Of a DNA stretch of 64,000 nt, positions 1 through 64,000 are shown piece by piece. Both the position numbers and the translations under genes were made by a program. Origin of the DNA: Epibacterium ulvae. Lineage in GTDB: Bacteria > Pseudomonadota > Alphaproteobacteria > Rhodobacterales > Rhodobacteraceae. The stretch's first letter is position 1; every line of letters begins with the position of its first letter. Where the stretch lies: NCBI RefSeq assembly GCF_018678075.1, contig NZ_JAHHIR010000005.1:124001-188000 (forward strand), given 5' to 3'. Below the pieces are notes generated by a model. That model was not told the origin of the DNA. It worked only from the letters and a program-made list of their open reading frames with translations, and did not search any database.

Positions 1-234
1 CTGAGATCTTCCGACAACAACACACATTTCGTTGGATCGTCCTGCGTTCGCGAGGCTGGATTTTGCGGCCAGAGGGCAAGGCTTGTCAATGACCGGTGGT
101 GGTTTGCTGGATCACAGCTCTGCGTTGGCACGTTGGTTGCACAAGGCGTGGCACACAGTTGATGGGTTTTATGCTTCAAAATATGCGCGCTGCGCGTAAC
201 ATTCCCACCTGCTAAAACGTTTCGGGAGGTCACA

Positions 235-582
235 ATGAAGAATTTCGCCATCGCATCCGCGCTCGCCCTATGTTTGACGAGCCTAAACCCAGCCCCCGGT
301 TTTGCATCCGACGATGCCGCCAAAGCGGCCGTGGCGGGTAAAACCATCACCTCGGGCAAGGCGGTTTTGAAAGTCCGCAAAAATGGCAGGCTCACCGGCA
401 AGGTCGGTCCCAATGGAGATGTGACGTTCGAGGGCGCCTGGGACATCCGCAACGGCAAATGGTGCCGCACCATCACGGAACCCGCCAGTTTTGCCGGGAC
501 GGAATGTCAGGCCATGACACTGGGGGATGGGGTCATCACCATCAGCGGTCGCAACGGTCCGGTGGACTGGCAAATCAAGTAA
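235..582 (+). CDS. small secreted protein of unknown function (115 aa)
   Basis: The ORF starts at an ATG preceded by GGGAGGT. Residues 1-24 form a clear signal peptide (Lys-Asn start, hydrophobic core, cleavage near GFA-SDD), so the mature protein of about 90 residues should be periplasmic or secreted. The mature part is rich in Gly and beta-prone segments and has two cysteines (WCR and ECQ) that could form a disulfide. A Trp-rich stretch (GAWDIRNGKWC) resembles small lipocalin-like or DUF995-type proteins, but I cannot assign it firmly. It stands alone: the nearest recognised gene, uvrA, runs the other way. Existence is fairly sure; function is unknown. Confidence 0.75.
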   Translation: MKNFAIASALALCLTSLNPAPGFASDDAAKAAVAGKTITSGKAVLKVRKNGRLTGKVGPNGDVTFEGAWDIRNGKWCRTITEPASFAGTECQAMTLGDGVITISGRNGPVDWQIK

Positions 583-639
583 GAAACCGCGCCTCGATCG
601 GCGTGCTCGGGTGACAACAAAGCAGCCAGAAATGGCCGT

Positions 640-831
640 TTACACTCCGATCCTAAGGAAAACCGTAGCCACCACCGCACTTACGACGCTTAGAAACATG
701 AGTGTTTCAAAGCTTAATCCAAACACCCGTTTTCCTGATCGGAACGGAAGAAGGCAAAGCCACGCAAACGAACACATCACGGAAAGAACGACAAACAAGA
801 GACCAAGCATTCCGCCCACCTTCTCATGCAT
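640..831 (-). CDS. possible small membrane protein (63 aa)
   Basis: This short minus-strand ORF lies 59 bases downstream of the uvrA stop. Its translation has two hydrophobic stretches (about residues 7-28 and 42-60) separated by a basic loop (PFRSGKR), as expected for a two-pass small membrane protein. No good Shine-Dalgarno sequence is visible before its ATG and I recognise no family. It could be read through from uvrA or be a chance ORF. The rest of the 583-890 interval shows nothing else. Confidence 0.3.
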   Translation of the reverse strand: MHEKVGGMLGLLFVVLSVMCSFAWLCLLPFRSGKRVFGLSFETLMFLSVVSAVVATVFLRIGV

Positions 832-890
832 TTTTGGGAAGCTTCGGCCCCAGCACGAGGCCGCGCTTTGCCGATTTCCAACCGAGTTTG

Positions 891-3749
891 CTACTCCGCC
901 GCGACCTTTTTGGCCTCCAACATCGGCTTCAGATAGTGGCCGGTGTGGCTGCGCGGCTCGGCGGCGACGTCTTCCGGCGTGCCAGCTGCCACGATCTCAC
1001 CACCGCCGCTGCCGCCTTCGGGGCCGATGTCGATGATCCAGTCGGCGGTTTTGACCACGTCCAGATTGTGTTCGATCACCACCACCGAATTGCCCTGATC
1101 GACCAATTCATGCAGCACTTCCAACAGCTTGCGCACGTCTTCAAAATGCAGACCCGTGGTCGGTTCATCCAGGATGTAAAGCGTACGCCCAGTGGAGCGT
1201 TTGGCCAGTTCCTTGGACAGCTTCACCCGCTGCGCCTCACCACCCGACAGGGTTGTCGCCTGTTGGCCAACCTTGATATAGCCAAGGCCCACCCGCATCA
1301 GCGCGTCCATCTTGTCCCGGATTGTCGGCACCGCCTGGAAGAATTCCTGCGCGTCTTCCACGGTCATATCCAGCACGTCGGCGATGGATTTGCCCTTGAA
1401 CTTCACCTCCAGCGTTTCGCGATTGTAGCGCGCGCCATTGCAGGTCTCACATGTTACATAGACGTCCGGCAGAAAGTGCATTTCGACTTTTAGAACACCA
1501 TCACCCTGGCAGGCCTCACAGCGGCCGCCCTTGACGTTGAACGAGAAGCGACCGGGTTTATAGCCGCGCGTTTTGGCTTCGGGCAGACCGGCAAACCATT
1601 CGCGGATCGGGGTAAAGGCCCCGGTATAGGTCGCAGGGTTTGACCGCGGCGTCCGTCCGATGGGGCGCTGGTCGATGTCGATCACCTTGTCCAGATGCTC
1701 GAGGCCTTTGATGCTCTCGCAGGGCGCCGGGGTCTGGCGGGCACCGTTCAGACGCATCGAGGCCGTTTTGAACAGCGTCTCAATCGTCAGGGTGGATTTT
1801 CCGCCCCCCGACACGCCGGTCACACAGACAAATTTGCCCAGCGGGAATTCTGCGGTGACGTCTTTCAGGTTATTGCCAGTCGCCTTGACCACTTTGATCT
1901 TTTTCTTGTTGCCCTTGCGCCGGGTTGTCGGCACCGCGATCTCACGGGTGCCGGACAGATATTGCCCGGTCAGCGATTTTTCATCCGCCGTGATCGCATC
2001 CGGCGTGCCGTGGCTGACCACCTGCCCGCCGTGCACGCCAGCGCCTGGTCCGATGTCATAGACGTAATCCGCCTGGCGGATCATATCCTCATCATGTTCG
2101 ACCACGATCACCGTATTGCCCTGATCGCGCAGGTTTTTCAGCGTGGTGATCAGCCGGTCGTTGTCGCGTTGATGCAGGCCAATCGAGGGCTCATCCAACA
2201 CATATAGAACCCCGGTCAGACCAGAGCCGATCTGGCTCGCCAGACGGATCCGCTGGCTTTCGCCGCCCGACAAGGTGCCGGAATTCCGCGACAGGGTCAG
2301 ATATTCCAAGCCTACATTGTTCAGGAACCCCAAGCGTTCGCGAATTTCCTTCACGATGGCGCGGGCGATTTCCTGTTTCTGCGGCGTCAGATGGTTGGGA
2401 ACATCCTCGATCCATTCCAGCGCGCGGCGAATGGATTTCTCCACCACTTGGCCGGCATGCAGGCCGCCGATTTTGACCGCCAGCGCTTCCTCGCGCAGAC
2501 GATAGCCACCGCAGGCGCCGCAATGGCGGTTGTTCTGATAGTTTTCGAACTCGTCGCGGATCCAATTGCTATCGGTCTCGCGATAGCGGCGCTCCATATT
2601 GGGAATGACACCTTCGAACACGCGAGTGACGTTATAGACCCGGCCGCCCTCGTCATAGCGGAACTCGATCTCTTCATCGCCTGACCCATAGAGGAAGACT
2701 TTCTGCACTTTCTTCGGCAGATCCTTCCACGGGGTGTTCTTGTCAAACTCGTAATGTTTGGCGATGGCTTCAATGGTCTGCAGGAAATAGGGCGACTTGC
2801 CCTTGCGCCAGGGGGCCAACGCGCCGTCGTACACTTTCAGGCTCTGATCCGGGACCACCAGACGTTCGTCAAAGAACAGCTCCACCCCCAGACCATCACA
2901 GGACGGGCACGCCCCAAAGGGCGCGTTGAACGAAAACAGCCGCGGCTCGATTTCAGGGATCGTAAATCCGCTTTCGGGACAGGCGAAATTCTCACTAAAT
3001 GTGATCCGTTCGGGATCCCCCTCACGCGGGGCGGTCTCTAGTACGGCGATGCCATCGGCCAGATCCAGCGCGGTGCGCAGACTGTCGGCAAGCCGGGTTT
3101 CCAACCCCTCCTTGACCACCAGACGATCCACGACCACGTCAATGTCGTGGCGGTATTTCTTGTCCAGGGTCGGCGGCGTGTCCAGCTCGTGGAATTCACC
3201 GTCTACCTTGACGCGCTGGAAACCCTGCTTGCGCAGCTCCAACATCTCTTTCTTGTATTCACCCTTGCGGTCCCGCACGATCGGGGCCAGCAGATACCCG
3301 CGCGTCCCCTCCTCCAGCGTCATGATCCGGTCGACCATATCCTGCACCTGCTGGGCCTCAATCGGCTTGCCGGTGGCCGGGCTATAGGGCGTGCCCGCAC
3401 GCGCGAACAACAGCCGCAGATAGTCATAGATCTCGGTCACCGTGCCGACGGTGGAACGTGGGTTTTTCGAGGTGGTCTTCTGCTCGATTGAGATCGCAGG
3501 CGATAGGCCACTGATGTGATCCACATCGGGCTTTTCCATCATATCGAGGAACTGGCGCGCATAGGCCGACAGGCTCTCCACATAGCGGCGCTGCCCTTCG
3601 GCATAGATCGTATCAAACGCCAGCGAGGATTTGCCAGACCCGGACAGCCCCGTGATCACCACCAGCTCGTCGCGCGGAATATCCACGTCGACATTCTTCA
3701 GGTTATGCTCGCGCGCGCCGCGCACTTCGATGGTTTTCAACTCAGCCAT
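891..3749 (-). CDS. uvrA: excinuclease ABC subunit A
   Basis: UvrA is the damage-recognition ATPase of nucleotide excision repair; it loads UvrB at lesions. The 952-residue length is typical. Visible features are two ABC ATPase modules with Walker A motifs (GLSGSGKSS near residue 34 and GVSGGGKST in the second half), two signature motifs ([11 protein letters not shown] and [11 protein letters not shown]), two Walker B segments ([10 protein letters not shown] and [10 protein letters not shown]), and zinc-binding CxxC pairs (CPSCDG, CGACGG, and CEACQG with CETCNG). A GAAC-N7-GAAC repeat at 3838-3852, about 90 bases upstream of the start, matches the alphaproteobacterial LexA box, so SOS induction is likely. 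The gene looks intact. Confidence 0.98.
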
Positions 3750-3837
3750 AGTGCCCTCAGTTCCCGGATCCGCACCCCCCTGGGCACAGTTCTCTTAGAG
3801 ATAGGCAAAGCGGCGCGAGTCTCCAATAGAAAAAAGT

Positions 3838-3852
3838 GAACAAAATACGAAC
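3838..3852 (-). promoter_or_regulatory. LexA (SOS) box upstream of uvrA
   Basis: The plus strand reads GAAC, seven bases, GAAC; on the minus strand this is GTTC-N7-GTTC, the direct-repeat SOS box known from Rhodobacter and other alphaproteobacteria. It sits 88 bases upstream of the uvrA ATG in the short interval between uvrA and the transporter gene transcribed toward it. uvrA is a classic SOS gene, so the context fits. Confidence 0.75.
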
Positions 3853-3867
3853 AAGCGCCAGATCGCC

Positions 3868-5043
3868 TCAGCTCTGCGCGTCCGCGCGGCGGCGTGACAG
3901 ATATTCATGGGCGCCCAGTCCCAACAGATGCAACAGGACCAAAGCGGCGACCATGCCACCCAATCCACCCAGGCTGATCGCAATCACCAACAAGGGCGTG
4001 CCGATAAAGTTGCCGAGGTTGCCCGCCTGCGCCATCGCGCCATTGGCCTCAGCCTGCTTGGCAGGCGCGTTGTTCAACTGCGGCACGGCTGCAAAGCTCG
4101 CGCCTTGGATCAGGCCCAAGGTCGCCGCCAACAGCAAACACACCGCTGGCGCGGCACCGGTCACCCCCAGCGCCAGGGTACACAGCGCACTCGCGGCAAA
4201 CCCCAGTTGCACAATCCGGACCGCCGACATCCACCGGGTCAGCCCCACGCCCAAAGTCAGCGAACTTGCAATCGATACAAGCGGAATTGCGACCATCACC
4301 GGCTCCCGCCACTGCGGGTCGATGTGGGGCGGCAAGACGGTCAACAGCGCCACAAAGCCCGAGGCATAGAACAACCACCCCACTGCGGGACCCATCTTGA
4401 ACGGTGAGCGATAGATCTCCCGGTGCAGCGCCACCCACCCCGCCACACTCGGCAAGGGCTGATGCGCTGGCGCAGTGGACCGGCGCAAGAAGGCGGTCAG
4501 CGCGAGCGCCAGCGCCCCCAACACCGCCCCATGCGCTGCAAAAAATTGGAAAACCCCAAAGCGCGGTACAATCCCCCCCGCCGCCCAACTGGTCAGAGCA
4601 AAGGAGACGCCAAAAAACGTCCCCCAAATCGTCATCGCCAAATTGCGCTGCCGGCTGCCGGCCAACATCGCAATCAACGTTGGTCCCGCCACAACAATCC
4701 CCAGATGCGACGCACCTTCAACCGCCCGGCTCACCAAAAAGGCCCAGAACGGCAGGGTCAGCCCCTGCAACATCCCCATCGCCGCACCGATCCACAGCGA
4801 CAGGATCAGCACCCGCCGATACCCCATCCGCGCCGCCAACAGCCCGGCCACCGTGCCAAGGATGATCCCGCACAGCCCAACCAGCGACACCGTCATGCTG
4901 ACGCTTGCCCCCACCCCCGGATAGAGCCCGCCGAGCTGGTCAAACACAACCGACACTTTGCCATATTGCGCCGCCGCGCCCAGACCTGCGGCCCAGATCA
5001 ACAGGATCTCACCCCAAGGTATCGCGCGTTGTGTCGCTTTCAT
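3868..5043 (-). CDS. MFS transporter (391 aa)
   Basis: A major facilitator superfamily permease with about twelve hydrophobic segments. The MFS loop 2-3 signature is recognisable as GLLAARMGYRRVL. I chose the ATG at 5043 rather than the longest frame (to 5286). It is preceded by AGAAGGG at good spacing, and the protein then begins with the first membrane segment (IPWGEILLIWAAG), whereas the extra 81 residues of the longer frame are non-membrane and low quality. The substrate cannot be read from sequence. It lies upstream of and in line with uvrA, separated by about 120 bases that contain the SOS box, so the two are probably transcribed separately. Confidence 0.85.
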   Translation of the reverse strand: MKATQRAIPWGEILLIWAAGLGAAAQYGKVSVVFDQLGGLYPGVGASVSMTVSLVGLCGIILGTVAGLLAARMGYRRVLILSLWIGAAMGMLQGLTLPFWAFLVSRAVEGASHLGIVVAGPTLIAMLAGSRQRNLAMTIWGTFFGVSFALTSWAAGGIVPRFGVFQFFAAHGAVLGALALALTAFLRRSTAPAHQPLPSVAGWVALHREIYRSPFKMGPAVGWLFYASGFVALLTVLPPHIDPQWREPVMVAIPLVSIASSLTLGVGLTRWMSAVRIVQLGFAASALCTLALGVTGAAPAVCLLLAATLGLIQGASFAAVPQLNNAPAKQAEANGAMAQAGNLGNFIGTPLLVIAISLGGLGGMVAALVLLHLLGLGAHEYLSRRRADAQS

Positions 5044-5519
5044 CTGTGCAAACCCTTCTCGGTCCACCGCAGGCAACGGGGCCGTGCGATCGTTTCGGGT
5101 TTTATGACCGGGTTTCACTCCGAGCGTAAGCCTCACTTGCCTCAAAGGTGGCCCTTCAAGCGGCACATCTGATTGGCGACAAAAGCCGGTGACGGCTGTG
5201 GCGAAAATGAGAAAGATCTCGCGTATTTTAGGAAACAGGCAGCGCTTGGCACCCTCTGCAGACACCCGCAGCTCTGTTTCGTTCATCTCAAAACACTGAA
5301 CATAAACGAATTTCTTTTGTCCCAGCAGAATCTCTGGCCGCCATCAACCGCGCACACTCTACTTTTGGCTGATTGATTAAACCTTGACCCAACCGGGCGC
5401 GAGCAGACCCGTTTCGTGTTACATTCAAGTGGAGCAGCAGGGTGAACGCCAGGTCTGCGAAACCCAACGTCACGTCGTGCGACCAGGCCATGCAAATGGC
5501 CCCTAAAGGAACCGAGATT
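5044..5519. other. intergenic region between divergent MFS and VWA genes
   Basis: This 476-base spacer must hold the promoters of two divergent genes. I see no RNA gene or long ORF with coding character. A TTGACC hexamer near 5383 could be a -35 element for the plus-strand gene, but no convincing -10 was found. Confidence 0.4.
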
Positions 5520-6494
5520 ATGTCATATCGCCTGTCTCACCGTTTCAATCTTCGCAAAATGCGGCACGGTCTTTGCGGTCTTGCTGCCTGTCTCTTGTCC
5601 GGATTAGTGGCGCCTCAGGCATTGGCAGCCACCTCTGCGGATCTTTCCAACGCTCCGCGCGCAATGCTGGTTGTGGATGGCTCCAATTCCATGTGGGGCC
5701 AGATCGATGGCACGGCCAAAATCACCATTGCCCGCGACGTGATCCGCGATCTTCTGGACGATCTGCCAGCCGATATCGCGCTCGGACTCACCGCCTATGG
5801 GCACCGCAATACCGGTGACTGTCACGATGTAGAGGTCATGGTGGATCCGGGACAAGGCAATCGCGCGACCATTGCCGAGCAGATCGGTTCAATCAAGCCC
5901 ACGGGCAAAACCCCCATGGCCGAAGCGGTGCGCCTAGCGGCACAATCGCTGGGCAACAGCCGTGCGCCTGCCACGGTCATTCTGGTCTCTGACGGGGTAG
6001 AAACCTGCGCGCCGGATGTCTGCGCGATCGCAGCAGAGCTTGAACGATCCGGTGTGGACTTCACCGCCCATGTCATCGGCTTTGATGTTCACGACGGAGA
6101 AGCGCAAAACCAATTTGCCTGCATGGCGCGCGCCACGGGCGGGCGTTACCTTTCGGTCGATACCGCCGAAGAGTTGAGCTCGGCTTTGATCGCCACCACG
6201 CAATTCACCACAACCGAAACCAGCCTGCCGTTGATCACGCAGTCCGGACGGCTCTATTTTGTCGCCTCCCACAAGATGCGCGGCAAACTCCAAAACTTGC
6301 CCGCCCATTGGCAAGTGGAAGACCAGACCGGTAATCCCGTCATGACCGGTTTTCACAATGCCGGCGGCCATATCGATCTCAAACCCGGCACCTACCGGCT
6401 GACGGCCACCGACACCGAAAGCGGCCATACCGAGACACGCCGGATTCAGGTTACCAACGGCGGCAGTATGCAGATCACCTTGATGTTTCCCTAG
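5520..6494 (+). CDS. secreted VWA-domain protein (324 aa)
   Basis: A von Willebrand factor type A protein. I start at the ATG at 5520 (preceded by AAAGGAACC), which gives a signal peptide ending near PQALA-ATS (about residue 36); the longer frame from 5442 would bury the signal. The metal-ion-dependent adhesion site reads DGSNS at residues 53-57, the canonical DxSxS, and the VWA fold continues through GLTAYGHR, TGKTPMAEA and VILVSDGVETC. Four cysteines in the VWA half could pair in the periplasm. The C-terminal third (from about residue 235) looks like a beta-sandwich (LKPGTYRLTATDTESG). Related proteins are common in Rhodobacteraceae, with no established role. It is followed by a strong terminator. 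Confidence 0.88.
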   Translation: MSYRLSHRFNLRKMRHGLCGLAACLLSGLVAPQALAATSADLSNAPRAMLVVDGSNSMWGQIDGTAKITIARDVIRDLLDDLPADIALGLTAYGHRNTGDCHDVEVMVDPGQGNRATIAEQIGSIKPTGKTPMAEAVRLAAQSLGNSRAPATVILVSDGVETCAPDVCAIAAELERSGVDFTAHVIGFDVHDGEAQNQFACMARATGGRYLSVDTAEELSSALIATTQFTTTETSLPLITQSGRLYFVASHKMRGKLQNLPAHWQVEDQTGNPVMTGFHNAGGHIDLKPGTYRLTATDTESGHTETRRIQVTNGGSMQITLMFP

Positions 6495-6553
6495 TGGACA
6501 GTCCCGCGCGGCGCCCGTGATAGCCTACACGGCCCGCGCCATCTGAACGAAAA

Positions 6554-6587
6554 CGCCCCAGTCCAGAACGGACCGGGGCGCTTTTTT
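6554..6587 (+). terminator. rho-independent terminator after the VWA gene
   Basis: An 11-bp stem (CGCCCCAGTCC against GGACCGGGGCG, one mismatch) with a 5-base loop is followed by six T. Read on the other strand it ends in TTTTCGTT, so it may also stop lpd transcription, which converges from the right. Confidence 0.85.
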
Positions 6588-6612
6588 GTACTTTTGGTGG
6601 CTTGGGGCCAGT

Positions 6613-8007
6613 TTACATGTGGATCACACGATCAAAGGCATCCAGCACGCTTTCGTGCATCATTTCCGACAGGGTTGGGTGCGGGAAGACGGTGTTCATC
6701 AGGTCTTCCTCGGTGGTTTCCAGCTGACGCCCCACGACATAGCCCTGGATCATCTCGGTCACCTCGGCACCAACCATATGCGCGCCCAACAGTTCTCCTG
6801 TCTTGGCGTCAAAGATGGTCTTGACCATGCCCTCAGGCTCACCCAATGCGATGGCTTTACCGTTGCCGATGAAGGGGAAGCGGCCGACTTTGATGTCAAA
6901 GCCCAGCTCTTTGGCCTTGGCTTCGGTGTAGCCGACGCTTGCGACCTGCGGGTGGCAATAGGTGCAGCCTGCGATGCTTTCGGGTTTAACCGGATGGGCG
7001 TGTTTGCCTGCGATCAGATCCGCAACCATCACACCTTCATGGGAAGCTTTGTGGGCAAGCCATGGTGCGCCCGCGATGTCACCAATGGCATAAAGACCAT
7101 CAACACCGGTGCGGCAGAACGCGTCGGTCACAACATGGGTGCGGTCCAGTTTGACACCCAGTGCTTCCAGACCCAGACCTTCTACGTTGCCGACGATGCC
7201 CACGGCGGAAATCACGGTATCGAATTCTTGCTTTTCGACCTTGCCGCCAACTTCGATATGGGCGGTGACTTTGCCCTTACCGCGATCCAGCTGTTTGACC
7301 ATGGCTTTTTCCATGATCTTCATGCCCTGTTTGACAAAGGCTTTCTTGGCAAAGGCCGAGATTTCGGCGTCTTCCACCGGCAACACGCGGTCCATAACTT
7401 CGACCACGGTCGTGTCAGCGCCCAGGGTGTTGTAGAAGCTGGCAAATTCGATACCAATCGCGCCGGAGCCGATGACCAGCAGTTTCTTGGGCATGCGCAC
7501 CGGATCCAGCGCATGCTTGTAGGTCCAGACCAGATCACCGTCGGCCTCAAGACCCGGCAATTCGCGGGCCCGTGCGCCGGTGGCGAGAACGATGTTCTTG
7601 GCCGTCAGCTCTTCGGTGCCTTTGGCGGTTTTGACCGAAACCTTGCCCTTGGCTGGGATGGTTGCTTCGCCCATCACCACGGTGACTTTGTTTTTCTTCA
7701 TCAGATGGCCAATGCCGCCTGACAATTGCTTGGCCACACCGCGGGAGCGTTTGACAACCGCATCCAGATCATAGCCGATTTTGTCGGCTTTCAGACCAAA
7801 TTCCTTGGCGCGCTCCATCAGATGGAACACTTCCGAGGAGCGCAGCAGCGCCTTGGTTGGGATACAGCCCCAGTTCAAGCAGATGCCGCCCAGGTGCTCA
7901 CGCTCTACAATACAGGTTTTCAGCCCCAGCTGGGCCGCCCGAATAGCAGCCACATATCCGCCAGGGCCGGCACCAATTACGATCACGTCAAAGTTCTGTC
8001 CGGCCAT
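6613..8007 (-). CDS. lpd: dihydrolipoyl dehydrogenase (E3)
   Basis: E3 flavoenzyme that reoxidises dihydrolipoamide on the E2 (or lipoyl-E1beta) subunits of 2-oxoacid dehydrogenases, with FAD and NAD+. Seen: N-terminal FAD dinucleotide fold (IGAGPGGYVAA), the redox-active disulfide CLNWGC in GICLNWGCIPTK, a second NAD fold (IGSGAIGIEFASF), and the C-terminal HPHPTLSE motif with the active-site His (FPHPTLSE). The 464-residue length is standard. GAGGAAAC precedes the ATG. No E1/E2 gene is adjacent; pdhABC lies about 29 kb away and shares an 18-bp palindrome with this gene (8042-8059), which suggests this is the pyruvate dehydrogenase E3. Confidence 0.97.
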   Translation of the reverse strand: MAGQNFDVIVIGAGPGGYVAAIRAAQLGLKTCIVEREHLGGICLNWGCIPTKALLRSSEVFHLMERAKEFGLKADKIGYDLDAVVKRSRGVAKQLSGGIGHLMKKNKVTVVMGEATIPAKGKVSVKTAKGTEELTAKNIVLATGARARELPGLEADGDLVWTYKHALDPVRMPKKLLVIGSGAIGIEFASFYNTLGADTTVVEVMDRVLPVEDAEISAFAKKAFVKQGMKIMEKAMVKQLDRGKGKVTAHIEVGGKVEKQEFDTVISAVGIVGNVEGLGLEALGVKLDRTHVVTDAFCRTGVDGLYAIGDIAGAPWLAHKASHEGVMVADLIAGKHAHPVKPESIAGCTYCHPQVASVGYTEAKAKELGFDIKVGRFPFIGNGKAIALGEPEGMVKTIFDAKTGELLGAHMVGAEVTEMIQGYVVGRQLETTEEDLMNTVFPHPTLSEMMHESVLDAFDRVIHM

Positions 8008-8041
8008 GATGTTTCCTCGCCAAAATCAGGATCCCGAAATT

Positions 8042-8059
8042 TAGTTTACCATTAAACTA
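8042..8059. promoter_or_regulatory. palindrome TAGTTTA-N4-TAAACTA upstream of lpd
   Basis: Perfect 7-bp inverted repeat with a 4-base centre (ccat), 34 bases upstream of the lpd ATG. The same arms occur upstream of pdhA at 36524-36541 with a different centre (acac). The position next to the ribosome binding site and promoter region is typical of a repressor operator. The cognate regulator is not identified in this window. Confidence 0.7.
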
Positions 8060-8167
8060 CTTTCGAACCCACTGCAACGACAGTGGCACATATCTGCCAT
8101 GCAGCGATGAAAAATTGCTATACTCCACACGCACAGCAGATTTTTATGTTACAAAGCCACGACTTAA

Positions 8168-8201
8168 ACAAAAAATGGCCGCCCCCTCATCGGGAACGGC
8201 C
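8168..8201 (-). terminator. terminator after the DUF924 gene
   Basis: On the minus strand a GGCCG/CGGCC stem with a 15-base loop is followed by ATTTTTTG. It sits about 40 bases past the DUF924 stop codon. Confidence 0.6.
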
Positions 8202-8240
8202 ACGCCCCTCATGGGACAATAGATCTGTTTTTGCGAAGAT

Positions 8241-8819
8241 TTATTCCGCCGCCTGCAGGATGCGCACCGTGCTGCCATAGCCGCCGGCCTCGACGTAGTC
8301 ATGCTCTGCCCCGGTGCTGGGACGCCCCAAAGCGGAGTTGCGATAAGGGAACCGACCAAACAGGCGGATCACTTCGCGATGAGCCCGTGCGTGCAGCAGA
8401 TTGCTCATCCCGTTCTTGGGCATATGGTCCATGAACATGCGGATACAGCGTTCCTGATCCACCAGGTTCTCAGAATGCATCAACGGCAGGTAAAAGAACT
8501 GACGCGCCGGTTCGTCGATCTTCATGTCCCACTTCTTGTCGATCGCCATCTTGGCGACCGCACGCGCCAGATGGTCCGATTCAAATGCGCGCGCATCGCC
8601 GCGGAACATGTTGCGCGGCAACTGATCGGTCAGAACGATATAGGCCAAAGCCCCCGTGGGATAGGTCATCCACATGGAAAACTTGCCATCACAGGCGGCC
8701 TGCCAGGTGGGAAGAAACTGATCCCTGATCTCCTGATCCAGCGCCTCGTCCTGAATGTACCAACCACTCTCACCGACTTTGTCCAACCAAAATTCCAGGA
8801 TCTGTTCGGGCCCTTGCAT
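8241..8819 (-). CDS. DUF924 family protein (192 aa)
   Basis: Matches the DUF924 family, an all-helical, TPR-like fold of about 180-200 residues. Diagnostic segments visible are ILEFWLDKVG at the N-terminus, LTDQLPRNMFRGDARAF near residue 65, and RQFFYLPLMHSENL near residue 105. The molecular function of the family is not established. Likely cytoplasmic, as no signal or membrane segment is present. It is followed by its own terminator and lies upstream of lpd on the same strand, with lpd keeping its own control region. Confidence 0.88.
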   Translation of the reverse strand: MQGPEQILEFWLDKVGESGWYIQDEALDQEIRDQFLPTWQAACDGKFSMWMTYPTGALAYIVLTDQLPRNMFRGDARAFESDHLARAVAKMAIDKKWDMKIDEPARQFFYLPLMHSENLVDQERCIRMFMDHMPKNGMSNLLHARAHREVIRLFGRFPYRNSALGRPSTGAEHDYVEAGGYGSTVRILQAAE

Positions 8820-8961
8820 GGGTCTGTCTCCGTATAAATACCTACACTCTAATGTAGGGCTCTTTCACAACACTTTTACAAGACAGACCCGAGTCACGTT
8901 TTGCAACGTTGACGGCCCAGGATGAAATAAATGGCATATTTCCTTGAGCTTAGCGCTAGCA

Positions 8962-10233
8962 TTACGCCTCTTGCGCGGTTTCCTGCTCCTCCAGCTCGGT
9001 CTCGATAACATATTCCTGCGCCCATTCGGCCGCAACGGCCGTGGATGTTGGCGCCATCACTGCCATTGGCCCGGTGGTTTCCAGATCCACAGTGGGGCGC
9101 TGAGTCGCGCGGTAGGCGGCATAAAGCGCGATTGCTGCAAACAAGACGCCCATAAACAGGAAATACCCGGCAGGTCCGAACATCCGGTCCGACATCAACC
9201 AACCGGTGATCATCGGCCCGGCGACCGCACCCAATCCATTGATGAACACCAATCCACCAGACGCCGCCGGCATGTCCTCATGCGACAGGAAGTCATTGGA
9301 ATGCGCGATCAACAGCGAATACAGGGGCGTGGTCAGACCTCCCAGCACGAATCCCGCAACCAACAGCATCGGGTAATATTCCGGCTCCACCATGCCAACA
9401 AAGCCCGCCACGGCGGCAACGGCGGCAGTACACACGATGACAAACCGGCGATCCATCCGGTCGGACAACCAGCCGATGGGGAATTGCAAGATGATCGCGC
9501 CCACATAAAAGGACGACACAAAGGCCGAGATCTGCACCAGCGACAGCCCCACATTGGCGCCAAAGACCGCCGACATGCCCACCTGCCCCGAGAAAACGCC
9601 GCCCAAGAGGAACATCCCAACACAGCCCAAGGGGGAGGCTTTCATCAAATCCCGCAGGCTCATTGGTTTTGCGGTTTCAAACATCGGTGTTGGTGAAATC
9701 GACAGCAGGATCGGCGCGAATGAGACTGAAACCGCAATCGAGGCGATCACAAATGGCAAGTAGGATGACGGATCCCCCACCAACAGGAGGGCCTGCGCGC
9801 CGACCATGCCCAGCGTCATAACCACCATATAAAGCGACAGCGCTTTGCCTCGGTTTTCATTGTCGGCCGCATCATTCAGCCAGCTTTCCGCCACCACATA
9901 AACGCCGGAATAGCAAAAGCCGATGATGACCCGGCCAATGAACCAGACATAGGGGTTCGCCAGTGCCGGATAGACAATCATTACCGCCGAGATCAACGAG
10001 CCAAGGGCGGCAAAGACCCGCACATGGCCCACCCGACCGATCATGACCGGAGCCAGACGCGAACCGCCCAGAAATCCGAGAAAGAAGGCGGACATCACCA
10101 TCGACAAGGCAAAGGGCGTAAACCCTTCCAGCGAGCCGCGCACCCCCAACAATGACCCCTGCAGACCGTTGCCGATCATCAAGAGGCCAACACCCAACAA
10201 CAGCGCCCAGGCGCTGGACAGCACTTGCAACAT
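8962..10233 (-). CDS. MFS transporter, YcaD-like (423 aa)
   Basis: A twelve-segment major facilitator permease. I start at the ATG at 10233, which has AAGGAGA nine bases upstream and opens directly into the first membrane helix (SSAWALLLGVGLLMIGNG); the longer frame to 10350 adds a non-membrane leader rich in Arg. Features include the loop 2-3 region FFLGFLGGSRLAPVMIGRVGHVR and the mid-protein ILQFPIGWLSDRMDRR, an MFS signature. The C-terminus is acidic and cytoplasmic (ETELEEQETAQEA). It resembles the YcaD/UMF-like branch, whose substrates are poorly defined. Confidence 0.87.
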   Translation of the reverse strand: MLQVLSSAWALLLGVGLLMIGNGLQGSLLGVRGSLEGFTPFALSMVMSAFFLGFLGGSRLAPVMIGRVGHVRVFAALGSLISAVMIVYPALANPYVWFIGRVIIGFCYSGVYVVAESWLNDAADNENRGKALSLYMVVMTLGMVGAQALLLVGDPSSYLPFVIASIAVSVSFAPILLSISPTPMFETAKPMSLRDLMKASPLGCVGMFLLGGVFSGQVGMSAVFGANVGLSLVQISAFVSSFYVGAIILQFPIGWLSDRMDRRFVIVCTAAVAAVAGFVGMVEPEYYPMLLVAGFVLGGLTTPLYSLLIAHSNDFLSHEDMPAASGGLVFINGLGAVAGPMITGWLMSDRMFGPAGYFLFMGVLFAAIALYAAYRATQRPTVDLETTGPMAVMAPTSTAVAAEWAQEYVIETELEEQETAQEA

Positions 10234-10414
10234 CTGCGCAACTCTCCTTCGTGCCCGTTTTAGCAAAAAAACGGGGACCCATCCTGCGGTGAAAATGCCA
10301 ATTCCTGCCCGGTGTCGGGGTATCCGACTCATACGGAATGGCCCCTTCATCTGGCAGATGACAGAGCTCGCTTGTCTACGTCATTTCACGACATTTCTGT
10401 CGGGATTACGGCAT

Positions 10415-11464
10415 TTAGGGAATTAAGAGCGACGCATCGCCATAGGAAAAGAAGCGATACCCTTGCCCGACCGCGTGATCGTAAACCTGTTTCATTCGCT
10501 CTTGCCCCACCAGGGCAGAGACCAGCATCAAGAGGGTCGATTTGGGCAGGTGAAAATTGGTCATCAGCGCATCCGTCACGTGGAAGGTGAAACCCGGGTA
10601 GATAAAGATATCCGTCTCCCCCTCCCACGGTGCAATGTCGCCGGTGGCGCGCGCGGCACTTTCGATCAGCCGCAGCGCCGTGGTGCCGACGGGAATGATA
10701 CGTCCGCCTGCGGCTTTGGTCTGCGCGATCTCAGCTGCGGCCTGTGCGCTGACCCGGCCCCATTCGGCGTGCATCTTGTGGGTGGTGACGTCTTCAACCT
10801 TCACCGGCAAAAAGGTCCCCGCCCCGACATGTAGGGTCACATGGGTAAAGGTCACGCCTTTTTCACCCAAGGCCGCCAACAGAGCTTTGTCAAAATGGAG
10901 CGAGGCCGTGGGGGCGGCAACCGCGCCGCTGTTCTTGGCCCAGACGGTTTGGTAGTCTTCTTTGTCGTGCGCGTCTGCGGGACGTTTTGCAGCGATATAG
11001 GGTGGCAATGGCATGGCACCAGCCGCATTCAGCGCCGCATCAAAATCATCACCTGCCAGATTGAACCGCAGATGCCCCTGCCCGTCCTCGACCGCTTCCA
11101 ATGTGGCGGACAGGTCGTCGGAGAAGTCGATGGTCTCGCCAACCTTCACCTTGCGCAGAGGTTTCAAAAGCCCGGCCCAGCAGCCATCGGCGCGCGGCTC
11201 CAACAGGGTGACATCCACCTTGGCCGAAACACGGCCCTGGGCGCTGTCACGAAAGCGCTGACCAAACAGGCGCGCCGGGATGACTTTGGTGTCGTTCAGC
11301 ACCAGCCGGTCACCGGGGTTCAGCCAGTGCAGCAGATCGCCAACATGCTGGTCATGGGTCACATCCCCCTCAGCCACCAAAAGACGCGCCGAGGAACGCG
11401 GGTGCGCCGGACGGGTGGCAATCAGGGTTTCGGGCAGATCAAAATCAAAATCGCTGAGCTTCAT
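10415..11464 (-). CDS. queA: tRNA preQ1(34) S-adenosylmethionine ribosyltransferase-isomerase
   Basis: QueA transfers and isomerises the ribosyl group of SAM onto 7-aminomethyl-7-deazaguanine in tRNA, giving epoxyqueuosine, the penultimate step of queuosine synthesis. The 349-residue length is typical. Conserved stretches seen are [12 protein letters not shown] at the start, [15 protein letters not shown] near residue 50, PLPPYI near residue 153, [20 protein letters not shown] and [14 protein letters not shown]. It lies 27 bases downstream of the HxlR gene on the same strand. That spacing would allow co-transcription, though the functions are unrelated. Confidence 0.97.
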
Positions 11465-11491
11465 GGCCCGCTCTCATAAGGCGGTTTGCCG

Positions 11492-11950
11492 CTATTGGCC
11501 ATGGTCAAAACGCGCAAGGATCTCTGCATCGATCCGGTCAATCTCAGCCTCATACCAGTCGATGGCCGCGATGGGGTCTGCCTGATACCCCGCGGCAAAG
11601 GACGCCGGTGCCTCAGTGGCCGGGTCGTATTTCGTGGACCAGACCATAATGCTGATGAGGGCGGGCAATACGTCGCGGGCTTTGCGGGTGGGAAAGTAGC
11701 AGACACGGCTGGCTTTGCGCGGATCGATTTGGCGATCCAACATATCCGCAGCCTCCAACCGGGCCAGCCGATTGGCTAGGATATTGGTCGATATCCCCTC
11801 AGGCCCCTTCAGAAACTCGCTGTAGGTGCGTTTGCCGTGCAGCAGCACATCCCGCAAAATCAGGAAGCACCATTTGTCCCCCACAATCCCTGCGGCATAG
11901 CGCGTGGGGCATCCGTCCCAATCTGGTTTTTTGTCCTTGGTCATAGCCAT
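11492..11950 (-). CDS. HxlR-family transcriptional regulator (152 aa)
   Basis: A winged helix-turn-helix regulator of the HxlR group. The N-terminus carries the family cysteine (WDGCPTRYAAGIVGDKW), used for redox or aldehyde sensing in some relatives such as HypR. The DNA-binding wing follows (TYSEFLKGPEGISTNILANRL). The C-terminal 45 residues extend beyond the minimal domain. It is transcribed divergently from a VOC-fold protein and a membrane protein (12039-12797) across an 88-base gap, the usual arrangement for a local regulator and its target. The inducing signal is unknown. Confidence 0.9.
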   Translation of the reverse strand: MAMTKDKKPDWDGCPTRYAAGIVGDKWCFLILRDVLLHGKRTYSEFLKGPEGISTNILANRLARLEAADMLDRQIDPRKASRVCYFPTRKARDVLPALISIMVWSTKYDPATEAPASFAAGYQADPIAAIDWYEAEIDRIDAEILARFDHGQ

Positions 11951-12038
11951 TCAAATACGTCGTCAGAATTTTTCTTGCAATATGCAAGTGATAAATCTAA
12001 CCATATTTTTACTTGCATTTTAAAAGAGGAATCACCCG

Positions 12039-12389
12039 ATGCCGTCTCCCTTTGTATGGTTTGACAATTTCGCAATCGATCGCAGTGCCACAACTGAATT
12101 CCTGCAACGGACTTTTGGCTGGGCCCCCAATGACATCGGCCCGATGACGTTTCTGACGGCAGATGGCCAGGACAAACCCTTTGCCGCCACCACCGAACGG
12201 ATGGAGGGGCTGTCCGGTTGGGTGCCCTATGTTGAGGTCGACGATCTGCCCAAAGCAGTAGAAGAGGCATGCGCCAACGGGGCCAGTGTGATTGCAGAAA
12301 ACCTGCAAGGCCCTGCGGGAGATGCCAGCTTTATTCGCGATCCGGGCGGTGCACCGCTCGCCCTGTGGAAACGCGCACCCGGAATGTGA
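12039..12389 (+). CDS. VOC family (glyoxalase/bleomycin-resistance-like) protein (116 aa)
   Basis: A small vicinal-oxygen-chelate protein with two beta-alpha-beta-beta-beta modules: residues 1-55 (FVWFDNFAIDRSATTEFLQRTFGW) and 62-116 (WVPYVEVDDLPKAVEEACANG, ending FIRDPGGAPLALWK). The D-P-x-G-x-x-x-x-L-W ending is common in this superfamily. It could be a hydrolase, isomerase or binding protein; the sequence does not decide. It is preceded by AAAAGAGGAATC. It is the first gene of a pair with 12399-12797 and diverges from the HxlR regulator, which probably controls it. Confidence 0.85.
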   Translation: MPSPFVWFDNFAIDRSATTEFLQRTFGWAPNDIGPMTFLTADGQDKPFAATTERMEGLSGWVPYVEVDDLPKAVEEACANGASVIAENLQGPAGDASFIRDPGGAPLALWKRAPGM

Positions 12390-12398
12390 GGTGAGACC

Positions 12399-12797
12399 AT
12401 GTTGAAAATACTGCTGTCGGCGATTGCCTATGTCGTCCTTGTGTTTCCACTGGCGCTCGTCTGGCACCTTGGCCTGTTCAAGGAACAATACATGGCTTTT
12501 GGCTATTTCAAAGGTGAGCCAAATATTCCAATAGGGCTCGCCACGATGGTTCTGCAAGGGATCGCACTTGCAGTAATCTACCCGCTGTTCATGACCGGCA
12601 CATCTGGGTTTGGCCGCGCCTTTGCCTTTGCCGGGCTGATGGGCGCCTTCTTCTGGACGTCCCATGTGCTGGCGCTGGTCGCCAAACAGAACGTGCCCAA
12701 TGCAGGTGCTTTCATTGTGATGGAGACGCTCTATCTGGCGCTGCAATTCGGCCTGTTTGCGGTGGTGCTTGGCCTTCTCTATCGCGCCAAGACCTGA
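12399..12797 (+). CDS. four-pass membrane protein, DUF1761-like (132 aa)
   Basis: Starts 9 bases after the VOC gene, so the two are probably co-translated. Four hydrophobic segments are visible (about residues 3-24, 47-66, 74-94 and 104-127). The pattern of an early Trp-His (ALVWHLGLF) and a short loop with GYFKGEP resembles small DUF1761-type membrane proteins, but I hold that only loosely. With the VOC protein and the divergent HxlR regulator it forms a three-gene unit of unknown role, perhaps in response to a small toxic or reactive compound. Confidence 0.8.
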   Translation: MLKILLSAIAYVVLVFPLALVWHLGLFKEQYMAFGYFKGEPNIPIGLATMVLQGIALAVIYPLFMTGTSGFGRAFAFAGLMGAFFWTSHVLALVAKQNVPNAGAFIVMETLYLALQFGLFAVVLGLLYRAKT

Positions 12798-12832
12798 CAA
12801 GGGCGTGACGACCCGCGTGCAATCACCCTGCC

Positions 12833-15800
12833 CTAGCGTTCTTCGCGATCCTGGCGGCGGTCTTGAAAACTTTTGCGCGCGGGTTGTTCTTCACCAGGTA
12901 TGGTTGGCGACTGGCGGCGAAAGATTTCCCGCAGGAACCCAGGCGCCAATCCCGACAACGGGTTCACCGTCACTTTGGGATCATCAGCCGCCCCTTTAAG
13001 GTTGAAGGCAAAGCCGATCAACCCCTCACCCTTGCGGGTTAGAACACTGCCAACCACGTTGACCAGATAGATCGGCGACAACACGCCGCGCATATCCAAA
13101 CGGCCGTTTTCCAGATCGTAGATACCATCCATCGACAGACCTATGGAGGGCCCCACCGCGCTGCTTTTCCATAGTTGCAAATGGGTCGGCCCCAGCTGGA
13201 ATTGGGCCTCAACCTCGGTGAACAGCACGCCTTGGCCGGCCAGTTCGGTGACCAACCCCACCAGGCTAACAGCGTTGACCAGTGCCAACATGGCCGGGGC
13301 TTGCCGGATATAGGTGTTGCGCGCGGTGATCTGGCCGTTGAAATAGCCGGCCTTTTTGGCGGGCACCAATGTCATATCAAAACTGCCGCCAGCGGCATGG
13401 CGCAAAATCCCCGAGGACCGAAAGACGCCGCCCGCATCGTCTGAGCGCACCCGGATCCCCATGCCACCGTTTTGCGGCACCAAGACGCCGTTCACCGCGG
13501 TCTGCCCATTCAACAAGCCTCGGAATTCACCGTTCACGCCCCCTTGGGTCGAGATCCGACCGCGCATATTGCGCAGCGCGATACTTTCGGTCACCTGAAC
13601 CCGGTCGAGGGCAAATTCAATCGGTCCAATCCCGCCCGAACTGCCACCAGACCCGGATCCCGTGCCGCCATTGTTGCTGCCAAATGGCGCGGTGCGCAGA
13701 TCCAGGCTGCCGCCCGACAGCGCCAGCGACGGCGCCGCAGATCCACGCCCGGTAAAGGTCGCGCTGCTGTTCAGCCAATTGCCAATCCGCACCGAGGACA
13801 GCACCGCTTGATTGAGGCCACCACCGTCGCGCAAGGACACCCGACCGGTTGCCGTCAACCCCGCCGCCGACACCGACAGCGCATCCACACGGGGGGTCTG
13901 AGCCAAAGTCACTTGGGCCTCCAGGCTGCCCGTCGCCGTTTCCCGTTTGCGCCAGCCAAGGGATGCAATGCGCAGCCCGACCCCTTGCAGGTCGGACGTG
14001 ATTGAAAGTTTCGGAGCCGCGCCCGGCTCAAAACGCAGGTGATATTGGCCACGCCCGGACCCCGAAACCGTGCCTCGGGGCAGTCCGATCTTGAACGTCT
14101 CCACCGCTTCGGGCGTCAGCGCCACGGTGCCAATCACCCGATGGGGTTCCGTGTCACGCGCAGCCCCCAACGGCAGACGCCAGTCCACGGTTGCCGCCAC
14201 GCCGCTCAGCGCGCCATTGCCGGTGACCTGCACATGATCCTGGTCGCCGCTGACCGTCAGCCGGTCCGCCGTCACCACGTGATCGGGCACCAATACGTCG
14301 CTTTTTACCCCACGGATGGTGCCGATGTAGTGATAGTCAATCTCGTCCAGCGACAGCTTGTCTTTGAGCGCCAGCGCCATCGTGCCCTGCACCTGCGCGC
14401 GCCCCTCCGCCAGTTCGACGGGCAGGTTTGCCTTGTCCATCACGGACAAGGGTTCGCGGTTCAACAGCGACAGCGCCGCCGTGACAGAACCGTCGGCGGC
14501 CAATCGGATCACCGCCGGGCTGCCACCTTTGACGCTGGTGTCTGGGATAATGAACGACGTGCCCGCGACATTGAGCGCGCCGCCTGTATCAACCAGCACC
14601 TCTCCTTCGGTCGCGGTCGCTACCAAGCGGTTGCCGTGGATCGAAAACTGCCCCGCCGCGCCCTGTAGTTCGGGCATGTGTTTTTGATACCGCAGCTGCA
14701 TGCCCTCAAACCCGAGCGACAGCGACAGAAATGGTTTTTGCCCAGCCCGACTGCGCAGGGCGATCTGCACATCGCGCCCGATCCCGTCCGAGATATTCTC
14801 CCGCACCCATTTGCGCGGTTTGGGCGGCGCGGCGGCCGGCCACAGGGTTTTGACCTGATCAATGGTGACAACATCCGCCGCCCCATCCAGCGCATAGGCC
14901 CAGCCCGCGTCATCGGTCCAAACCTCACCTTTCAGATGCACGGTGGTGGCATCCTGGGTCACGGTTGCCTCACCGAGCTTGAGGCGAAACGGGTGCAGCT
15001 CCAGTTTAAAATCCGTGGTCACACCGGCAAATTGCTGCACGTCTTCGTATAGGTAAAACGGGTTCAGCTGGAGGTCCGAGAACCGCAATTGCCCGACCAG
15101 ATCTTGCAGTTGCCCGTTCTCAATCCCGCTGAGCCGTGCAATCCCTTCCATCTGGCCGCTGCCCCAACCGGTGGCAACGCTGAGCCCGTCAAACTGCAAC
15201 AGCTGTTCGGCCGGGAAATAGGTGAAATAGCTGCTCGCCCCATCAAAGGCTACTGGGCGCGCGGTGTCATCCGGTTGTAGCGCGCCTTCCCCGATCTCAA
15301 GGCTGGCGGCAACGGGGAGAAAGCCGCCTTGGCTGTCGACCCCGCCTCGCAAAGTACCAGAGATTGGCGCGCGCAGAATTTCCAACCACCCCAGAGCCGG
15401 GTTTTGCACCGCGATGTCCTGACTGTGCAGTTCGGTAAAGGCGATGCCGAACTCCGCCGCCGTATCACCAATGGCGGAGGTATAACTAGCCTCAACAACA
15501 CCAACCCCATCGCCGCCGCTCAGCACGGAAAACCCGGTCGACAAGGCCACATCTTCGCCGGTCCGGTCCAGCCGGATGTAGCCGCCATCAAAGGTCCAAG
15601 CGCGACCAATACGCAGGTCTTCGTATTGAAGCGTGATCGCCTCCACATCAATCGCCGTCAGCGCATCCAGACCCGGCTGATCCAGGTAGAGATCCCATTG
15701 TTCGATCAACTCAGGCAGGTTCTGTGCCTGCCGCACGGCATCGGCCCCATCCGCAAGGCTGAGCGCCACGCCGTCACCGCCGCGGCGCAACGTGGCGACC

Positions 15801-16195
15801 AAGCCGGCAAGGTAGACCGTTTTGGGGCTAATGCGACCATGAAACAGGTTCGACATCGACAGGCTCGCCTGCGCATCGCTGAGCTGCGCGGCAATCGCGC
15901 CATCTTCGTAACGCAGCACCACATCGCGCAGCCCCACACGCGGCCGCCAGCCTTGGTTGACAATCACCTGCATGGCGCCGAACTCAATGTCCAGACCGCC
16001 CAACTGTGCCTCAATCACGCCTTCAACGCGGTGACGCAACCAGGGTGGCACATCAAACTGTCGCCCCTGGCCAAAATAGACCAAACCGGCCGCCAAAACG
16101 CACAACACACTGGTCCAGCGCAGCAAGACCACGCCCATGCGCCGCAGCCCCAAAACCCAAGGGCGCGGCAACACGTCCACCTGCGCATCCGGCAC
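12833..16195 (-). CDS. AsmA-like / DUF3971 large inner-membrane-anchored protein (1120 aa)
   Basis: A very long protein with one N-terminal membrane helix (about residues 21-41) and a periplasmic body of repeating beta-strand segments, ending in an AsmA-like C-terminal region (GNYDLENGRLDMRG-type stretch near residue 1040, then ISPIYLVNVVGSVL). Its size and domain pattern match the YhdP/AsmA-like family, whose members are thought to form lipid-conducting grooves between inner and outer membranes. The reading frame opens at a GTG; upstream in frame there is no ATG before a stop, so GTG is the likely start. A short Gly/Ser linker near residue 855 separates two portions. The last residues are very charged (QDRRQDREER). 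Confidence 0.85.
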   Translation of the reverse strand: MPDAQVDVLPRPWVLGLRRMGVVLLRWTSVLCVLAAGLVYFGQGRQFDVPPWLRHRVEGVIEAQLGGLDIEFGAMQVIVNQGWRPRVGLRDVVLRYEDGAIAAQLSDAQASLSMSNLFHGRISPKTVYLAGLVATLRRGGDGVALSLADGADAVRQAQNLPELIEQWDLYLDQPGLDALTAIDVEAITLQYEDLRIGRAWTFDGGYIRLDRTGEDVALSTGFSVLSGGDGVGVVEASYTSAIGDTAAEFGIAFTELHSQDIAVQNPALGWLEILRAPISGTLRGGVDSQGGFLPVAASLEIGEGALQPDDTARPVAFDGASSYFTYFPAEQLLQFDGLSVATGWGSGQMEGIARLSGIENGQLQDLVGQLRFSDLQLNPFYLYEDVQQFAGVTTDFKLELHPFRLKLGEATVTQDATTVHLKGEVWTDDAGWAYALDGAADVVTIDQVKTLWPAAAPPKPRKWVRENISDGIGRDVQIALRSRAGQKPFLSLSLGFEGMQLRYQKHMPELQGAAGQFSIHGNRLVATATEGEVLVDTGGALNVAGTSFIIPDTSVKGGSPAVIRLAADGSVTAALSLLNREPLSVMDKANLPVELAEGRAQVQGTMALALKDKLSLDEIDYHYIGTIRGVKSDVLVPDHVVTADRLTVSGDQDHVQVTGNGALSGVAATVDWRLPLGAARDTEPHRVIGTVALTPEAVETFKIGLPRGTVSGSGRGQYHLRFEPGAAPKLSITSDLQGVGLRIASLGWRKRETATGSLEAQVTLAQTPRVDALSVSAAGLTATGRVSLRDGGGLNQAVLSSVRIGNWLNSSATFTGRGSAAPSLALSGGSLDLRTAPFGSNNGGTGSGSGGSSGGIGPIEFALDRVQVTESIALRNMRGRISTQGGVNGEFRGLLNGQTAVNGVLVPQNGGMGIRVRSDDAGGVFRSSGILRHAAGGSFDMTLVPAKKAGYFNGQITARNTYIRQAPAMLALVNAVSLVGLVTELAGQGVLFTEVEAQFQLGPTHLQLWKSSAVGPSIGLSMDGIYDLENGRLDMRGVLSPIYLVNVVGSVLTRKGEGLIGFAFNLKGAADDPKVTVNPLSGLAPGFLREIFRRQSPTIPGEEQPARKSFQDRRQDREER

Positions 16196-16328
16196 AGGTT
16201 CGCCGTCCGGCGCGGGGCCGGTGGTGGCAGAATTATGTGGATCGGGTGCGATGAGTGCTTTTCCCTTGGGAGTTATCGCCTAAGTATAGCGGGAAAACTT
16301 TGACACATTCTATCTGGAGACCTGTTCC

Positions 16329-16790
16329 ATGCTCAGCCAATCCGATCTTGCCCCCGACTTCACCCTGCCGCGCGATGGCGGTGATGAGGTCACGCTTTCC
16401 GCGCTCAAAGGGCAGACCGTGGTTCTCTTCTTTTATCCTCGTGATGATACGCCAGGCTGCACCAAGGAATCCATCGGATTTTCCGAACATCTGCAAAGCT
16501 TTGCCGACGCGGGCGTTCACGTGTTTGGGATCTCCAAAGACACGGTTGCCAAACACGCGAAATTCACAGCCAAACACGCGCTCACCGTGCCGCTGCTGTC
16601 AGACGCCGAAAGCGACACCTGCGAACGCTACGGCGTCTGGGTTGAGAAGAACATGTATGGGCGCAAAAGCATGGGCATCCAACGGGCGACTTTTGTGATC
16701 GACGCAAAGGGTAAAATCGCCAAGACCTGGCCAAAGGTCAAAGTGCCAGGCCATGTCGACGAAGTGCTTGAAACCATCCGCGCGCTTTAA
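16329..16790 (+). CDS. bcp: thioredoxin-dependent peroxiredoxin, Bcp/PrxQ type (153 aa)
   Basis: A thiol peroxidase that reduces hydrogen peroxide and organic hydroperoxides. The peroxidatic Cys is residue 44 in DDTPGCTKESIGF. The resolving Cys found five residues later in many PrxQ proteins is absent (Ile instead). Another Cys near residue 97 (SDTCERYGVW) might take that part, or this may be a 1-Cys form. Family segments PDFTLPRDGGDEVTLS and FVIDAKGKIAKTW are present. GGAGA precedes the ATG. It diverges from the AsmA-like gene across 133 bases. Confidence 0.93.
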   Translation: MLSQSDLAPDFTLPRDGGDEVTLSALKGQTVVLFFYPRDDTPGCTKESIGFSEHLQSFADAGVHVFGISKDTVAKHAKFTAKHALTVPLLSDAESDTCERYGVWVEKNMYGRKSMGIQRATFVIDAKGKIAKTWPKVKVPGHVDEVLETIRAL

Positions 16791-17197
16791 CCCAATCCCT
16801 CCCGCCCCTGCAGATGCGCCCCTATCGGGGCACCCCCTGGCAGCGTTGGGCATAGCGCCGCGCAAAGGGGCGCGGCGCACCACCGACCGCCGCGCCCCTC
16901 GCGCATCGATCTTTACGCTTTCGCTTCGGAGCCGCCCATCACCTGCCCCCGAAAAGCCGTCGCGCGCACCGTGGTGCAAAGGAAATCGCCGAGGGGCCCC
17001 GCCGTGGCGGGGAGACGGTTATTTCCCTTGCGGCGGCGGGGAAGCGGTGGCAGGGGACAGATCAGGTGATGGGTGGGTTTGAAGCTTTCGCTTTGGTGGG
17101 CCCTGGATCCGTTGTGCCCGTATCTAGCACTCTTAGACGACCACCCCCAAAGACCCCTCACCCACATACAACAGCCTAAACCGTCCGGAGCACCGCG
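16791..17197. other. 407-base GC-rich spacer without a recognised gene
   Basis: The sequence is rich in CGCC/GGCG runs and imperfect inverted repeats, with no ORF of convincing coding character, no tRNA-like cloverleaf and no clear terminator with a T tail. It probably holds the end of the bcp transcript and the promoter of the DUF455 gene. Confidence 0.4.
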
Positions 17198-18043
17198 ATG
17201 ACCGACACGTCCCTCACCCTGGCCCAGATGGCCACCAACGTTCTGACCACTGCGGACGGGCGGGCAAAGACGGCCTTGTCGCATCGCTACGCCGCACAGT
17301 GGTTCGCCTATCGCCGCGATGACGCGCCCGAGATCGCGGTTGGCACCGCCGCGCCGCCCCTCCATCCAGCGCGCCCGGACCAGCCGGAACTGCGCAACCC
17401 ACGCGACGTGCCCAAGCGCAAACCGGGAACCGAGGTCGGCCGTAAGGCGCTACTGCATGCCGTCGCCCATATTGAGCTGAACGCGGTCGATCTTCACTGG
17501 GATCTCATCGCCCGGTTTTCCCACGTGCCCATGCCGCTTGGCTTCTTTGATGACTGGGTGCAATCGGCCGACGAGGAGAGCAAGCACTTCAACCTGATGT
17601 GCGACTGCCTGGAAAACCTCGGCAGTCATTACGGCGAACTCCCGGCCCATGCGGGCATGTGGCGCGCAGCCGAAGACACAGCCGATGACCTCATGGGACG
17701 CCTCGCCGTGGTGCCTATGGTGCTGGAGGCCCGCGGGTTGGATGTGACCCCCGGCATGATCGAAGTTTTCAAAAAAGCAAACCTGACCGAGGCGGTCGAG
17801 GCGCTCACCCTCATCTACGCCGAGGAAGTCGGCCACGTGGCTTATGGGGCGAAATGGTTCAACTTCCTTTGTGGGCGCGACGGTCTGGATCCCAAGGAAG
17901 AGTTCCACAAACTGGTGCGCAGATATTTCCACGGTGCCCTCAAACCCCCGTTTAACGAGGAAAAACGCGCCGAGGCGGGTATTCCGCCGGACTTCTACTG
18001 GCCACTTTCTGACCAGATCAGACCGCTGCCGGGGTGGTCGTAA
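17198..18043 (+). CDS. DUF455 ferritin-like protein (281 aa)
   Basis: Belongs to the DUF455 family, a ferritin-like four-helix bundle. Putative di-metal ligands are seen as Glu and His in HAVAHIELNAVDL near residue 90 and DEESKHF near residue 128, with a second pair in the YAEEVGHVAYG segment near residue 208. The N-terminal 75 residues contain a Pro-rich linker (TAAPPLHPARPDQPELRNP). Family members sit near tRNA-modification enzymes in some genomes, but the reaction is not established. Cytoplasmic; single gene here. Confidence 0.88.
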   Translation: MTDTSLTLAQMATNVLTTADGRAKTALSHRYAAQWFAYRRDDAPEIAVGTAAPPLHPARPDQPELRNPRDVPKRKPGTEVGRKALLHAVAHIELNAVDLHWDLIARFSHVPMPLGFFDDWVQSADEESKHFNLMCDCLENLGSHYGELPAHAGMWRAAEDTADDLMGRLAVVPMVLEARGLDVTPGMIEVFKKANLTEAVEALTLIYAEEVGHVAYGAKWFNFLCGRDGLDPKEEFHKLVRRYFHGALKPPFNEEKRAEAGIPPDFYWPLSDQIRPLPGWS

Positions 18044-18150
18044 CCGGCTAAAATGCCGTTAATCGGCAAAGAATCGCTCATAAAGCGGTACGAATCCGCG
18101 CTGCGACTTTACGTTTGCGTTAGTCGACCCACCAAAAGCTTGCTCAAAGG

Positions 18151-18165
18151 TTAGCGTCTGGTTAA
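18151..18165 (+). promoter_or_regulatory. CtrA-like motif (TTAG-N7-TTAA) upstream of the M23/bactofilin pair
   Basis: A near match to the alphaproteobacterial CtrA motif TTAA-N7-TTAA, with one base different in the first half, about 80 bases upstream of the peptidase ATG. The downstream genes act in cell envelope shape, a plausible CtrA theme, but short motifs like this occur by chance. Confidence 0.25.
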
Positions 18166-18245
18166 TTCCTTATGGAACTGCCACTTAAACAAGACCCGCG
18201 CCCCGACGGCCCGGAGGGCTGAAGGACGAATTGGAACGGAGCGCG

Positions 18246-19580
18246 ATGAAGCGAACACGTCTTGGCATCAAGGTTCACGCCTTTCTAGAGCGCCGCTTTC
18301 CCGAGCGCCGCGTCTTTGTAAAGTCTGACAGCGATACACGATTTATTCGTCTGCGCTCGGAAACCCAATTGGTTGCGGCCATCGGTATGACGGCTGTTGT
18401 GACATGGTCGATTGTCGCCTCTGCCATCGTTTTGATGGACAGTATTGGCGCCGGCAATTTCCGCGAACAGGCGAAACGCGATCAGGTGACATACCGCGCG
18501 CGTCTCAATGCGATCTCGGTCGAGCGTGACGATCGCGCCACCGAGGCGTTGGCCGCACAGCAACGGTTTAACGCCGCCCTGACCCAGATTTCTGCGATGC
18601 AGTCCGAGCTTTTGGCTTCGGAAACACGGCGCCGCGAGCTGGAAACGGGGATCGAGGTGATCCAGACCACGCTGCGCAAAACCATGAGCGAACGGGAAAA
18701 CGCCCGCACCGCACTGGCAGATCTGCGTGCAAGCACCGCCGACAGTGCCGCCAACCAGATCGCCGCTGTCACCCTGCCCGCGCAGATGGATTTTGTCGCC
18801 GATGCCTTGGCCGAAACCGCTGAGGAACGCGACCAGATCCTGGCCGATGCCCAAAGCGCGCTGAATGAACGCGATGAGTTGAAGCTGGAAATGCGCCTGA
18901 TGGAAGAGCGCAACGACCAGATTTTCCGCCAGTTGGAAGAGGCAATGGCCGTCTCAGTTGAACCGCTCGACAAAATGTTCCGCCAGGCCGGCATGCCGCC
19001 TGAACGCATTATCGAACAGGTGCGCCGTGGTTATGATGGCCAGGGTGGCCCGCTTGAACCACTTGCCATGTCGACGAGCGGCGAAATCGCCGACCCGGAC
19101 ACATTGCGCGCCAACGAGCTGCTGTCGAAAATGAGCCAGCTGAACCTGTATCGCCTGGCTGCTGAACGCGCGCCCTTTGATGTGCCGGTGAACCTGAACC
19201 GCGTGCGTCAAAGCTCTGGCTTTGGGTATCGTCGCGACCCCAAAACTGGCGGTCGGCGTTTGCATAAAGGCGCGGATTTCGCCGGTGCGACCGGCACGGA
19301 CATCTTTGCGACCGCCGATGGCGTGGTAACCACCGCCGGATGGCAATCCGGCTACGGCCGTCTGGTCGTGATCAAACACGACTTTGGCATCGAAACACGT
19401 TACGCCCATAATTCAAACATCCGCGTCAAGGTTGGCCAAAGGGTCTCGCGCGGGGATCATATTGCTGATATGGGTAACACTGGACGGTCAACCGGGACCC
19501 ACCTCCATTACGAGGTCCGGGTCGATGGCAAACCTGTAAACCCGATGATCTATATCAAGGCTGCAAGAAATGTTTTCTAA
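18246..19580 (+). CDS. M23-family (LytM) peptidoglycan endopeptidase with coiled coil (444 aa)
   Basis: One membrane helix near residues 40-62 (AIGMTAVVTWSIVASAIV) is followed by a long coiled coil (about residues 75-240, rich in Glu/Arg/Ala heptads) and a C-terminal M23 domain. Zinc-site motifs are HKGADF near residue 340 and HLHYE near residue 419, so the enzyme looks catalytically competent. I start at the ATG at 18246 (GGAACGGAG upstream) rather than a TTG at 18231. The stop overlaps the bactofilin start by 11 bases, the conserved pairing in which the bactofilin scaffold positions the peptidase to shape peptidoglycan. Confidence 0.92.
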   Translation: MKRTRLGIKVHAFLERRFPERRVFVKSDSDTRFIRLRSETQLVAAIGMTAVVTWSIVASAIVLMDSIGAGNFREQAKRDQVTYRARLNAISVERDDRATEALAAQQRFNAALTQISAMQSELLASETRRRELETGIEVIQTTLRKTMSERENARTALADLRASTADSAANQIAAVTLPAQMDFVADALAETAEERDQILADAQSALNERDELKLEMRLMEERNDQIFRQLEEAMAVSVEPLDKMFRQAGMPPERIIEQVRRGYDGQGGPLEPLAMSTSGEIADPDTLRANELLSKMSQLNLYRLAAERAPFDVPVNLNRVRQSSGFGYRRDPKTGGRRLHKGADFAGATGTDIFATADGVVTTAGWQSGYGRLVVIKHDFGIETRYAHNSNIRVKVGQRVSRGDHIADMGNTGRSTGTHLHYEVRVDGKPVNPMIYIKAARNVF

Positions 19581-20076
19581 AAGCAAAATCAACGAACCCG
19601 GCGCAAAGCCCGAAGGTTCTTCACCCGCTCCGGCTGCTCCCTCTTCGGCAGCGCCCGTAGCACCGTCGGCGCCCGCCTCTGATTTCAAGGCAAGCGCCCT
19701 CAAGGCGAAACCGCCTGCGTCGATTCTGTCTTCGGATCTACACGTATCCGGCAATATGAAAACCACCGGTGACATCCAGGTCGAAGGCACTGTCGAAGGC
19801 GACATCCGCGCCCACCTGCTGACCATCGGCGAAAGCGCCACCATCAAAGGCGAAGTGACCGCCGATGACGTCGTGATCAACGGCCGTATCGTTGGCCGCG
19901 TGCGTGGCCTGAAAGTTCGCCTGACCGCCACCGCGCGTGTCGAAGGTGACATCATCCACAAAACAATCGCGATCGAAAGCGGGGCCCATTTCGAAGGCTC
20001 AGTACAACGTCAGGACGATCCCCTGAACCCAGGCAAAGCCGCCGCGAAACCAGCTGCTGCGCCCGCGCAGGGCTAA
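19570..20076 (+). CDS. bactofilin (168 aa)
   Basis: A polymer-forming cytoskeletal protein. The central part (about residues 55-145) is the repetitive bactofilin beta-helix: SSDLHVSGNMKTTGDIQVEG, EGDIRAHLLTIGESATIKGE, then repeating hydrophobic/Gly turns. The flanking tails are disordered and rich in Ala/Pro (residues 10-45 and 150-168), as usual. It overlaps the preceding M23 peptidase gene and ends at a strong terminator, so the pair forms a bicistronic unit. Likely cytoplasmic at the inner membrane face, with a role in cell shape or local wall remodelling. Confidence 0.95.
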   Translation: MFSKSKINEPGAKPEGSSPAPAAPSSAAPVAPSAPASDFKASALKAKPPASILSSDLHVSGNMKTTGDIQVEGTVEGDIRAHLLTIGESATIKGEVTADDVVINGRIVGRVRGLKVRLTATARVEGDIIHKTIAIESGAHFEGSVQRQDDPLNPGKAAAKPAAAPAQG

Positions 20077-20109
20077 CTGCCTTTCCGGTTCAGATCTAAA
20101 ATTATTTCC

Positions 20110-20140
20110 AAAACGCTGCGCTATCTCGCAGCGTTTTTTT
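20110..20140 (+). terminator. rho-independent terminator after bactofilin
   Basis: Perfect 9-bp stem (AACGCTGCG / CGCAGCGTT), 6-base loop, seven T at the end. Confidence 0.92.
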
Positions 20141-20160
20141 ATTTATGGCACGCCATAAAT
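20141..20160. repeat. 20-bp palindrome right after the bactofilin terminator
   Basis: ATTTATGGC-AC-GCCATAAAT: two perfect 9-bp arms around a 2-base centre. It follows the terminator T tract immediately and begins the AT-rich spacer before the RTX gene. It may be an operator or a remnant of a repeat element. Confidence 0.6.
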
Positions 20161-20550
20161 AACACGAGGAACGAAACGGCAGCTTATTCTGGCAAATTTT
20201 GACTCGCATAGCCTTCAATTAACGGCACTCACTGTGCATGTTGTGTGCGCCCACTAGATCACAATCGCGTGCATTTCTACCAAAGATCAGTCACCCATCC
20301 TGTTCTTCAAATGAAACAGTCATTCAATACGTTCTGCGCATGTTCGAAAAATTTCATTCTGACATGCACAGGGCATTGAAAAGAAACACTGTTCACTAAA
20401 TCAACATCACCACACGCCTAATAAATAGATTATACACCCAATATTTAACCAGTATCTTTTTTGTAACACCGTCCAATTTTGGACAAATTGACTTGGTTAA
20501 AAACTGGTAACCGCCTTAAAATTAAAAATCCGTTTAACTCAGGACTTAAA
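20161..20550. other. AT-rich leader of the RTX gene
   Basis: About 390 bases, clearly more AT-rich than the rest of the window, with no coding ORF. It must contain the promoter of the RTX gene. The composition shift, shared with the first half of the RTX gene, hints at horizontal acquisition of this block. Confidence 0.5.
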
Positions 20551-22134
20551 ATGGCAGACGTAACATTTTCCCCGCCCTTCGATTTGTATGATATTCTGGA
20601 TGCGGGCACCCCGTTGGAGTTTTTGATCCAAAGCCCCGACGTGACGCTAACCACAACAAACACGACGCTTCGGATAGAGGGCAACAGCAACGGGACCTTC
20701 GGTGGGCATTTCTTAACCGCAACGGGCAACTTCACCGCCGAAGACATCTCGAGCTGGACCGTCACAAGCGTGACATATGGTGTAGAGGGCGTCCCCTTCC
20801 TTGCTGTTTCCGACATAGACCTGACCGGCGGGCAATTCCTGGAAGCAGCGGACGGCATGGAAATCTTGGAAATACTGTTGGGTGAGGACGACAACATAGT
20901 CGTGGATACCAACGCCTCTTTTACAACGGTGGAAGGTTTTCAAGGAAACGACACGATCACATTATCTGATCAGTCAGAAGATGTGTTCGGCGGACAAGGT
21001 ACAGATCGGGTCATCATCAACGCCTCTTTTGACGACGTGGACTTCGAATCCAGTTTTCCAGGCATCTTAGAAGTCGTTGGGCCCGATGCCGTTTCCGACA
21101 CATTGGTTAACGTTGAAATCTTGCAGTTTCTGGACCAGACGCTCGCCATCAATGTCAGTGGCAACTCTGATGATGTCCTCGAAGGGAACGCCATTGCCGG
21201 AGTTTCAAATGACCTAATCCTGGGGCAGGATGGAGATGACAGTATCAGAGGGTTTTCCGGGAACGATAACCTTGCTGGAGGGAACGGCAACGATATAGTC
21301 TTGGGTGACTCCGGAAGAGACCTCATTGCCGGTGGTACAGGCAGCGACCTCATTCAAGGCGGAAATGGCCGTGATACGATATTTGGTCAAGGCGGCAGCG
21401 ATAGCTTATTCGGTAACTCTGGGAACGATCGCATCTCTGGCGGCGGCGGCGATGATACCGTATTCGGAGGGGCAAACAACGATACTTTACTTGGTGGCTC
21501 GGGGGCGGATCAACTTTCGGGAGCACGCGGCAACGACCAAATATTTGGGGGGGGTGGCAATGACCTCTTGTCAGGAGGTGGTGGCAACGATGTTCTGAGA
21601 GGCGCACGTGGTCGCGACACGTTGAATGGCGGCAATGGCGACGATGAATTGTCTGGTCAGGCAGGTTCGGACCGCATCCTTGCAGGGAATGGCAACGACG
21701 TCGTTAATGGTGGTCAGAACCGTGACGTCTTGTTCGGCGGCAACGGCCAAGACGACGTCTCAGGCGGTAGCGGAAATGACCGACTGTTTGGCGGCCGCGG
21801 CGACGACACACTTTCGGGAAACCTGGGCAACGACAACCTGCGTGGCGCAGGTGGCGACGACAGTATCGTAGGCGGCAGAGGCAATGACACTCTGACGGGC
21901 GGCAACGGCAACGATACCTTTGCCTTTAACTCGCGTCGGGACGGCGATAACCTGATTACCGACTTTGAGGTTGGTGAGGATCAATTCGACATCAACGCAG
22001 GCGCATCTCAACTGTCCGATCTGAGTTTCGCAAACGAGAACGGCGGGACGTTGATTACCTATGCCAACACCTCTATTTTTGTCGAAGGCGTCACATCCTC
22101 CGACCTGAATGATTCCGACAACTTCTTGTTCTAA
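20551..22134 (+). CDS. RTX beta-roll protein, type I secretion substrate (527 aa)
   Basis: I start at ATG 20551 (AGGAC upstream), not at 20479. There is no N-terminal signal peptide. Residues 1-224 form an unrecognised domain rich in Thr/Asp/Gly. Residues 225-458 are 26 consecutive RTX nonapeptides (GGxGxDxLx) without a break in phase, which should bind calcium and fold as one long parallel beta-roll. The C-terminal 70 residues (FNSRRDGDNLITDFEVGED and a hydrophobic FLF end) match the usual RTX tail and type I secretion signal. No ABC exporter is in the window. Probably extracellular or surface-bound. Codon use and AT content differ from the neighbours. Confidence 0.9.
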   Translation: MADVTFSPPFDLYDILDAGTPLEFLIQSPDVTLTTTNTTLRIEGNSNGTFGGHFLTATGNFTAEDISSWTVTSVTYGVEGVPFLAVSDIDLTGGQFLEAADGMEILEILLGEDDNIVVDTNASFTTVEGFQGNDTITLSDQSEDVFGGQGTDRVIINASFDDVDFESSFPGILEVVGPDAVSDTLVNVEILQFLDQTLAINVSGNSDDVLEGNAIAGVSNDLILGQDGDDSIRGFSGNDNLAGGNGNDIVLGDSGRDLIAGGTGSDLIQGGNGRDTIFGQGGSDSLFGNSGNDRISGGGGDDTVFGGANNDTLLGGSGADQLSGARGNDQIFGGGGNDLLSGGGGNDVLRGARGRDTLNGGNGDDELSGQAGSDRILAGNGNDVVNGGQNRDVLFGGNGQDDVSGGSGNDRLFGGRGDDTLSGNLGNDNLRGAGGDDSIVGGRGNDTLTGGNGNDTFAFNSRRDGDNLITDFEVGEDQFDINAGASQLSDLSFANENGGTLITYANTSIFVEGVTSSDLNDSDNFLF

Positions 22135-22195
22135 GGTCGCTTTTCCTGCACGCTTAAGCACATCGGCTTTCGCGTGCAGGCACGAATGTATCGCT

Positions 22196-23647
22196 CTACC
22201 TCAAAGTTTTGATCGCGGGGTAAAGCGTGCGAAAATTTTGATAGGCCGCGTCGTACTGCGCGGCCTTTTCTGCGTCCGGGTCAATCACCGCGCGCGCTTT
22301 TGGTGGGGTCATCACAGCCTCGGGGTTTGCGCCAGTATCGGCGGCAATTGCCAGTCGCGCGGCCCCCAACGCAGCGCCAAAGGCTCCGCCTTCGGGCAGG
22401 GTCAGTGGCACATCCAGGCAGGTGGCAATCAACCGCAACCAATAGGGTGACGCCACGCCGCCCCCCACGGCCATGACCTGATCCAGCTGGGCCCCAGTGG
22501 ATTGCAGCGCTTCCAGACTGTCGCGCAGACCAAAGGCTACGCCCTCCAGGATCGCCTGTGTCATGTCCAGACGGGTGCTTGCGGCCTCTAACCCCAGAAA
22601 ACCGCCACGGATATTGGCGTCATTGTGCGGTGTGCGTTCACCGCTGAGGTATGGCAGGAACTGCACGCGAGCGGGATCGCGCAATGTCTCGGGCAGCGCG
22701 CCTGTCAACTCCGCCGGTGTGGCACCACAGATACCTGCAAACCAGCCGAGGCTGCTGGCCGCCGACAGCATAACCCCCATTTGATACCACCGCCCCGGCA
22801 CCGCATGGCAAAATGTATGCAGCGCGGTGTCCGGCGCTGGAAAATAGCCATCCCGCGCGGCCATCAAAACGCCGGACGTACCAAGGGAGACAAACCCCTG
22901 CCCCTCACCCAAGGCGCCAATCCCACAGGCGGCGGCCGCATTGTCACCGGCACCGCCAGCCACAACCACAGGACCCGCCAGCCCCCAGTCCCGGCGCAAA
23001 ATCTCGCGCAATTGGCCGCCCGGCGCGCTGCCCTCAACCACCTCCGCCATCTGATCGCGCCGCATGCCACCTGCGGCCAGCAGATCGGAGGACCAGCATC
23101 GCGCGCCCACATCCAACCAGGAGGTGCCGGATGCATCCGACAGGTCCGAGACATAGCCGCCGGTCAGATAGAAATTCAGGTAGGCGGCCGGCAACAAAAC
23201 CTTGGCCACTTTGGTAAAAGTCTCGGGCTCATGGCGTTCCACCCAGCGCAGCTTGGGCGCGGTAAAACCGGGAAAGACGATATTGCCGGACAATTCGCGC
23301 ACCCCGGCGGTCTGATCCAGGATTGCAGCCTCAGCCTCAGATCGGGTGTCGTTCCACATGATGCAGGGGCGCAAAACCGCGCCGTCTTGATCCAGCAAAA
23401 CCGCGCCATGCATATGGCCGGACACCGCAATCCCGCGCAGGCTTTGAAAGGCCGGATGCTTCGCGCGCAGCTCTGCAACCGCGTCCTCAAGCGCTGTGAT
23501 CCAGTCCTTGGGGTCCTGTTCGGACCAGCCGCGATGGGGATGGGAAAACCCGTAGGCCCGCTCGGTCGTGGCGATCACCGCGCCATCGGCGCCAACCAGC
23601 AAGACGCGCAGGCCTGAGCTGCCAAGATCAATCCCCAAATAGGCCAT
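22196..23647 (-). CDS. xylB: xylulokinase
   Basis: A FGGY-family sugar kinase of 483 residues that phosphorylates D-xylulose to xylulose 5-phosphate. The N-terminus has the ATP/Mg phosphate loop GIDLGSSGLRVLL. The sugar-site region has SGHMHGAVLLD and CIMWNDTRSEAEA, the xylulokinase pattern. The FGGY signatures appear as GNIVFPGFTAPKLRWVERHEP and the C-terminal GVAFGLRDSLEAL with AVGGGVASPYW. No xylA or pentose transporter lies next to it, so here it stands alone. It converges on the RTX gene, with a 9-bp hairpin at 22145-22180 between them. Confidence 0.93.
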   Translation of the reverse strand: MAYLGIDLGSSGLRVLLVGADGAVIATTERAYGFSHPHRGWSEQDPKDWITALEDAVAELRAKHPAFQSLRGIAVSGHMHGAVLLDQDGAVLRPCIMWNDTRSEAEAAILDQTAGVRELSGNIVFPGFTAPKLRWVERHEPETFTKVAKVLLPAAYLNFYLTGGYVSDLSDASGTSWLDVGARCWSSDLLAAGGMRRDQMAEVVEGSAPGGQLREILRRDWGLAGPVVVAGGAGDNAAAACGIGALGEGQGFVSLGTSGVLMAARDGYFPAPDTALHTFCHAVPGRWYQMGVMLSAASSLGWFAGICGATPAELTGALPETLRDPARVQFLPYLSGERTPHNDANIRGGFLGLEAASTRLDMTQAILEGVAFGLRDSLEALQSTGAQLDQVMAVGGGVASPYWLRLIATCLDVPLTLPEGGAFGAALGAARLAIAADTGANPEAVMTPPKARAVIDPDAEKAAQYDAAYQNFRTLYPAIKTLR

Positions 23648-23798
23648 GCCGCCTTCCCCCTTTTGAACTTGGGCGACGCTAGCGCCATGCTGGCCCCAGC
23701 CTCAAGCGGGAAAATCAGCCACATGGAAAAAACCGCGCCGGATCTCTCCCACGCGGTCTTGGTCTCATTCTCGCAGGACTTGGGTCACAAACCGCCTT

Positions 23799-25154
23799 TT
23801 AAGCGCGGCGACGACGGCGCAGGACCGTCAGGCCACCCAATCCGCCCAACAACAGCAGACCACCGGCCGGCAACGGCACCGGCGCGATTGCGGCAAAATC
23901 GCTAAAGGCAAAAGTGCCATCGTTCAAAAGAATGTTGTCGAAGTCTTCAAAGAACACCCGCGCTCCAAATCCGGCGTCCAGTGAAAATAGATCTTCGGAC
24001 ACGAAATTGATATCGAACAGTTTCGTGAAATCATCCGAAGTAAAGGGATCCGGGTTGAACAGGCTCAGCGTGTCCACCCCAGTGCCGCCGACAAAGGTCG
24101 CGCCATTGGTCTGGAACCAGTCGCCGCTGAAAATATTCACCCCATCGCCAAGCAGCGCCAGCGTGTTGTCGCCTTCGCCGAAATAGACATCGCCACCCAG
24201 AACCACCTCGGAGGAACGCACCTCAAAAATGTCGTTCATATCGCCAAGGAATACGTCGCCAAAAATACTGGCGCGGTCGTTCAACTGCAGCAGATCCTCA
24301 CCATCGCCCAAATTGGCCGCTACCCCGGAATGCCCCAGCAAAGACGAGGTATCGTGCAGCGTAACAAATTGCGACGATGTATTGGCCGCATCGGTTTCAA
24401 TCCCAATCTGGCCCTGGATGATCCCGCTGCCCCGGTTCTGAACAAAGCTGATCTCGGCGGTGTCATCATCCCCGTCCAGCTCAATCGCGTCAAAATCGAT
24501 GCCATCGCCCAGGTTGGAGAAGATCAATCCGTCCTGGTTGATGATGGTGCCGGAATCCAGGTCAATTGCATCCTGAGGGTCGCCGACGTCAGTACCGGTG
24601 TTTTGCAGGAAACCTTCGTTAAAAATCGTGGCCCGACGTCCCGCCTTTACCGCATCGTCACCGGCAAAAATCGATGCGCCCGCGCGGTTGATCACTTCGG
24701 CATCGTCGTCTGCATTGATGCCTTCGTCGGTGGCTTGGATCCAGCCGCGGTTGTCAACCAACAGGCCATTGCCGGCCTGGATCGCGTCATCATCTGCTGA
24801 GATGAAATGCGAGTTGAAGACTTGCCCGTCATTATCCAGATGAATGGCATCTTCACCCAAAAGACCCAGAACCGAGCCGCCGGCGTTGACCTCGATCACC
24901 GCGTCATCATCCAGCTCGATGGTATGCTCACCACTGCTGAGGTTGCTGACAATCGTGCCTGCGTTGACCGTGACGGTCACATCGTCCAGATTGCCTGTGC
25001 CCAGAAACTCCTGGCTCACACCGTCGGTATCTATGCCGCTGCAGGTGACCACGTCTCCGTCATCGGGAACGCCTGGCAGGCATTGCGCAAACGCCGGTCC
25101 GGACAACATGATCAAGGTAACCGCCGTGCTGGCCCTGAAATACACAGACATCAT
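23799..25154 (-). CDS. VPLPA-CTERM surface protein with repetitive beta-helix (451 aa)
   Basis: A signal peptide (about residues 1-23, ending PAFA-QC) leads into a repetitive passenger of Asp/Asn/Gly-rich beta-strands (INADDDAEVINR, SIFAGDDAVKAGRR, NDRASIFGDVFLGD), probably a right-handed beta-helix. The C-terminus is a textbook VPLPA-CTERM sorting signal: VPLPAGG, a hydrophobic segment and a run of five Arg. In known systems such tails are recognised and cleaved by an exosortase (the XrtD-type specificity for VPLPA). No exosortase is in the window. The protein is a paralogue of the broken gene at 25497-29318. It is likely exported and processed at the cell surface. Confidence 0.9.
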   Translation of the reverse strand: MMSVYFRASTAVTLIMLSGPAFAQCLPGVPDDGDVVTCSGIDTDGVSQEFLGTGNLDDVTVTVNAGTIVSNLSSGEHTIELDDDAVIEVNAGGSVLGLLGEDAIHLDNDGQVFNSHFISADDDAIQAGNGLLVDNRGWIQATDEGINADDDAEVINRAGASIFAGDDAVKAGRRATIFNEGFLQNTGTDVGDPQDAIDLDSGTIINQDGLIFSNLGDGIDFDAIELDGDDDTAEISFVQNRGSGIIQGQIGIETDAANTSSQFVTLHDTSSLLGHSGVAANLGDGEDLLQLNDRASIFGDVFLGDMNDIFEVRSSEVVLGGDVYFGEGDNTLALLGDGVNIFSGDWFQTNGATFVGGTGVDTLSLFNPDPFTSDDFTKLFDINFVSEDLFSLDAGFGARVFFEDFDNILLNDGTFAFSDFAAIAPVPLPAGGLLLLGGLGGLTVLRRRRRA

Positions 25155-25496
25155 TCAATTCCTTACAGTCAAATGAATTACTAACGTGGTGGCACGCACA
25201 TGAAGTGCCAGATATTCGTCACAAATTTATGTCGCATTTTAGAAATTGAGTTGCACAACTAAAAGTGGCAAACGTAGTGAATTCACTATGAATTGATCGC
25301 ACGACGCCCCTTTGATGGGCATCACCGCCGTAACACAGGGAAACCGCGCCGCGAACCTCTCGACGCGGCTGCTGACAATGCCGGCGTTTTGGTTGCGTGT
25401 GTCGGAGTTGCAAGAGGTTACAGCCCCCAACAACCGGCCGTTCAGACGCGCAAACCTGTCCCCCGCGCGCCTGTGGTTTGCTTCAGTCGGCTGTGA
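25155..25496. other. spacer between the two VPLPA-CTERM genes
   Basis: About 340 bases. The right two thirds are GC-rich with scattered short ORFs that show no family resemblance; the left third is AT-rich and should carry the promoter of the intact gene at 23799-25154. No terminator with a clear T tail was found. Confidence 0.4.
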
Positions 25497-25935
25497 TCAC
25501 GCGGCTTGCGTGCGGCGGCGGCGACGTCGCGGAGCCCCCAATCCCGCTAACCAGCATAACGCCTCCTGCCGGCAACGGAACCGGAGCCTCATCCACAAAG
25601 TCGCTGACTGTAAAAGCGCCATCGGCAAACAGGAATTGCTCAAACCCGCCAAAAGCGAACTGCTTTTCCCCGTCGATATTCAGGCTGAGGGTATCTTGCG
25701 AGAACAGCGTCACACAGCCAAAGGTCGAGAATTCAGCCGCAGTGAAATCCACCAGCTCGAGCGCATCCTCACCATCATCACCCCAAAAGGTGGCCAGATC
25801 ATCGCTCAACCAACCGCCTTCCGACAGATCAACCAGGTTGTTTCGGTCGAAAACCTGCAAAAGGTCATTGCCTTCGCCAAAAAACACATCGCTGGTCATG
25901 GCAACCGGCCCGTACTGAGTTGCGTCCGTGACACT
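25497..25935 (-). pseudogene. C-terminal fragment of a disrupted VPLPA-CTERM protein
   Basis: The minus-strand translation (SVTDATQYGPVAMTSDVFF, GEGNDLLQVFDRNN, FADGAFTVSDFVDEAPVPLPAGG) aligns by eye with the second half of the intact paralogue at 23799-25154 (compare GGDVYFGEGDNTLALL). A one-base frameshift in the hydrophobic part of the sorting signal removes the Arg-rich end. In the +1 frame the tail is restored as GAPRRRRRRTQAA with a stop at 25497-25499. The upstream end runs into the insertion at about 25.95-26.03 kb; the matching N-terminal piece lies at 28628-29318. So one ancestral gene appears cut in two and further decayed. Confidence 0.8.
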
Positions 25936-26027
25936 GGGCTCTTGGACGAAGCCGCTCGCGCGGCACTGGCGTTTGTGGCAGTTGTTGATTTCCCCTGATA
26001 GACCTGCGGGTTTTGCGATTTGGCTGA

Positions 26028-26065
26028 CCTGTTTGACGATTGAGGTTTCTCAATCGTCAAACAGG
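26028..26065. repeat. 38-bp perfect palindrome before the recombinase start
   Basis: Two exact 17-bp arms (left CCTGTTTGACGATTGAG) with a GTTT loop. The right arm runs into the recombinase Shine-Dalgarno AGGAGG (26063-26068), so an RNA hairpin would hide half of that site. It may be an element-end structure, a translational control hairpin, or both. Confidence 0.85.
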
Positions 26066-26073
26066 AGGATTTC

Positions 26074-26988
26074 ATGGTCAACGAGAGAACTACACCGCTT
26101 CGCGAGCGGATGATCGAGGACATGCGCATTTGGGTTCTGGGGCACTAATCCCAGAGATCGCATATCCGGGCGGTAGAGGATTTTGCTTCGTTTCTGGGGC
26201 ATTCACCGGATACGGCCACGCGTGAGGAACTTCGCGCCTATCAACTTCACATGACGAACACCCAGGTCACTCCCTCAGCCTGCAACGCCCGCTTCACTGC
26301 TTTGCGTTTCTTTTTCTCGATGCCCTGCGGGCGTGATGAGGTGAAGACGTACATGCAATTTCGCACCGAGCCGCGCAAGCTACCAACAGTGCTGAGTTTC
26401 GAGGAGGTCTCCGAACTTCTGACCCTAGCTCCGGGTCCCGGGCTCAAGTATCGCGCGGCACTCAGTATCTCTTATGGCGCGGGACTGCGCGCCTCCGAGG
26501 TTTGCAACCTCACGACTGGCGATATCGACAGCAATCGGATGTTGATCCACGTCGACCAGGGCAAGGGGCGCAAGGATCGCAAGGTCATGCTGTCACCGGG
26601 CTCGCTCGACCTGTTGCGTGACTACTGGTGTGAGGCACGGCCCAAAGGGTGGATGTTCCCAGGTAAACCCAAGATCAATCCGATCTCACCGCGTCAATGC
26701 AACCGGGCATTTACATCAGCCAAGCACCCTCTCACCGCTGCAAGCAGCGACTACTGGGCAGGGATCACCAAGCCCGCAACACTTCACACGTTGCGGCACA
26801 GCTTTGCCACCCATCTGCTGGAAGCAGGGACGGATGTGCGGGCCATTCAGGTGCTGCTTGGCCATGCCAAGCTGACGACCACAGCCCAATACACCAAAGT
26901 CGCCACAAAGATGATCCGGGGTACGACCAGCCCGTTTGAAGCCCTCAAACAGTTGAACCTCCAGACCCGCAAAAAGCGACCGGAGTGA
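26074..26988 (+). pseudogene. tyrosine recombinase/integrase with premature stop
   Basis: The natural start is ATG 26074 behind AGGAGG. The same frame carries a TAA at 26146-26148 after 24 codons, then stays open to 26988. Residues after the stop (SQRSHIRAVEDFASFLGHSP) are the family's N-terminal SAM-like core-binding domain, so the stop truncates a real gene. The catalytic domain is otherwise intact: Arg in GAGLRASEVCNL, Lys in GKGRKDRK, HTLRHSFATHLLE, LLGHAKLTTTAQYTKV with the nucleophilic Tyr. A short internal insert (PLTAASSDYW) precedes the HxxR box compared with relatives I recall. Translation from an internal ATG at 26251 would lack the N-terminal DNA-binding part. Confidence 0.85.
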
Positions 26989-26998
26989 CGGACAGGGA

Positions 26999-28213
26999 TT
27001 GCCGCGCGCAAGGCTGGAGGTCGCTGACATATTTCGCAAGCATGGTCCCGCGTGGCGGCAGGCCAATGAAGGGCATATCAGCCTGTCCCAGCTCAAAGTG
27101 ATGTCCGCGATAGAAGCCTGCCGGACCGAGGCGCTCGGCGGGCATGTGGCAGCCTGCACCAAATGCGACCACCAGCACATCGCGTACAATTCCTGCAAGA
27201 AACGGCATTGCCCGAAATGTCAGGGACCTGCGGCGCGCGACTGGATGGCGGCGCGGGCCAAAGGCTTGCTGCCCGTGGAGTATTTCCATGTGGTCTTAAC
27301 CCTGCCAGCCGTCCCTCTCATCGTTTGCAATCAAACGACTGCCAGTCAGTGAATTGCCCGCATCGCCCTCTGGAATAAGCGGGCGGTCTACGGCCTGCTG
27401 TTTAGGGCGTCCGCCGAGAACCGTGATCACCATCGCCGCTGATCCCAAGCGCATGGGTGCTCGTATCGGCATGACCAGCGTGCTGCAGACTTGGGGATCT
27501 GCGCTGACGCACCATCCCCACATTCACATGATCGTCCCGGGCGGCGGCCTGTCACCGGGTGGCATTCGGTGGATCGCCGGCCAGCCGGGCTTCTTCCTGC
27601 ATGTGCGGGTGCTGTCACGGCTGTTCCGCCGCCTGTTCATCGAAGGGTTGATGGCGTTGCATTGCTCGGGTGATCTGGCGTTCTATAGTGACCCAAAAGG
27701 GCTGGCTGAGACCTGTGAATGTGCAAACTGGTTGGCCCCGTTACGCAAAATTGAATGGGTGGTCTATGCCAAACCACCGTTCGGCGGACCCGAGGCAGTT
27801 CTAGCCTACCTCAGTCGTGACACGCACCGTGTCGCGATCTCGAACCTGCGCCTCTTCAGCGCCAATGCAAACACCGTAGCCTTCCGATGGAAGGACTATC
27901 GCATCAAGAGCGGTGCACCACTGCCTAGCAGTGGTTTGCGCAGCACAACCACGAGAGGGCGGCAAAAAGGTGATGCACCTGACAAAGGACGAATTCATCC
28001 GCCGTTTCCTGATGCATGTTCGACCCCCTTCTCGGGCATCTAAACATGCCCTGCCAGACAATGGGCGGATTCCACCGGATCCGGCACTATGGCCTGCTGG
28101 CGTCCGCGCAACGCAAGGTCAATATTGCCAAGGTCCGAGCCCTGATTGGGGCGAGCGCACCAGAGCAAAAAACTCTGCCCGAGGATGATCCCACATCACT
28201 CACATTGCGGTAA
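26999..28213 (+). pseudogene. IS91-family transposase, multiply frameshifted
   Basis: Piece 1 (26999-27320) has the N-terminal zinc ribbon (CTKCDHQHIAYNSCKKRHCPKC). A stop follows after VVLTLPA, an extra base near 27420 breaks the next segment (LWNKRAVYGLLFRASAE), and piece 2 (to about 27920) carries the HUH metal motif HHPHIHMIV and the Y2 region. In the Y2 motif the second Tyr is Asp (YLSRDTHRVAIS instead of the usual YLSRYTHR). Two further frameshifts lie before the C-terminus (KDEFIRRFLMHV and GGFHRIRHYGLLAS). The enzyme cannot be made in full and would lack one catalytic Tyr anyway. Confidence 0.88.
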
Positions 28214-28627
28214 CCATGTCCCTGTTGTGGTGGCTCGATGCTGATCATCGAAACGTTCAAGCGCGGCCAGGCTTCCCGATCCCGCGCTCAACCAAGGAAA
28301 CAGGCCGCATGACAAAACACCTGATCATACTGCATATTCCTGACCGGTTGGCTCAGCCACACCGGCCAAAGTCCCTTGTACTTAGCGATCCGGGAGGTCG
28401 CGCAAAAGCAGCAAATCGACAGCGACCCCGGCCAATTCTAGGGCAAGCCCGCTTGCCGAATGCCGAAACAGCCACCTTCCTATCTAAAGAACAACGCATC
28501 CGCAGCAGCTTCAAACCCAGCCCACAGTGCTCTTTCCCCATAGATACCGCCCAGCCCCAGCGGCTTCCAACTTGGGAGACTTTCCAACACGAGCCACAGT
28601 CGAGCAAAGAAGAGAAGCTGCGCGCTG
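28214..28627. other. right-end non-coding part of the IS91-type element
   Basis: About 410 bases follow the transposase remnant before the interrupted gene resumes. No conserved ORF is seen. In IS91 elements the origin end (oriIS) lies downstream of the transposase, so this stretch should contain it; I cannot place it exactly. Confidence 0.4.
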
Positions 28628-29318
28628 GCCCAGGTTTGCAGCAATGCCACCTGTTCCGGTCAGCGTCCCAAGCGTCGAAACGTCGACGTTCCGGTTGCCC
28701 GCATTGTCCGATCCGACATGGACACCGACCACACCTTTGATCAACGCGGTCGCACCAGTGGTACTGAGGTCGGTTGAAGCGGCAGATCCGCCGCTGATAA
28801 ATACGCCGGCACGGGCAATGCGCCCGAACCGTCCCGGTGTTCACAAACCTGTCGCCGGACGTCTCAACCGCATTGCCCGTGCCGCCCGCGACGGTGCCCA
28901 GGCTTTCGATATGGCCATCTCCGTTGAAAATGAACGCATTCTCACCGGTGCGAAGGGCGACATCCCCCGCCGTCACCGACTCCGCGCCCGGCGCGCCGCC
29001 GTTTTCCAGCGCAACAAATGCATCCGCGCTGAGGTCAAGACCCACGCCACTGGCGGCGATATGTCCTTCGCTGTCGACTGCGATGAAATGGCCGTCGACA
29101 GCGACAATGGCATCTCCATCTACGATCACATCATCCGTAAAGGTAAAGTCATCCCCATTGCCCAATGTCAGCGTGCCGCTGTTGGGCACCGCACAGGTAT
29201 CGGTTCCCGAAATATAGACCTCTCCCGCAGCGCAGGCCGCATGTGCGGCGCGCGACAAAAAAGGCGCTGACAGAACCAATGCTGACAGCGCCGTTGTTGT
29301 TATGAAACTCTTTGACAT
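28628..29318 (-). pseudogene. N-terminal fragment of the disrupted VPLPA-CTERM protein
   Basis: Starts at ATG 29318 with a signal peptide (about residues 1-28, ending AHA-AC) and the repetitive beta-helix passenger (GNGDDFTFTDDVIVDGDAIV, AFVALENGG). A frameshift near 28822 moves the reading frame; the continuation (ARAGVFISGGSAASTDLSTT, then GTLTGTGGIAANLG) is clearly the same protein. It ends at 28628, where the IS91-type element begins; the remainder lies at 25497-25935. Comparison with the intact paralogue (HSGVAANLGDGEDLLQLND) suggests some 20-30 residues were lost at the junction or are unrecognised. Confidence 0.8.
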
Positions 29319-29391
29319 CCCAACATCTTCTGGTGGTTTTATTAACGCACCACAACCACTCAAGGCATAGTTGAGAAGGCGTAAATACACG

Positions 29392-29417
29392 AAAAAAGCG
29401 CGACCTAAATCGCGCTT
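29392..29417 (-). terminator. terminator after the cyclophilin pair
   Basis: On the minus strand an 8-bp stem (AAGCGCGA / TCGCGCTT) with a 6-base loop runs into TTTTTT, about 30 bases past the stop of the secreted cyclophilin. Confidence 0.85.
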
Positions 29418-29445
29418 CTTCCTAACATTTCAAGTTCTTAATAGG

Positions 29446-30003
29446 TTATTCCGTCACAGAAACCTTGGACATTTGATCAGGCTGGCCGATCACTGCGCCA
29501 TTGGGGCCATCGCCGCGTTTGATGGCGTCGACTACATCCATGCCCTCGGTCACTTTGCCCACAACGGTATATTGCCCGTTCAGGAAATAGCCCGCGTCGA
29601 ACATGATGAAGAACTGCGAATTGGCGCTGTTGGGGTTTTGCGACCGCGCCATACCAACAACACCGCGATCAAAGGGCACGTCCGAGAATTCGGCAGGCAG
29701 ATCCGGGCGATCCGAACCACCGGTGCCCGCCCGGCGCAGATCTTCGCCGAACTTGCCGAACTGAACATCACCGGTCTGGGCCATGAAGCCTTCGATCACG
29801 CGGTGAAACACCACGCCGTCGTATTTTCCTTCGCCTGCCAATGTGGTGATCTGTTCGACGTGACCCGGCGCCACATCTTCGAACAGGTCGATGGTGATGG
29901 TGCCATTGGCGCCTTCACCGGCCACATCGATGGTCAGACCTGTGGCCAGCGCCGGGCTTGCACCCAGGGCCGCCAGTGCCGCCGCTGCGACCAGCTTACG
30001 CAT
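29446..30003 (-). CDS. periplasmic peptidyl-prolyl cis-trans isomerase, cyclophilin type (185 aa)
   Basis: Cyclophilin that speeds Xaa-Pro isomerisation during folding. A signal peptide (residues 1-20, MRKLVAAAALAALGASPALA) sends it to the periplasm. Core motifs are VVFHRVIEGFMAQTGDVQFG (about residue 55), NSANSQFFIMFD and LNGQYTVVGKVTEGMDVVD. It overlaps the upstream cytoplasmic cyclophilin gene by 8 bases, so translation is coupled. The two proteins are closely related (same FHRVI-GFMAQTGDV block), which indicates a tandem duplication with gain of a signal peptide in one copy. Confidence 0.94.
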   Translation of the reverse strand: MRKLVAAAALAALGASPALATGLTIDVAGEGANGTITIDLFEDVAPGHVEQITTLAGEGKYDGVVFHRVIEGFMAQTGDVQFGKFGEDLRRAGTGGSDRPDLPAEFSDVPFDRGVVGMARSQNPNSANSQFFIMFDAGYFLNGQYTVVGKVTEGMDVVDAIKRGDGPNGAVIGQPDQMSKVSVTE

Positions 30004-30502
30004 CTGCTGCCACCTTGACGCTGATCATCCGGTCGGGGTTTGCGGGCGGCTCACCTTTGGTGATCGCATCCACATGTTCCATACCTTCGATGACACGACC
30101 GTAAACGGTGTATTGACCGTTCAGGAAGTGGTTGTCTTTGAAGTTGATAAAAAACTGAGAGTTCGCAGAGTTCGGGTTGGCCGAACGCGCCGCGCCCAAT
30201 GTGCCACGGTCATGCGGCAGTTTGGAGAATTCCGCAGGCACATCAGGCATGCTGGAGCCACCGGTGCCCGCCATACGCAGGTTGAACCCGTCTTCCATAT
30301 CACCATTGGCCACGTCGCCGGTCTGCGCCATGAAACCATCGATCACCCGGTGAAAGCACACGTTGTCATATTCGCCACCACGGGCCAGTTCCTTCATACG
30401 CTCAGCGTGTTTTGGAGCCACGTCGGGCAGGAGTTCGATCACCACGTTGCCGTCTTTCAGCTCTACGATGATTGTGTTTTCGGGATCCTTGATCTCGGCC
30501 AT
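29996..30502 (-). CDS. cytoplasmic peptidyl-prolyl cis-trans isomerase, cyclophilin type (168 aa)
   Basis: I start at ATG 30502, preceded by GAGGAGG; the longer frame to 30586 adds an unlikely leader. Without a signal peptide, it acts in the cytoplasm. Cyclophilin motifs: VCFHRVIDGFMAQTGDVANG, GTGGSSMPDVPAEF, NSANSQFFINFKDNHFLNG and the final VIEGMEHVDAI. It is the first gene of a two-cyclophilin operon and diverges from pgk across 156 bases. Confidence 0.94.
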   Translation of the reverse strand: MAEIKDPENTIIVELKDGNVVIELLPDVAPKHAERMKELARGGEYDNVCFHRVIDGFMAQTGDVANGDMEDGFNLRMAGTGGSSMPDVPAEFSKLPHDRGTLGAARSANPNSANSQFFINFKDNHFLNGQYTVYGRVIEGMEHVDAITKGEPPANPDRMISVKVAADA

Positions 30503-30658
30503 CTGGCCCTCCTCAAATGCAGTAAAATTCCAAGCGATTGTTAAGGCGGTTGGCCAGGAAAGCCAAGGGAGCATCGTGCCAAGCATTGACGGATCGGCAA
30601 AAAGGCCCGAAACAGGCCCCGTTAGATGAGACTGCCGATTTAACCAAAGGAGTTGGGC

Positions 30659-31837
30659 ATGGGTTGGAATTCACTGGACGACATGGATCTGAACGGAAAA
30701 CGCGTCCTGGTACGTGTGGACATCAACGTCCCTGTCGAAGATGGCCGCGTGACCGATGACACCCGCATCCAACGGATCGCCCCCACCATTGCCGATATTG
30801 TCGCCAAAGGCGGCTCGCCCATCATGCTGGCGCATTTCGGCCGTCCCAAGGGCAAAATGGTGCCCGAGATGTCGTTGAAACCGCTGGTGCCTGCGTTAGA
30901 AGCGGCCTTTGGCACATCGGTGACCTTCATCGAAAAACCCAGCCGCGAGGCGATCGACGCCCTGCCTGCAGATGCGGTTGTGCTGGTGGAAAACACACGT
31001 TTCACCCCGATGGAAGAGGCCAATGACCCCCAAATGGCAGGTTTCCTGGCCACACTGGGCGACATCTACTGCAACGATGCGTTCTCAGCCGCGCACCGGG
31101 CGCATGCCTCCACCGAAGGGGTTGCCAAGCTGCTGCCCAATTGTGCCGGCCGTTTGATGCAGGCGGAACTGACTGCTCTGCAAAGCGCGCTGGGTCAGCC
31201 GGAACGCCCGGTGACTGCGGTTGTGGGCGGCGCAAAAGTGTCGACCAAGCTGGAACTGCTCGGCAATCTGGTGGCCAAGGTCGACAATCTGGTGATCGGC
31301 GGCGGCATGGCCAATACGTTCCTGGCAGCCCAAGGCATCGATGTGGGCAAATCGCTGTGCGAACACGACATGACCGACACGGCACTGGCGATCCTGGACA
31401 AGGCCAAGGCCGAGGGCTGCACCATTGTCCTGCCCACCGATGTTGTCGTGGCGCGGGAATTCAAAGCCAATGCCGACAATGAAACCGTTGCAGCCAACGC
31501 CTGCCCAGCGGATGCGATGATCCTGGACGCAGGCCCTGCAACTGTGGAGGCCGTGGCAGAGGTTCTGGCCGCGTCCAAGACCTTGATCTGGAACGGCCCG
31601 ATGGGCGCGTTTGAAATCACCCCGTTTGACATGGCAACCAACGCAGCCGCCGCCAAAGCGGCTGAGATGACCAAAGCGGGCACGTTGATTTCCGTGGCCG
31701 GTGGCGGTGATACCGTTGCGGCCCTGAATCAAGCCGGCGCGGCGGAGAGCTTTACCTATATCTCCACCGCAGGCGGTGCGTTCCTGGAATGGATGGAAGG
31801 CAAAACCCTGCCCGGCGTTGCAGCCCTGGAACAGTAA
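30659..31837 (+). CDS. pgk: phosphoglycerate kinase
   Basis: Interconverts 1,3-bisphosphoglycerate and 3-phosphoglycerate with ATP/ADP in glycolysis and gluconeogenesis. I start at ATG 30659 behind AAAGGAG (a TTG six bases upstream is not needed), giving 392 residues. Motifs: [12 protein letters not shown] at the N-terminus, AHFGRPKG near residue 60, [45 protein letters not shown] and the nucleotide-site end [13 protein letters not shown]. It diverges from the cyclophilins and is followed by a large hairpin. Confidence 0.97.
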
Positions 31838-32350
31838 AACGCCCGGGAACCACTAAAACAAAGAGGCGCGCACTCCCGCGTCCTTATGGACCGCCCCAAG
31901 GGGGCGTCCCACCAGACTTGGGCCCGGCGCCGCGCTGATGCGCGGCGCCGGTTGCGTTTGGGGCAGATGGCGCGCACAACACATACAAGCCTGGAGCATG
32001 TGTTTCGCCACACGCGGTATGTGGCGCGACATGGTCTACCGCGCTGTATCAAAGAGCCAAAACTGCAACTTGATGCATGCAATCCGACAAAGGGGCGAGA
32101 CAACGTCACGCGATGCGCCTTTCGCGCGCACCATTTCCAAGTTTTAAATATCAAACGCACCCCAGCAAGCCCGACGCGCGGCGCAGGATGTGGTTAATCT
32201 TCAGGAAAATAGCACGTAAACTACTCTAAAAACACAATTTTGCCTGTGGATCCCTGACGGAAAATGCACCCCGCCGTTGAGAATAAACTTCCTATTAAAA
32301 CTGCGATTCCAATTATATTTTTACAAATTTAAAAACTGCACGGGTGAACT
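31838..32350. other. spacer between pgk and the Amt-MCP pseudogene
   Basis: 513 bases. A GC-rich perfect hairpin (31924-31951) follows pgk. The last 150 bases are AT-rich and probably hold the promoter of the ammonium transporter-like gene. No conserved ORF or RNA gene is evident. Confidence 0.45.
31924..31951. terminator. 12-bp perfect GC hairpin downstream of pgk
   Basis: CCGGCGCCGCGC-TGAT-GCGCGGCGCCGG: twelve paired bases and a 4-base loop, about 90 bases past the pgk stop. The tail is TTGCGTTTG, not a clean T run, so terminator function is likely but not certain. Confidence 0.5.
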
Positions 32351-34656
32351 ATGCAAGACGTTACCCTGCAAACTCTGCACGCCACCGTCGACAGCCTTCA
32401 GATTTCTGCCAACCACATGTGGACAATGATCGCGCCCGCTCTTGTCCTATTAATGCAAGCAGGATTTCTGTTGTTGGAAGCTGGCATGGCACGATCAAAA
32501 AACTCCATCAACGTAGCCCAAGAGAACGTCATCGACTTCATCGTCTCGGTCAGTGCTTTCTATCTGCTCGGCTTTGGGCTGATGTTTGGCACCTCCTGGG
32601 CCGGTCTGATCGGCACTGATGGCTTTGCCTTCGCCGAAGCCGACGACTGGCACTATACTTTCTTTGTGTTTCAAGCGGTCTTTGCGGGCACCGCTGCCAC
32701 AATCCTGTCCGGCGCGGTGACCGAACGGATGAAATTCTCAGCCTATTTTCTCGTAGCCATTTTTGTGGTGATTGTGATCTATCCCACCAGCGGCCACTGG
32801 TCCTGGGGTAATCTTTTGCACGGGGACAATCCGGCCTGTCTCGCGGACAAAGGGTTTATCGACTTTGCGGGTTCTACCGTTGTCCATTCAGTTGGCGCTT
32901 GGGTCGCCTTTGCCGGTATTGTCGTCCTTGGCGCGCGCCATGGTAAGTTTGCGCCAGACGGCAGCGCCAATACGTTGCAGGGGCACAGCTATGTGCTGGC
33001 CACAGTGGGTGCCATTATCCTTTGGGTCGGCTGGATCGGCTTTAACGGAGGCTCCACCACCACGGCGGATCCGGCTTTTGCCCATATCGTCCTCAACACC
33101 ATCTTGGCGGCCTATTTTGGCGGCGTTTCGGACTGTTCTCGGGACGGACCCTTGACTCGGTGAACACGCCGCACCGGCCCATCAATGGCAGCCTTGGCGG
33201 CTTGGTTGCCATTACCGCGGGCTGCGATGTGGTCACGGTTCAGGGTGCTGTGATCAGGCCTGTGTGTTGTGCTGTCCGAATGGGTGATCGAACGGGTCCT
33301 GAAACTGGACGATGTGGTTGGCGCGGGCTGTGGTGCAGATGGAGGGCGTTGCGGTGACGTTCCTCTGGGCCTTTGGCACCAAATTCGTCTTCTTCAAAAT
33401 TCTTGGTATGACGCTCGGCATCCGAGTTCCGCAAAAGGACGAAATCGCGGGCCTCAACGCCACCGAACATGGCGCCTCCCTTGGCATCGGTGTGTTGCAG
33501 TCCCAACTACAGGCGATGACCGCAAACCGTGTGGATCTGAGCCGTCGACTGGACGAGACCACCGGCGATGAAGCGGCGGAACTTGCCGCCCTGTTCAGCC
33601 CTTCTATTGCGCAGGTGTATCACCTGGTTTCGGGCATCCAAGGCCACGCGCTGCAGATGCAACGGTCCTCAAACTGGTTGGAACAGATCTTCCACCGGTT
33701 TCGCGACGAGGCCGCTGCGACCAAGCAGTTGTCCTCTGAGATGAGGCAAACTGCCGCCGTCGTGGCGACATCGGCGCAGGGCAACCGCCAGACTGCGGAT
33801 CAGATCCTCGGCCAGGTCACCCGCATCACAGACAGCGCCGAAGGCATGTCCGGTGAAGTCTCCGCCGTGTCCGACGCCATCAACGGGCTGATGCAATCGG
33901 TGCAGCAGATCTCACAAAATGCGGATGCGACCAGCGCGGTCACGAAAAAAGGCAAACCTTCTGTCCGGCGAAGCGGTGATCGCCATGGAAACCCTGTCAC
34001 AAGCGATGGAAGACATCGAAGCTGTGGTCGAATTGGTCAAGGAAATCACCATGCAATCCAACATGCTGGCGGTGAATGCCGCGGTTGAGGCCTCCCGCGC
34101 AGGCGAAGCTGGCAAAGGCTTCTCCCTGGTGGCCTCTGAATTGCGCGGCCTCGCCCAGGAGACGGACAATGCGGCCGAAGAAATCAAAAACACCATCGGC
34201 AAAATGCGCAGCCAGTCCGACAGCGCCACATCGGTCATCACCCAAGTGACCGAGTTGATGTCCGGCATTCACACAGCGGTTGCCGGGATCACCAAAGCGG
34301 TGAACTCCCAACGCCAAGCCACGCATCTCACCTCATCCCGCATCGAAAGCGCGTCACGGCAAGCAGCAACAGTGGCCGAAGCCATCCGACAGGTGCGCGA
34401 TCAGGCGGGTTCGGTCAATTCCAATGCGGAGCAGAACGCGCAATGTCTGGCCGACAGCGTGCAATCGGCACGCAACCTCGAAGGTCAGGCGCAAAGCAGC
34501 GCCCATGATGCCGACACTCTGGCAGATGCGGCGCAGTCGATCTCGCATCTGTCAGACAACCTCAGCAATTCGGTGGGTAAACTCGCGCTTTATGGGCGGG
34601 GGTCTGCAAATGGCAGCGCGGCCGCCTTACAGACGCGGGGGTTAAAAGCGTCCTGA
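32351..34656 (+). pseudogene. ammonium transporter-chemoreceptor (Amt-MCP) fusion, frameshifted
   Basis: From ATG 32351 the sequence is a typical Amt/Mep/Rh transporter: QAGFLLLEAGMARSKNS, GAVTERMKFSAYF, the pore His in STVVHSVGAWVAF, and GWIGFNGGST. A frameshift near 33131 stops this frame. The homology continues in other frames (INGSLGGLVAITAGCDVV, then SEWVIERVLKLDDVVGA) and, after a deletion that removes the second pore His region, as VAVTFLWAFGTKFVFFKILG and NATEHGASLGIG. It then runs directly into a chemoreceptor signalling domain, with one more frameshift near 33945 in an A6 run. The MCP hairpin tip is visible (EITMQSNMLAVNAAVEASRA). At least four lesions make it a pseudogene of one long fusion protein. 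Confidence 0.85.
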
Positions 34657-34718
34657 TCCACTCACTGCGCGCAAAACCCGCTGGGATCAGCAGGCTGTGC
34701 CCAACTTGAATGCCTCAG

Positions 34719-34754
34719 ACAGCCCCCCAAACAGCGATCGTTTTGGGGGGCTGT
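34719..34754. terminator. 13-bp perfect hairpin between Amt-MCP and the acetyltransferase
   Basis: ACAGCCCCCCAAA pairs exactly with TTTGGGGGGCTGT across a 10-base loop, 63 bases past the Amt-MCP stop. There is no T tract, but the stem is strong enough to suggest the end of that transcript. Confidence 0.55.
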
Positions 34755-34826
34755 TATCCCTTGACCTCAACTTGGCTTGAGGAATTACAACGTATCAGAT
34801 CCCGCGAAAACCCAGGCGCTCTGACG

Positions 34827-35720
34827 ATGAATATTCACACCTACCTAGACCGGATCAACCGCCCGGTCCCCACTCACGCAGATCGTACAACGCTGAACAG
34901 TCTGATGCGCGCGCAGCTAGAGACTGTGCCGTTTGAGAACCTTGATCAGCAATTGGGGCGTCCAGTTTCCACCGATCTAAATGCGGCTTACCACAAAATC
35001 GTCGAGGCCCGTCGCGGCGGCTGGTGTTTTGAATTGAACGGCCTGTTTGCCTGGTTGCTGCAAACCCTCGGATATGGTGTCACCCGGCTTGCGGGCCACG
35101 TCGGCCCCGATACGCCAGCTGATGGTGCGACCGGCGATCACATGCTTTTGTTGGTCGACTGCGGCGGACCGCTTGTGGTGGACCGCTTGTGGTGGACCGC
35201 TTGTGGTGGACCGCTTGTGGTGGACCGCTTGTGGTGGACCGCTTGTGGTGGACCGCTTGTGGTGGACGTGGGATTTGGCGGCGGCAACAACGGGCCAGTG
35301 CCGTTGGGAGCGACGCAGGTTTCACAGCCGCCCTACGACATCTCAATCACTGCGCAGCCGAGCGGGTTTTATACCTACACCGAGTGCCACGCCGACAGTA
35401 AAAGCAGCTATTGGTTCACTTTGGATCCCGTGGACACCGACCATTTTGAACCGGCGAACCACCGCTTGCAAACCGACAGCAGCTCTCCTTTTCGCCGCAC
35501 ACTGACCGCACAGCGGCGCACGCCCGACACCCATACCGTCCTGCGCGGCCTGGTCAAAACAACCCAATGCCCCGATGGCGTCCAGACTAAGACCCTAGGC
35601 GACGTGAACGCGCTGCGCGCCTGTTTGCAGTCCGAATTCAACCTCGACGTCCCTGAGGTCGCCAGCCTTTGGCCCCAGCTTGTTCAGCGCCACACCGAGC
35701 TGTTCGGCCCCTTGTCATAA
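34827..35720 (+). CDS. arylamine N-acetyltransferase (NAT) with internal repeat insertion (297 aa)
   Basis: NAT enzymes acetylate arylamines or hydrazines from acetyl-CoA with a Cys-His-Asp triad. I start at ATG 34827, where homology begins (MNIHTYLDRINRP). The triad is seen as Cys67 in RRGGWCFELNG, His105 in TGDHMLLLVD and Asp147 in VVDVGFGGG. Between His and Asp lie 28 extra residues made of two copies of DRLWWTACGGPLVV, encoded by a 14-bp tandem repeat (35166-35263). Without them the protein would be 269 residues, near the family norm, with the Asp at 119. The insertion lies inside the active site, so activity is doubtful. Frame is kept only because six extra units equal 84 bases. Confidence 0.85.
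   Translation: MNIHTYLDRINRPVPTHADRTTLNSLMRAQLETVPFENLDQQLGRPVSTDLNAAYHKIVEARRGGWCFELNGLFAWLLQTLGYGVTRLAGHVGPDTPADGATGDHMLLLVDCGGPLVVDRLWWTACGGPLVVDRLWWTACGGPLVVDVGFGGGNNGPVPLGATQVSQPPYDISITAQPSGFYTYTECHADSKSSYWFTLDPVDTDHFEPANHRLQTDSSSPFRRTLTAQRRTPDTHTVLRGLVKTTQCPDGVQTKTLGDVNALRACLQSEFNLDVPEVASLWPQLVQRHTELFGPLS
35166..35263. repeat. 14-bp tandem repeat, seven perfect copies, inside the NAT gene
   Basis: Unit GGACCGCTTGTGGT repeated seven times without mismatch, followed by a partial GGAC. Since 14 is not a multiple of 3, gain or loss of one or two units shifts the reading frame; only changes of three units keep it. Confidence 0.97.
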
Positions 35721-35825
35721 ATCTGGCCTCCGGAAACGCGTGGGTCCCTAAATTAGCGTTTCACAAACGACCTGCCCTGTGCCATAGTTTGGTCAGACGC
35801 CGGAAAACGGTGCGATAACACAACG

Positions 35826-35839
35826 TTAACACAGGTTAA
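35826..35839. promoter_or_regulatory. TTAA-N6-TTAA motif upstream of the divIC-like gene
   Basis: Two TTAA half sites six bases apart, about 55 bases before the divIC-like start. This resembles CtrA half-site arrangements (TTAA-N6/7-TTAA) and the gene is a division protein, but chance cannot be excluded. Confidence 0.3.
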
Positions 35840-35893
35840 TCCGCCGGGCAGTATTGGCGGCGTTGGCCCGAGCAGACAGACAGGCGATCCTAC

Positions 35894-36193
35894 GTGACAC
35901 GCATGAACCGTCCCAATTTGGGTGTATTCTTCTTTTTTGCGGTGGCCTTTGGGCTCAGCGCTTATTTCACTTTTGCCGCCATTCAGGGCGACTTTGGCCT
36001 GTTTCGCCGGGTGGAAATCGAAGCGGAAAGCGCCACATTACACGCCGATCTTAGCCGCCTGACGTCCGAGATCCGCCAGATGGAAAACCTGACCCATCGC
36101 CTGTCCGACGATTATCTCGATCTGGATTTGCTGGACGAACAGGCGCGCTCGGTTCTGGGTGTGGTACGCTCGGATGAGCTGGTTATTCGCTAA
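35894..36193 (+). CDS. septum formation initiator (FtsB/DivIC-like) protein (99 aa)
   Basis: A small bitopic division protein: short basic N-terminus, one membrane helix (about residues 10-30), then a coiled coil (ESATLHADLSRLTSEIRQME) and a C-terminal segment (DLLDEQARSVLGVVRSDELVI) typical of DivIC/FtsB. It should join the divisome through FtsL/FtsQ partners. The start is a GTG at 35894 (giving MTRMNRPN) or the ATG three codons later; neither has a strong Shine-Dalgarno. In Rhodobacteraceae this gene commonly precedes pdhA, as it does here. Confidence 0.9.
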   Translation: MTRMNRPNLGVFFFFAVAFGLSAYFTFAAIQGDFGLFRRVEIEAESATLHADLSRLTSEIRQMENLTHRLSDDYLDLDLLDEQARSVLGVVRSDELVIR

Positions 36194-36568
36194 TACCCCG
36201 ATCTAAAGTCATCGATCACATCCAATAAAGTTGTGCCCGTGGGCTGTGCAACAAGCCATCCTTGACGGCAGCGGACGGCGTCCAGCCCGGACGACGATGA
36301 CCGCTCCAAAATCTGCGGCTCTGGCTTTATTGGTTTCTTCACGCATCTTCGCCAAACACGGTGGCACAGGCTGAAATTGCCTGTGCTGTGGCAGCGGCAT
36401 TTTCTTGCACAGGGCTAAGCGTTTGATTCCGATAGGCTTCCGCCCATCACCCTGGCGCAAAAGGCACAACCCTGAATTGCGATAACTTAGCGCTCGCCTC
36501 AGCAAGAAAAATGCTTTATCGGTTAGTTTAACACTAAACTATCTTGCCAAAAGGGGGAGCCCGCCACC
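36194..36568. other. spacer upstream of pdhA
   Basis: 375 bases with no convincing ORF. The last 50 hold the pdh palindrome (36524-36541), so the pdhA promoter must lie at or just upstream of it. Confidence 0.5.
36524..36541. promoter_or_regulatory. palindrome TAGTTTA-N4-TAAACTA upstream of pdhA
   Basis: Perfect 7-bp arms around acac, 27 bases before the pdhA ATG. The identical arms lie in front of lpd (8042-8059). The shared site in front of E1/E2 and E3 genes points to common regulation of the pyruvate dehydrogenase complex. A GntR- or MarR-type dimer would fit such a site, but the regulator is not known from this sequence. Confidence 0.72.
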
Positions 36569-37558
36569 ATGGCCGCAAGAAAATCCACAGCGAAATCAAA
36601 CGTCTCCGCTGACGAATTGAAAACCTACTATCGCGAAATGCTGTTGATCCGCCGATTCGAAGAAAAGGCCGGACAGCTTTATGGCATGGGTCTGATCGGT
36701 GGTTTCTGTCACCTCTATATCGGCCAGGAAGCCGTTGTTGTTGGTCTCGAAGCTGCTGCCGAAGAAGGCGATAAGCGAATTACCTCCTACCGCGATCACG
36801 GCCACATGCTGGCCTGTGGCATGGAACCAGGCGGCGTGATGGCCGAGCTGACCGGCCGCGAAGGTGGTCTGTCCAAAGGTAAAGGCGGCTCCATGCATAT
36901 GTTCTCGAAAGAGAAGCATTTCTATGGCGGCCACGGCATCGTTGGCGCGCAGGTGCCGCTGGGTGCAGGTCTGGCTTTTGCCGACAAGTACAAAGGCAAC
37001 GGTCGCGTGACGTTCACCTATTTTGGTGACGGTGCTGCAAACCAAGGCCAGGTTTATGAGACATACAATATGGCACAGCTCTGGGAGCTGCCGGTTGTCT
37101 TTGTGATCGAGAACAACCAATACGCCATGGGCACAAGTGTTCAGCGTTCGACCAAATCCCCCTCCCTGTGGGAGCGCGGCGCCGCTTATGGCATCGCAGG
37201 TGAAGCGGTCGACGGTATGAATGTTCTGACCGTCAAGGAAGCAGGCGAGCGCGCCGTGGCACACTGCCGCGCGGGCAAAGGGCCGTATATCCTTGAGGTG
37301 AACACCTATCGCTATCGTGGCCACTCCATGTCAGATCCGGCAAAATACCGGACCCGCGAAGAAGTGCAAAAGATGCGGTCCGAGCGTGACCCGATCGAGC
37401 AGGTGCGTGACATGCTGCTGACCGGCAAACATGCGTCCGAGGACGATCTGAAAGCGATCGACAAAGAAATCAAAGACATCGTCAACCAGGCGGCAGATTT
37501 TTCCAAGGAGAGCCCGGAACCGGCTCTGGAAGAACTGTGGACCGACATCTACGCCTGA
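36569..37558 (+). CDS. pdhA: pyruvate dehydrogenase E1 component, alpha subunit
   Basis: E1alpha binds thiamine diphosphate and, with E1beta, decarboxylates pyruvate. The 329-residue length is typical. The TPP motif begins GDGAANQGQVYE and ends in VIENNQYAMGT. The phosphorylation-loop region TYRYRGHSMSDPAKYR is present as in mitochondrial-type E1alpha. First of the pdhABC operon; AAAGGGGGAG precedes the ATG at good spacing. pdhB follows after 14 bases. Confidence 0.98.
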   Translation: MAARKSTAKSNVSADELKTYYREMLLIRRFEEKAGQLYGMGLIGGFCHLYIGQEAVVVGLEAAAEEGDKRITSYRDHGHMLACGMEPGGVMAELTGREGGLSKGKGGSMHMFSKEKHFYGGHGIVGAQVPLGAGLAFADKYKGNGRVTFTYFGDGAANQGQVYETYNMAQLWELPVVFVIENNQYAMGTSVQRSTKSPSLWERGAAYGIAGEAVDGMNVLTVKEAGERAVAHCRAGKGPYILEVNTYRYRGHSMSDPAKYRTREEVQKMRSERDPIEQVRDMLLTGKHASEDDLKAIDKEIKDIVNQAADFSKESPEPALEELWTDIYA

Positions 37559-37572
37559 GGAGAGAATAAGAC

Positions 37573-38949
37573 ATGGCAACTGAAATCCTGATGCCCGCCC
37601 TGTCGCCCACGATGGAAGAGGGCACATTGGCCAAATGGTTGGTCAAAGAAGGCGATACTGTAAACTCCGGCGACGTGATGGCGGAGATTGAAACCGACAA
37701 AGCGACGATGGAATTCGAAGCGGTTGACGAGGGCGTTGTTGGCGCCATCCTGATCGCCGAAGGGTCCGAGGGTGTAAAAGTGAACACGCCCATCGCAGTT
37801 CTGGTAGAAGACGGCGAAACCTACGATGCCTCGGCCGCACCTGCGCCTGCGGCGCGCGTAGAAGCACCGGTCGCAGAGGCACCTGCGGTGCCCGCAGCGC
37901 CCGTCGCTGCTGCCGCGGCTCCGGTTGCAGTGGTTGAGCTGACGCCTGACTATCCGGAAGGCACCGAGATGGTCAGCACCACCGTACGCGAAGCCCTGCG
38001 CGACGCGATGGCCGAAGAGATGCGCGGCGACGAAGACGTTTTCCTGATGGGCGAAGAAGTCGCCGAATATCAGGGCGCGTACAAGATCTCGCAAGGGATG
38101 CTGGACGAGTTCGGCCCCAAACGGGTGATCGACACGCCAATCACCGAGCATGGTTTTGCCGGGATCGCTACCGGTGCCGCCTTTGGTGGACTGCGCCCTA
38201 TTGTTGAGTTCATGACGTTCAACTTTGCCATGCAGGCGATCGACCACCTGATCAACTCTGCCGCCAAGACATTGTATATGTCCGGTGGTCAGATGGGTGC
38301 GCCGATGGTCTTTCGTGGTCCAAACGGTGCCGCAGCCCGTGTGGGCGCACAGCACAGCCAGGACTATGCCGCATGGTACATGCAGGTTCCCGGCCTCAAA
38401 GTTGTGATGCCCTACTCTGCAGCGGATGCCAAAGGTCTGATGAAGACCGCCATCCGCGACAACAACCCGGTCATCTTCCTGGAAAACGAGATCCTCTATG
38501 GTAAGTCTTTTGACGTGCCAAAACTGGATGATTTCACCATTCCATTCGGCAAGGCCCGCATCTGGCGCGAAGGCACCGATGTGACCATCGTCTCCTTTGG
38601 CATCGGCATGACTTATGCTCTGGAAGCGGCGGATAAACTGGCCGAAGACGGTATCTCGGCTGAGGTGATCGACCTGCGGACCCTGCGTCCAATGGATCTG
38701 CCCACCGTGATCCAATCGGTCAAGAAAACCAACCGTCTGGTCACCGTCGAAGAAGGCTGGCCGCAGGGTTCTGTCGGCTCCTATATCGCCTCGGAAGTGA
38801 TGCAGCAGGCGTTTGACTATCTGGACGCACCGGTTGTGACCTGCACCGGCAAGGACGTGCCTATGCCCTATGCCGCGAACCTCGAAAAACACGCGCTGAT
38901 CACCACAGACGAAGTGGTCGCAGCGGTGAAACAAGTCACCTATCGGTAA
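37573..38949 (+). CDS. pdhB: pyruvate dehydrogenase E1 component, beta subunit with N-terminal lipoyl domain
   Basis: Residues 1-80 are a lipoyl domain (the modified Lys is in [13 protein letters not shown]), then an Ala/Pro-rich linker (about 85-120), then the E1beta catalytic part ([39 protein letters not shown]). E1beta with its own lipoyl domain is a known feature of alphaproteobacterial PDH. The lipoyl domain is nearly identical to that of pdhC, which suggests recent duplication or gene conversion. GGAGAG lies before the ATG. The 458-residue length fits. Confidence 0.98.
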
Positions 38950-38955
38950 AGCTCT

Positions 38956-39114
38956 ATGAAAAAGCGTTGGCTGTTTCTCTTGGTTCCTTGTGTGTTCGGG
39001 GTTGGCTTTGCATCAGCAGAAGTCAAAGACGCGATGCACGGCGCAATGATGAATTCATACATCTCGGACCTAGAGAAACAGGCTGCTCGCTGCTCCGAAA
39101 AGGGAGAAAATTAA
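38956..39114 (+). CDS. small secreted peptide encoded between pdhB and pdhC (52 aa)
   Basis: An ATG seven bases after the pdhB stop opens a 52-codon frame. The peptide begins MKKRWLFLLVPCVFGVGFASA, a good signal peptide, and leaves about 31 residues after cleavage (EVKDAMHGAMMNSYISDLEK then QAARCSEKGEN). Its TAA directly abuts the pdhC ATG (TAAATG), and the pdhC ribosome binding site lies inside its last codons, so the two are translationally coupled. No family is recognised. A secreted peptide inside the pdh operon is unexpected. Confidence 0.65.
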   Translation: MKKRWLFLLVPCVFGVGFASAEVKDAMHGAMMNSYISDLEKQAARCSEKGEN

Positions 39115-40422
39115 ATGCCTATTGAAGTCCTCATGCCCGCCCTCTCTCCAACCATGGAAGAAGGCACCCTGGCGAAATGGCTCGTAAAGGAAGGCGACAC
39201 TGTCGCCTCCGGCGACCTGATTGCCGAGATTGAAACCGACAAAGCCACCATGGAATTCGAAGCCGTGGACGAAGGCACCATCGGCAAGATCCTCGTCGCA
39301 GAAGGCGCGGAAGGGGTGAAAGTAAACACCCTGATCGCGGTCCTTCTGGAAGACGGTGAAAGCGCGGATGACATTGCCGCCGCCGGAACCGCGGCCCCTG
39401 CCGCAGCGGCTGCCGAGGAGGCACCTGTTGCCGCCGAGAAAGCCGCCGCACCGGCAGGTGCAACTCCTGCGCCAGCCGCACCTGCCGCCGCTGATGGCAC
39501 GCGGATCTTTGCGTCGCCTCTGGCGCGTCGCATTGCGGCTGACAAAGGTCTCGACCTCAGCGCAATTGCAGGCTCCGGACCCCGCGGTCGTATCGTCAAA
39601 GCGGATGTTGAAAACGCAACCGCCGCGCCGAAACCAGCTGCTGCGCCCGCCGCTGCTGCACCGGCTCCGGCTGCTGCCGCCGCACCCACCGGCCCCTCGG
39701 CCGAGATGGTTGCCAAGATGTATGCCGATCGCGAGTTTGAGGAAATCAAGCTCGACGGTATGCGCAAAACCATCGCCGCACGTCTCTCTGAGGCCAAACA
39801 GACCATCCCGCATTTCTACCTGCGCCGTGACATCCAACTGGATGCGTTGCTCAAGTTCCGCTCCCAGCTGAACAAACAGCTCGAGGGCCGCGGTGTGAAG
39901 CTCTCGGTCAATGACTTCATCATCAAAGCGCTGGCCAATGCGCTGCAGGCCGTGCCTGCGGCAAATGCGGTCTGGGCCGGTGATCGGGTTCTGCAACTGA
40001 AACCGTCTGATGTGGCCGTCGCGGTCGCCATCGAAGGTGGCCTGTTCACCCCGGTTCTGCAGGACGCGGACATGAAGTCCCTGTCGGCCCTGTCGGTTGA
40101 GATGAAAGATCTGGCCAAACGTGCCCGTGATCGCAAACTGGCGCCCCATGAATACCAGGGCGGCTCCTTCGCGATTTCCAACCTCGGCATGTTTGGCATC
40201 GACAATTTCGACGCCATCGTGAACCCGCCCCACGCCGGTATTCTGGCCGTTGGTGCAGGCGTCAAAAAGCCGGTTGTTGGCGCGGATGGCGAATTGTCCG
40301 TGGCCACCGTCATGAGCGTCACCATGTCCGTTGACCACCGTGTCATCGACGGCGCCGTTGGTGCGGATCTGTTGAAAGCGATTGTCGACAACCTCGAAAA
40401 CCCGATGGTCATGCTGGCGTAA
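39115..40422 (+). CDS. pdhC: dihydrolipoyllysine acetyltransferase (pyruvate dehydrogenase E2)
   Basis: E2 core of the complex: accepts the acetyl group on its lipoyl arm and passes it to CoA. Domains in order: one lipoyl domain (residues 1-80, Lys in [13 protein letters not shown]), Ala/Pro linker, peripheral subunit-binding domain (residues 130-165: [36 protein letters not shown]), second linker, catalytic domain (from about 200) with the active-site [16 protein letters not shown] near the C-terminus. 435 residues. AGGGAG precedes the start, within the preceding small ORF. A terminator follows. Confidence 0.98.
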
Positions 40423-40463
40423 AGCCTGCGCGAAATTGTCGCAAACATTCAAAAAACAAAAGT

Positions 40464-40491
40464 AAGGCCGGGCACAGTCCCGGCCTTTTTT
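40464..40491 (+). terminator. rho-independent terminator after pdhC
   Basis: Perfect 9-bp stem (AAGGCCGGG / CCCGGCCTT) with a 6-base loop, followed by a T run. Confidence 0.93.
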
Positions 40492-40670
40492 GTGGCTAAA
40501 CGTGGGGAAAACGCACCTGCCCCCACATTTTCACAAGCCGGGTTTTGGCTTTGTAACGGCCCCATGACAGTCCCTTCAAATTGAATAATGTTTTTATTTT
40601 GGAGTTTAGAAACTCTCAAGCACCGCAAATTTACAAGGGCCGCGGGAACCGAAACACAGCAGAGCGCATT

Positions 40671-42395
40671 ATGAAACCGAAATCCCCTCCTCCACACAAA
40701 CGTCGTCTGTTTCAGTCGATGAATTTTCGCATCGCGATCCTTGTCTCCACCTTCTCGATTATCGTCGCCTTGCCGGTGGCTATATTTGCAGAAATGGAAA
40801 TGATCCGTATTTCGATGACCGCCACCCGCGACATGGAACGCGAACTCACCCAAATGGTCGCCAAAGAAGTCGCCCAACCCGTGCAGCTGGGTTTTTCCGG
40901 CACCGTCGATGACCGCGTCAACTACGTGGCGGAACGTGCCGGCAAAAGCTTTCAATACGCCCGCGTCACCAAATCAAATGGCGTCGTTATGAGCGAGAAA
41001 GGCGACAACACCGCCTTTGACTTTGCCGAACTCGAAGCCATGGAGCAGCGGGTCGCCGGTGATCTGACCCCTTGGATATCCGACGACGGGTTTCGCATGG
41101 TTTTTCCGGTCCTGTCTAAGAAAGGCGCGCTGCGCGGCACGTTGATCATGGTCTGGGATCCGGCTGCGACCTTTGCCGCGCTCAAAGAGGGGTTGATCAA
41201 GGAAACCGTGATTGGCCTCACCCTGCTTTTGGCCTCTTGTACTGTCTGCTTCCTGCTGCTGCGCCGCCTGCTGGGCCGCCCGCTGGAAGAGATTGGCGAC
41301 AGCCTGCGTGCGATCACCGATGGCAATTACAACACGGAACTGGCCGCCAGCCGCCGCAAGGATGAGCTGGGCGAAATCGCCCATCGGGTGCAAAGCCTGC
41401 AGGTCACACTTAAACAGGGCCAGGACGCCGCCCGCGCCCGCGCCGCCGAGCAGAACCAACAAACCAAAGCCGTGGACGAGCTGCGCCAGGGTCTGGCGGC
41501 GCTGGCCAATCAGGACCTCGCCTACCGGATGGAGGCACCGCTGTCGGGCACCTATGAGCCGCTGCGGCAGGATTTCAATTCGGCCCTCGCCGCCATCGCT
41601 CAGATGATGACCCAGGTTCTGGGCACCGCCTCCGGTATCCTCAACCGCACGACCGAGATCCGCCAGGGCTCCGGCGATCTGTCGTCGCGCATTCACAGCC
41701 AATCGGACACGCTCGGCGATATTGCCGAGGGCATGGGACAGCTCACCCAATCGGTGGCAAACGCCGCCGACGGCGCGCGCGATGTGAATGGGATCGTGGG
41801 TGAAGCCGTGCAAGAAGCGCAGCACAATGCCGCCGTGGTCGAACTTGCAGTCTCCGCGATGGAAAGTATTGAGAACAGCGCCAGCCAGATTGCGACCATT
41901 ATTGGCACCATCGATGACATTGCCTTCCAGACAAATCTGCTGGCGCTCAACGCCGGTGTCGAAGCCGCGCGCGCCGGTGAAGCAGGGGCCGGATTTGCGG
42001 TTGTCGCCTCGGAAGTGCGCGCGCTGGCCATGCGCACTTCACACGCCGCGGCCGAGATCAAGACCTTGATCACCGATGCCACCGCCCATATCGAAAACGG
42101 CGTCAGCGAGGTCAACAACACTGGCGCGGTTCTGCAGGATATCATTGCCCGGATGAGTGAGATCTCAACCCGTGTCAGCGCCTCAGCCGAAGGGTTTGTC
42201 AGCGACAGCACCGCACTGCAAGAACTCTCCGGTCGCATCAACGAGTTGGGCGCGCTCAGCCAGCAAAATGATGAGATCGTCTCGCAGAACACCCAATCGG
42301 TCGAGGTTCTGCGCAATGAGGCCGCGCGCCTTGATACGCTGGCCGGAGCGTTTCACCTGCCGGATGGCGCAGACACAGATCTCCGCGCGGCCTGA
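40671..42395 (+). CDS. methyl-accepting chemotaxis protein (574 aa)
   Basis: A membrane chemoreceptor. I start at ATG 40671; the longer frame from 40581 starts with TTG. Membrane helix 1 (about residues 17-38) and helix 2 (about 182-204) bracket a periplasmic sensor of about 140 residues with no recognised domain. A HAMP region follows (RRLLGRPLEEIGDSLRAI), and a second HAMP-like segment precedes the signalling coiled coil. The hairpin tip is IDDIAFQTNLLALNAGVEAA, with Gly in place of the more usual Ala in NAAVEAA. The end lacks a CheR-docking NWETF-type pentapeptide. Ligand unknown. Monocistronic between two terminators. Confidence 0.93.
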   Translation: MKPKSPPPHKRRLFQSMNFRIAILVSTFSIIVALPVAIFAEMEMIRISMTATRDMERELTQMVAKEVAQPVQLGFSGTVDDRVNYVAERAGKSFQYARVTKSNGVVMSEKGDNTAFDFAELEAMEQRVAGDLTPWISDDGFRMVFPVLSKKGALRGTLIMVWDPAATFAALKEGLIKETVIGLTLLLASCTVCFLLLRRLLGRPLEEIGDSLRAITDGNYNTELAASRRKDELGEIAHRVQSLQVTLKQGQDAARARAAEQNQQTKAVDELRQGLAALANQDLAYRMEAPLSGTYEPLRQDFNSALAAIAQMMTQVLGTASGILNRTTEIRQGSGDLSSRIHSQSDTLGDIAEGMGQLTQSVANAADGARDVNGIVGEAVQEAQHNAAVVELAVSAMESIENSASQIATIIGTIDDIAFQTNLLALNAGVEAARAGEAGAGFAVVASEVRALAMRTSHAAAEIKTLITDATAHIENGVSEVNNTGAVLQDIIARMSEISTRVSASAEGFVSDSTALQELSGRINELGALSQQNDEIVSQNTQSVEVLRNEAARLDTLAGAFHLPDGADTDLRAA

Positions 42396-42434
42396 GCCAG
42401 GTCCGCCTAGTGTAAACTGACGCACAAAATGAAA

Positions 42435-42461
42435 AAGCCCCGCGCAAGCGAGGCTTGTTTT
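42435..42461 (+). terminator. terminator after the chemoreceptor gene
   Basis: AAGCCCCGC/GCGAGGCTT stem (one mismatch) with a 4-base loop, then GTTTT. It lies between convergent genes (MCP and cysE) and could serve both. Confidence 0.6.
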
Positions 42462-42491
42462 GCGTAACCTGATCGCCGCAAGGGCGTAAAA

Positions 42492-43310
42492 TCAGCCGCC
42501 AGTACAGTCCGAGCTGACAACATGGTTCATGCTCACCGCTGGCTGACTGCAACCCGCCTCACCGACGATCTTGGCCGGAACGCCGGCCACGGTCTTGCAC
42601 TCAGGCACTTCGGACAGAACCACCGAACCGGCAGCAATGCGCGAACAGTGACCTACTTTGATATTGCCCAGAACCTTGGCCCCAGCACCGATCAACACAC
42701 CGTCGCCGATCTTGGGATGGCGGTCTTCTTCCTCTTTGCCGGTGCCACCCAGAGTGACCGAATGCAGCATCGAGACATTGTCGCCCACCACGGCCGTCTC
42801 ACCGATAACAATCGAATGGGCGTGGTCGATCATAATGCCACGGCCGATTTTTGCCGCCGGGTGAATGTCGACACCAAAGATTTCCGAGATCCGCATCTGG
42901 AAGAAATAGGCCAGGTCATAATCGCCCTTCACCCACAGATGATGCGCCACCCGGTAGGCCTGCACGGCTTGGTAGCCTTTGAAATACAGGACCGGCTGCA
43001 ACAGACGATGACAGGCCGGGTCGCGCTCATAGACTGCGCTCAGGTCTGCACGGGCGGCTTCCACCAGGGCGGGCTCGTCACGGTAGGCCTGGTCGACGAC
43101 TTCCCGCAAGATCACCATTGACATCTCGTTGGAGCACAGCTTGGCCGCAATGCGGTAAGACAGCGCCTTGTTCAATGTGGTGTGGTGCAGGATACAGGCA
43201 TGGATCAAGCCACCCATCAAAGGCTGCTTGCGAACGGCTTCCTCGGCCTCGGCGGTGATCTGATCCCAGACGGGATCAACAGTGCTCAGGGCGGTGCGCG
43301 TTTGGGACAT
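42492..43310 (-). CDS. cysE: serine O-acetyltransferase
   Basis: Acetylates serine with acetyl-CoA in the first step of cysteine synthesis. The N-terminal helical domain (residues 1-150) is followed by the left-handed beta-helix made of hexapeptide repeats (DIHPAAKIGRGIMIDHAHSI, VVGDNVSMLHSVTLGGTG, GVLIGAGAKVLGNIKVGHCS), with the active-site His and Asp in MIDHAHS. The C-terminal tail is long. I start at ATG 43310, which has GGAGAG upstream, rather than 43337. 272 residues. It lies just past the gene transfer agent cluster. Confidence 0.96.
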   Translation of the reverse strand: MSQTRTALSTVDPVWDQITAEAEEAVRKQPLMGGLIHACILHHTTLNKALSYRIAAKLCSNEMSMVILREVVDQAYRDEPALVEAARADLSAVYERDPACHRLLQPVLYFKGYQAVQAYRVAHHLWVKGDYDLAYFFQMRISEIFGVDIHPAAKIGRGIMIDHAHSIVIGETAVVGDNVSMLHSVTLGGTGKEEEDRHPKIGDGVLIGAGAKVLGNIKVGHCSRIAAGSVVLSEVPECKTVAGVPAKIVGEAGCSQPAVSMNHVVSSDCTGG

Positions 43311-43338
43311 CTCGGGCTCTCCTGCTGATGCGCTCATG

Positions 43339-43899
43339 CTAGCGATCTAACCCAAATACTACCAAACGCAATCCCGTGATGCGATCTATTTCACATATTG
43401 ATGGGTCCTTGGGAGATTTTTCTCTTTTCACCTCAAAGGCTTTGAATTTTTGACCGGTCCAAGCGGGAGGGATTTCGCTTTGGGCTTTGCCCAAAGCGAC
43501 CGGCGTGGCGCGCGCCACGCTTGGCCCAACGGCCCCCAAGCAGCTTGTCTGCGACCGGGGGTGGGCGGGAGCGCATGGCGAGATATCTGCGCGCACATCC
43601 GCCGATGTGTGTTGCTGTAAATTCTGTGCCAAAACCGCCAAAACCAATTGTGTCGCGGCAAGGTAGTCCGGGTCATCATAACTCGGCTCATCTGCCAGCT
43701 TGAACCGACGTGCAGCCGCACTGAGGGTGCCATCGCCCCATTTCGGATGCAGCTTGCGGGTTTGATCCACATGAGCGCGGGCCATCGCCGCGCCTGTAAA
43801 AATCTCACCACAACGCGCCCACCACCCGCCGCGATCGGTGGCGAGAAGCGCGCGCGCCACTGCACTGATATCGCCAGGTAGAACCGGACAACGCACCAT
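43339..43899 (-). CDS. DUF7742-like GTA-linked protein, with long C-terminal extension (186 aa)
   Basis: The first 95 residues (VRCPVLPGDISAVARALLAT, KLHPKWGDGTLSAAARR, SYDDPDYLAATQLVLAVL) resemble the small protein commonly encoded after the last tail gene in Rhodobacteraceae gene transfer agent clusters. The start overlaps the stop of the large tail-tip gene (TGATG), so the two are coupled. The last 85 residues have no clear family match and look like read-through of non-coding sequence. A frameshift that removed the usual stop near residue 100 is possible. Function unknown. Confidence 0.7.
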   Translation of the reverse strand: MVRCPVLPGDISAVARALLATDRGGWWARCGEIFTGAAMARAHVDQTRKLHPKWGDGTLSAAARRFKLADEPSYDDPDYLAATQLVLAVLAQNLQQHTSADVRADISPCAPAHPRSQTSCLGAVGPSVARATPVALGKAQSEIPPAWTGQKFKAFEVKREKSPKDPSICEIDRITGLRLVVFGLDR

Positions 43900-46800
43900 C
43901 AGACCAAAGTGATCCGTGCCGTTGCACCAACGCCGACAAATGCAGAGATCTGCGCCGCCTCGACCACATCGCCAGCCGTCGCACCATCGACAACCTGCGC
44001 GGCGACCTCATAAGACCAAAGGGGCGTCGCGACCTCAGCCTCTCTCAGGATCTGATTGCCGCGCAGCAGGCGGATACGATAGGCCTCGCGCTCTTCGCCC
44101 ACGGGCACCTCCGGCAGCTCCCAGTCATCGCCGCCAATGCGGGTGCGCCGGATCCAGCTGAATTCCAAATCCGATCCCAACACCCCACTGCAGCGCAGAT
44201 GCACCGGAGCCAGCGGACGCAGGCCACGCCCCTCAAAGGCCTCGACCACATGCACGTACGATGGATCTTCATATCCCCGCCGGGCCGAGCCAATGCGAAA
44301 ATGGCGCGCGATGCGGCGTTGATCGGGCGACAGTTCAATCTGCCCCGGAACCCCGTCTAATAGCACAACCCGACTGCCCACCGGCCACTCTGACGCCATC
44401 TCGGCCTCGCTCCCCGCCTGCCCGCGCAACCGCCCCCGCAACAGATAGGTCTGCGGCGCGATCAGCTCGGCCTCAGCGAATTGCAGAACCTCCCAGCCCC
44501 CCGGCGTGCCATCGCCAATCGCCAGCACATTTCCCCCGTTCAAGGCGGCAAGCGGGTCAATGCTTTGCACCCCACCGGAAAAGAACCGCACCTGCAGCGC
44601 AGGCCCCAGATCCCAGCGTCCGGGACGGGCGGCGGGCAGGATGCTCTCGGTCTCGCCCACGGTTGAGGCCGCCGCCAACACCTCTTGCAACGCGTAATCA
44701 CTGTCCTGCGCCGCGCCGTATACCGCCACGGATCCGGGCCAAGGCGTGGCGGTGACCGCCAGATGCGGCGCATGTGGCACCTCGTCTCCGCGCAACAGGG
44801 GCAGATCCAGAAACAGCGGCAGCACAGGCACGGGCGGCGCAAAGCGGTTGATGCCCGGCAGATCCTCGGCCACTTGCGCGGGCGCATAGACCTCGGGCGC
44901 GATGCGCACCGCCTCAATCTCTTGCGCGGTGCCGATGGAGACGCGATCGATCCGGTAGAGCCCCGGCGCAGCACTTCCGGCATCCAGATCCAGCACATCC
45001 CCGGCGCCGAGATGCAGCAGCGACGGCGGTAGGCTGAGGGTCACGGTATCGCGCGCCACCCGAGCCTCTGCCAACCAACGTTCGACAGTCTGGCGCGCCT
45101 CGGCCCGGGTCAGCGCCAAGGGCAGCTCATTCTGGCTGACCGCATGGGTTGCCTCATCCGGCAGGACGGCTTCCTCGGACAAAAGCGCATGATCGCCGCC
45201 CCATTCGGAAAACCGCAACCGCACCCTGCCCGTCAGCTCTGCCTCACCATCGCGGCTGTCGGCGCGAACAGGCGTTCCATTCTCACCCAAGGCCATTTGG
45301 TCCTGCAAAACAACTGCGACTCCCTCACCCTGACGGCTGCGAAACTGCAAAACCCCGTCACGTTCAATCGCGTCAAACCCGTGCCGCAGCATCAAGGGTT
45401 GCAGCGCCGCGCGCGCCGGTCCCACATCGCGCAGCCCATAGCCACGCACCACCCCATAAAGATCGCGCGTATCCAGATCCGTCACCCCCGATGCGGTGCA
45501 GATCTCGCGCACCACCTCGGCCAGGGGACGCTGCCCGATACGCCCGTTCAGCCAATGCCCACGTGGGTAATTCTCCCCATCGCCCCAGACATCCACCGCA
45601 TTGGGGAAGGCTGGAAAGGGTCGCGCATCCCAGGCCCAGACAAAGGCGCGGCTCATATCCAGCATTGCGTCGCCATAAATTGCTGAGGTCGGATTATGCT
45701 CGTCGGCGTTCCAATAGGAATACATGGCGCGCAGATATTGGATCTGGATCAGATCATCACGCTGCCCGTTGGAGAATTTGGGCAGCTGACTTTCCGAGCT
45801 TTTAGGATCCAGAAACTTGTTCGGTTGATTGGTGCCCTTGTCGATCGCCGCACAACCAAGTTCGGTGAACCAGATCGGTTTGGACTGTGGCACCCAATCG
45901 GTGGCCGCGGCTTGCCGCACACCGTCGATGCGATTGTGATGGCCGTTTTCCCACCAGCTGCGAATGTCCTTGTAGCGCCAGATCCAGGGTTCGTCATAGG
46001 CACCATCGGTAATGGGCGTGCGGCTTTGCGCCTCTGCTGCCGTGTCGGAATGATAGAACCAATCATAGCCCTCACCCCCGGCAACATTGCTGCGCAGATA
46101 TTCCAGATCATAGATCGACGGCGCGCCCGCTGTGGCATCCAGATGCTGCGAACCCTCTCGCCAATCGGACAGGGGCATGTAATTGTCGATGCCGATAAAG
46201 TCGATCTCAGGATGGGCCCAAAGCGGGTCCAGGTGGAAACACCGGTCGCCCTCGGGGCTGGTATAGCCCCAGTATTCGCTCCAATCGGCGGCATAGCCCA
46301 GTTTGACATCCGCGCCGAGCAGGCTGCGCACATCCGCCACCAGATCGCGCAAGGCATCGACAAAGGGAAAGCCCGCAGCGCCCCGGATCTGGGTCAACGC
46401 CCGCAGTTCCGAGCCGATGCAGAAACTGTCCACCCCGCCAGCCGCCGCACAGAGCGCTGCGTAATGCAGGATAAACCGGCTAAAGCTCCACTCAGCAGGG
46501 CCGGTGTATGTGACCTCTCCGTCGCCAATGGTGAAATCACTGGCCCGCACGGTGCCGACAAAGGCTGCAACTTCAGCATCGGCCTGCGCCGTATGATCGG
46601 GCGAGCCCGCACGACCCGGTGCCACCGACAGGGTGATCCGCCCACGCCAGGGCAAATGCGCCTGGGTGTCAGCGTCACTCCAGGGATCGGGCAGCGGGTT
46701 GCCAAGGGTCTGATCCATCAGGATAAACGGATAAAACATCACCGCCTTGCCCTGCCCGTTCAGATGGCGGATCGCCTCGACCACCGCCGCATCAGCCGGG

Positions 46801-47819
46801 GTGCCGCCATAGATCGGTCGACCGCCGGCCTGTCCAATCACCGGTGCCGCCGCACGCATCATGCCCGACACCGACCAGGCCATGGAGCCGTCGACGTCAC
46901 CTTGTTCCACCTTCGGCTCCAGACGACAGTCCGCACAACGCAGATCGCCGCCAAACCAACTGACCACCAGCGACACCGCATTGCACTGCGGCAGCTCTGC
47001 CGAAAGCGACGCGATTGAGGTCACAAGGTCGGTTTCCCCACTGTGAGAATGGCTGTTCACCGCCGCGTTTTCCCCGGCGGAATGTTGCAACCACACAGGT
47101 GAGGTCGCCAGCGCATATTCCCCGGTGCCCGGCACCAGTGCGACGCCCTGCACCAGTTGTGGCAGGTCCATATCAAAGGTTTCGCTGTCCCGTTGCGCGG
47201 CGCGCACCACCTCAAACGAGAACTGAGGGACGCGATTGCCGAACCGTTCCAGCTGCAGATCTTCAATCACCACATAGGCGGTGCCGCGATAGGCGGGCAC
47301 TTGGTCTGCGCCCTCGACCGCCTCGATCAGCGGATCGGGCAGTTGGTCGCGGCTGCCGGGATACCAGCGCAGGTTCAGATCTTTGGGCGCAACCTCTTCG
47401 CCGTCGGCCCAGACGCGGGGGATGTCCAGCACCTCCCCCTCGCAGACTGCGATCGCCAGCGACACCGCATAGCTGTATTGGGTGACCGTTGGCTGTTTTG
47501 GCGCGCCTTTGCCGCTGCCGCCGCCGCTGGTGGTTGTGGTCTCCACAAAATCCGAGGCCCAGATCACCTGCCCGCCAACCCGCATCCGCCCATGCACATT
47601 TGAGATCGGGGTGCCCTCGCTCGCCTCGCTCAGGCGAAAGCGATCAACGCGGCCGGTTTCCACCGCCGCGCCGCCCCGCCCCAACAGGCGTTCGTCAATG
47701 GCCCGCCCAAGGGTTGCGCCCACCGCGCGGCCAATTACAGCCGTCGACAGGCCCAGAACCATGCCACCTGCCGCACCACCAATGGCCGCACCCGCCGCCG
47801 AAAGAAGGATCGTCGCCAT
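43899..47819 (-). CDS. gene transfer agent tail-tip/baseplate multidomain protein (orfg15-like, 1306 aa)
   Basis: The largest protein of the cluster, about 1300 residues as in RcGTA orfg15, where it forms the host-contacting tail tip. The N-terminus is hydrophobic and Gly-rich (residues 3-37). A central glycoside-hydrolase-like TIM barrel is visible (IGIDNYMPLSDWREG, WFTELGCAAIDKG, RAFVWAWDARPFPAFP). The remainder is phage tail-protein-like (hub and beta-sandwich modules). In this strand order it is the last large structural gene, starting 4 bases after the NlpC/P60 peptidase gene. Intact. Confidence 0.93.
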   Translation of the reverse strand: MATILLSAAGAAIGGAAGGMVLGLSTAVIGRAVGATLGRAIDERLLGRGGAAVETGRVDRFRLSEASEGTPISNVHGRMRVGGQVIWASDFVETTTTSGGGSGKGAPKQPTVTQYSYAVSLAIAVCEGEVLDIPRVWADGEEVAPKDLNLRWYPGSRDQLPDPLIEAVEGADQVPAYRGTAYVVIEDLQLERFGNRVPQFSFEVVRAAQRDSETFDMDLPQLVQGVALVPGTGEYALATSPVWLQHSAGENAAVNSHSHSGETDLVTSIASLSAELPQCNAVSLVVSWFGGDLRCADCRLEPKVEQGDVDGSMAWSVSGMMRAAAPVIGQAGGRPIYGGTPADAAVVEAIRHLNGQGKAVMFYPFILMDQTLGNPLPDPWSDADTQAHLPWRGRITLSVAPGRAGSPDHTAQADAEVAAFVGTVRASDFTIGDGEVTYTGPAEWSFSRFILHYAALCAAAGGVDSFCIGSELRALTQIRGAAGFPFVDALRDLVADVRSLLGADVKLGYAADWSEYWGYTSPEGDRCFHLDPLWAHPEIDFIGIDNYMPLSDWREGSQHLDATAGAPSIYDLEYLRSNVAGGEGYDWFYHSDTAAEAQSRTPITDGAYDEPWIWRYKDIRSWWENGHHNRIDGVRQAAATDWVPQSKPIWFTELGCAAIDKGTNQPNKFLDPKSSESQLPKFSNGQRDDLIQIQYLRAMYSYWNADEHNPTSAIYGDAMLDMSRAFVWAWDARPFPAFPNAVDVWGDGENYPRGHWLNGRIGQRPLAEVVREICTASGVTDLDTRDLYGVVRGYGLRDVGPARAALQPLMLRHGFDAIERDGVLQFRSRQGEGVAVVLQDQMALGENGTPVRADSRDGEAELTGRVRLRFSEWGGDHALLSEEAVLPDEATHAVSQNELPLALTRAEARQTVERWLAEARVARDTVTLSLPPSLLHLGAGDVLDLDAGSAAPGLYRIDRVSIGTAQEIEAVRIAPEVYAPAQVAEDLPGINRFAPPVPVLPLFLDLPLLRGDEVPHAPHLAVTATPWPGSVAVYGAAQDSDYALQEVLAAASTVGETESILPAARPGRWDLGPALQVRFFSGGVQSIDPLAALNGGNVLAIGDGTPGGWEVLQFAEAELIAPQTYLLRGRLRGQAGSEAEMASEWPVGSRVVLLDGVPGQIELSPDQRRIARHFRIGSARRGYEDPSYVHVVEAFEGRGLRPLAPVHLRCSGVLGSDLEFSWIRRTRIGGDDWELPEVPVGEEREAYRIRLLRGNQILREAEVATPLWSYEVAAQVVDGATAGDVVEAAQISAFVGVGATARITLV

Positions 47820-47822
47820 CTG

Positions 47823-48272
47823 TCACTCCTGTTCTGTCTTGTGCTCGGGAAAGGCAAAGCGCGCCACGATGCGCCGTTGCCAAGGCGCGCTGAGCGCGCT
47901 TTCGACCACACCGTGGCCCTGATAGGCATGGATGAACCGCGCCTGCGCGCCGCAGTGTGTTTGCAGGCCCAGATGTTTGGCCACCGCACCGCTGCGCATC
48001 CGAAACAGGATCACATCGCCCGGTGCCGCTTGCCCCAACGGTTTGTCCAGCAGATGGCGGGTGGCCGCCTGCCACAGACGTTCCTCGCCCTGGGGTTCGG
48101 ACCAGTCGCGGCTATAGGCAGGCGGAGCCTCGGGCGCGGCACCGTACAACGCGGTATAGACGCCGCGGATCAGGCCGAGGCAATCACAGCCCGCGCCACG
48201 CAGCGCGCTTTGATGCACATAGGGCGTGCCAAGCCAGCGGCGGGCTTCTTGGGCCGCGCGCACGCCGCTCAT
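47823..48272 (-). CDS. gene transfer agent NlpC/P60 peptidase (orfg14-like, 149 aa)
   Basis: A phage-type cell wall peptidase that opens the peptidoglycan of recipients during particle entry in RcGTA. The catalytic Cys is in GAGCDCLGLIRGVY (about residue 30). The His is in AVAKHLGLQTH (about residue 106). The 149-residue length is that of the phage NlpC/P60 subfamily. It overlaps the DUF2163 gene by 4 bases. Confidence 0.94.
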   Translation of the reverse strand: MSGVRAAQEARRWLGTPYVHQSALRGAGCDCLGLIRGVYTALYGAAPEAPPAYSRDWSEPQGEERLWQAATRHLLDKPLGQAAPGDVILFRMRSGAVAKHLGLQTHCGAQARFIHAYQGHGVVESALSAPWQRRIVARFAFPEHKTEQE

Positions 48273-49153
48273 CTGCGGCTCCCGCCGGTATTGGCATGTT
48301 CGCGCCGGGGCACCGCAACCATCCAGTCTTCGCCGGGAATATCCGGGAACCCTTGGTAGTTGAGGATATTGTTGAACTTCAGCCGACAGGTTTCAAACCG
48401 CTTGTCACAGCCCGCCTCCAGACGCAGCAGATCACCGGGTTCAAGGGCCGCGCGCAGGGGTTCCCACAGGGTGACCTCGCGCGTTTTCTCGCGGGACAGA
48501 TCGCGTTTGATCGCCCCCCATAACCCTGCGCCCACGCCCGTCACCACCCGCAAAACGCCACGGGTGAACCATTCGGGTTCAAACCCCGAAAGCGGCGCAA
48601 GGGTCACGGTCTGTGCGTTTTTAACAGCGACGACCGCCGCCTCAACCGCATAGCCCGGAGTGGTCAGATCAAACCCACAGGCGCTGTCGCCCAACACAGC
48701 TGTGCAGGGTTTTTGATAGATCCGCCCTTGGGGTTGGTTCAGTCGGTCGGTCAACCCGCGCAGCTCGGCCCGGAACTGGCCATCTTCGCGCGCGATCTCG
48801 CCGATGTAGCCGCGAAACTGCAACCAGCGCATATCGGGTGCGGCCCAATTGACCAGCCAGCTTTGCACCTCGGCCTCATCATACCGCCCGGCCTCAATAT
48901 CCGCATCGGTGACGGCTGCGGCGGACAGCGCGCCCAAGGCCTCGCTGTTGTCCACCGACAGGCCGGTGGCCTGTTCCAACTGGCGTGCAGTCAACCCGGT
49001 GTCGGCGCGAAACGTCAGGCCGTCAAAGGTCAGATCGCAGTCATGGTCGGTAAAGCCCAACTGCTGCCCATCACGCCGGGTGATCGCCCAGGCCCGGCAC
49101 AGCGTTGTGCTGCCCGTGGCCAGATGGGCGCGCAAGTCATCGGGTATCGCCAT
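48269..49153 (-). CDS. gene transfer agent hub protein, DUF2163 (orfg13-like, 294 aa)
   Basis: Matches the DUF2163/phage_BR0599 tail hub family: HLATGSTTLCRAWAITRRDG near the N-terminus, a central PDMRWLQFRGYIGEIAREDG region and the Cys-rich C-terminus (EAGCDKRFETCRLKFNNILN, YQGFPDIPGED), where the cysteines are metal-binding in RcGTA-type hubs. I start at ATG 49153 (GGAGG upstream), a codon after a GTG. The start overlaps the preceding stop (TGATG). Confidence 0.94.
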   Translation of the reverse strand: MAIPDDLRAHLATGSTTLCRAWAITRRDGQQLGFTDHDCDLTFDGLTFRADTGLTARQLEQATGLSVDNSEALGALSAAAVTDADIEAGRYDEAEVQSWLVNWAAPDMRWLQFRGYIGEIAREDGQFRAELRGLTDRLNQPQGRIYQKPCTAVLGDSACGFDLTTPGYAVEAAVVAVKNAQTVTLAPLSGFEPEWFTRGVLRVVTGVGAGLWGAIKRDLSREKTREVTLWEPLRAALEPGDLLRLEAGCDKRFETCRLKFNNILNYQGFPDIPGEDWMVAVPRREHANTGGSRR

Positions 49154-49785
49154 CACACACGCACCTCCACCACCGGAACATTGGGGGCTTCGCCGGCTTG
49201 GAAGGACGCAACGCTGGTCTGGATCCGGTCGGTGTCAAACCGCACCGGCACATCAAATTCGAAGCCCGCGACAACCTCGGTGCCGATTTCGGGTGCAAAG
49301 ACAAATTGCACCCGCCCCAACGTGGTATCGAGGGAGTAATCCACCCCCTCGCGCAGCTCATCCTGGTTCAAGCCCACTTTGACCGTGCCTGCCACCGGTT
49401 TCGTTATGGGCCGGGCATAGCTGTTGGGGCCAGATGTATAGTGTTTCACCAGTTGAAACGCGCTGGTGATCCCGTCACCGGTGCCAATCACCTGGTCGCG
49501 AAACGTCACCTCGGCCGAGGCAACGGCGGATTTGTAATCCGACCAGTCTTTCCAGCGAAACCCGTTCACCTGCCCCTGACGGGCCTCAAAAAAGGCGATC
49601 AGCGTCTCAATATCCTCTAGCGCGCGCAGACCAAGCCCCGCGTCATAGCGGCGGCGCGAATGGGCCCAGGGGGTGTTGCGTTCCTCAAACCCATTGGCCA
49701 GCGTCACCACATCGGTGCGCCGCTCGGGGCCTCCGACCGAGCCAAAGCTGAGCGAGGCTGGAAATCTCACGTCGTGGAAGCTCAT
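49153..49785 (-). CDS. gene transfer agent distal tail protein, DUF2460 (orfg12-like, 210 aa)
   Basis: DUF2460 (TIGR02217) distal tail protein. N-terminus SFHDVRFPASLSFGSVGGPE and the family segment FFEARQGQVNGFRWKDWSDY are diagnostic. I start at ATG 49785 (GGGAG upstream); the frame to 49821 overlaps the preceding gene more than needed. It connects the tail tube to the hub in RcGTA particles. Confidence 0.94.
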   Translation of the reverse strand: MSFHDVRFPASLSFGSVGGPERRTDVVTLANGFEERNTPWAHSRRRYDAGLGLRALEDIETLIAFFEARQGQVNGFRWKDWSDYKSAVASAEVTFRDQVIGTGDGITSAFQLVKHYTSGPNSYARPITKPVAGTVKVGLNQDELREGVDYSLDTTLGRVQFVFAPEIGTEVVAGFEFDVPVRFDTDRIQTSVASFQAGEAPNVPVVEVRV

Positions 49786-49801
49786 GGATTTCTCCCTTGT
49801 G

Positions 49802-50461
49802 TTACCGGTTGCGATTGCCACGGCTGAGCGCGCGCGACATTTGTGCGGCGATCTGGCCCTGGCTGCGTTGAAAGCTCTGCGCGTCTTGGGTCTGGATATT
49901 CATCACGATGGTCGGGCTGCTGCCGCCGCCAGCGCTGCGCACGCCGAGCGATCCATCCGCGCCGCGTGCCAGCGGCATGATCGCTTCGGGGCCGGCTTCG
50001 CCCATCAACCCGGTGCCGCCGCGCATGGGAAACTGGGTGGGGCCGGACACCACGCCGCCTCGGGCAAACGGTGTCACCCGTCCCTGGCTAAAGGCGGCGC
50101 CATCGGCAAAAGGCAGCAGGTTCCCCACCAGCCCTGCCAAACCGTCACTCAGCAGATTTCCGGCCTGATTTGCGACCGGGTTCACGGCGGCATTATAAGT
50201 GGTGCGGATCACGGATCGCGCAACAGTTTCAAGCGTTTCTGACAGGTTTCTCCCATCAAACACCAACCCGTCAAAGGCCCGGCGCAACCCGCGCGACAGG
50301 CCGCGTTCCAGCGTTTTGGCGTCCTCACCCGTGGCGGCCAACGCGGCGCGCACGCGGGACAGTTCACCATCAAAGGTGGCGGCCATCTGCGCCGCGCCGC
50401 CAAGGGAGTTCTCCAGCGCTTCAGCGCTCAATTCCAGCGCGGTGATGTCTTCCAGGGCCAT
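49802..50461 (-). CDS. gene transfer agent tape measure protein (orfg11-like, 219 aa)
   Basis: A short tape measure protein, as expected for the short GTA tail. The first 110 residues are helical (ALELSAEALENSLGGAAQMA, AALAATGEDAKTLERGLSR). The second half has a Gly-rich region (RGGVVSGPTQFPMRGGTGLM, GEAGPEAIMPLARG), a signature of phage tail tape measure C-termini, and ends in a basic tail (SRGNRNR). Confidence 0.92.
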   Translation of the reverse strand: MALEDITALELSAEALENSLGGAAQMAATFDGELSRVRAALAATGEDAKTLERGLSRGLRRAFDGLVFDGRNLSETLETVARSVIRTTYNAAVNPVANQAGNLLSDGLAGLVGNLLPFADGAAFSQGRVTPFARGGVVSGPTQFPMRGGTGLMGEAGPEAIMPLARGADGSLGVRSAGGGSSPTIVMNIQTQDAQSFQRSQGQIAAQMSRALSRGNRNR

Positions 50462-50473
50462 GTCTCGCTCCTC

Positions 50474-50683
50474 TTATGGGGTTGGGGTCTTGCTCGGACC
50501 GTCCGGAAAAGCGCGCATCAGATCGCTGAGCCGGTCGCGATCCATCGGCGCAGGCGCAGCGGGCCCCAGCAGGAGCCGCAGCTCAGCCGGGGTCAGCGCC
50601 CAGAACGCATCCGGCGACAGGCCAAGGCCCGCGATGCCCGCCCGCATCATGGCCGGCCAATCAAAACCAGCCTCCGCGGTCAT
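50474..50683 (-). CDS. gene transfer agent tail assembly chaperone-like protein (orfg10.1-like, 69 aa)
   Basis: A small protein (FDWPAMMRAGIAGLGLSPDA, FWALTPAELRLLLGP) of the type found between GTA gp10 and the tape measure gene, related to phage tail assembly chaperones. It overlaps the upstream gene by 4 bases (ATGA-type). Confidence 0.88.
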   Translation of the reverse strand: MTAEAGFDWPAMMRAGIAGLGLSPDAFWALTPAELRLLLGPAAPAPMDRDRLSDLMRAFPDGPSKTPTP

Positions 50684-51003
50684 TGAGGCCCCGCAAAGGC
50701 ACGCGCCAGCAGTTGCGCGGCGGCACGAGTGGCGGCCATCGGCCCGCCTGCGATCTCAGCCGAGGCAAGCTCAGCCGCTGTGATTGCCGAGCCACCGCCG
50801 CGTAGGCCCGCCAGCAACAGCCCCATCAAATCGCGTGAGGAAAACCCATTGTTTTCAAATCGCTGCACAAGGGAGATAAGGCTACCCTCGCCCAGGCTTT
50901 CCTCCAACTCCGCAAGCGCGCCGAGGGTCAAGCGCATCACCTGCGCATCACCGTTGAGGATCAGCGCCACCTCGCCGCGATAGGGGTTGACCGGGGTTTC
51001 CAT
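50680..51003 (-). CDS. gene transfer agent gp10 family protein (orfg10-like, 107 aa)
   Basis: A GTA_gp10 family tail assembly protein: NPYRGEVALILNGDAQVMRL, TLGALAELEESLGEGSLISL, then a short Gly/Ala-rich end. With the next gene it occupies the tail chaperone position of lambda G/GT. I use the ATG at 51003 (TGATG overlap with the major tail protein stop) rather than the GTG at 51006. Confidence 0.9.
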   Translation of the reverse strand: METPVNPYRGEVALILNGDAQVMRLTLGALAELEESLGEGSLISLVQRFENNGFSSRDLMGLLLAGLRGGGSAITAAELASAEIAGGPMAATRAAAQLLARAFAGPQ

Positions 51004-51416
51004 CACGCGGCCTCAAACGTCAGGGCACCGGCGCTGGCGAGGCTCAGCTCATAGGTGGCCTCACCATTGTGGGAGCCTGCATATTCAAGCGACGTCACCT
51101 GAAAGGCACCTTGGACGGTTCCAAAGTCTGGGATAACCACCTGAAAGGACGGAACTTCTCCGTCAAAGAACAGCTGGCGCGCGCGGGCATCGGTATTGGC
51201 GTCACGAAACACCCCAGAGCCCGAGATCGCGGCAGAGCGCACACCGGCCCCCGCCAACAGTTCGCGCCAGCCGCCCTGGCTTTCGAGGCTTGTAATATCA
51301 ACGGTTTCCGCGTTGAAACTGATGCGGGTGGCACGCAGTCCTGCCAGGGTTTCAAAGAATCCGTCGCCGGTCATATCCACCTTGATCAAAAGGTCTTTGC
51401 CGTTTTGGGCTGCCAT
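51003..51416 (-). CDS. gene transfer agent major tail protein (orfg9-like, 137 aa)
   Basis: TP901-1/TIGR02126 major tail protein that polymerises into the tail tube. Family segments: AQNGKDLLIKVDMTGDGFFE at the N-terminus, FNAETVDITSLESQGGWREL and the C-terminal VTSLEYAGSHNGEATYELSL. The 137-residue length equals that of RcGTA orfg9. AAGGAGACGAGAC precedes the ATG. A gap of 59 bases to the upstream gene contains a TTAACCAT pair. Confidence 0.95.
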   Translation of the reverse strand: MAAQNGKDLLIKVDMTGDGFFETLAGLRATRISFNAETVDITSLESQGGWRELLAGAGVRSAAISGSGVFRDANTDARARQLFFDGEVPSFQVVIPDFGTVQGAFQVTSLEYAGSHNGEATYELSLASAGALTFEAA

Positions 51417-51464
51417 GTCTCGTCTCCTTGGGGCTCATCCGCCAAAGCGGGGTGAAATTCATGG

Positions 51465-51479
51465 TTAACAGATGGTTAA
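51465..51479 (-). promoter_or_regulatory. TTAA-N7-TTAA (CtrA-like) motif in front of the major tail gene
   Basis: On the minus strand the sequence reads TTAACCATCTGTTAACCAT: two full TTAACCAT half sites, the CtrA half-site consensus in alphaproteobacteria. One TTAA overlaps the stop of the preceding gene. It lies about 50 bases before the major tail protein start. CtrA is known to affect GTA expression in Rhodobacter, so direct binding inside the cluster is worth testing. Confidence 0.4.
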
Positions 51480-51895
51480 GGGGTCGCGTTTACGTCATCC
51501 ACATGCACCCGGAACCGAAGGCTGACTTCGCGCCCGCCAGATTTCAGCGACCGCGCTACCGCCCGGTCAAACCAGCGCCCCGTCACCGCACCGCGCGCCA
51601 GTGTCAAAGGGGATGACAAGAGCGCGTCGCAAATGTCGCCGGCCACCTGTTTGGCCCCGGCAAAACCGGCGCTGTCACTGATCACCCGCAACGTCATCAG
51701 GTAGAGCGCGGCCTGGGTGCCTTGATCGGAGCGATCGCGGGCTTCTTCGGTGCCGATCAGCACATAGACCGGCGGCAAGGCACCGCTGGGCAGCGCGTCA
51801 TAGATATGGCCGGATGTAGATGCAAAAACCGCGCTATCTGATTGTAACGTCATATAAATCGCAGCCTGCAAGGCGGCAGAGGTTGCATAGCTCAT
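51476..51895 (-). CDS. gene transfer agent tail terminator, DUF3168 (orfg8-like, 139 aa)
   Basis: DUF3168 tail completion protein: SAALQAAIYMTLQSDSAVFA, then HIYDALPSGALPPVYVLIGT and the C-terminal SGGREVSLRFRVHVDD. It caps the tail tube at the head side. It overlaps the head-tail adaptor gene by 4 bases. Confidence 0.94.
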   Translation of the reverse strand: MSYATSAALQAAIYMTLQSDSAVFASTSGHIYDALPSGALPPVYVLIGTEEARDRSDQGTQAALYLMTLRVISDSAGFAGAKQVAGDICDALLSSPLTLARGAVTGRWFDRAVARSLKSGGREVSLRFRVHVDDVNATP

Positions 51896-52230
51896 AGCGC
51901 CACCTCCTCAACTGCGAAACAGGTGAGGTATCGCCCCAGCGCGTCTGCTTCGGCGACCGCGTGGATCAGAAAACGGCGGTTGCCTTCCAGCAGATATTGG
52001 TCCGGGCGGGGGCGTTCGGGGCTGCCTTCGGGGGCGGCGCGCAGGGTGATGCGATAGCGTTGCAATGACAGCGCCGCGCCGTTTTGGGCAGTGTTGCGCC
52101 CGGTCAAGGCGCGGACCTCGGCCCAAAGCTCCCCGATCGGGGTTTCGACCTCCTTGTAGCCACCCGCACCATCGGCGGTGCGTTCAGGAGCAACCAGAGT
52201 CAGCAAACGGTTCAGGTTCACGGGTTTCAT
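51892..52230 (-). CDS. gene transfer agent head-tail adaptor/stopper (orfg7-like, 112 aa)
   Basis: Phage SPP1-type head-tail joining family: LTLVAPERTADGAGGYKEVE, GELWAEVRALTGRN and YRITLRAAPEGSPERPRPDQ. The length matches RcGTA orfg7. It overlaps both neighbours by 4 bases. Confidence 0.93.
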   Translation of the reverse strand: MKPVNLNRLLTLVAPERTADGAGGYKEVETPIGELWAEVRALTGRNTAQNGAALSLQRYRITLRAAPEGSPERPRPDQYLLEGNRRFLIHAVAEADALGRYLTCFAVEEVAL

Positions 52231-52826
52231 GCGCGTCCCCCCAATGCGAGGCGCAGCACCCGGTGGCGTTCAATCAGGGAGGTGACACCAAAGGGCATGC
52301 AGCCCCGGTGCAGTCCGGTGTCGTCGCGGTGTTCATAGTAATGCGCCGCCAGCATCATCACCGCCTGCACCAAATCCGCCGCCAACGCGTCAAACCCCGT
52401 TGCCAGTCCGGCGGTGAACTCAACCCGCATATGGCCGCCGACAGGAATGCTGGGAAGACAGACACTTGTCGGACGCAATTGCGCGACCTGGGCGTCACTG
52501 TTGAGGGTGTAAAGGCCCGCGTCCAACAGGGTCTCGCCCCCGTCGCGGTCCACGGACACCAGCACCGTCACGGCTGTCACCGGCACCAAAGGCAGCGCCA
52601 GAACCGAAGGGTCACGCCAGCGGTTGACGTTCAGCGTATAATCACGCGTGATCAGCACTTTGCCGATGCGGGTTTCAATGGCGGCCAGGCTTGCGCGCAG
52701 AAACCCAAGCAAGAGCGCATCCTGCAGGCTTTCGGTGCCAAAACCGCGCCCCAGTCGCAAATGGGCCTTGAAAGCATCAAGCGGCAAGGCCGCGTCTGGT
52801 ATCTGGGTGCGTTCTGTCACGATCAT
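52227..52826 (-). CDS. gene transfer agent head-tail connector, gp6-like (orfg6-like, 199 aa)
   Basis: TIGR02215/phage gp6-like connector. Sequence from MIVTERTQIPDAALPLDAFK and AHLRLGRGFG through ETRIGKVLITRDYTLNVNRW to the C-terminal MLAAHYYEHRDDTG. I choose ATG 52826, which has GGAG nine bases upstream; in-frame ATGs at 52835 and 52919 are possible. A gap of 170 bases separates it from the capsid gene; no feature is seen in it. Confidence 0.92.
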   Translation of the reverse strand: MIVTERTQIPDAALPLDAFKAHLRLGRGFGTESLQDALLLGFLRASLAAIETRIGKVLITRDYTLNVNRWRDPSVLALPLVPVTAVTVLVSVDRDGGETLLDAGLYTLNSDAQVAQLRPTSVCLPSIPVGGHMRVEFTAGLATGFDALAADLVQAVMMLAAHYYEHRDDTGLHRGCMPFGVTSLIERHRVLRLALGGRA

Positions 52827-52996
52827 CGCGTTCATCTCCGCAGGCGGGCGTTGGCGTTTCGGGTGGGGTTTAAGGTCGGCGCGCACCACTTGCGGTGCCT
52901 GGACGGTTGGGTGCAGCAAGGCGGCGCAATATGGGCGATGCGCACCGACCGACGGAGACGGGCTGCCGCCCCCGTCATTCGGGCCTCATGGTCGGA

Positions 52997-54157
52997 TCAC
53001 GAGGTGCCGAATTTCAGCAGTTTGATCGCCGCAAAATCGCTGACGTCGCCGCCGACGCGTTTGGTGGCATAAAACAGCACATGCGGCTTGGCGCTGAAGG
53101 GGTCGCGCAGCACCCGCAGGTCGGGGCGTTCGGCGATGGTGTAGCCGCTGGCAAAATCGCCAAAGGCAATGGAATAGCTGTTGGAGCCCACATCAGGCAT
53201 GTCCTCGGCAATCAACACCGGGTAGCCGAGCAGCATCGCAGGCTCACCGGCCGCTAGCCCATCGGTCCACAGGAAGCGGCCATCGCCGTCCTTGAGCTTG
53301 CGCACGTGGCCTGCGGTTTTGGAGTTCATCACAAATGCCCCATTGGCGCGGTATTGTGCCCCCAGCGCATAGACCAGATCGATGATCGGATCACCGCTGT
53401 CCAAAAGGCCGTTGGTCCCGGTGACCACATAGCCCAGGTTGCCCCAGCTCCAACTGTCGTTTTCGGTGACCGGATGGGTCAGGAAGCCGGTGGGTTTGTC
53501 GATGCCGTCGCCGTTCACAAAGGCCTCGGCCTCGGCGCGGGCAAAGGTGGTGGCGATGCGGCCGGCCAGCCAGCCCTCAATCTCAAACGCGCTGTCGTCC
53601 AGCAAACGCTGAGAGACCTTGGGCAGTGCCGACAGCTCATGCAGCGGGATGGAAATGCGTTCGATGGTGCCGGTTGTGGTCTCGGACGCATTTGCGGTCT
53701 CGGACGCCCAGCCAGAGCCCATCTCGGCGTGGTCGACCAGCACATCATAAGACGTGGCCTCAACATGAACCACGGAGGCAATCGAGCGGACAGAAGCGGA
53801 GGTCGCCAGAACCGCATTCACGCTCTCGGACGTTACGGGATCCACCAGATAGCCGCCATCGGTATTGACGGCCGTCGACAGCGCTTTGGTGTCAAATTCC
53901 AGCCCGCGCATGGCGGCGTCATCGCCGGTGCGTAGATAGGTGTCAAAGGCCTTTTGGTGCGGCGCTTCGACATCGGCGGTGGTGGCCAGCTGAGGGCGGG
54001 CAATGTGCTGTGCAGTCTGGCGAGTGGTTCGGTCCAACATGGTCATACGCTCATCTTGTTGTTGCAGTTTATTTTTCACTTCGCTTTGCAAGGTGCTGAT
54101 TTGGTTCACAAACCCATTCAGCGCTTGATGCAGGTCATGGTCGGTCACGTCAGTCAT
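52997..54157 (-). CDS. gene transfer agent major capsid protein, HK97 family (orfg5-like, 386 aa)
   Basis: HK97-fold capsid. The first 40-50 residues form a coiled-coil delta region (LNGFVNQISTLQSEVKNKLQ) removed by the prohead protease; the mature part starts near TDGGYLVDPVTSESVNAVLA. Typical capsid segments: VHVEATSYDVLVDHAEMGSG, LPKVSQRLLDDSAFEIEGWL, FVNGDGIDKPTGFLTHP, VRKLKDGDGRFLW and the C-terminal PHVLFYATKRVGGDV. The length is normal. Confidence 0.97.
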   Translation of the reverse strand: MTDVTDHDLHQALNGFVNQISTLQSEVKNKLQQQDERMTMLDRTTRQTAQHIARPQLATTADVEAPHQKAFDTYLRTGDDAAMRGLEFDTKALSTAVNTDGGYLVDPVTSESVNAVLATSASVRSIASVVHVEATSYDVLVDHAEMGSGWASETANASETTTGTIERISIPLHELSALPKVSQRLLDDSAFEIEGWLAGRIATTFARAEAEAFVNGDGIDKPTGFLTHPVTENDSWSWGNLGYVVTGTNGLLDSGDPIIDLVYALGAQYRANGAFVMNSKTAGHVRKLKDGDGRFLWTDGLAAGEPAMLLGYPVLIAEDMPDVGSNSYSIAFGDFASGYTIAERPDLRVLRDPFSAKPHVLFYATKRVGGDVSDFAAIKLLKFGTS

Positions 54158-54169
54158 CGGCGGTCTCCT

Positions 54170-54730
54170 TCACAAGGTTTCGCGTTGCAGCTGCTGGGTC
54201 GCCTGGCGCAAAGCCTGCGCCAGAACATGCAGGTTTTCGGTCCGTTCGGATTTCTGCGCGGGGCGCACGCGGGCGGTGGGCAACATGGGAAATGTCACCA
54301 GCGAGACCTCCCACAGGTCCAGCTCCAACAGCTGGCGGCCGCCACTATCGTTGCGCGCGCTTTTGGTGGTGCGATAGCCGATCGACAGACCATCCAGCGC
54401 GCCGGCGGCGATCAGGGCTGCGGCCTCGGCCCCTTGGCGGGTTTCGGTGAGGATCCGGCCGGAAACATACAGGCCCGTGGCGTCCTCGCGTAGCTCATCC
54501 CAGATGCCAATCGGCTGGGTCGGATCGTGTTGCCACAGCATTTTCACCCGGCGCCCCTGCGCGGCCAGCCGCTCTAGCGCCCCAGTGTAGGCGCCGGGCA
54601 TGACCTGATCGCCGCCCTGGTCGACCTCACCAAACCGGGAGGCATACCCTTGGATCCGCGCGCCTTCCGTCAGGGTGATCGGCGCGGGGTTTTCGGCAAA
54701 TTTGACTTCTAGTTGCGGCTCGATATGCAT
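54170..54730 (-). CDS. gene transfer agent prohead protease (orfg4-like, 186 aa)
   Basis: Peptidase family U35/S78-type. Seen: IQGYASRFGEVDQGGDQVMP, the His in VKMLWQHDPTQPIG, and the Ser region GALDGLSIGYRTTKS. It matures the HK97-type capsid. I use ATG 54730 with GGAG upstream, not the TTG one codon earlier. The gene lies between g3.5 and the capsid gene with 12 bases to the latter. Confidence 0.94.
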   Translation of the reverse strand: MHIEPQLEVKFAENPAPITLTEGARIQGYASRFGEVDQGGDQVMPGAYTGALERLAAQGRRVKMLWQHDPTQPIGIWDELREDATGLYVSGRILTETRQGAEAAALIAAGALDGLSIGYRTTKSARNDSGGRQLLELDLWEVSLVTFPMLPTARVRPAQKSERTENLHVLAQALRQATQQLQRETL

Positions 54731-54742
54731 CAACTTCTCCGG

Positions 54743-54757
54743 TTAACCAGTTGTTAA
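54743..54757 (-). promoter_or_regulatory. TTAA-N7-TTAA (CtrA-like) motif before the prohead protease gene
   Basis: TTAA, seven bases, TTAA on either strand; on the minus strand TTAACAACTGGTTAACC. One half overlaps the stop of the preceding small gene. It is the second such site in the cluster. Confidence 0.35.
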
Positions 54758-54972
54758 GGAACGATCATGAAGGACTGCGCCGCCTGGGCGAGGATCACGG
54801 CCGCAACGCCGTAAACCGTGAGCCAGAGACGTTTTTCCAGCCGTTCCATCATCATCTCGATCCGATCCAGACGCCGGTTCAGCGCCTCCTGCTGGATCTG
54901 ATAGATCCGCTCATGGGCCGACAGGCGCAGCCCCGGTGAACAGTCAAAGGCGCTGTAGGGTCCATCAGCCAT
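54754..54972 (-). CDS. gene transfer agent small membrane protein (orfg3.5-like, 72 aa)
   Basis: Starts at ATG 54972 (AGGAGC upstream) and overlaps the portal stop. An amphipathic/coiled N-terminal half (AHERIYQIQQEALNRRLDRI) is followed by one membrane helix (about residues 50-68). It is the equivalent of the g3.5 gene found between portal and protease in RcGTA-like clusters; its role is not established. Holin-like action is conceivable from the layout but unproven. Confidence 0.85.
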   Translation of the reverse strand: MADGPYSAFDCSPGLRLSAHERIYQIQQEALNRRLDRIEMMMERLEKRLWLTVYGVAAVILAQAAQSFMIVP

Positions 54973-56179
54973 CGGCGTGCTCCTGCATCTTGGGTGGCAG
55001 GCCCAGAAGATGGCGTTTTTCCGCATCGGTCAGGAAATCGGCAGCTGAAATGCGCCGCCACTGCGCCTCGCGTTCGGTAGCCAAGGCGGGTACTTGGTCA
55101 AGGTCGGGCGCAAGGGTCAGCGGCGTGCCCATATAGCGCGACAGCCAATCCGACAGATCCGCCGTCACCCGCGTGGCCAGCGGCAGCACGGTCAGCCGGT
55201 AAAAGGCGCGGTTGGCTTCCTGGTAGTTGGCATAGGTCGCATCCCCCTTGATCCCCATCAGCATCGGCGGCACCCCAAATGCGAGGGCGATTTCGCGGGC
55301 AGCGGAATCTTTGGTGGCCTGAAACTCCATATCAGAGGGTGAGAACCCCATCGGTTTCCAGTCCAGCCCTCCTTCCAGCACCATGGGCCGGCCGGCATTG
55401 CGCGCCCCTTGGAAGCTTTCAGCGATCTCATCCGACAGGCGGCGAAACTGTTCCTCGCTCAAGGTGCCAAGCGCGTCAGAGCCGTTCCAGACCAAGGCTC
55501 CCGACGGGCGCGCGGCATTGTCCAGCAAGGACTTTGACCAGCGCGAGGCGGAGTTGTGCACATCCACCGCCATGGCAGCGGCCTGCAGCGGGGAGAACCC
55601 GTAGTGGTCGTCCTGGGGGTGGAAATTGCGGATATGACAGATCGGAGAGATCGCGCCAGTGGCCGCAAACCGGTGCTTGCGCCCGCCCACCGCATATTCA
55701 TAGGCCTGCGGCCAGCCGTCACTGCCCGGCACCACCCGCATCCGGTCCGAGCGCAGCACGTGCAGCTCTCCCGGCAGATCACTGGCAAGGTCATCCGCCA
55801 TCGCCGCCGCCTCAACATAGGCATTGCCGGACAGCAGAAGATGTCCATAGAGCGCTTCCAGAAATTCGGCGCGCCCCTGTGCGGTATTGGGCCGGGTGAT
55901 GAGGGCGAGCATCGGGTGGCTGTCATAACGGCGTGTGCTGTCTTGTAGGGTCAAGGGCAGCGCGGCGGCGGCCTCCGCGATCAGTTTGACGGCGCGAAAA
56001 CCGACCGGATTGGCGGCAAAGCCTGCGCGGGTCAGAGTGGCCGTGTCACGGGGGCTCCAGGCGGCCTGGGCGCTGGTGGTCCTATTGACAAGACGCGCGG
56101 CGGCGCTGGCCTTGGTCTCCACCGTTGGGGCAGGTTTGGGTGCGCCAGATGGGGGACGGCGCAGACGATCAAACAGCAT
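54965..56179 (-). CDS. gene transfer agent portal protein (orfg3-like, 404 aa)
   Basis: HK97-type portal, the dodecameric ring for DNA entry. Motifs: FAANPVGFRAVKLIAEAAAA, LPGELHVLRSDRMRVVPGSD, DDHYGFSPLQAAAMAVDVHN, FGVPPMLMGIKGDATYANYQ and EANRAFYRLTVLPLATRV. GAGGAG precedes the ATG. A 225-base gap separates it from the terminase gene. Confidence 0.96.
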   Translation of the reverse strand: MLFDRLRRPPSGAPKPAPTVETKASAAARLVNRTTSAQAAWSPRDTATLTRAGFAANPVGFRAVKLIAEAAAALPLTLQDSTRRYDSHPMLALITRPNTAQGRAEFLEALYGHLLLSGNAYVEAAAMADDLASDLPGELHVLRSDRMRVVPGSDGWPQAYEYAVGGRKHRFAATGAISPICHIRNFHPQDDHYGFSPLQAAAMAVDVHNSASRWSKSLLDNAARPSGALVWNGSDALGTLSEEQFRRLSDEIAESFQGARNAGRPMVLEGGLDWKPMGFSPSDMEFQATKDSAAREIALAFGVPPMLMGIKGDATYANYQEANRAFYRLTVLPLATRVTADLSDWLSRYMGTPLTLAPDLDQVPALATEREAQWRRISAADFLTDAEKRHLLGLPPKMQEHADG

Positions 56180-56404
56180 GGGTGGGCTCCTCTGGTGCGG
56201 TGGGGCAAGGGATCAAAGCGTGGGGACAAGAATGCGGCATGGGTCCTAACAAGGTCGTTCCGAGCCGTGCGCCGAAGCCGCAACACTTGGTTAACCACGG
56301 AGTGCAAGACATTGTTTAAAAAGAAAACGGCCCGCAGATGCGGACCGTTTCAAGTGTTGCATTGGCCGGATTTTGACCGATTATTTGCCCGTCCATTTGA
56401 CCAT
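56180..56404. other. terL-portal gap with hairpins inside the GTA cluster
   Basis: This 225-base gap interrupts an otherwise tightly packed gene string. It holds a terminator-like hairpin (56325-56350), an outer 9-bp inverted repeat (CAACACTTG at 56281-56289 and its complement at 56351-56359) and a GGTTAACC palindrome. No ORF with coding character is present. Confidence 0.6.
56315..56350 (-). terminator. terminator-like hairpin between terL and portal
   Basis: On the minus strand an 11-bp stem (AAACGGTCCGC against GCGGGCCGTTT, one mismatch) with a 4-base loop is followed by TCTTTTT. It lies downstream of terL and upstream of the portal gene, so it could attenuate transcription inside the cluster. 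Confidence 0.7.
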
Positions 56405-57769
56405 CTAGAGGCTGCGCGCACGGGGCATGGCAAAGTTCTGCGCGGGGTCAATCATCAGCTCTGTCAGCGCCCAGACCAGCGCATCGAGCCGGTCTGGTGA
56501 TCCCTGCCCCTGATAGCCCTGCGGCGTCATCTGGCACATCTGATCCTCCAACGCTTGTAACCCTGGCAGATGGCGGATTTTACCCTGTTCATAAAGCGCG
56601 GCCACCGGTTCGGCGCGGGCGGATTTGCCCTTGCGGGCGTGGCGCGGTTTGAAGGGCACCAGCGCGTCCACCTGCCGCAAGACGGTTTCCACCAATGCGC
56701 CGCCCTGGTTGACCTCAGCCACGATCCGGTCGGCGTTGTGAACCTCGGCTGCGCGCACCGCCGCTGTGGCCCATTCCAGCGGGCTGGCGCCGGTTACAGT
56801 ATGATCCGCCAGCACATAGCCGCGCCAGTCTTTGGGTCCCCCATCCGTCACGGCCCCCACCACAAGGATGCCGCAAGCGTCAGAGTTTTCATGATGCGAC
56901 ACGGCGGGGTCCACCGCCACCACCACCCGGTTGAGGGGGGGCGCGCGTTTCACCTGTGCCGCGATCAGCTGCGCACTGCGCCAGAGCGCGCCGTCGGCTT
57001 CGCCCAGAAGTGCGCCCTCCAGCTCCTGTTGACCCAGACGGGTGCCGCCATAGCGATCTTCGACCTCGGTCAGGAAAGACGGTGCCAGATTGGCTGCATT
57101 GGCTGAGGTGGGCGCGCTGGTCTGCACGGTTGAGGGGCTGGTGATCAACTGGCGCAGCACCTCAACATTGCGCGGTGTGGTGGTCACACAGACCTGCGGC
57201 TGGTCGCCAAGGCGCAGGGCGAATTGCAGCATGTCCCAGCTGTCTTCGCCTTTTTTCCACTTGGCCAGCTCATCCGCCCAGGCGACATCAAATTGCGGAC
57301 CCCGCAGAGCTTCGGGGTCATGGGCGGAAAACGCCTGTGCCTCGGCTCCGTTTGGCCAGATCAGCCGCCGTTCGCTGGCCTTCCAGACCGGGCGACGATC
57401 CGGGGGCGAACAGGCGACAATGCCGCTGTCGCCTCGGATCATCACATCGCGCACCTGATCATAGGTCTCCCCCACCAGGGCCACCCGGCAGGCGCGCCCT
57501 GCCGAAAGCGCCGTGGCCCCTTCGACCTGGGCGCGCACCCATTCGGCGCCGGCGCGGGTTTTGCCGGCCCCGCGCCCGCCCAGGATCACCCAGGCGCGCC
57601 AGTCGCCCGGCGGTGGCAGTTGGTGATCCATCGCCCAAAAGGAGAACTCATACGGCAGGGCCGCATATGTGGGTTCTGAGAGGTCATTCAGGAACGCCGC
57701 CGCCCGGCTGGGTGGCGCGCAGGCGAGCCAATCTGCTGTTGATCTCGACGCGCACCGCCTCGAAATCAT
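56405..57769 (-). CDS. terL: gene transfer agent large terminase (orfg2-like)
   Basis: The packaging motor. ATPase: Walker A GGRGAGKTRAGAEW (about residue 65) and Walker B with PQFDVAWADELAKW near residue 165. Nuclease: VVAVDPAVSHHENSDACGI, then further acidic residues to the C-terminus. The start is uncertain: ATG 57769 (454 residues) overlaps TerS by 86 bases; homology begins around ADWLACAPPSRAAAFL, so a non-ATG start closer in is possible. GTA terminases package random host DNA. Confidence 0.94.
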   Translation of the reverse strand: MISRRCASRSTADWLACAPPSRAAAFLNDLSEPTYAALPYEFSFWAMDHQLPPPGDWRAWVILGGRGAGKTRAGAEWVRAQVEGATALSAGRACRVALVGETYDQVRDVMIRGDSGIVACSPPDRRPVWKASERRLIWPNGAEAQAFSAHDPEALRGPQFDVAWADELAKWKKGEDSWDMLQFALRLGDQPQVCVTTTPRNVEVLRQLITSPSTVQTSAPTSANAANLAPSFLTEVEDRYGGTRLGQQELEGALLGEADGALWRSAQLIAAQVKRAPPLNRVVVAVDPAVSHHENSDACGILVVGAVTDGGPKDWRGYVLADHTVTGASPLEWATAAVRAAEVHNADRIVAEVNQGGALVETVLRQVDALVPFKPRHARKGKSARAEPVAALYEQGKIRHLPGLQALEDQMCQMTPQGYQGQGSPDRLDALVWALTELMIDPAQNFAMPRARSL

Positions 57770-58031
57770 AGGCGGGCGTTTGGGTGGATGCATCGGTGAT
57801 GAGGGCGCTTTGGTCGACAAGGGTTTTCTCCACCTTTTGGCAATCACGGATCAGGGTTTCGAGCTTGTTGATCTGGGGTTTGACACCACCTGTGTCAGGG
57901 TTGATCGCATCTTCAGCGCGCAGTTGTTCGCGCAGGGCTTCGGCCTCGTTGCGCAGGGTGAGGATGGAATCGTGAAGCGAGCGCAAAAGATCGGCGGTTT
58001 TGCCGATCAGCGTTTCAGGAGGATGTTTCAT
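57684..58031 (-). CDS. terS: gene transfer agent small terminase (orfg1-like, 115 aa)
   Basis: Occupies the first position of the cluster. From ATG 58031 the protein is mostly helical with coiled-coil heptads (LIGKTADLLRSLHDSILTLR, NEAEALREQLRAED, INKLETLIRDCQKVEKTLVD), like RcGTA orfg1, which acts as the small terminase. The longer frame to 58121 adds residues of no conservation. The end is Gly-rich and overlaps the terL frame. Confidence 0.82.
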   Translation of the reverse strand: MKHPPETLIGKTADLLRSLHDSILTLRNEAEALREQLRAEDAINPDTGGVKPQINKLETLIRDCQKVEKTLVDQSALITDASTQTPAYDFEAVRVEINSRLARLRATQPGGGVPE

Positions 58032-58390
58032 GAGGAGATCAGGGTCCGGTTCAAGCGCCTGTTTAGCGCTGCAATGGCCCGTCCTGCCGCACCAATGTGG
58101 AGCAGACAGCTGCAAGACCACCCTACCCTAGAAATCGACAAAAGTCAATATTTTCAGACATATGGCGCGCGTCTCGGTTTAAAACCCCTAAAGGCAGCGC
58201 GCGGTGGTTGCGCAACACCCCGCACCGCGCTGTCAGGTTTTTCAGCAATCTTACAGGCGGCGGTGTCACGATCCCGTGTCACAGGCGTGCTCCACCTGAA
58301 CATTTGTAAGCGATCCGCTTATCTGGAGACGATGCAGACACGTCTCCCCGTGCTGCGCGTCTTAACCTTAGTCATTGAACAAGGCCCGTT
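58032..58390. other. divergent control region of the GTA cluster and the DoxX-like gene
   Basis: About 360 bases between TerS (minus) and the DoxX-like gene (plus). It should contain the main GTA promoter. An AT-rich stretch lies at 58130-58165. TTAACC near 58361 is a possible CtrA half site. Nothing else is recognisable. Confidence 0.45.
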
Positions 58391-58834
58391 ATGGAAAAAT
58401 CCAAACTTGCACTCGCGCTGTTGATCATGCGCCTTAGCGCTGCTGCGTTTATGATCGCCTGGACCAGCCTGAAATTCCGTGTTCCGCAGTCCTTTGAAAA
58501 CATCTTTCACAAATTCTACGGGCTGCATTTTGTCACCCAGGATCTGGCCTGGATCGTGGGCGGCATTCAGATGTTGATCGTGCTGGCTTTTGCCATCGGT
58601 ATCCTGCGCACCTACACCTATGGAGCGGTTTTGTTGATGCATGGCGTGGGCACGCTGTCGTCGATCCCCAATCTGATCGATTACACCACCTATCCCAACC
58701 AGCTGATGTGGGCGGCAGTGCCGACGCTGGGTTCCATGGTGGCGCTGTTCTTGTTGCGTGCGGACGACCAATTCTCGGTCGATGGGATGCGGATGAAATC
58801 TGCGCCCGCGGTCGAGGCAACTCCGGGCGAGTAA
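58391..58834 (+). CDS. DoxX-like membrane protein (147 aa)
   Basis: Four predicted membrane helices (about residues 6-26, 50-72, 76-96 and 105-124). The spacing and conserved region (FIAWTSLKFRVP-like start, IGILRTYTYGAVLLMHG) resemble DoxX-family integral membrane proteins. The C-terminus is a short cytoplasmic tail. Role unknown. It stands apart from the transport operon by a terminator. Confidence 0.75.
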   Translation: MEKSKLALALLIMRLSAAAFMIAWTSLKFRVPQSFENIFHKFYGLHFVTQDLAWIVGGIQMLIVLAFAIGILRTYTYGAVLLMHGVGTLSSIPNLIDYTTYPNQLMWAAVPTLGSMVALFLLRADDQFSVDGMRMKSAPAVEATPGE

Positions 58835-58865
58835 TTCCACAGCCCAATTCGCCGCGTTTGAAATT

Positions 58866-58900
58866 GACCTGTCAGGTGATCCGCCTGGCAGGTCTTTTTT
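58866..58900 (+). terminator. rho-independent terminator after the DoxX-like gene
   Basis: GACCTGTCAGG / CCTGGCAGGTC stem with one mismatch, 7-base loop, six T. It separates this gene from phnD. Confidence 0.9.
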
Positions 58901-59012
58901 ATGCCCGCGCGCAGTCGGAGGGGGCGGCTTTCACAAAAGATTAAAGATCAGGTCACGCATCCGTCACGAAGGACTGAAATTCATTCGTATGAATTTCACC
59001 TGGAGAGAACCG

Positions 59013-59882
59013 ATGAAACTGAAATCACTTGTACTGGGCCTCGGCCTTGCAGCGGCATCTGCGTTTGGCGCAGCGGCTGAGACTTGGAAACTGGCCGTCA
59101 CCGACGTTGAAGGCCTGGAGCGTTTGCAGCTGGAATGGGGCCCTTTCAAAGAGGCGCTGGAAACTGCAACCGGCGACACCTTTGAATTCTATGCTGTAAA
59201 CTCCCGCACCGCCGCCGCCGAGGCGCTGCGCGCTGAGACGGTTGATTTCGTGGTATCCGGTCCTGCGGAATATGTGGTCATCAACAAGCTGACCAAAGCC
59301 ACACCGCTGATCGGTCTGGGTCGCCCTGACTATCACTGTGCCATCGTTGTACGTGCTGACAGCGGCATCAACGTGCCGGCGGATCTGAAGGGCAAGAAAG
59401 TGGCCTTTGGTGACATCGGTTCGACCTCCAACATGCTGTGCCCGATGCAGGCGCTGGCTGATCACGGTGTTGATCCGGTCAACGACATCGACAAGACCCA
59501 CACCAGCCGCAACATCGCCCACGAAGCGTTGAAGAACGGCGACATCGACGCGCTGGGCTCCAACGCAGGCAGCTGGTTGCGTGTACGCAACAAAGAGACC
59601 GACCTGCCCTATGGTTTCTTCAAGATCATCACCCGTTCCGGTGATCTGCCCAACGACATGATCATGGTTGGCGCGCATGTTCCAACGGATGCAGCCGAAG
59701 GTCTTAAAACCGCGATCCTTGAGAACAAAGAGACCATCATTGCCGGGATCCTCGCCCATGAGGAAAACGACAAATACACCGGCATGGATCTGGTTGCGAT
59801 CGAAGACAGCGCCTATAACTACGTGCGCTCCATGTACACCACAGCGGGCTTCCCGCAATTTGACGACTTCATCGGTGACTGA
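59013..59882 (+). CDS. phnD: phosphonate-type ABC transporter substrate-binding protein
   Basis: A periplasmic binding protein of the PhnD/PtxB family (phosphonate, phosphite or related P-oxyanion). I start at ATG 59013 with GGAGAG upstream; the signal peptide ends near AAA-ETW (about residue 23). Family segments: FVVSGPAEYVVINKLTKATP, KKVAFGDIGSTSNMLCP (the binding-site loop with Ser/Thr residues), DKTHTSRNIAHEALKNGDID. A conserved Tyr/His in PDYHCAIVVRAD precedes the crossover. First gene of a tightly packed unit that continues to at least 64.0 kb. Confidence 0.92.
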   Translation: MKLKSLVLGLGLAAASAFGAAAETWKLAVTDVEGLERLQLEWGPFKEALETATGDTFEFYAVNSRTAAAEALRAETVDFVVSGPAEYVVINKLTKATPLIGLGRPDYHCAIVVRADSGINVPADLKGKKVAFGDIGSTSNMLCPMQALADHGVDPVNDIDKTHTSRNIAHEALKNGDIDALGSNAGSWLRVRNKETDLPYGFFKIITRSGDLPNDMIMVGAHVPTDAAEGLKTAILENKETIIAGILAHEENDKYTGMDLVAIEDSAYNYVRSMYTTAGFPQFDDFIGD

Positions 59883-60747
59883 TCCGGTGAACGAGATCCT
59901 GGCACCCTCTCGGGTGTCAGACCGAGCCGGGGCGCAGCGCGTCCCGGTTTCGGGTGATGTGCAGGCGGGTTCTGCTGCCGCGCCGGTTGTATTGCAAGAC
60001 GCAATGCCGCGTCATGACGTGAGCGTTCAGGGGTTGACCAAAAACTTTGGCCAGACGCCGATTTTTGCCGACGTCAGCTTTCGCCTGCTGCGCGGAGAGG
60101 CCGTGGCGCTGGTGGGCGCCAATGGCACCGGAAAATCCACGCTGCTGCGCTGCCTGCTGGGGTTGATCCCGGCAAGTTCCGGCACGGTTGAGGTTCTGGG
60201 ACGTCGCATCACCGACGCGCGCTCTGCTGATCTAAGGGTCTTGCGCTGTCGCACCGGGCTGGTGTCGCAAAAGCACAATCTGGTGCCGCGCCTGTCGGTT
60301 CTGTCCAATGTCCTTCATGGGCTGTTGGGATCGCACAGCGGTCCGCGCTATTGGTCGCAAAGCTTTGCACCGTTGCCTGCGCGACGTGCCGCGATAGACG
60401 CGCTTGAGCAAGTGGGGCTGGCAAATCTGGCGTCGCGACGTGCCGACCGCTTGTCCGGTGGACAGTCCCAACGGGTCGCTATTGCCCGCGCGCTGGTGGC
60501 CAAGCCGCAGTTGCTGATTGCCGACGAACCCTGCGCCTCCCTTGACCCAGCTGCGGGTGAAGAGGTGATGGCGCTGTTCTTCAAACTTGTGCGCGAAAAT
60601 GGCGTCACCGTTGTCTTTACCTCCCACCATGTGGATCACGCGCTGGATTACGGCGACCGGGTGATTGGTCTGGCCGGGGGCAAGCTGGCGCTGGATGCTA
60701 CTGCCGCCTCCCTCACCGCATCTGACCTGAGAGGGCTTTATGACTGA
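59875..60747 (+). CDS. phnC: phosphonate-type ABC transporter ATP-binding protein
   Basis: ATPase of the PhnCDE importer. Walker A GANGTGKST, signature LSGGQSQRVAIARAL, Walker B LLIADEPCASLDP, H-loop TSHHVDHAL. The start is uncertain. GTG 59875 overlaps the phnD stop and gives 290 residues with a 43-residue leader; ATG 60004 gives 247 residues and opens directly at the conserved MPRHDVSVQGLTKNF. The longer frame from 59668 lies over phnD and is rejected. It overlaps phnE by 8 bases. Confidence 0.92.
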   Translation: MTDPVNEILAPSRVSDRAGAQRVPVSGDVQAGSAAAPVVLQDAMPRHDVSVQGLTKNFGQTPIFADVSFRLLRGEAVALVGANGTGKSTLLRCLLGLIPASSGTVEVLGRRITDARSADLRVLRCRTGLVSQKHNLVPRLSVLSNVLHGLLGSHSGPRYWSQSFAPLPARRAAIDALEQVGLANLASRRADRLSGGQSQRVAIARALVAKPQLLIADEPCASLDPAAGEEVMALFFKLVRENGVTVVFTSHHVDHALDYGDRVIGLAGGKLALDATAASLTASDLRGLYD

Positions 60748-61546
60748 CCATTCCCTTCCCCGCCGTCTGGAACGTCCTTCGGCGCTGGCCTTCCTGGGCT
60801 ATGTTGTGGCCATTGTCATTGTGATCTGGGCCTTTCAGGGTGCCGGGTTTTCGCTGGACAAAGTGCTGACCTCACCACCGCGTTTTGCTGATTTCATGTC
60901 GCGCGCCTTTCCGCCCAATCTGGAATCGGAGGTCATGGCGCGTCTGGGCCGCAAGATGGTTGAAACCTTGCAAATCGCCTTTGCTGGGGCCGTGCTGGGG
61001 GTGATCCTGTCGCTGCCCGTCGCGCTGCTGGCCGCACGCGGATTGATTGCCGGTCCGTGGATCAATGGGATCGTGCGCAATATCCTGGGCTTTATCCGCG
61101 CGGTGCCAGACATCGCCTGGGCGCTGGTCTTTGTTGTTGCTGTGGGTCTTGGCCCCTTTGCCGGCACGCTTGCCATTATGATCGACACCATTGGGTTTTG
61201 TGGCCGCTTCTTTGCCGATGATATGGAAGCCGTCGACAAGGGCCCGTCCGAGGCGCTGACCGCCACCGGTGCACGCCGCCTGGATATCACTGCCTGTGCG
61301 ACTTTGCCTGCGGCCGCGCCTGCCTTTGTCTCTACCGCGCTCTATGCGCTGGAGAAAGCGGTGCGTTCTTCCACCATTCTGGGCCTTGTCGGCGCAGGAG
61401 GGATCGGGATCGAGCTGAAGGTCGGCTTTGATCTGTTTGACTATCCCACTGCGATGACTGTGATCTTGATGATTGCCGTGGTTGTCATCGCGATCGAAGC
61501 GCTCAGCACCTGGGCGCGCAAAACCATTATCGGAGAGCAGCGATGA
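60740..61546 (+). CDS. phnE: phosphonate-type ABC transporter permease
   Basis: Inner-membrane permease of the importer, 268 residues with about six membrane helices. The EAA-type cytoplasmic loop is visible as EALTATGARRLDITACATLP near residue 173. The PhnE-like segments VETLQIAFAGAVLGVILSLP and FIRAVPDIAWALVFVVAVGL are present. It overlaps phnC by 8 bases and the methyltransferase by 4 (ATGA). Confidence 0.94.
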   Translation: MTDHSLPRRLERPSALAFLGYVVAIVIVIWAFQGAGFSLDKVLTSPPRFADFMSRAFPPNLESEVMARLGRKMVETLQIAFAGAVLGVILSLPVALLAARGLIAGPWINGIVRNILGFIRAVPDIAWALVFVVAVGLGPFAGTLAIMIDTIGFCGRFFADDMEAVDKGPSEALTATGARRLDITACATLPAAAPAFVSTALYALEKAVRSSTILGLVGAGGIGIELKVGFDLFDYPTAMTVILMIAVVVIAIEALSTWARKTIIGEQR

Positions 61547-62187
61547 AGACCGATACCGCCGATCAGCATTGGAACGCGCAATGGTCCAAACCTCAGGTCG
61601 AGGAAAAATGGCTGACCCCGGAAGAGGATGTAAAACGCTGGGCCGCAACCCTCACCCAAGGCGCGCGCATTCTGGATCTTGGCGCCGGTGTTGGCCGCCA
61701 CGCGCTGTGGTTGGCGGATCAGGGATTTGACGTGGTGGCGCTGGACGCCGCTCCCGATGGTCTGGCCGAGATTGACCGCGCGGGCGGTGTCACCACCCAA
61801 TTGGGCCGTATGGATGCACTGCCGTTTGCGGATGGCAGTTTTGACCATGTCCTCAGCTGGAATGTGATCTACCACGGGGACGAAGATATCCTGTTGCGCA
61901 CCATTGGCGAAATCCGCCGGGTGCTGCGGTCGGGCGGCAGTTATTTGGGCACCATGCTGTCCAAACGACGCCTGCCCCATGAATTGGCCAAAGCCGAGGG
62001 GCGCGAGATCAGTCTCAACACGTGGGTGTTTGACAGCGCGACCTCTGACAAGAAACATCCACATTACTACTGTAGTGCAGCGGAGCTGCTATCGCTGTTT
62101 TCGGGATTTGAAGTGCAGGCACTGGACGACCGGCAGCATGAAAAACCCGGATCCTACCACTGGCATCTTTTGATGGAGCGTCTTTGA
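61543..62187 (+). CDS. class I SAM-dependent methyltransferase (214 aa)
   Basis: Rossmann methyltransferase with motif I ILDLGAGVGRHALWLA (about residue 45), an acidic residue after the second strand (VVALDAAPDG) and motif post-II ALPFADGSFDHVLSWNVIYH. It resembles methyltransferases of small molecules such as the TehB/UbiE-like group. Its start (ATGA) overlaps phnE and its stop overlaps phnM, so it is translated with the importer. A methyltransferase is not part of the known C-P lyase pathway. The substrate is unknown; it may modify the imported compound or its product. Confidence 0.88.
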   Translation: MKTDTADQHWNAQWSKPQVEEKWLTPEEDVKRWAATLTQGARILDLGAGVGRHALWLADQGFDVVALDAAPDGLAEIDRAGGVTTQLGRMDALPFADGSFDHVLSWNVIYHGDEDILLRTIGEIRRVLRSGGSYLGTMLSKRRLPHELAKAEGREISLNTWVFDSATSDKKHPHYYCSAAELLSLFSGFEVQALDDRQHEKPGSYHWHLLMERL

Positions 62188-63401
62188 CCATGAACACCAC
62201 AACCTTTACAGGCGCAACCGTTTACCTGCCGGACCAAAGTGTTGAAACCACAGTAACCGTGGCCGATGGCACCATTGTTGAGATCGGCGGCCCGGTTCAG
62301 GGAACTGAGGTCGCAGCCACGGGCTGCATTCTGGCCCCGGCCCTTTTGGATGTGCACGGAGATGCGTTTGAGCGCCAGTTGATGCCGCGCCCAGGCGTGT
62401 TTTTCCCGACCGAGGCTGCGGTGATTGACACCGATCGGCAATTGGCGGCAAACGGCATCGCCACCGCCTATCACGCCATCACGCTGGGCTGGGAGCCGGG
62501 TTTGCGAGATGTGGCGCGCGGACGCAACCTTATGGAAACCATGCTCAATCTAGCCCCGCGCCTGACGGTGGAAAACCGAGTGCAGCTGAGATGGGAGACC
62601 TTTGCCTTTGAGGCCTTGGACACCATTGAATGGGCGCTGGGCAGCGATCTGCACCCGTCGGTGGCGTTCAACGATCACACCTCGATGACCATGCGGGCCT
62701 ATGATGTGGCCATTCAGGATCGCGCCTTTGAACTGGGTCCGGATTTCTCCATCGCGGCGCTCGATGATGCGCGGATGAAACAGCGCACCGCCTCAAAAGC
62801 CACCCGCGCGGGCCTGTCGCAAGAAGACTACATCGCGCTGTTGGGCAAGGTCTGGGAGCGCCGAGACGAGGTACCTGCGATGATCGGCAAAGTGGCCGAT
62901 CTGGGCCGCGCGGCCGGAGCTGCAATGCTGAGCCATGATGACACCCGCGCCGAGACCCGCGCCTTTTTCCGCGAACTGGGGGCCGGTGTGTCGGAATTCC
63001 CGATGGTTCTGGAAGCGGCCGAAGCCGCGCGCGCTGCCGGGGATCTGATCGTCTTTGGCGCGCCAAATGCTGCGCGCGGCGGCAGCCATATCGGATCGCT
63101 TGCCGCCGGTGACATGGTTGAGGCGGGCCTGTGTGATGCGCTGGCCTCTGACTATTTCTACCCGGCGATGCTGGCGGCGGTGGCGCGACTGGACGCGGAA
63201 CAGCGCGCCGATCGTCTGGCGATCTGGTCACTGGTCTCATCTGGTCCGGCGCGCGCCATGGGCCTGACAGACCGGGGTGAGATTGCCGTCGGCAAACGCG
63301 GTGATCTGGTGCTGGTGGATTGGCCCGAAGGCCACGCCCCCGCCATCCAAGGCACCTGGGTCGCCGGGCGCTGCGCCTATCGCGGCCTACCCCGTGGTTG
63401 A
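62184..63401 (+). CDS. phnM: PhnM-type amidohydrolase (alpha-D-ribose 1-methylphosphonate 5-triphosphate diphosphatase family)
   Basis: In the C-P lyase pathway PhnM removes pyrophosphate from ribose 1-methylphosphonate 5-triphosphate. This 405-residue protein has the amidohydrolase fold with PhnM-like motifs: LLDVHGDAFERQLMPRPG near the N-terminus (E. coli PhnM has LHTDNLDK at this place), LSHDDT, GAPNAARGGSHIGSLAAGDM and SDYFYPAMLAA, with C-terminal RGEIAVGKRGDLVLVDW. Metal ligands look preserved. It overlaps the methyltransferase by 4 bases. No phnGHIJKL genes are visible, so the physiological substrate may differ. Confidence 0.88.
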   Translation: MTMNTTTFTGATVYLPDQSVETTVTVADGTIVEIGGPVQGTEVAATGCILAPALLDVHGDAFERQLMPRPGVFFPTEAAVIDTDRQLAANGIATAYHAITLGWEPGLRDVARGRNLMETMLNLAPRLTVENRVQLRWETFAFEALDTIEWALGSDLHPSVAFNDHTSMTMRAYDVAIQDRAFELGPDFSIAALDDARMKQRTASKATRAGLSQEDYIALLGKVWERRDEVPAMIGKVADLGRAAGAAMLSHDDTRAETRAFFRELGAGVSEFPMVLEAAEAARAAGDLIVFGAPNAARGGSHIGSLAAGDMVEAGLCDALASDYFYPAMLAAVARLDAEQRADRLAIWSLVSSGPARAMGLTDRGEIAVGKRGDLVLVDWPEGHAPAIQGTWVAGRCAYRGLPRG

Positions 63402-63430
63402 TTGATACATTTGAAACCAAGGACTTTTCT

Positions 63431-64000
63431 ATGACCCCGCTCAAAATTGGTGCCTGTCTCAAGGCGTGCGAAATCTCCCTGCATCGCAACTGGTTGTTTG
63501 ATGCAGACCGCGACATTGAATTGCAGGACTTTATGACCTTTGCGGCGCTGACCGATGAACGCGATGCCCGCATCGTCGCCGCCAAAGATGCCCTGCAAGG
63601 CCATCAGGGGCGCATCGGTATTCACGGCCCCTATGAGGGTCTGGATTTCGACAACAAAGACGCGGAGCTGCGCCCCCTGATCACCAAACGCATGCTGCTG
63701 GCGCTAGAGGCGGCTGCGGCGATTGGTGCGCGCCAAATGGTGCTGCATTCGCCCTATCGCAGATGGTATCAAAACAACATTCTCGCCCAGCCCGATTACG
63801 CAGAAAACAAACTGGGCCGCATTCATCAGGTGCTGGGCCCCGTGGTCAAACAGGCCGAGGTCGAAGGCATCACGCTGGTGATCGAGAACATCGAAGATGT
63901 GGAGCCCGCAACCCGTCGGCGTATGGTCGAAAGCTTTGCCTCCTCTGCGATTGCCCTGTCGATTGACACCGGCCACGCCCATCTGGCCCGCCGTATGTCG
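63431..64000 (+). CDS. sugar phosphate isomerase/epimerase-like TIM barrel, partial at window end
   Basis: ATG 63431 opens a frame that runs off the window (190 residues seen). It is of the AP-endonuclease-2/xylose-isomerase-like TIM barrel family: GIHGPYEGLDF near residue 64, MVLHSPY, LVIENIEDVEP with the metal Glu, and SIDTGHAH with the metal Asp/His near the edge. Such enzymes isomerise or epimerise sugars or act on related substrates. It follows phnM by 29 bases, so it probably belongs to the same transcript and pathway. Confidence 0.85.
   Translation, partial: MTPLKIGACLKACEISLHRNWLFDADRDIELQDFMTFAALTDERDARIVAAKDALQGHQGRIGIHGPYEGLDFDNKDAELRPLITKRMLLALEAAAAIGARQMVLHSPYRRWYQNNILAQPDYAENKLGRIHQVLGPVVKQAEVEGITLVIENIEDVEPATRRRMVESFASSAIALSIDTGHAHLARRMS

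Follow-up and report, generated by a model that had tools for sequence, protein, structure and literature searches.

A known machinery for cleaving carbon-phosphorus bonds is the PhnGHIJKLM complex of E. coli C-P lyase (structures 4xb6 and 7z15-7z19). The four cysteines of PhnJ are numbered 241, 244, 266 and 272 (PMC9947105, PMC11978286), C272 is said to attack phosphorus (PMC7916636), and surveys take phnJ as the marker of C-P bond cleavage and of methane formation from methylphosphonate under aerobic conditions (PMC8774927, PMC9999580). Here, we describe a locus of Epibacterium ulvae in which an importer operon abuts a complete phnGHIJKLM set whose PhnJ, termed PhnJ2, has lost most of these cysteines. 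The window, that is, the whole stretch of 64,000 nucleotides that was analysed, ends in operon A, a tight unit of six same-strand genes, listed here with the phnJ2 gene of the neighbouring operon B:

59013..59882, + strand: PhnD/PtxB-type periplasmic substrate-binding protein (Pfam PF12974, 139.6 bits, cut-off 27)
60004..60747, + strand: PhnC-like ABC ATPase (PF00005, 121 bits)
60740..61546, + strand: PhnE permease (TIGR01097, 275.8 bits, cut-off 216.7)
61543..62187, + strand: class I SAM-dependent methyltransferase (PF13649/PF08241)
62184..63401, + strand: PhnM-like amidohydrolase, PhnM3 (subfamily model NF011987, 347.3 bits, cut-off 253)
63431..64000 within the window, + strand: AP_endonuc_2 TIM barrel, probable metallo-phosphodiesterase (PF01261, 102.7 bits); the whole gene, L007:4931-5746, ends at window-equivalent position 64246
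L007:13403-14323: PhnJ2 of operon B

The genes, their order and their strand are those given in the initial annotation. The overlaps of 4-8 bases that it reported between most neighbours are present at three of the five junctions (phnC/phnE, 8 bases; phnE/methyltransferase and methyltransferase/phnM, 4 bases each), the other two being gaps of 29 bases between phnM and the TIM gene and of 121 bases between phnD and phnC, assuming that phnC starts at the ATG at 60004. An alternative phnC start is possible at the GTG at 59887. Recurrence of the gene order, which had been raised as a check, was found in other genera as a co-directional importer, methyltransferase, PhnM and barrel.

The operon had also been described as lacking C-P lyase, which is correct inside 59013-64000 and fails beyond it. 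Operon B (L007:5747-17074) lies 0 bases after the end of the TIM gene with the order phnF-G-H-I-J-K-L-M-C-D-E-E-kinase-acetyltransferase, so that phnGHIJKL does stand directly downstream of 64 kb, in the position that had been named as telling against the claim, but on the convergent strand and in a separate transcript rather than in the same operon. A further, canonical C-P lyase operon is located on contig C27 of the same genome, and a PhnJ is encoded in 19 of the 20 PhnM3-bearing genomes sampled. An undescribed pathway, as initially suggested, may be encoded here. All subunits of the E. coli complex are present in operon B in the same order. PhnI and PhnJ score above their Pfam cut-offs and are matched by no NCBIfam model, PhnH and PhnM exceed their NCBIfam cut-offs, PhnK and PhnL fall below theirs, and PhnG was called from position and conservation in relatives only. 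The PhnI zinc site is kept (His328 and His333 in 79 of 79). The best PhnP match in the window genome reached only 56 bits against a cut-off of 272.

PhnJ2 differs from its E. coli counterpart in having lost three of the four cysteines that make up the Fe4S4/radical site. In the 80 loci retained of 180, the positions equivalent to C244, C266 and C272 are invariably Ser, Val/Leu/Ile and Gly, respectively, leaving the C241 equivalent as the sole remaining site cysteine in all 80 and in genome G000. No mixed pattern occurred among 127 PhnJ rows (97 PhnJ2 and 30 canonical, duplicates included), and in the PhnJ tree a branch supported at 100/99 sets PhnJ2, including that of Thermus, apart as one group. 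PhnJ2 shares about 47% identity with the canonical PhnJ encoded in the same genome and evolves under strong purifying selection (median dN/dS 0.12). A structure prediction from 9 sequences was unusable (pLDDT 33). No mention of a PhnJ lacking C244, C266 and C272 was found in the literature searched, which mostly excludes subscription papers and preprints and is therefore weak evidence of novelty.

The nine metal ligands of endonuclease IV (H, H, E, D, H, H, D, H and E in E. coli Nfo) are all matched in the TIM barrel of operon A (hhalign, probability 83%); among 33 TIM sequences eight are invariant and one is at least 90% conserved. This alignment makes the barrel more probably a phosphodiesterase than an isomerase of sugars. 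The best NCBIfam match of the window protein, whose predicted structure has a pLDDT of 95, is likewise a phosphodiesterase, the cobamide-cleaving CbiR (NF041277), at 38 bits against a cut-off of 105. The isomerisation step proposed in the initial annotation is accordingly unlikely: no epimerase model exceeded its cut-off (the best, fructoselysine 3-epimerase, scored 33 bits against 305), and in tagatose epimerases the ligand set is partly missing. Deoxyribonuclease IV models did not match the window protein, and among the 33 members TIGR00587 matched two weakly and NF002198 five. A structure search placed MJ1311 and TTHB071 on top with sugar epimerases just below; endonuclease IV was absent among the best 50 matches listed, an absence that does not exclude it, and a PDB profile search did not list it up to E = 1 either.

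What the sequences show is the order of the genes, their linkage, the missing cysteines, the grouping in the tree, the selection and the ligand pattern. With a probability of roughly 0.4, we suggest that operon A could provide uptake and the late steps for a phosphorus salvage route based on ribosylation, whose core would be operon B, a C-P-lyase-like complex without radical chemistry. A small phosphorus oxyanion or ester would be taken up by the PhnDCE of either operon and, judging from the kept zinc histidines of PhnI, coupled by PhnGHI(L) of operon B to the ribose C1 of ATP, whereupon PhnM would remove pyrophosphate. PhnJ2, devoid of cluster ligands and catalytic cysteine, should be incapable of forming a thiyl radical, so that the group would depart heterolytically, for example by attack of the ribose 2-OH to yield 5-phosphoribosyl 1,2-cyclic phosphate. 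Motif and gene position make the endonuclease-IV-like barrel of operon A a candidate for opening this ring, a task that elsewhere would fall to DUF1045, and PhnN would then yield PRPP. A heterolytic route would call for a better leaving group than that of a plain alkylphosphonate, as in a phosphate ester, a phosphoramidate or an activated phosphonate.

In the family sample operons A and B adjoin in six of the eight genomes that have both, and in the other two they lie on short separate contigs. PhnM3 orthologs (at least 52% identity) were detected in 20 of 149 family genomes, and PhnJ2 accompanied them in 8 of these 20 as against 1 of the remaining 129 (p = 2e-7, kinship ignored). Within 10 kb of the 80 PhnJ2 loci, at 45% identity or more, a TIM gene was found in 36 and PhnM3 in 30. 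Operon A is nevertheless not exclusive to operon B, since PhnJ2 is absent from 12 of the 20 PhnM3 genomes and operon A stands beside a canonical C-P lyase in G104. The barrel was seen in 13 of 26 loci with methyltransferase and PhnM3, some of which end too soon; no TIM gene follows operon A in G127, and 28 of the 149 family genomes have the barrel only as a 41-52% paralog. Unlike canonical C-P lyase, the 80 PhnJ2 loci hold DUF1045 in none and PhnN in one, and in many the barrel and a third PhnM stand next door. In G219 and G338 both genes do follow phnM inside the PhnJ2 operon, and in G074, a genome whose only PhnJ is PhnJ2, they flank it; their presence in the PhnJ2 cluster of these three genomes suggests that the cluster still leads phosphoribosyl cyclic phosphate into PRPP.

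A canonical-scoring PhnJ is also encoded in 49 of 50 PhnJ2 genomes, so operon B may depend on it. From this arises a rather unlikely alternative, in which operon B would ribosylate, and thereby prime, special substrates for the canonical PhnJ encoded elsewhere, with operon A as a general C-P lyase accessory. That the PhnJ of 19 of 20 PhnM3 genomes is canonical agrees with it, as does the position of operon A next to the canonical operon in G104 and next to both operons in G080. Co-occurrence could, on the other hand, also reflect shared PhnN and DUF1045, and hand-over of an intermediate between two large complexes would be unusual. G074 and G572 moreover have PhnJ2 only, yet carry DUF1045 and PhnN, the latter about 8 kb and 3 kb from PhnJ2, respectively, and the PhnJ2 operons of G219 and G338 have DUF1045 and PhnN of their own.

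The methyltransferase gene lies upstream of phnM on the same strand in all 26 loci with both genes (some genomes counted twice), no NCBIfam model exceeded its cut-off on the window protein, and the PDB matches of that protein are generic only. PhnM3 is 33% identical to each C-P-lyase PhnM of its genome and shares with both their common His/Asp residues; it falls short of the PhnM diphosphatase equivalog TIGR02318 (281.7 bits, cut-off 390.55) and had zero PDB matches at E 0.001. The PhnM3-like genes of G001, G008, G077 and G078 stand alone, with the rest of operon A missing from their surroundings, and give no functional hint. It is improbable that operon A instead serves for tailoring, or for detoxification and export, as a unit in which the methyltransferase, with an MFS transporter in relatives, would modify and export a phosphonate or ribosyl derivative. 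An MFS gene does occur in the operon A neighbourhood in 13 of the 80 loci, adjoining the TIM gene in 11 of these and standing directly against PhnM3 in L077 and L096, and a TIGR03308-family acetyltransferase closes operon B, while in the window genome only 29 bases, with no MFS gene, separate PhnM3 from the barrel. Nutrient uptake is also the better match for two importers at one locus and for the PHO-box-like sites upstream of operon B phnF (mean 3.26 mismatches against 5.32 in shuffled sequence, n=70), in a scan that is not a calibrated test and gave no PHO box for canonical operons (n=4 each). Before operon A of the window the best site has 4 mismatches and, by eye, falls inside the apparent terminator of the preceding gene; it was rejected.

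We regard it as hardly probable that PhnJ2 remains a C-P lyase by means of another metal site or cysteine arrangement, formed by the C241 equivalent and a new cysteine beside Gly32. The Gly32 and C241 equivalents and the cysteine right after Gly32 are present in 80 of 80 loci, and the remainder of the protein keeps its identity of about 47% to the canonical PhnJ; the count for the new cysteine is, however, biased, since one of the two patterns used for scanning included this residue, and it is missing in Sinorhizobium sp. B11, G219 and Thermus, all with the same three losses. A classical Fe4S4 site cannot be built on two cysteines, and C272, described as the residue that attacks phosphorus (PMC7916636), is gone. 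The C-P-lyase-independent pathway of the initial annotation, hydrolysis of a sugar-linked P or As compound followed by sugar isomerisation, is very improbable: operon A does occur without any PhnJ match in G091, but in an assembly of about 480 contigs with PhnN and DUF1045 present, so that a contig may be missing, while the barrel has the full ligand set that tagatose epimerases partly lack and no arsenic marker exceeds its cut-off (ArsM equivalog on the methyltransferase, 27.1 bits against 263).

Returning to the salvage route, we tentatively extend it to a widespread, phosphate-regulated, non-radical pathway on the C-P lyase scaffold, with ribosylation, heterolytic splitting to phosphoribosyl cyclic phosphate and ring opening by the endonuclease-IV-like barrel, which would be a third phosphodiesterase type for this step; it is a pathway that databases and phnJ surveys would be counting as methane-producing C-P lyase. 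PhnJ2 bears the same product name as canonical PhnJ in the annotated records examined, and PhnJ proteins that have lost the radical residues would swell phnJ marker counts. The PhnJ2 operon may point to another use of the C-P lyase machine that has gone unrecognised, and the barrel is a candidate third replacement for PhnP. Since PhnJ2 is under strong selection without cluster ligands, it may serve as a natural experiment to separate the PhnGHIJ chemistry that requires the radical from that which does not.

The phn cluster on pVV8 of T. thermophilus HB8 resembles the present locus in a PhnJ without the same three cysteines and in a TIM gene about 6 kb further on, whose barrel is much like TTHB071. 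It differs, over the 18.8 kb read, in having a sugar-type ABC transporter and a YmdB-like phosphoesterase, with no second PhnM or methyltransferase annotated. The importer of operon A compares in turn with PtxABC and HtxBCDE, although no phosphite- or hypophosphite-oxidising enzyme was recognised in the operon. Its PhnD does not reach the equivalog TIGR03431 (87.4 bits, cut-off 261.1), and its top PDB sequence matches, PtxB and HtxB, score only 51 and 48 bits; it is closest to phosphite and hypophosphite binders rather than to ester binders, an observation that counts against the salvage route.

Operon A, the six-gene unit running from phnD to an AP_endonuc_2 TIM barrel in the Epibacterium ulvae genome (4.1 Mb, 107 contigs; the window is C86:124001-188000), is a genuine, recurring unit; that it looks isolated within the window is misleading. 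When the sequence was read onward to C86:202500, a second phn operon (operon B, L007:5747-17074) was found on the opposite strand, convergent with operon A and with zero bases between them. From its 3' end it comprises a TIGR03308 acetyltransferase, a P-loop kinase, phnE, phnE, phnD, phnC, phnM, phnL, phnK, phnJ, phnI, phnH, phnG and phnF. A third phn operon, on contig C27, encodes a C-P lyase whose PhnJ has all four cysteines 241, 244, 266 and 272; phnN and DUF1045 belong to this operon too. The initial annotation described operon A as lacking C-P lyase; because operon B adjoins it and C27 carries a C-P lyase, this is valid for the transcript alone and fails for the neighbourhood and the genome. 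What is worth pursuing is the pair of operons A and B, with a C-P-lyase-like machine that is without the radical residues. The genes of operon A are:

59013-59882, + strand, phnD
60004-60747, + strand, phnC
60740-61546, + strand, phnE
61543-62187, + strand, class I methyltransferase
62184-63401, + strand, PhnM-like amidohydrolase (PhnM3)
63431-64246, + strand, AP_endonuc_2 TIM barrel (TIM), running past the window end

The successive junctions are a gap of 121 bases, overlaps of 8, 4 and 4, and a gap of 29. A hairpin followed by a T run, seen by eye just upstream at about 58867-58902, indicates that phnD is probably the first gene of the unit. PhnD itself is closest to PtxB and HtxB. Immediately ahead of operon A, on the - strand (52997-57847), lie genes that we take from their translations to be capsid-, protease-, portal- and terminase-like, of a prophage or gene transfer agent. 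A small membrane protein gene (58391-58834, + strand), presumably DoxX-like, had no match in Pfam or NCBIfam. A further PhnM homologue, with 37% identity to that of the window, is located on a 9.9 kb contig (C105:1874-2974, L062).

Of 149 genomes sampled across the family, with each genus represented once, 69 encode a PhnJ (PF06007). Full-length scores formed two groups, of about 437–494 and 378–389 bits; a 96-bit fragment in G132 fell outside both. The low-scoring group comprised nine genomes, the operon B PhnJ (PhnJ2) among them. In a phylum sample PhnJ was present in 83 of 398 genomes and low-scoring (379–397 bits) in five of the 83. By alignment, PhnJ2 retains only the first of the four cysteines 241, 244, 266 and 272, numbered as in PMC9947105 and PMC11978286. 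A scan with PhnJ2 of a one-genome-per-species collection found 180 relatives, and in all of the best 80 the C244 position is Ser, C266 is Val, Leu or Ile, C272 is Gly, and Gly32 is retained. When canonical PhnJs from other families were added (127 rows, 97 PhnJ2 and 30 canonical, some genomes appearing twice), no row was of mixed cysteine type, one canonical row ending with its locus before the last two cysteines; Haloarcula PhnJ has all four cysteines, within a longer loop. In a 71-row unrooted tree, for which the program gave a long-branch warning, PhnJ2, including that of Thermus thermophilus pVV8, occupied one side of a branch with support of 100/99. The HB8 pVV8 PhnJ (L144:8974-9855) is without three of the four cysteines. 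Median dN/dS was 0.12 for PhnJ2, which therefore is not decaying, 0.11 for PhnK and 0.16 for PhnI, and both zinc histidines were present in 79 of 79 PhnI of the operon B type. By its tested features operon B is not a radical C-P lyase, yet it is clearly derived from one. Eight plasmid records contain a PhnJ at 69–78% identity, named C-P-lyase PhnJ in four and unannotated in the other four.

PhnM3 orthologs (at least 52% identity to the window PhnM) were found in 20 of the 149 family genomes. PhnJ2 occurred in 8 of these 20 versus 1 of the 129 others (p 2e-7), and any PhnJ in 19 versus 50 (p 2e-6), kinship being ignored in both tests. Operon A adjoins operon B in six of the eight genomes having both, and the two are on separate short contigs in the remainder. 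In the best 80 of 180 PhnJ2 loci, taken with flanks of no more than 10 kb and with an identity threshold of 45%, TIM was found in 36 and PhnM3 in 30; the methyltransferase was present in 13 and PhnD of operon A in 10. Five of the 149 family genomes encode a TIM at 71% identity or more; PhnM3 is present in all five and PhnJ2 in four of them. A further 28 genomes had a TIM paralog alone (41–52%). Several findings count against operon A being exclusive to operon B: 12 of the 20 PhnM3 genomes are without PhnJ2, operon A abuts a canonical operon in G104, and some PhnM3 genes are isolated from the other operon A genes. G091, too, has operon A with no PhnJ match, though its assembly is in about 480 contigs and contains PhnN and DUF1045. 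An MFS transporter gene is near operon A in 13 of the best 80 of 180 loci (for example L096:1538-2737), adjoining TIM in 11; none lies between PhnM3 and TIM in E. ulvae.

Of 50 PhnJ2 genomes examined from the 80 loci, 49 also had a canonical-scoring PhnJ. The exception, Paenochrobactrum gallinarii (G572), and G074 of the family sample have PhnJ2 only. Both retain PhnN, at a distance from PhnJ2 of about 3 kb in G572 and about 8 kb in G074, and DUF1045, which in G572 is on a different contig. This pattern fits either an operon B that hands an intermediate over to the canonical enzyme or one that relies on the canonical operon for its downstream enzymes; we give more weight to the latter. The operon B P-loop kinase (DNA topology modulation/FlaR type, L007:6398-6931), found in 9 of the best 80 of 180 loci, might stand in for PhnN.

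Ring-openers already known are PhnP and a 2H-phosphodiesterase (PMC10574752). Among the best 80 of 180 loci, PhnN was found in one and DUF1045 in none. DUF1045, which we take to be of that 2H-phosphodiesterase kind, follows phnM together with PhnN in the PhnJ2 clusters of G219 and G338, from another family of the class (fragmented in G338), and in G074 it is directly beyond phnF, with PhnN beyond the acetyltransferase, on a single strand. Eight residues are identical in all 33 TIM orthologs compared (H65, H106, E152, D179, H182, H210, D219 and E250), and a ninth, H221, is conserved in at least 90%. When TIM is aligned by profile to E. coli endonuclease IV (probability 83%, E 9.5e-6), all nine fall on the positions that we take to be its nine zinc ligands. 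Among solved structures MJ1311 and TTHB071 come closest, TTHB071 having also been soaked with zinc, and sugar epimerases rank next; the top NCBIfam match is the phosphodiesterase CbiR (38 bits, below cut-off). Together, these results suggest that TIM is more likely a metallo-phosphoesterase acting on a ribosyl phosphodiester than an isomerase, so that the sugar isomerisation initially proposed loses ground. Position and motif would place TIM at the ring-opening step. The pVV8 plasmid encodes a barrel closely resembling TTHB071 (L144:15595-16359), and on a plasmid of the archaeon Haloarcula halophila, in a C-P lyase operon whose PhnJ has all four cysteines, the gene directly after phnM encodes a distantly related barrel of this family, at 25% identity (L145:12672-13481).

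A phosphodiesterase, presumably GpdQ-like, is near operon B in 10 of the best 80 of 180 loci (for example L088:5472-6299; at least 56% identity in seven), sugar-type ABC permeases are close to it in several, and on pVV8 a sugar-type ABC transporter accompanies a YmdB-like phosphoesterase. These neighbours point tentatively to esters, of phosphorus or of phosphonates, as the substrate.

Upstream regions were scanned for the best match to the PHO-box-like CTGTCAT-N4-CTGTCAT. Mean mismatches were 3.26 versus 5.32 in shuffled sequence ahead of operon B phnF (n = 70, two perfect; two mismatches in E. ulvae) and 4.28 versus 5.31 ahead of its phnC (n = 81). Canonical phnF and phnH regions (n = 4 each) scored no better than shuffled. 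Ahead of operon A phnD the mean was 3.56 versus 5.28 (n = 16, some of these regions being divergent ones shared with operon B), but the best match ahead of the window's own operon A has four mismatches.
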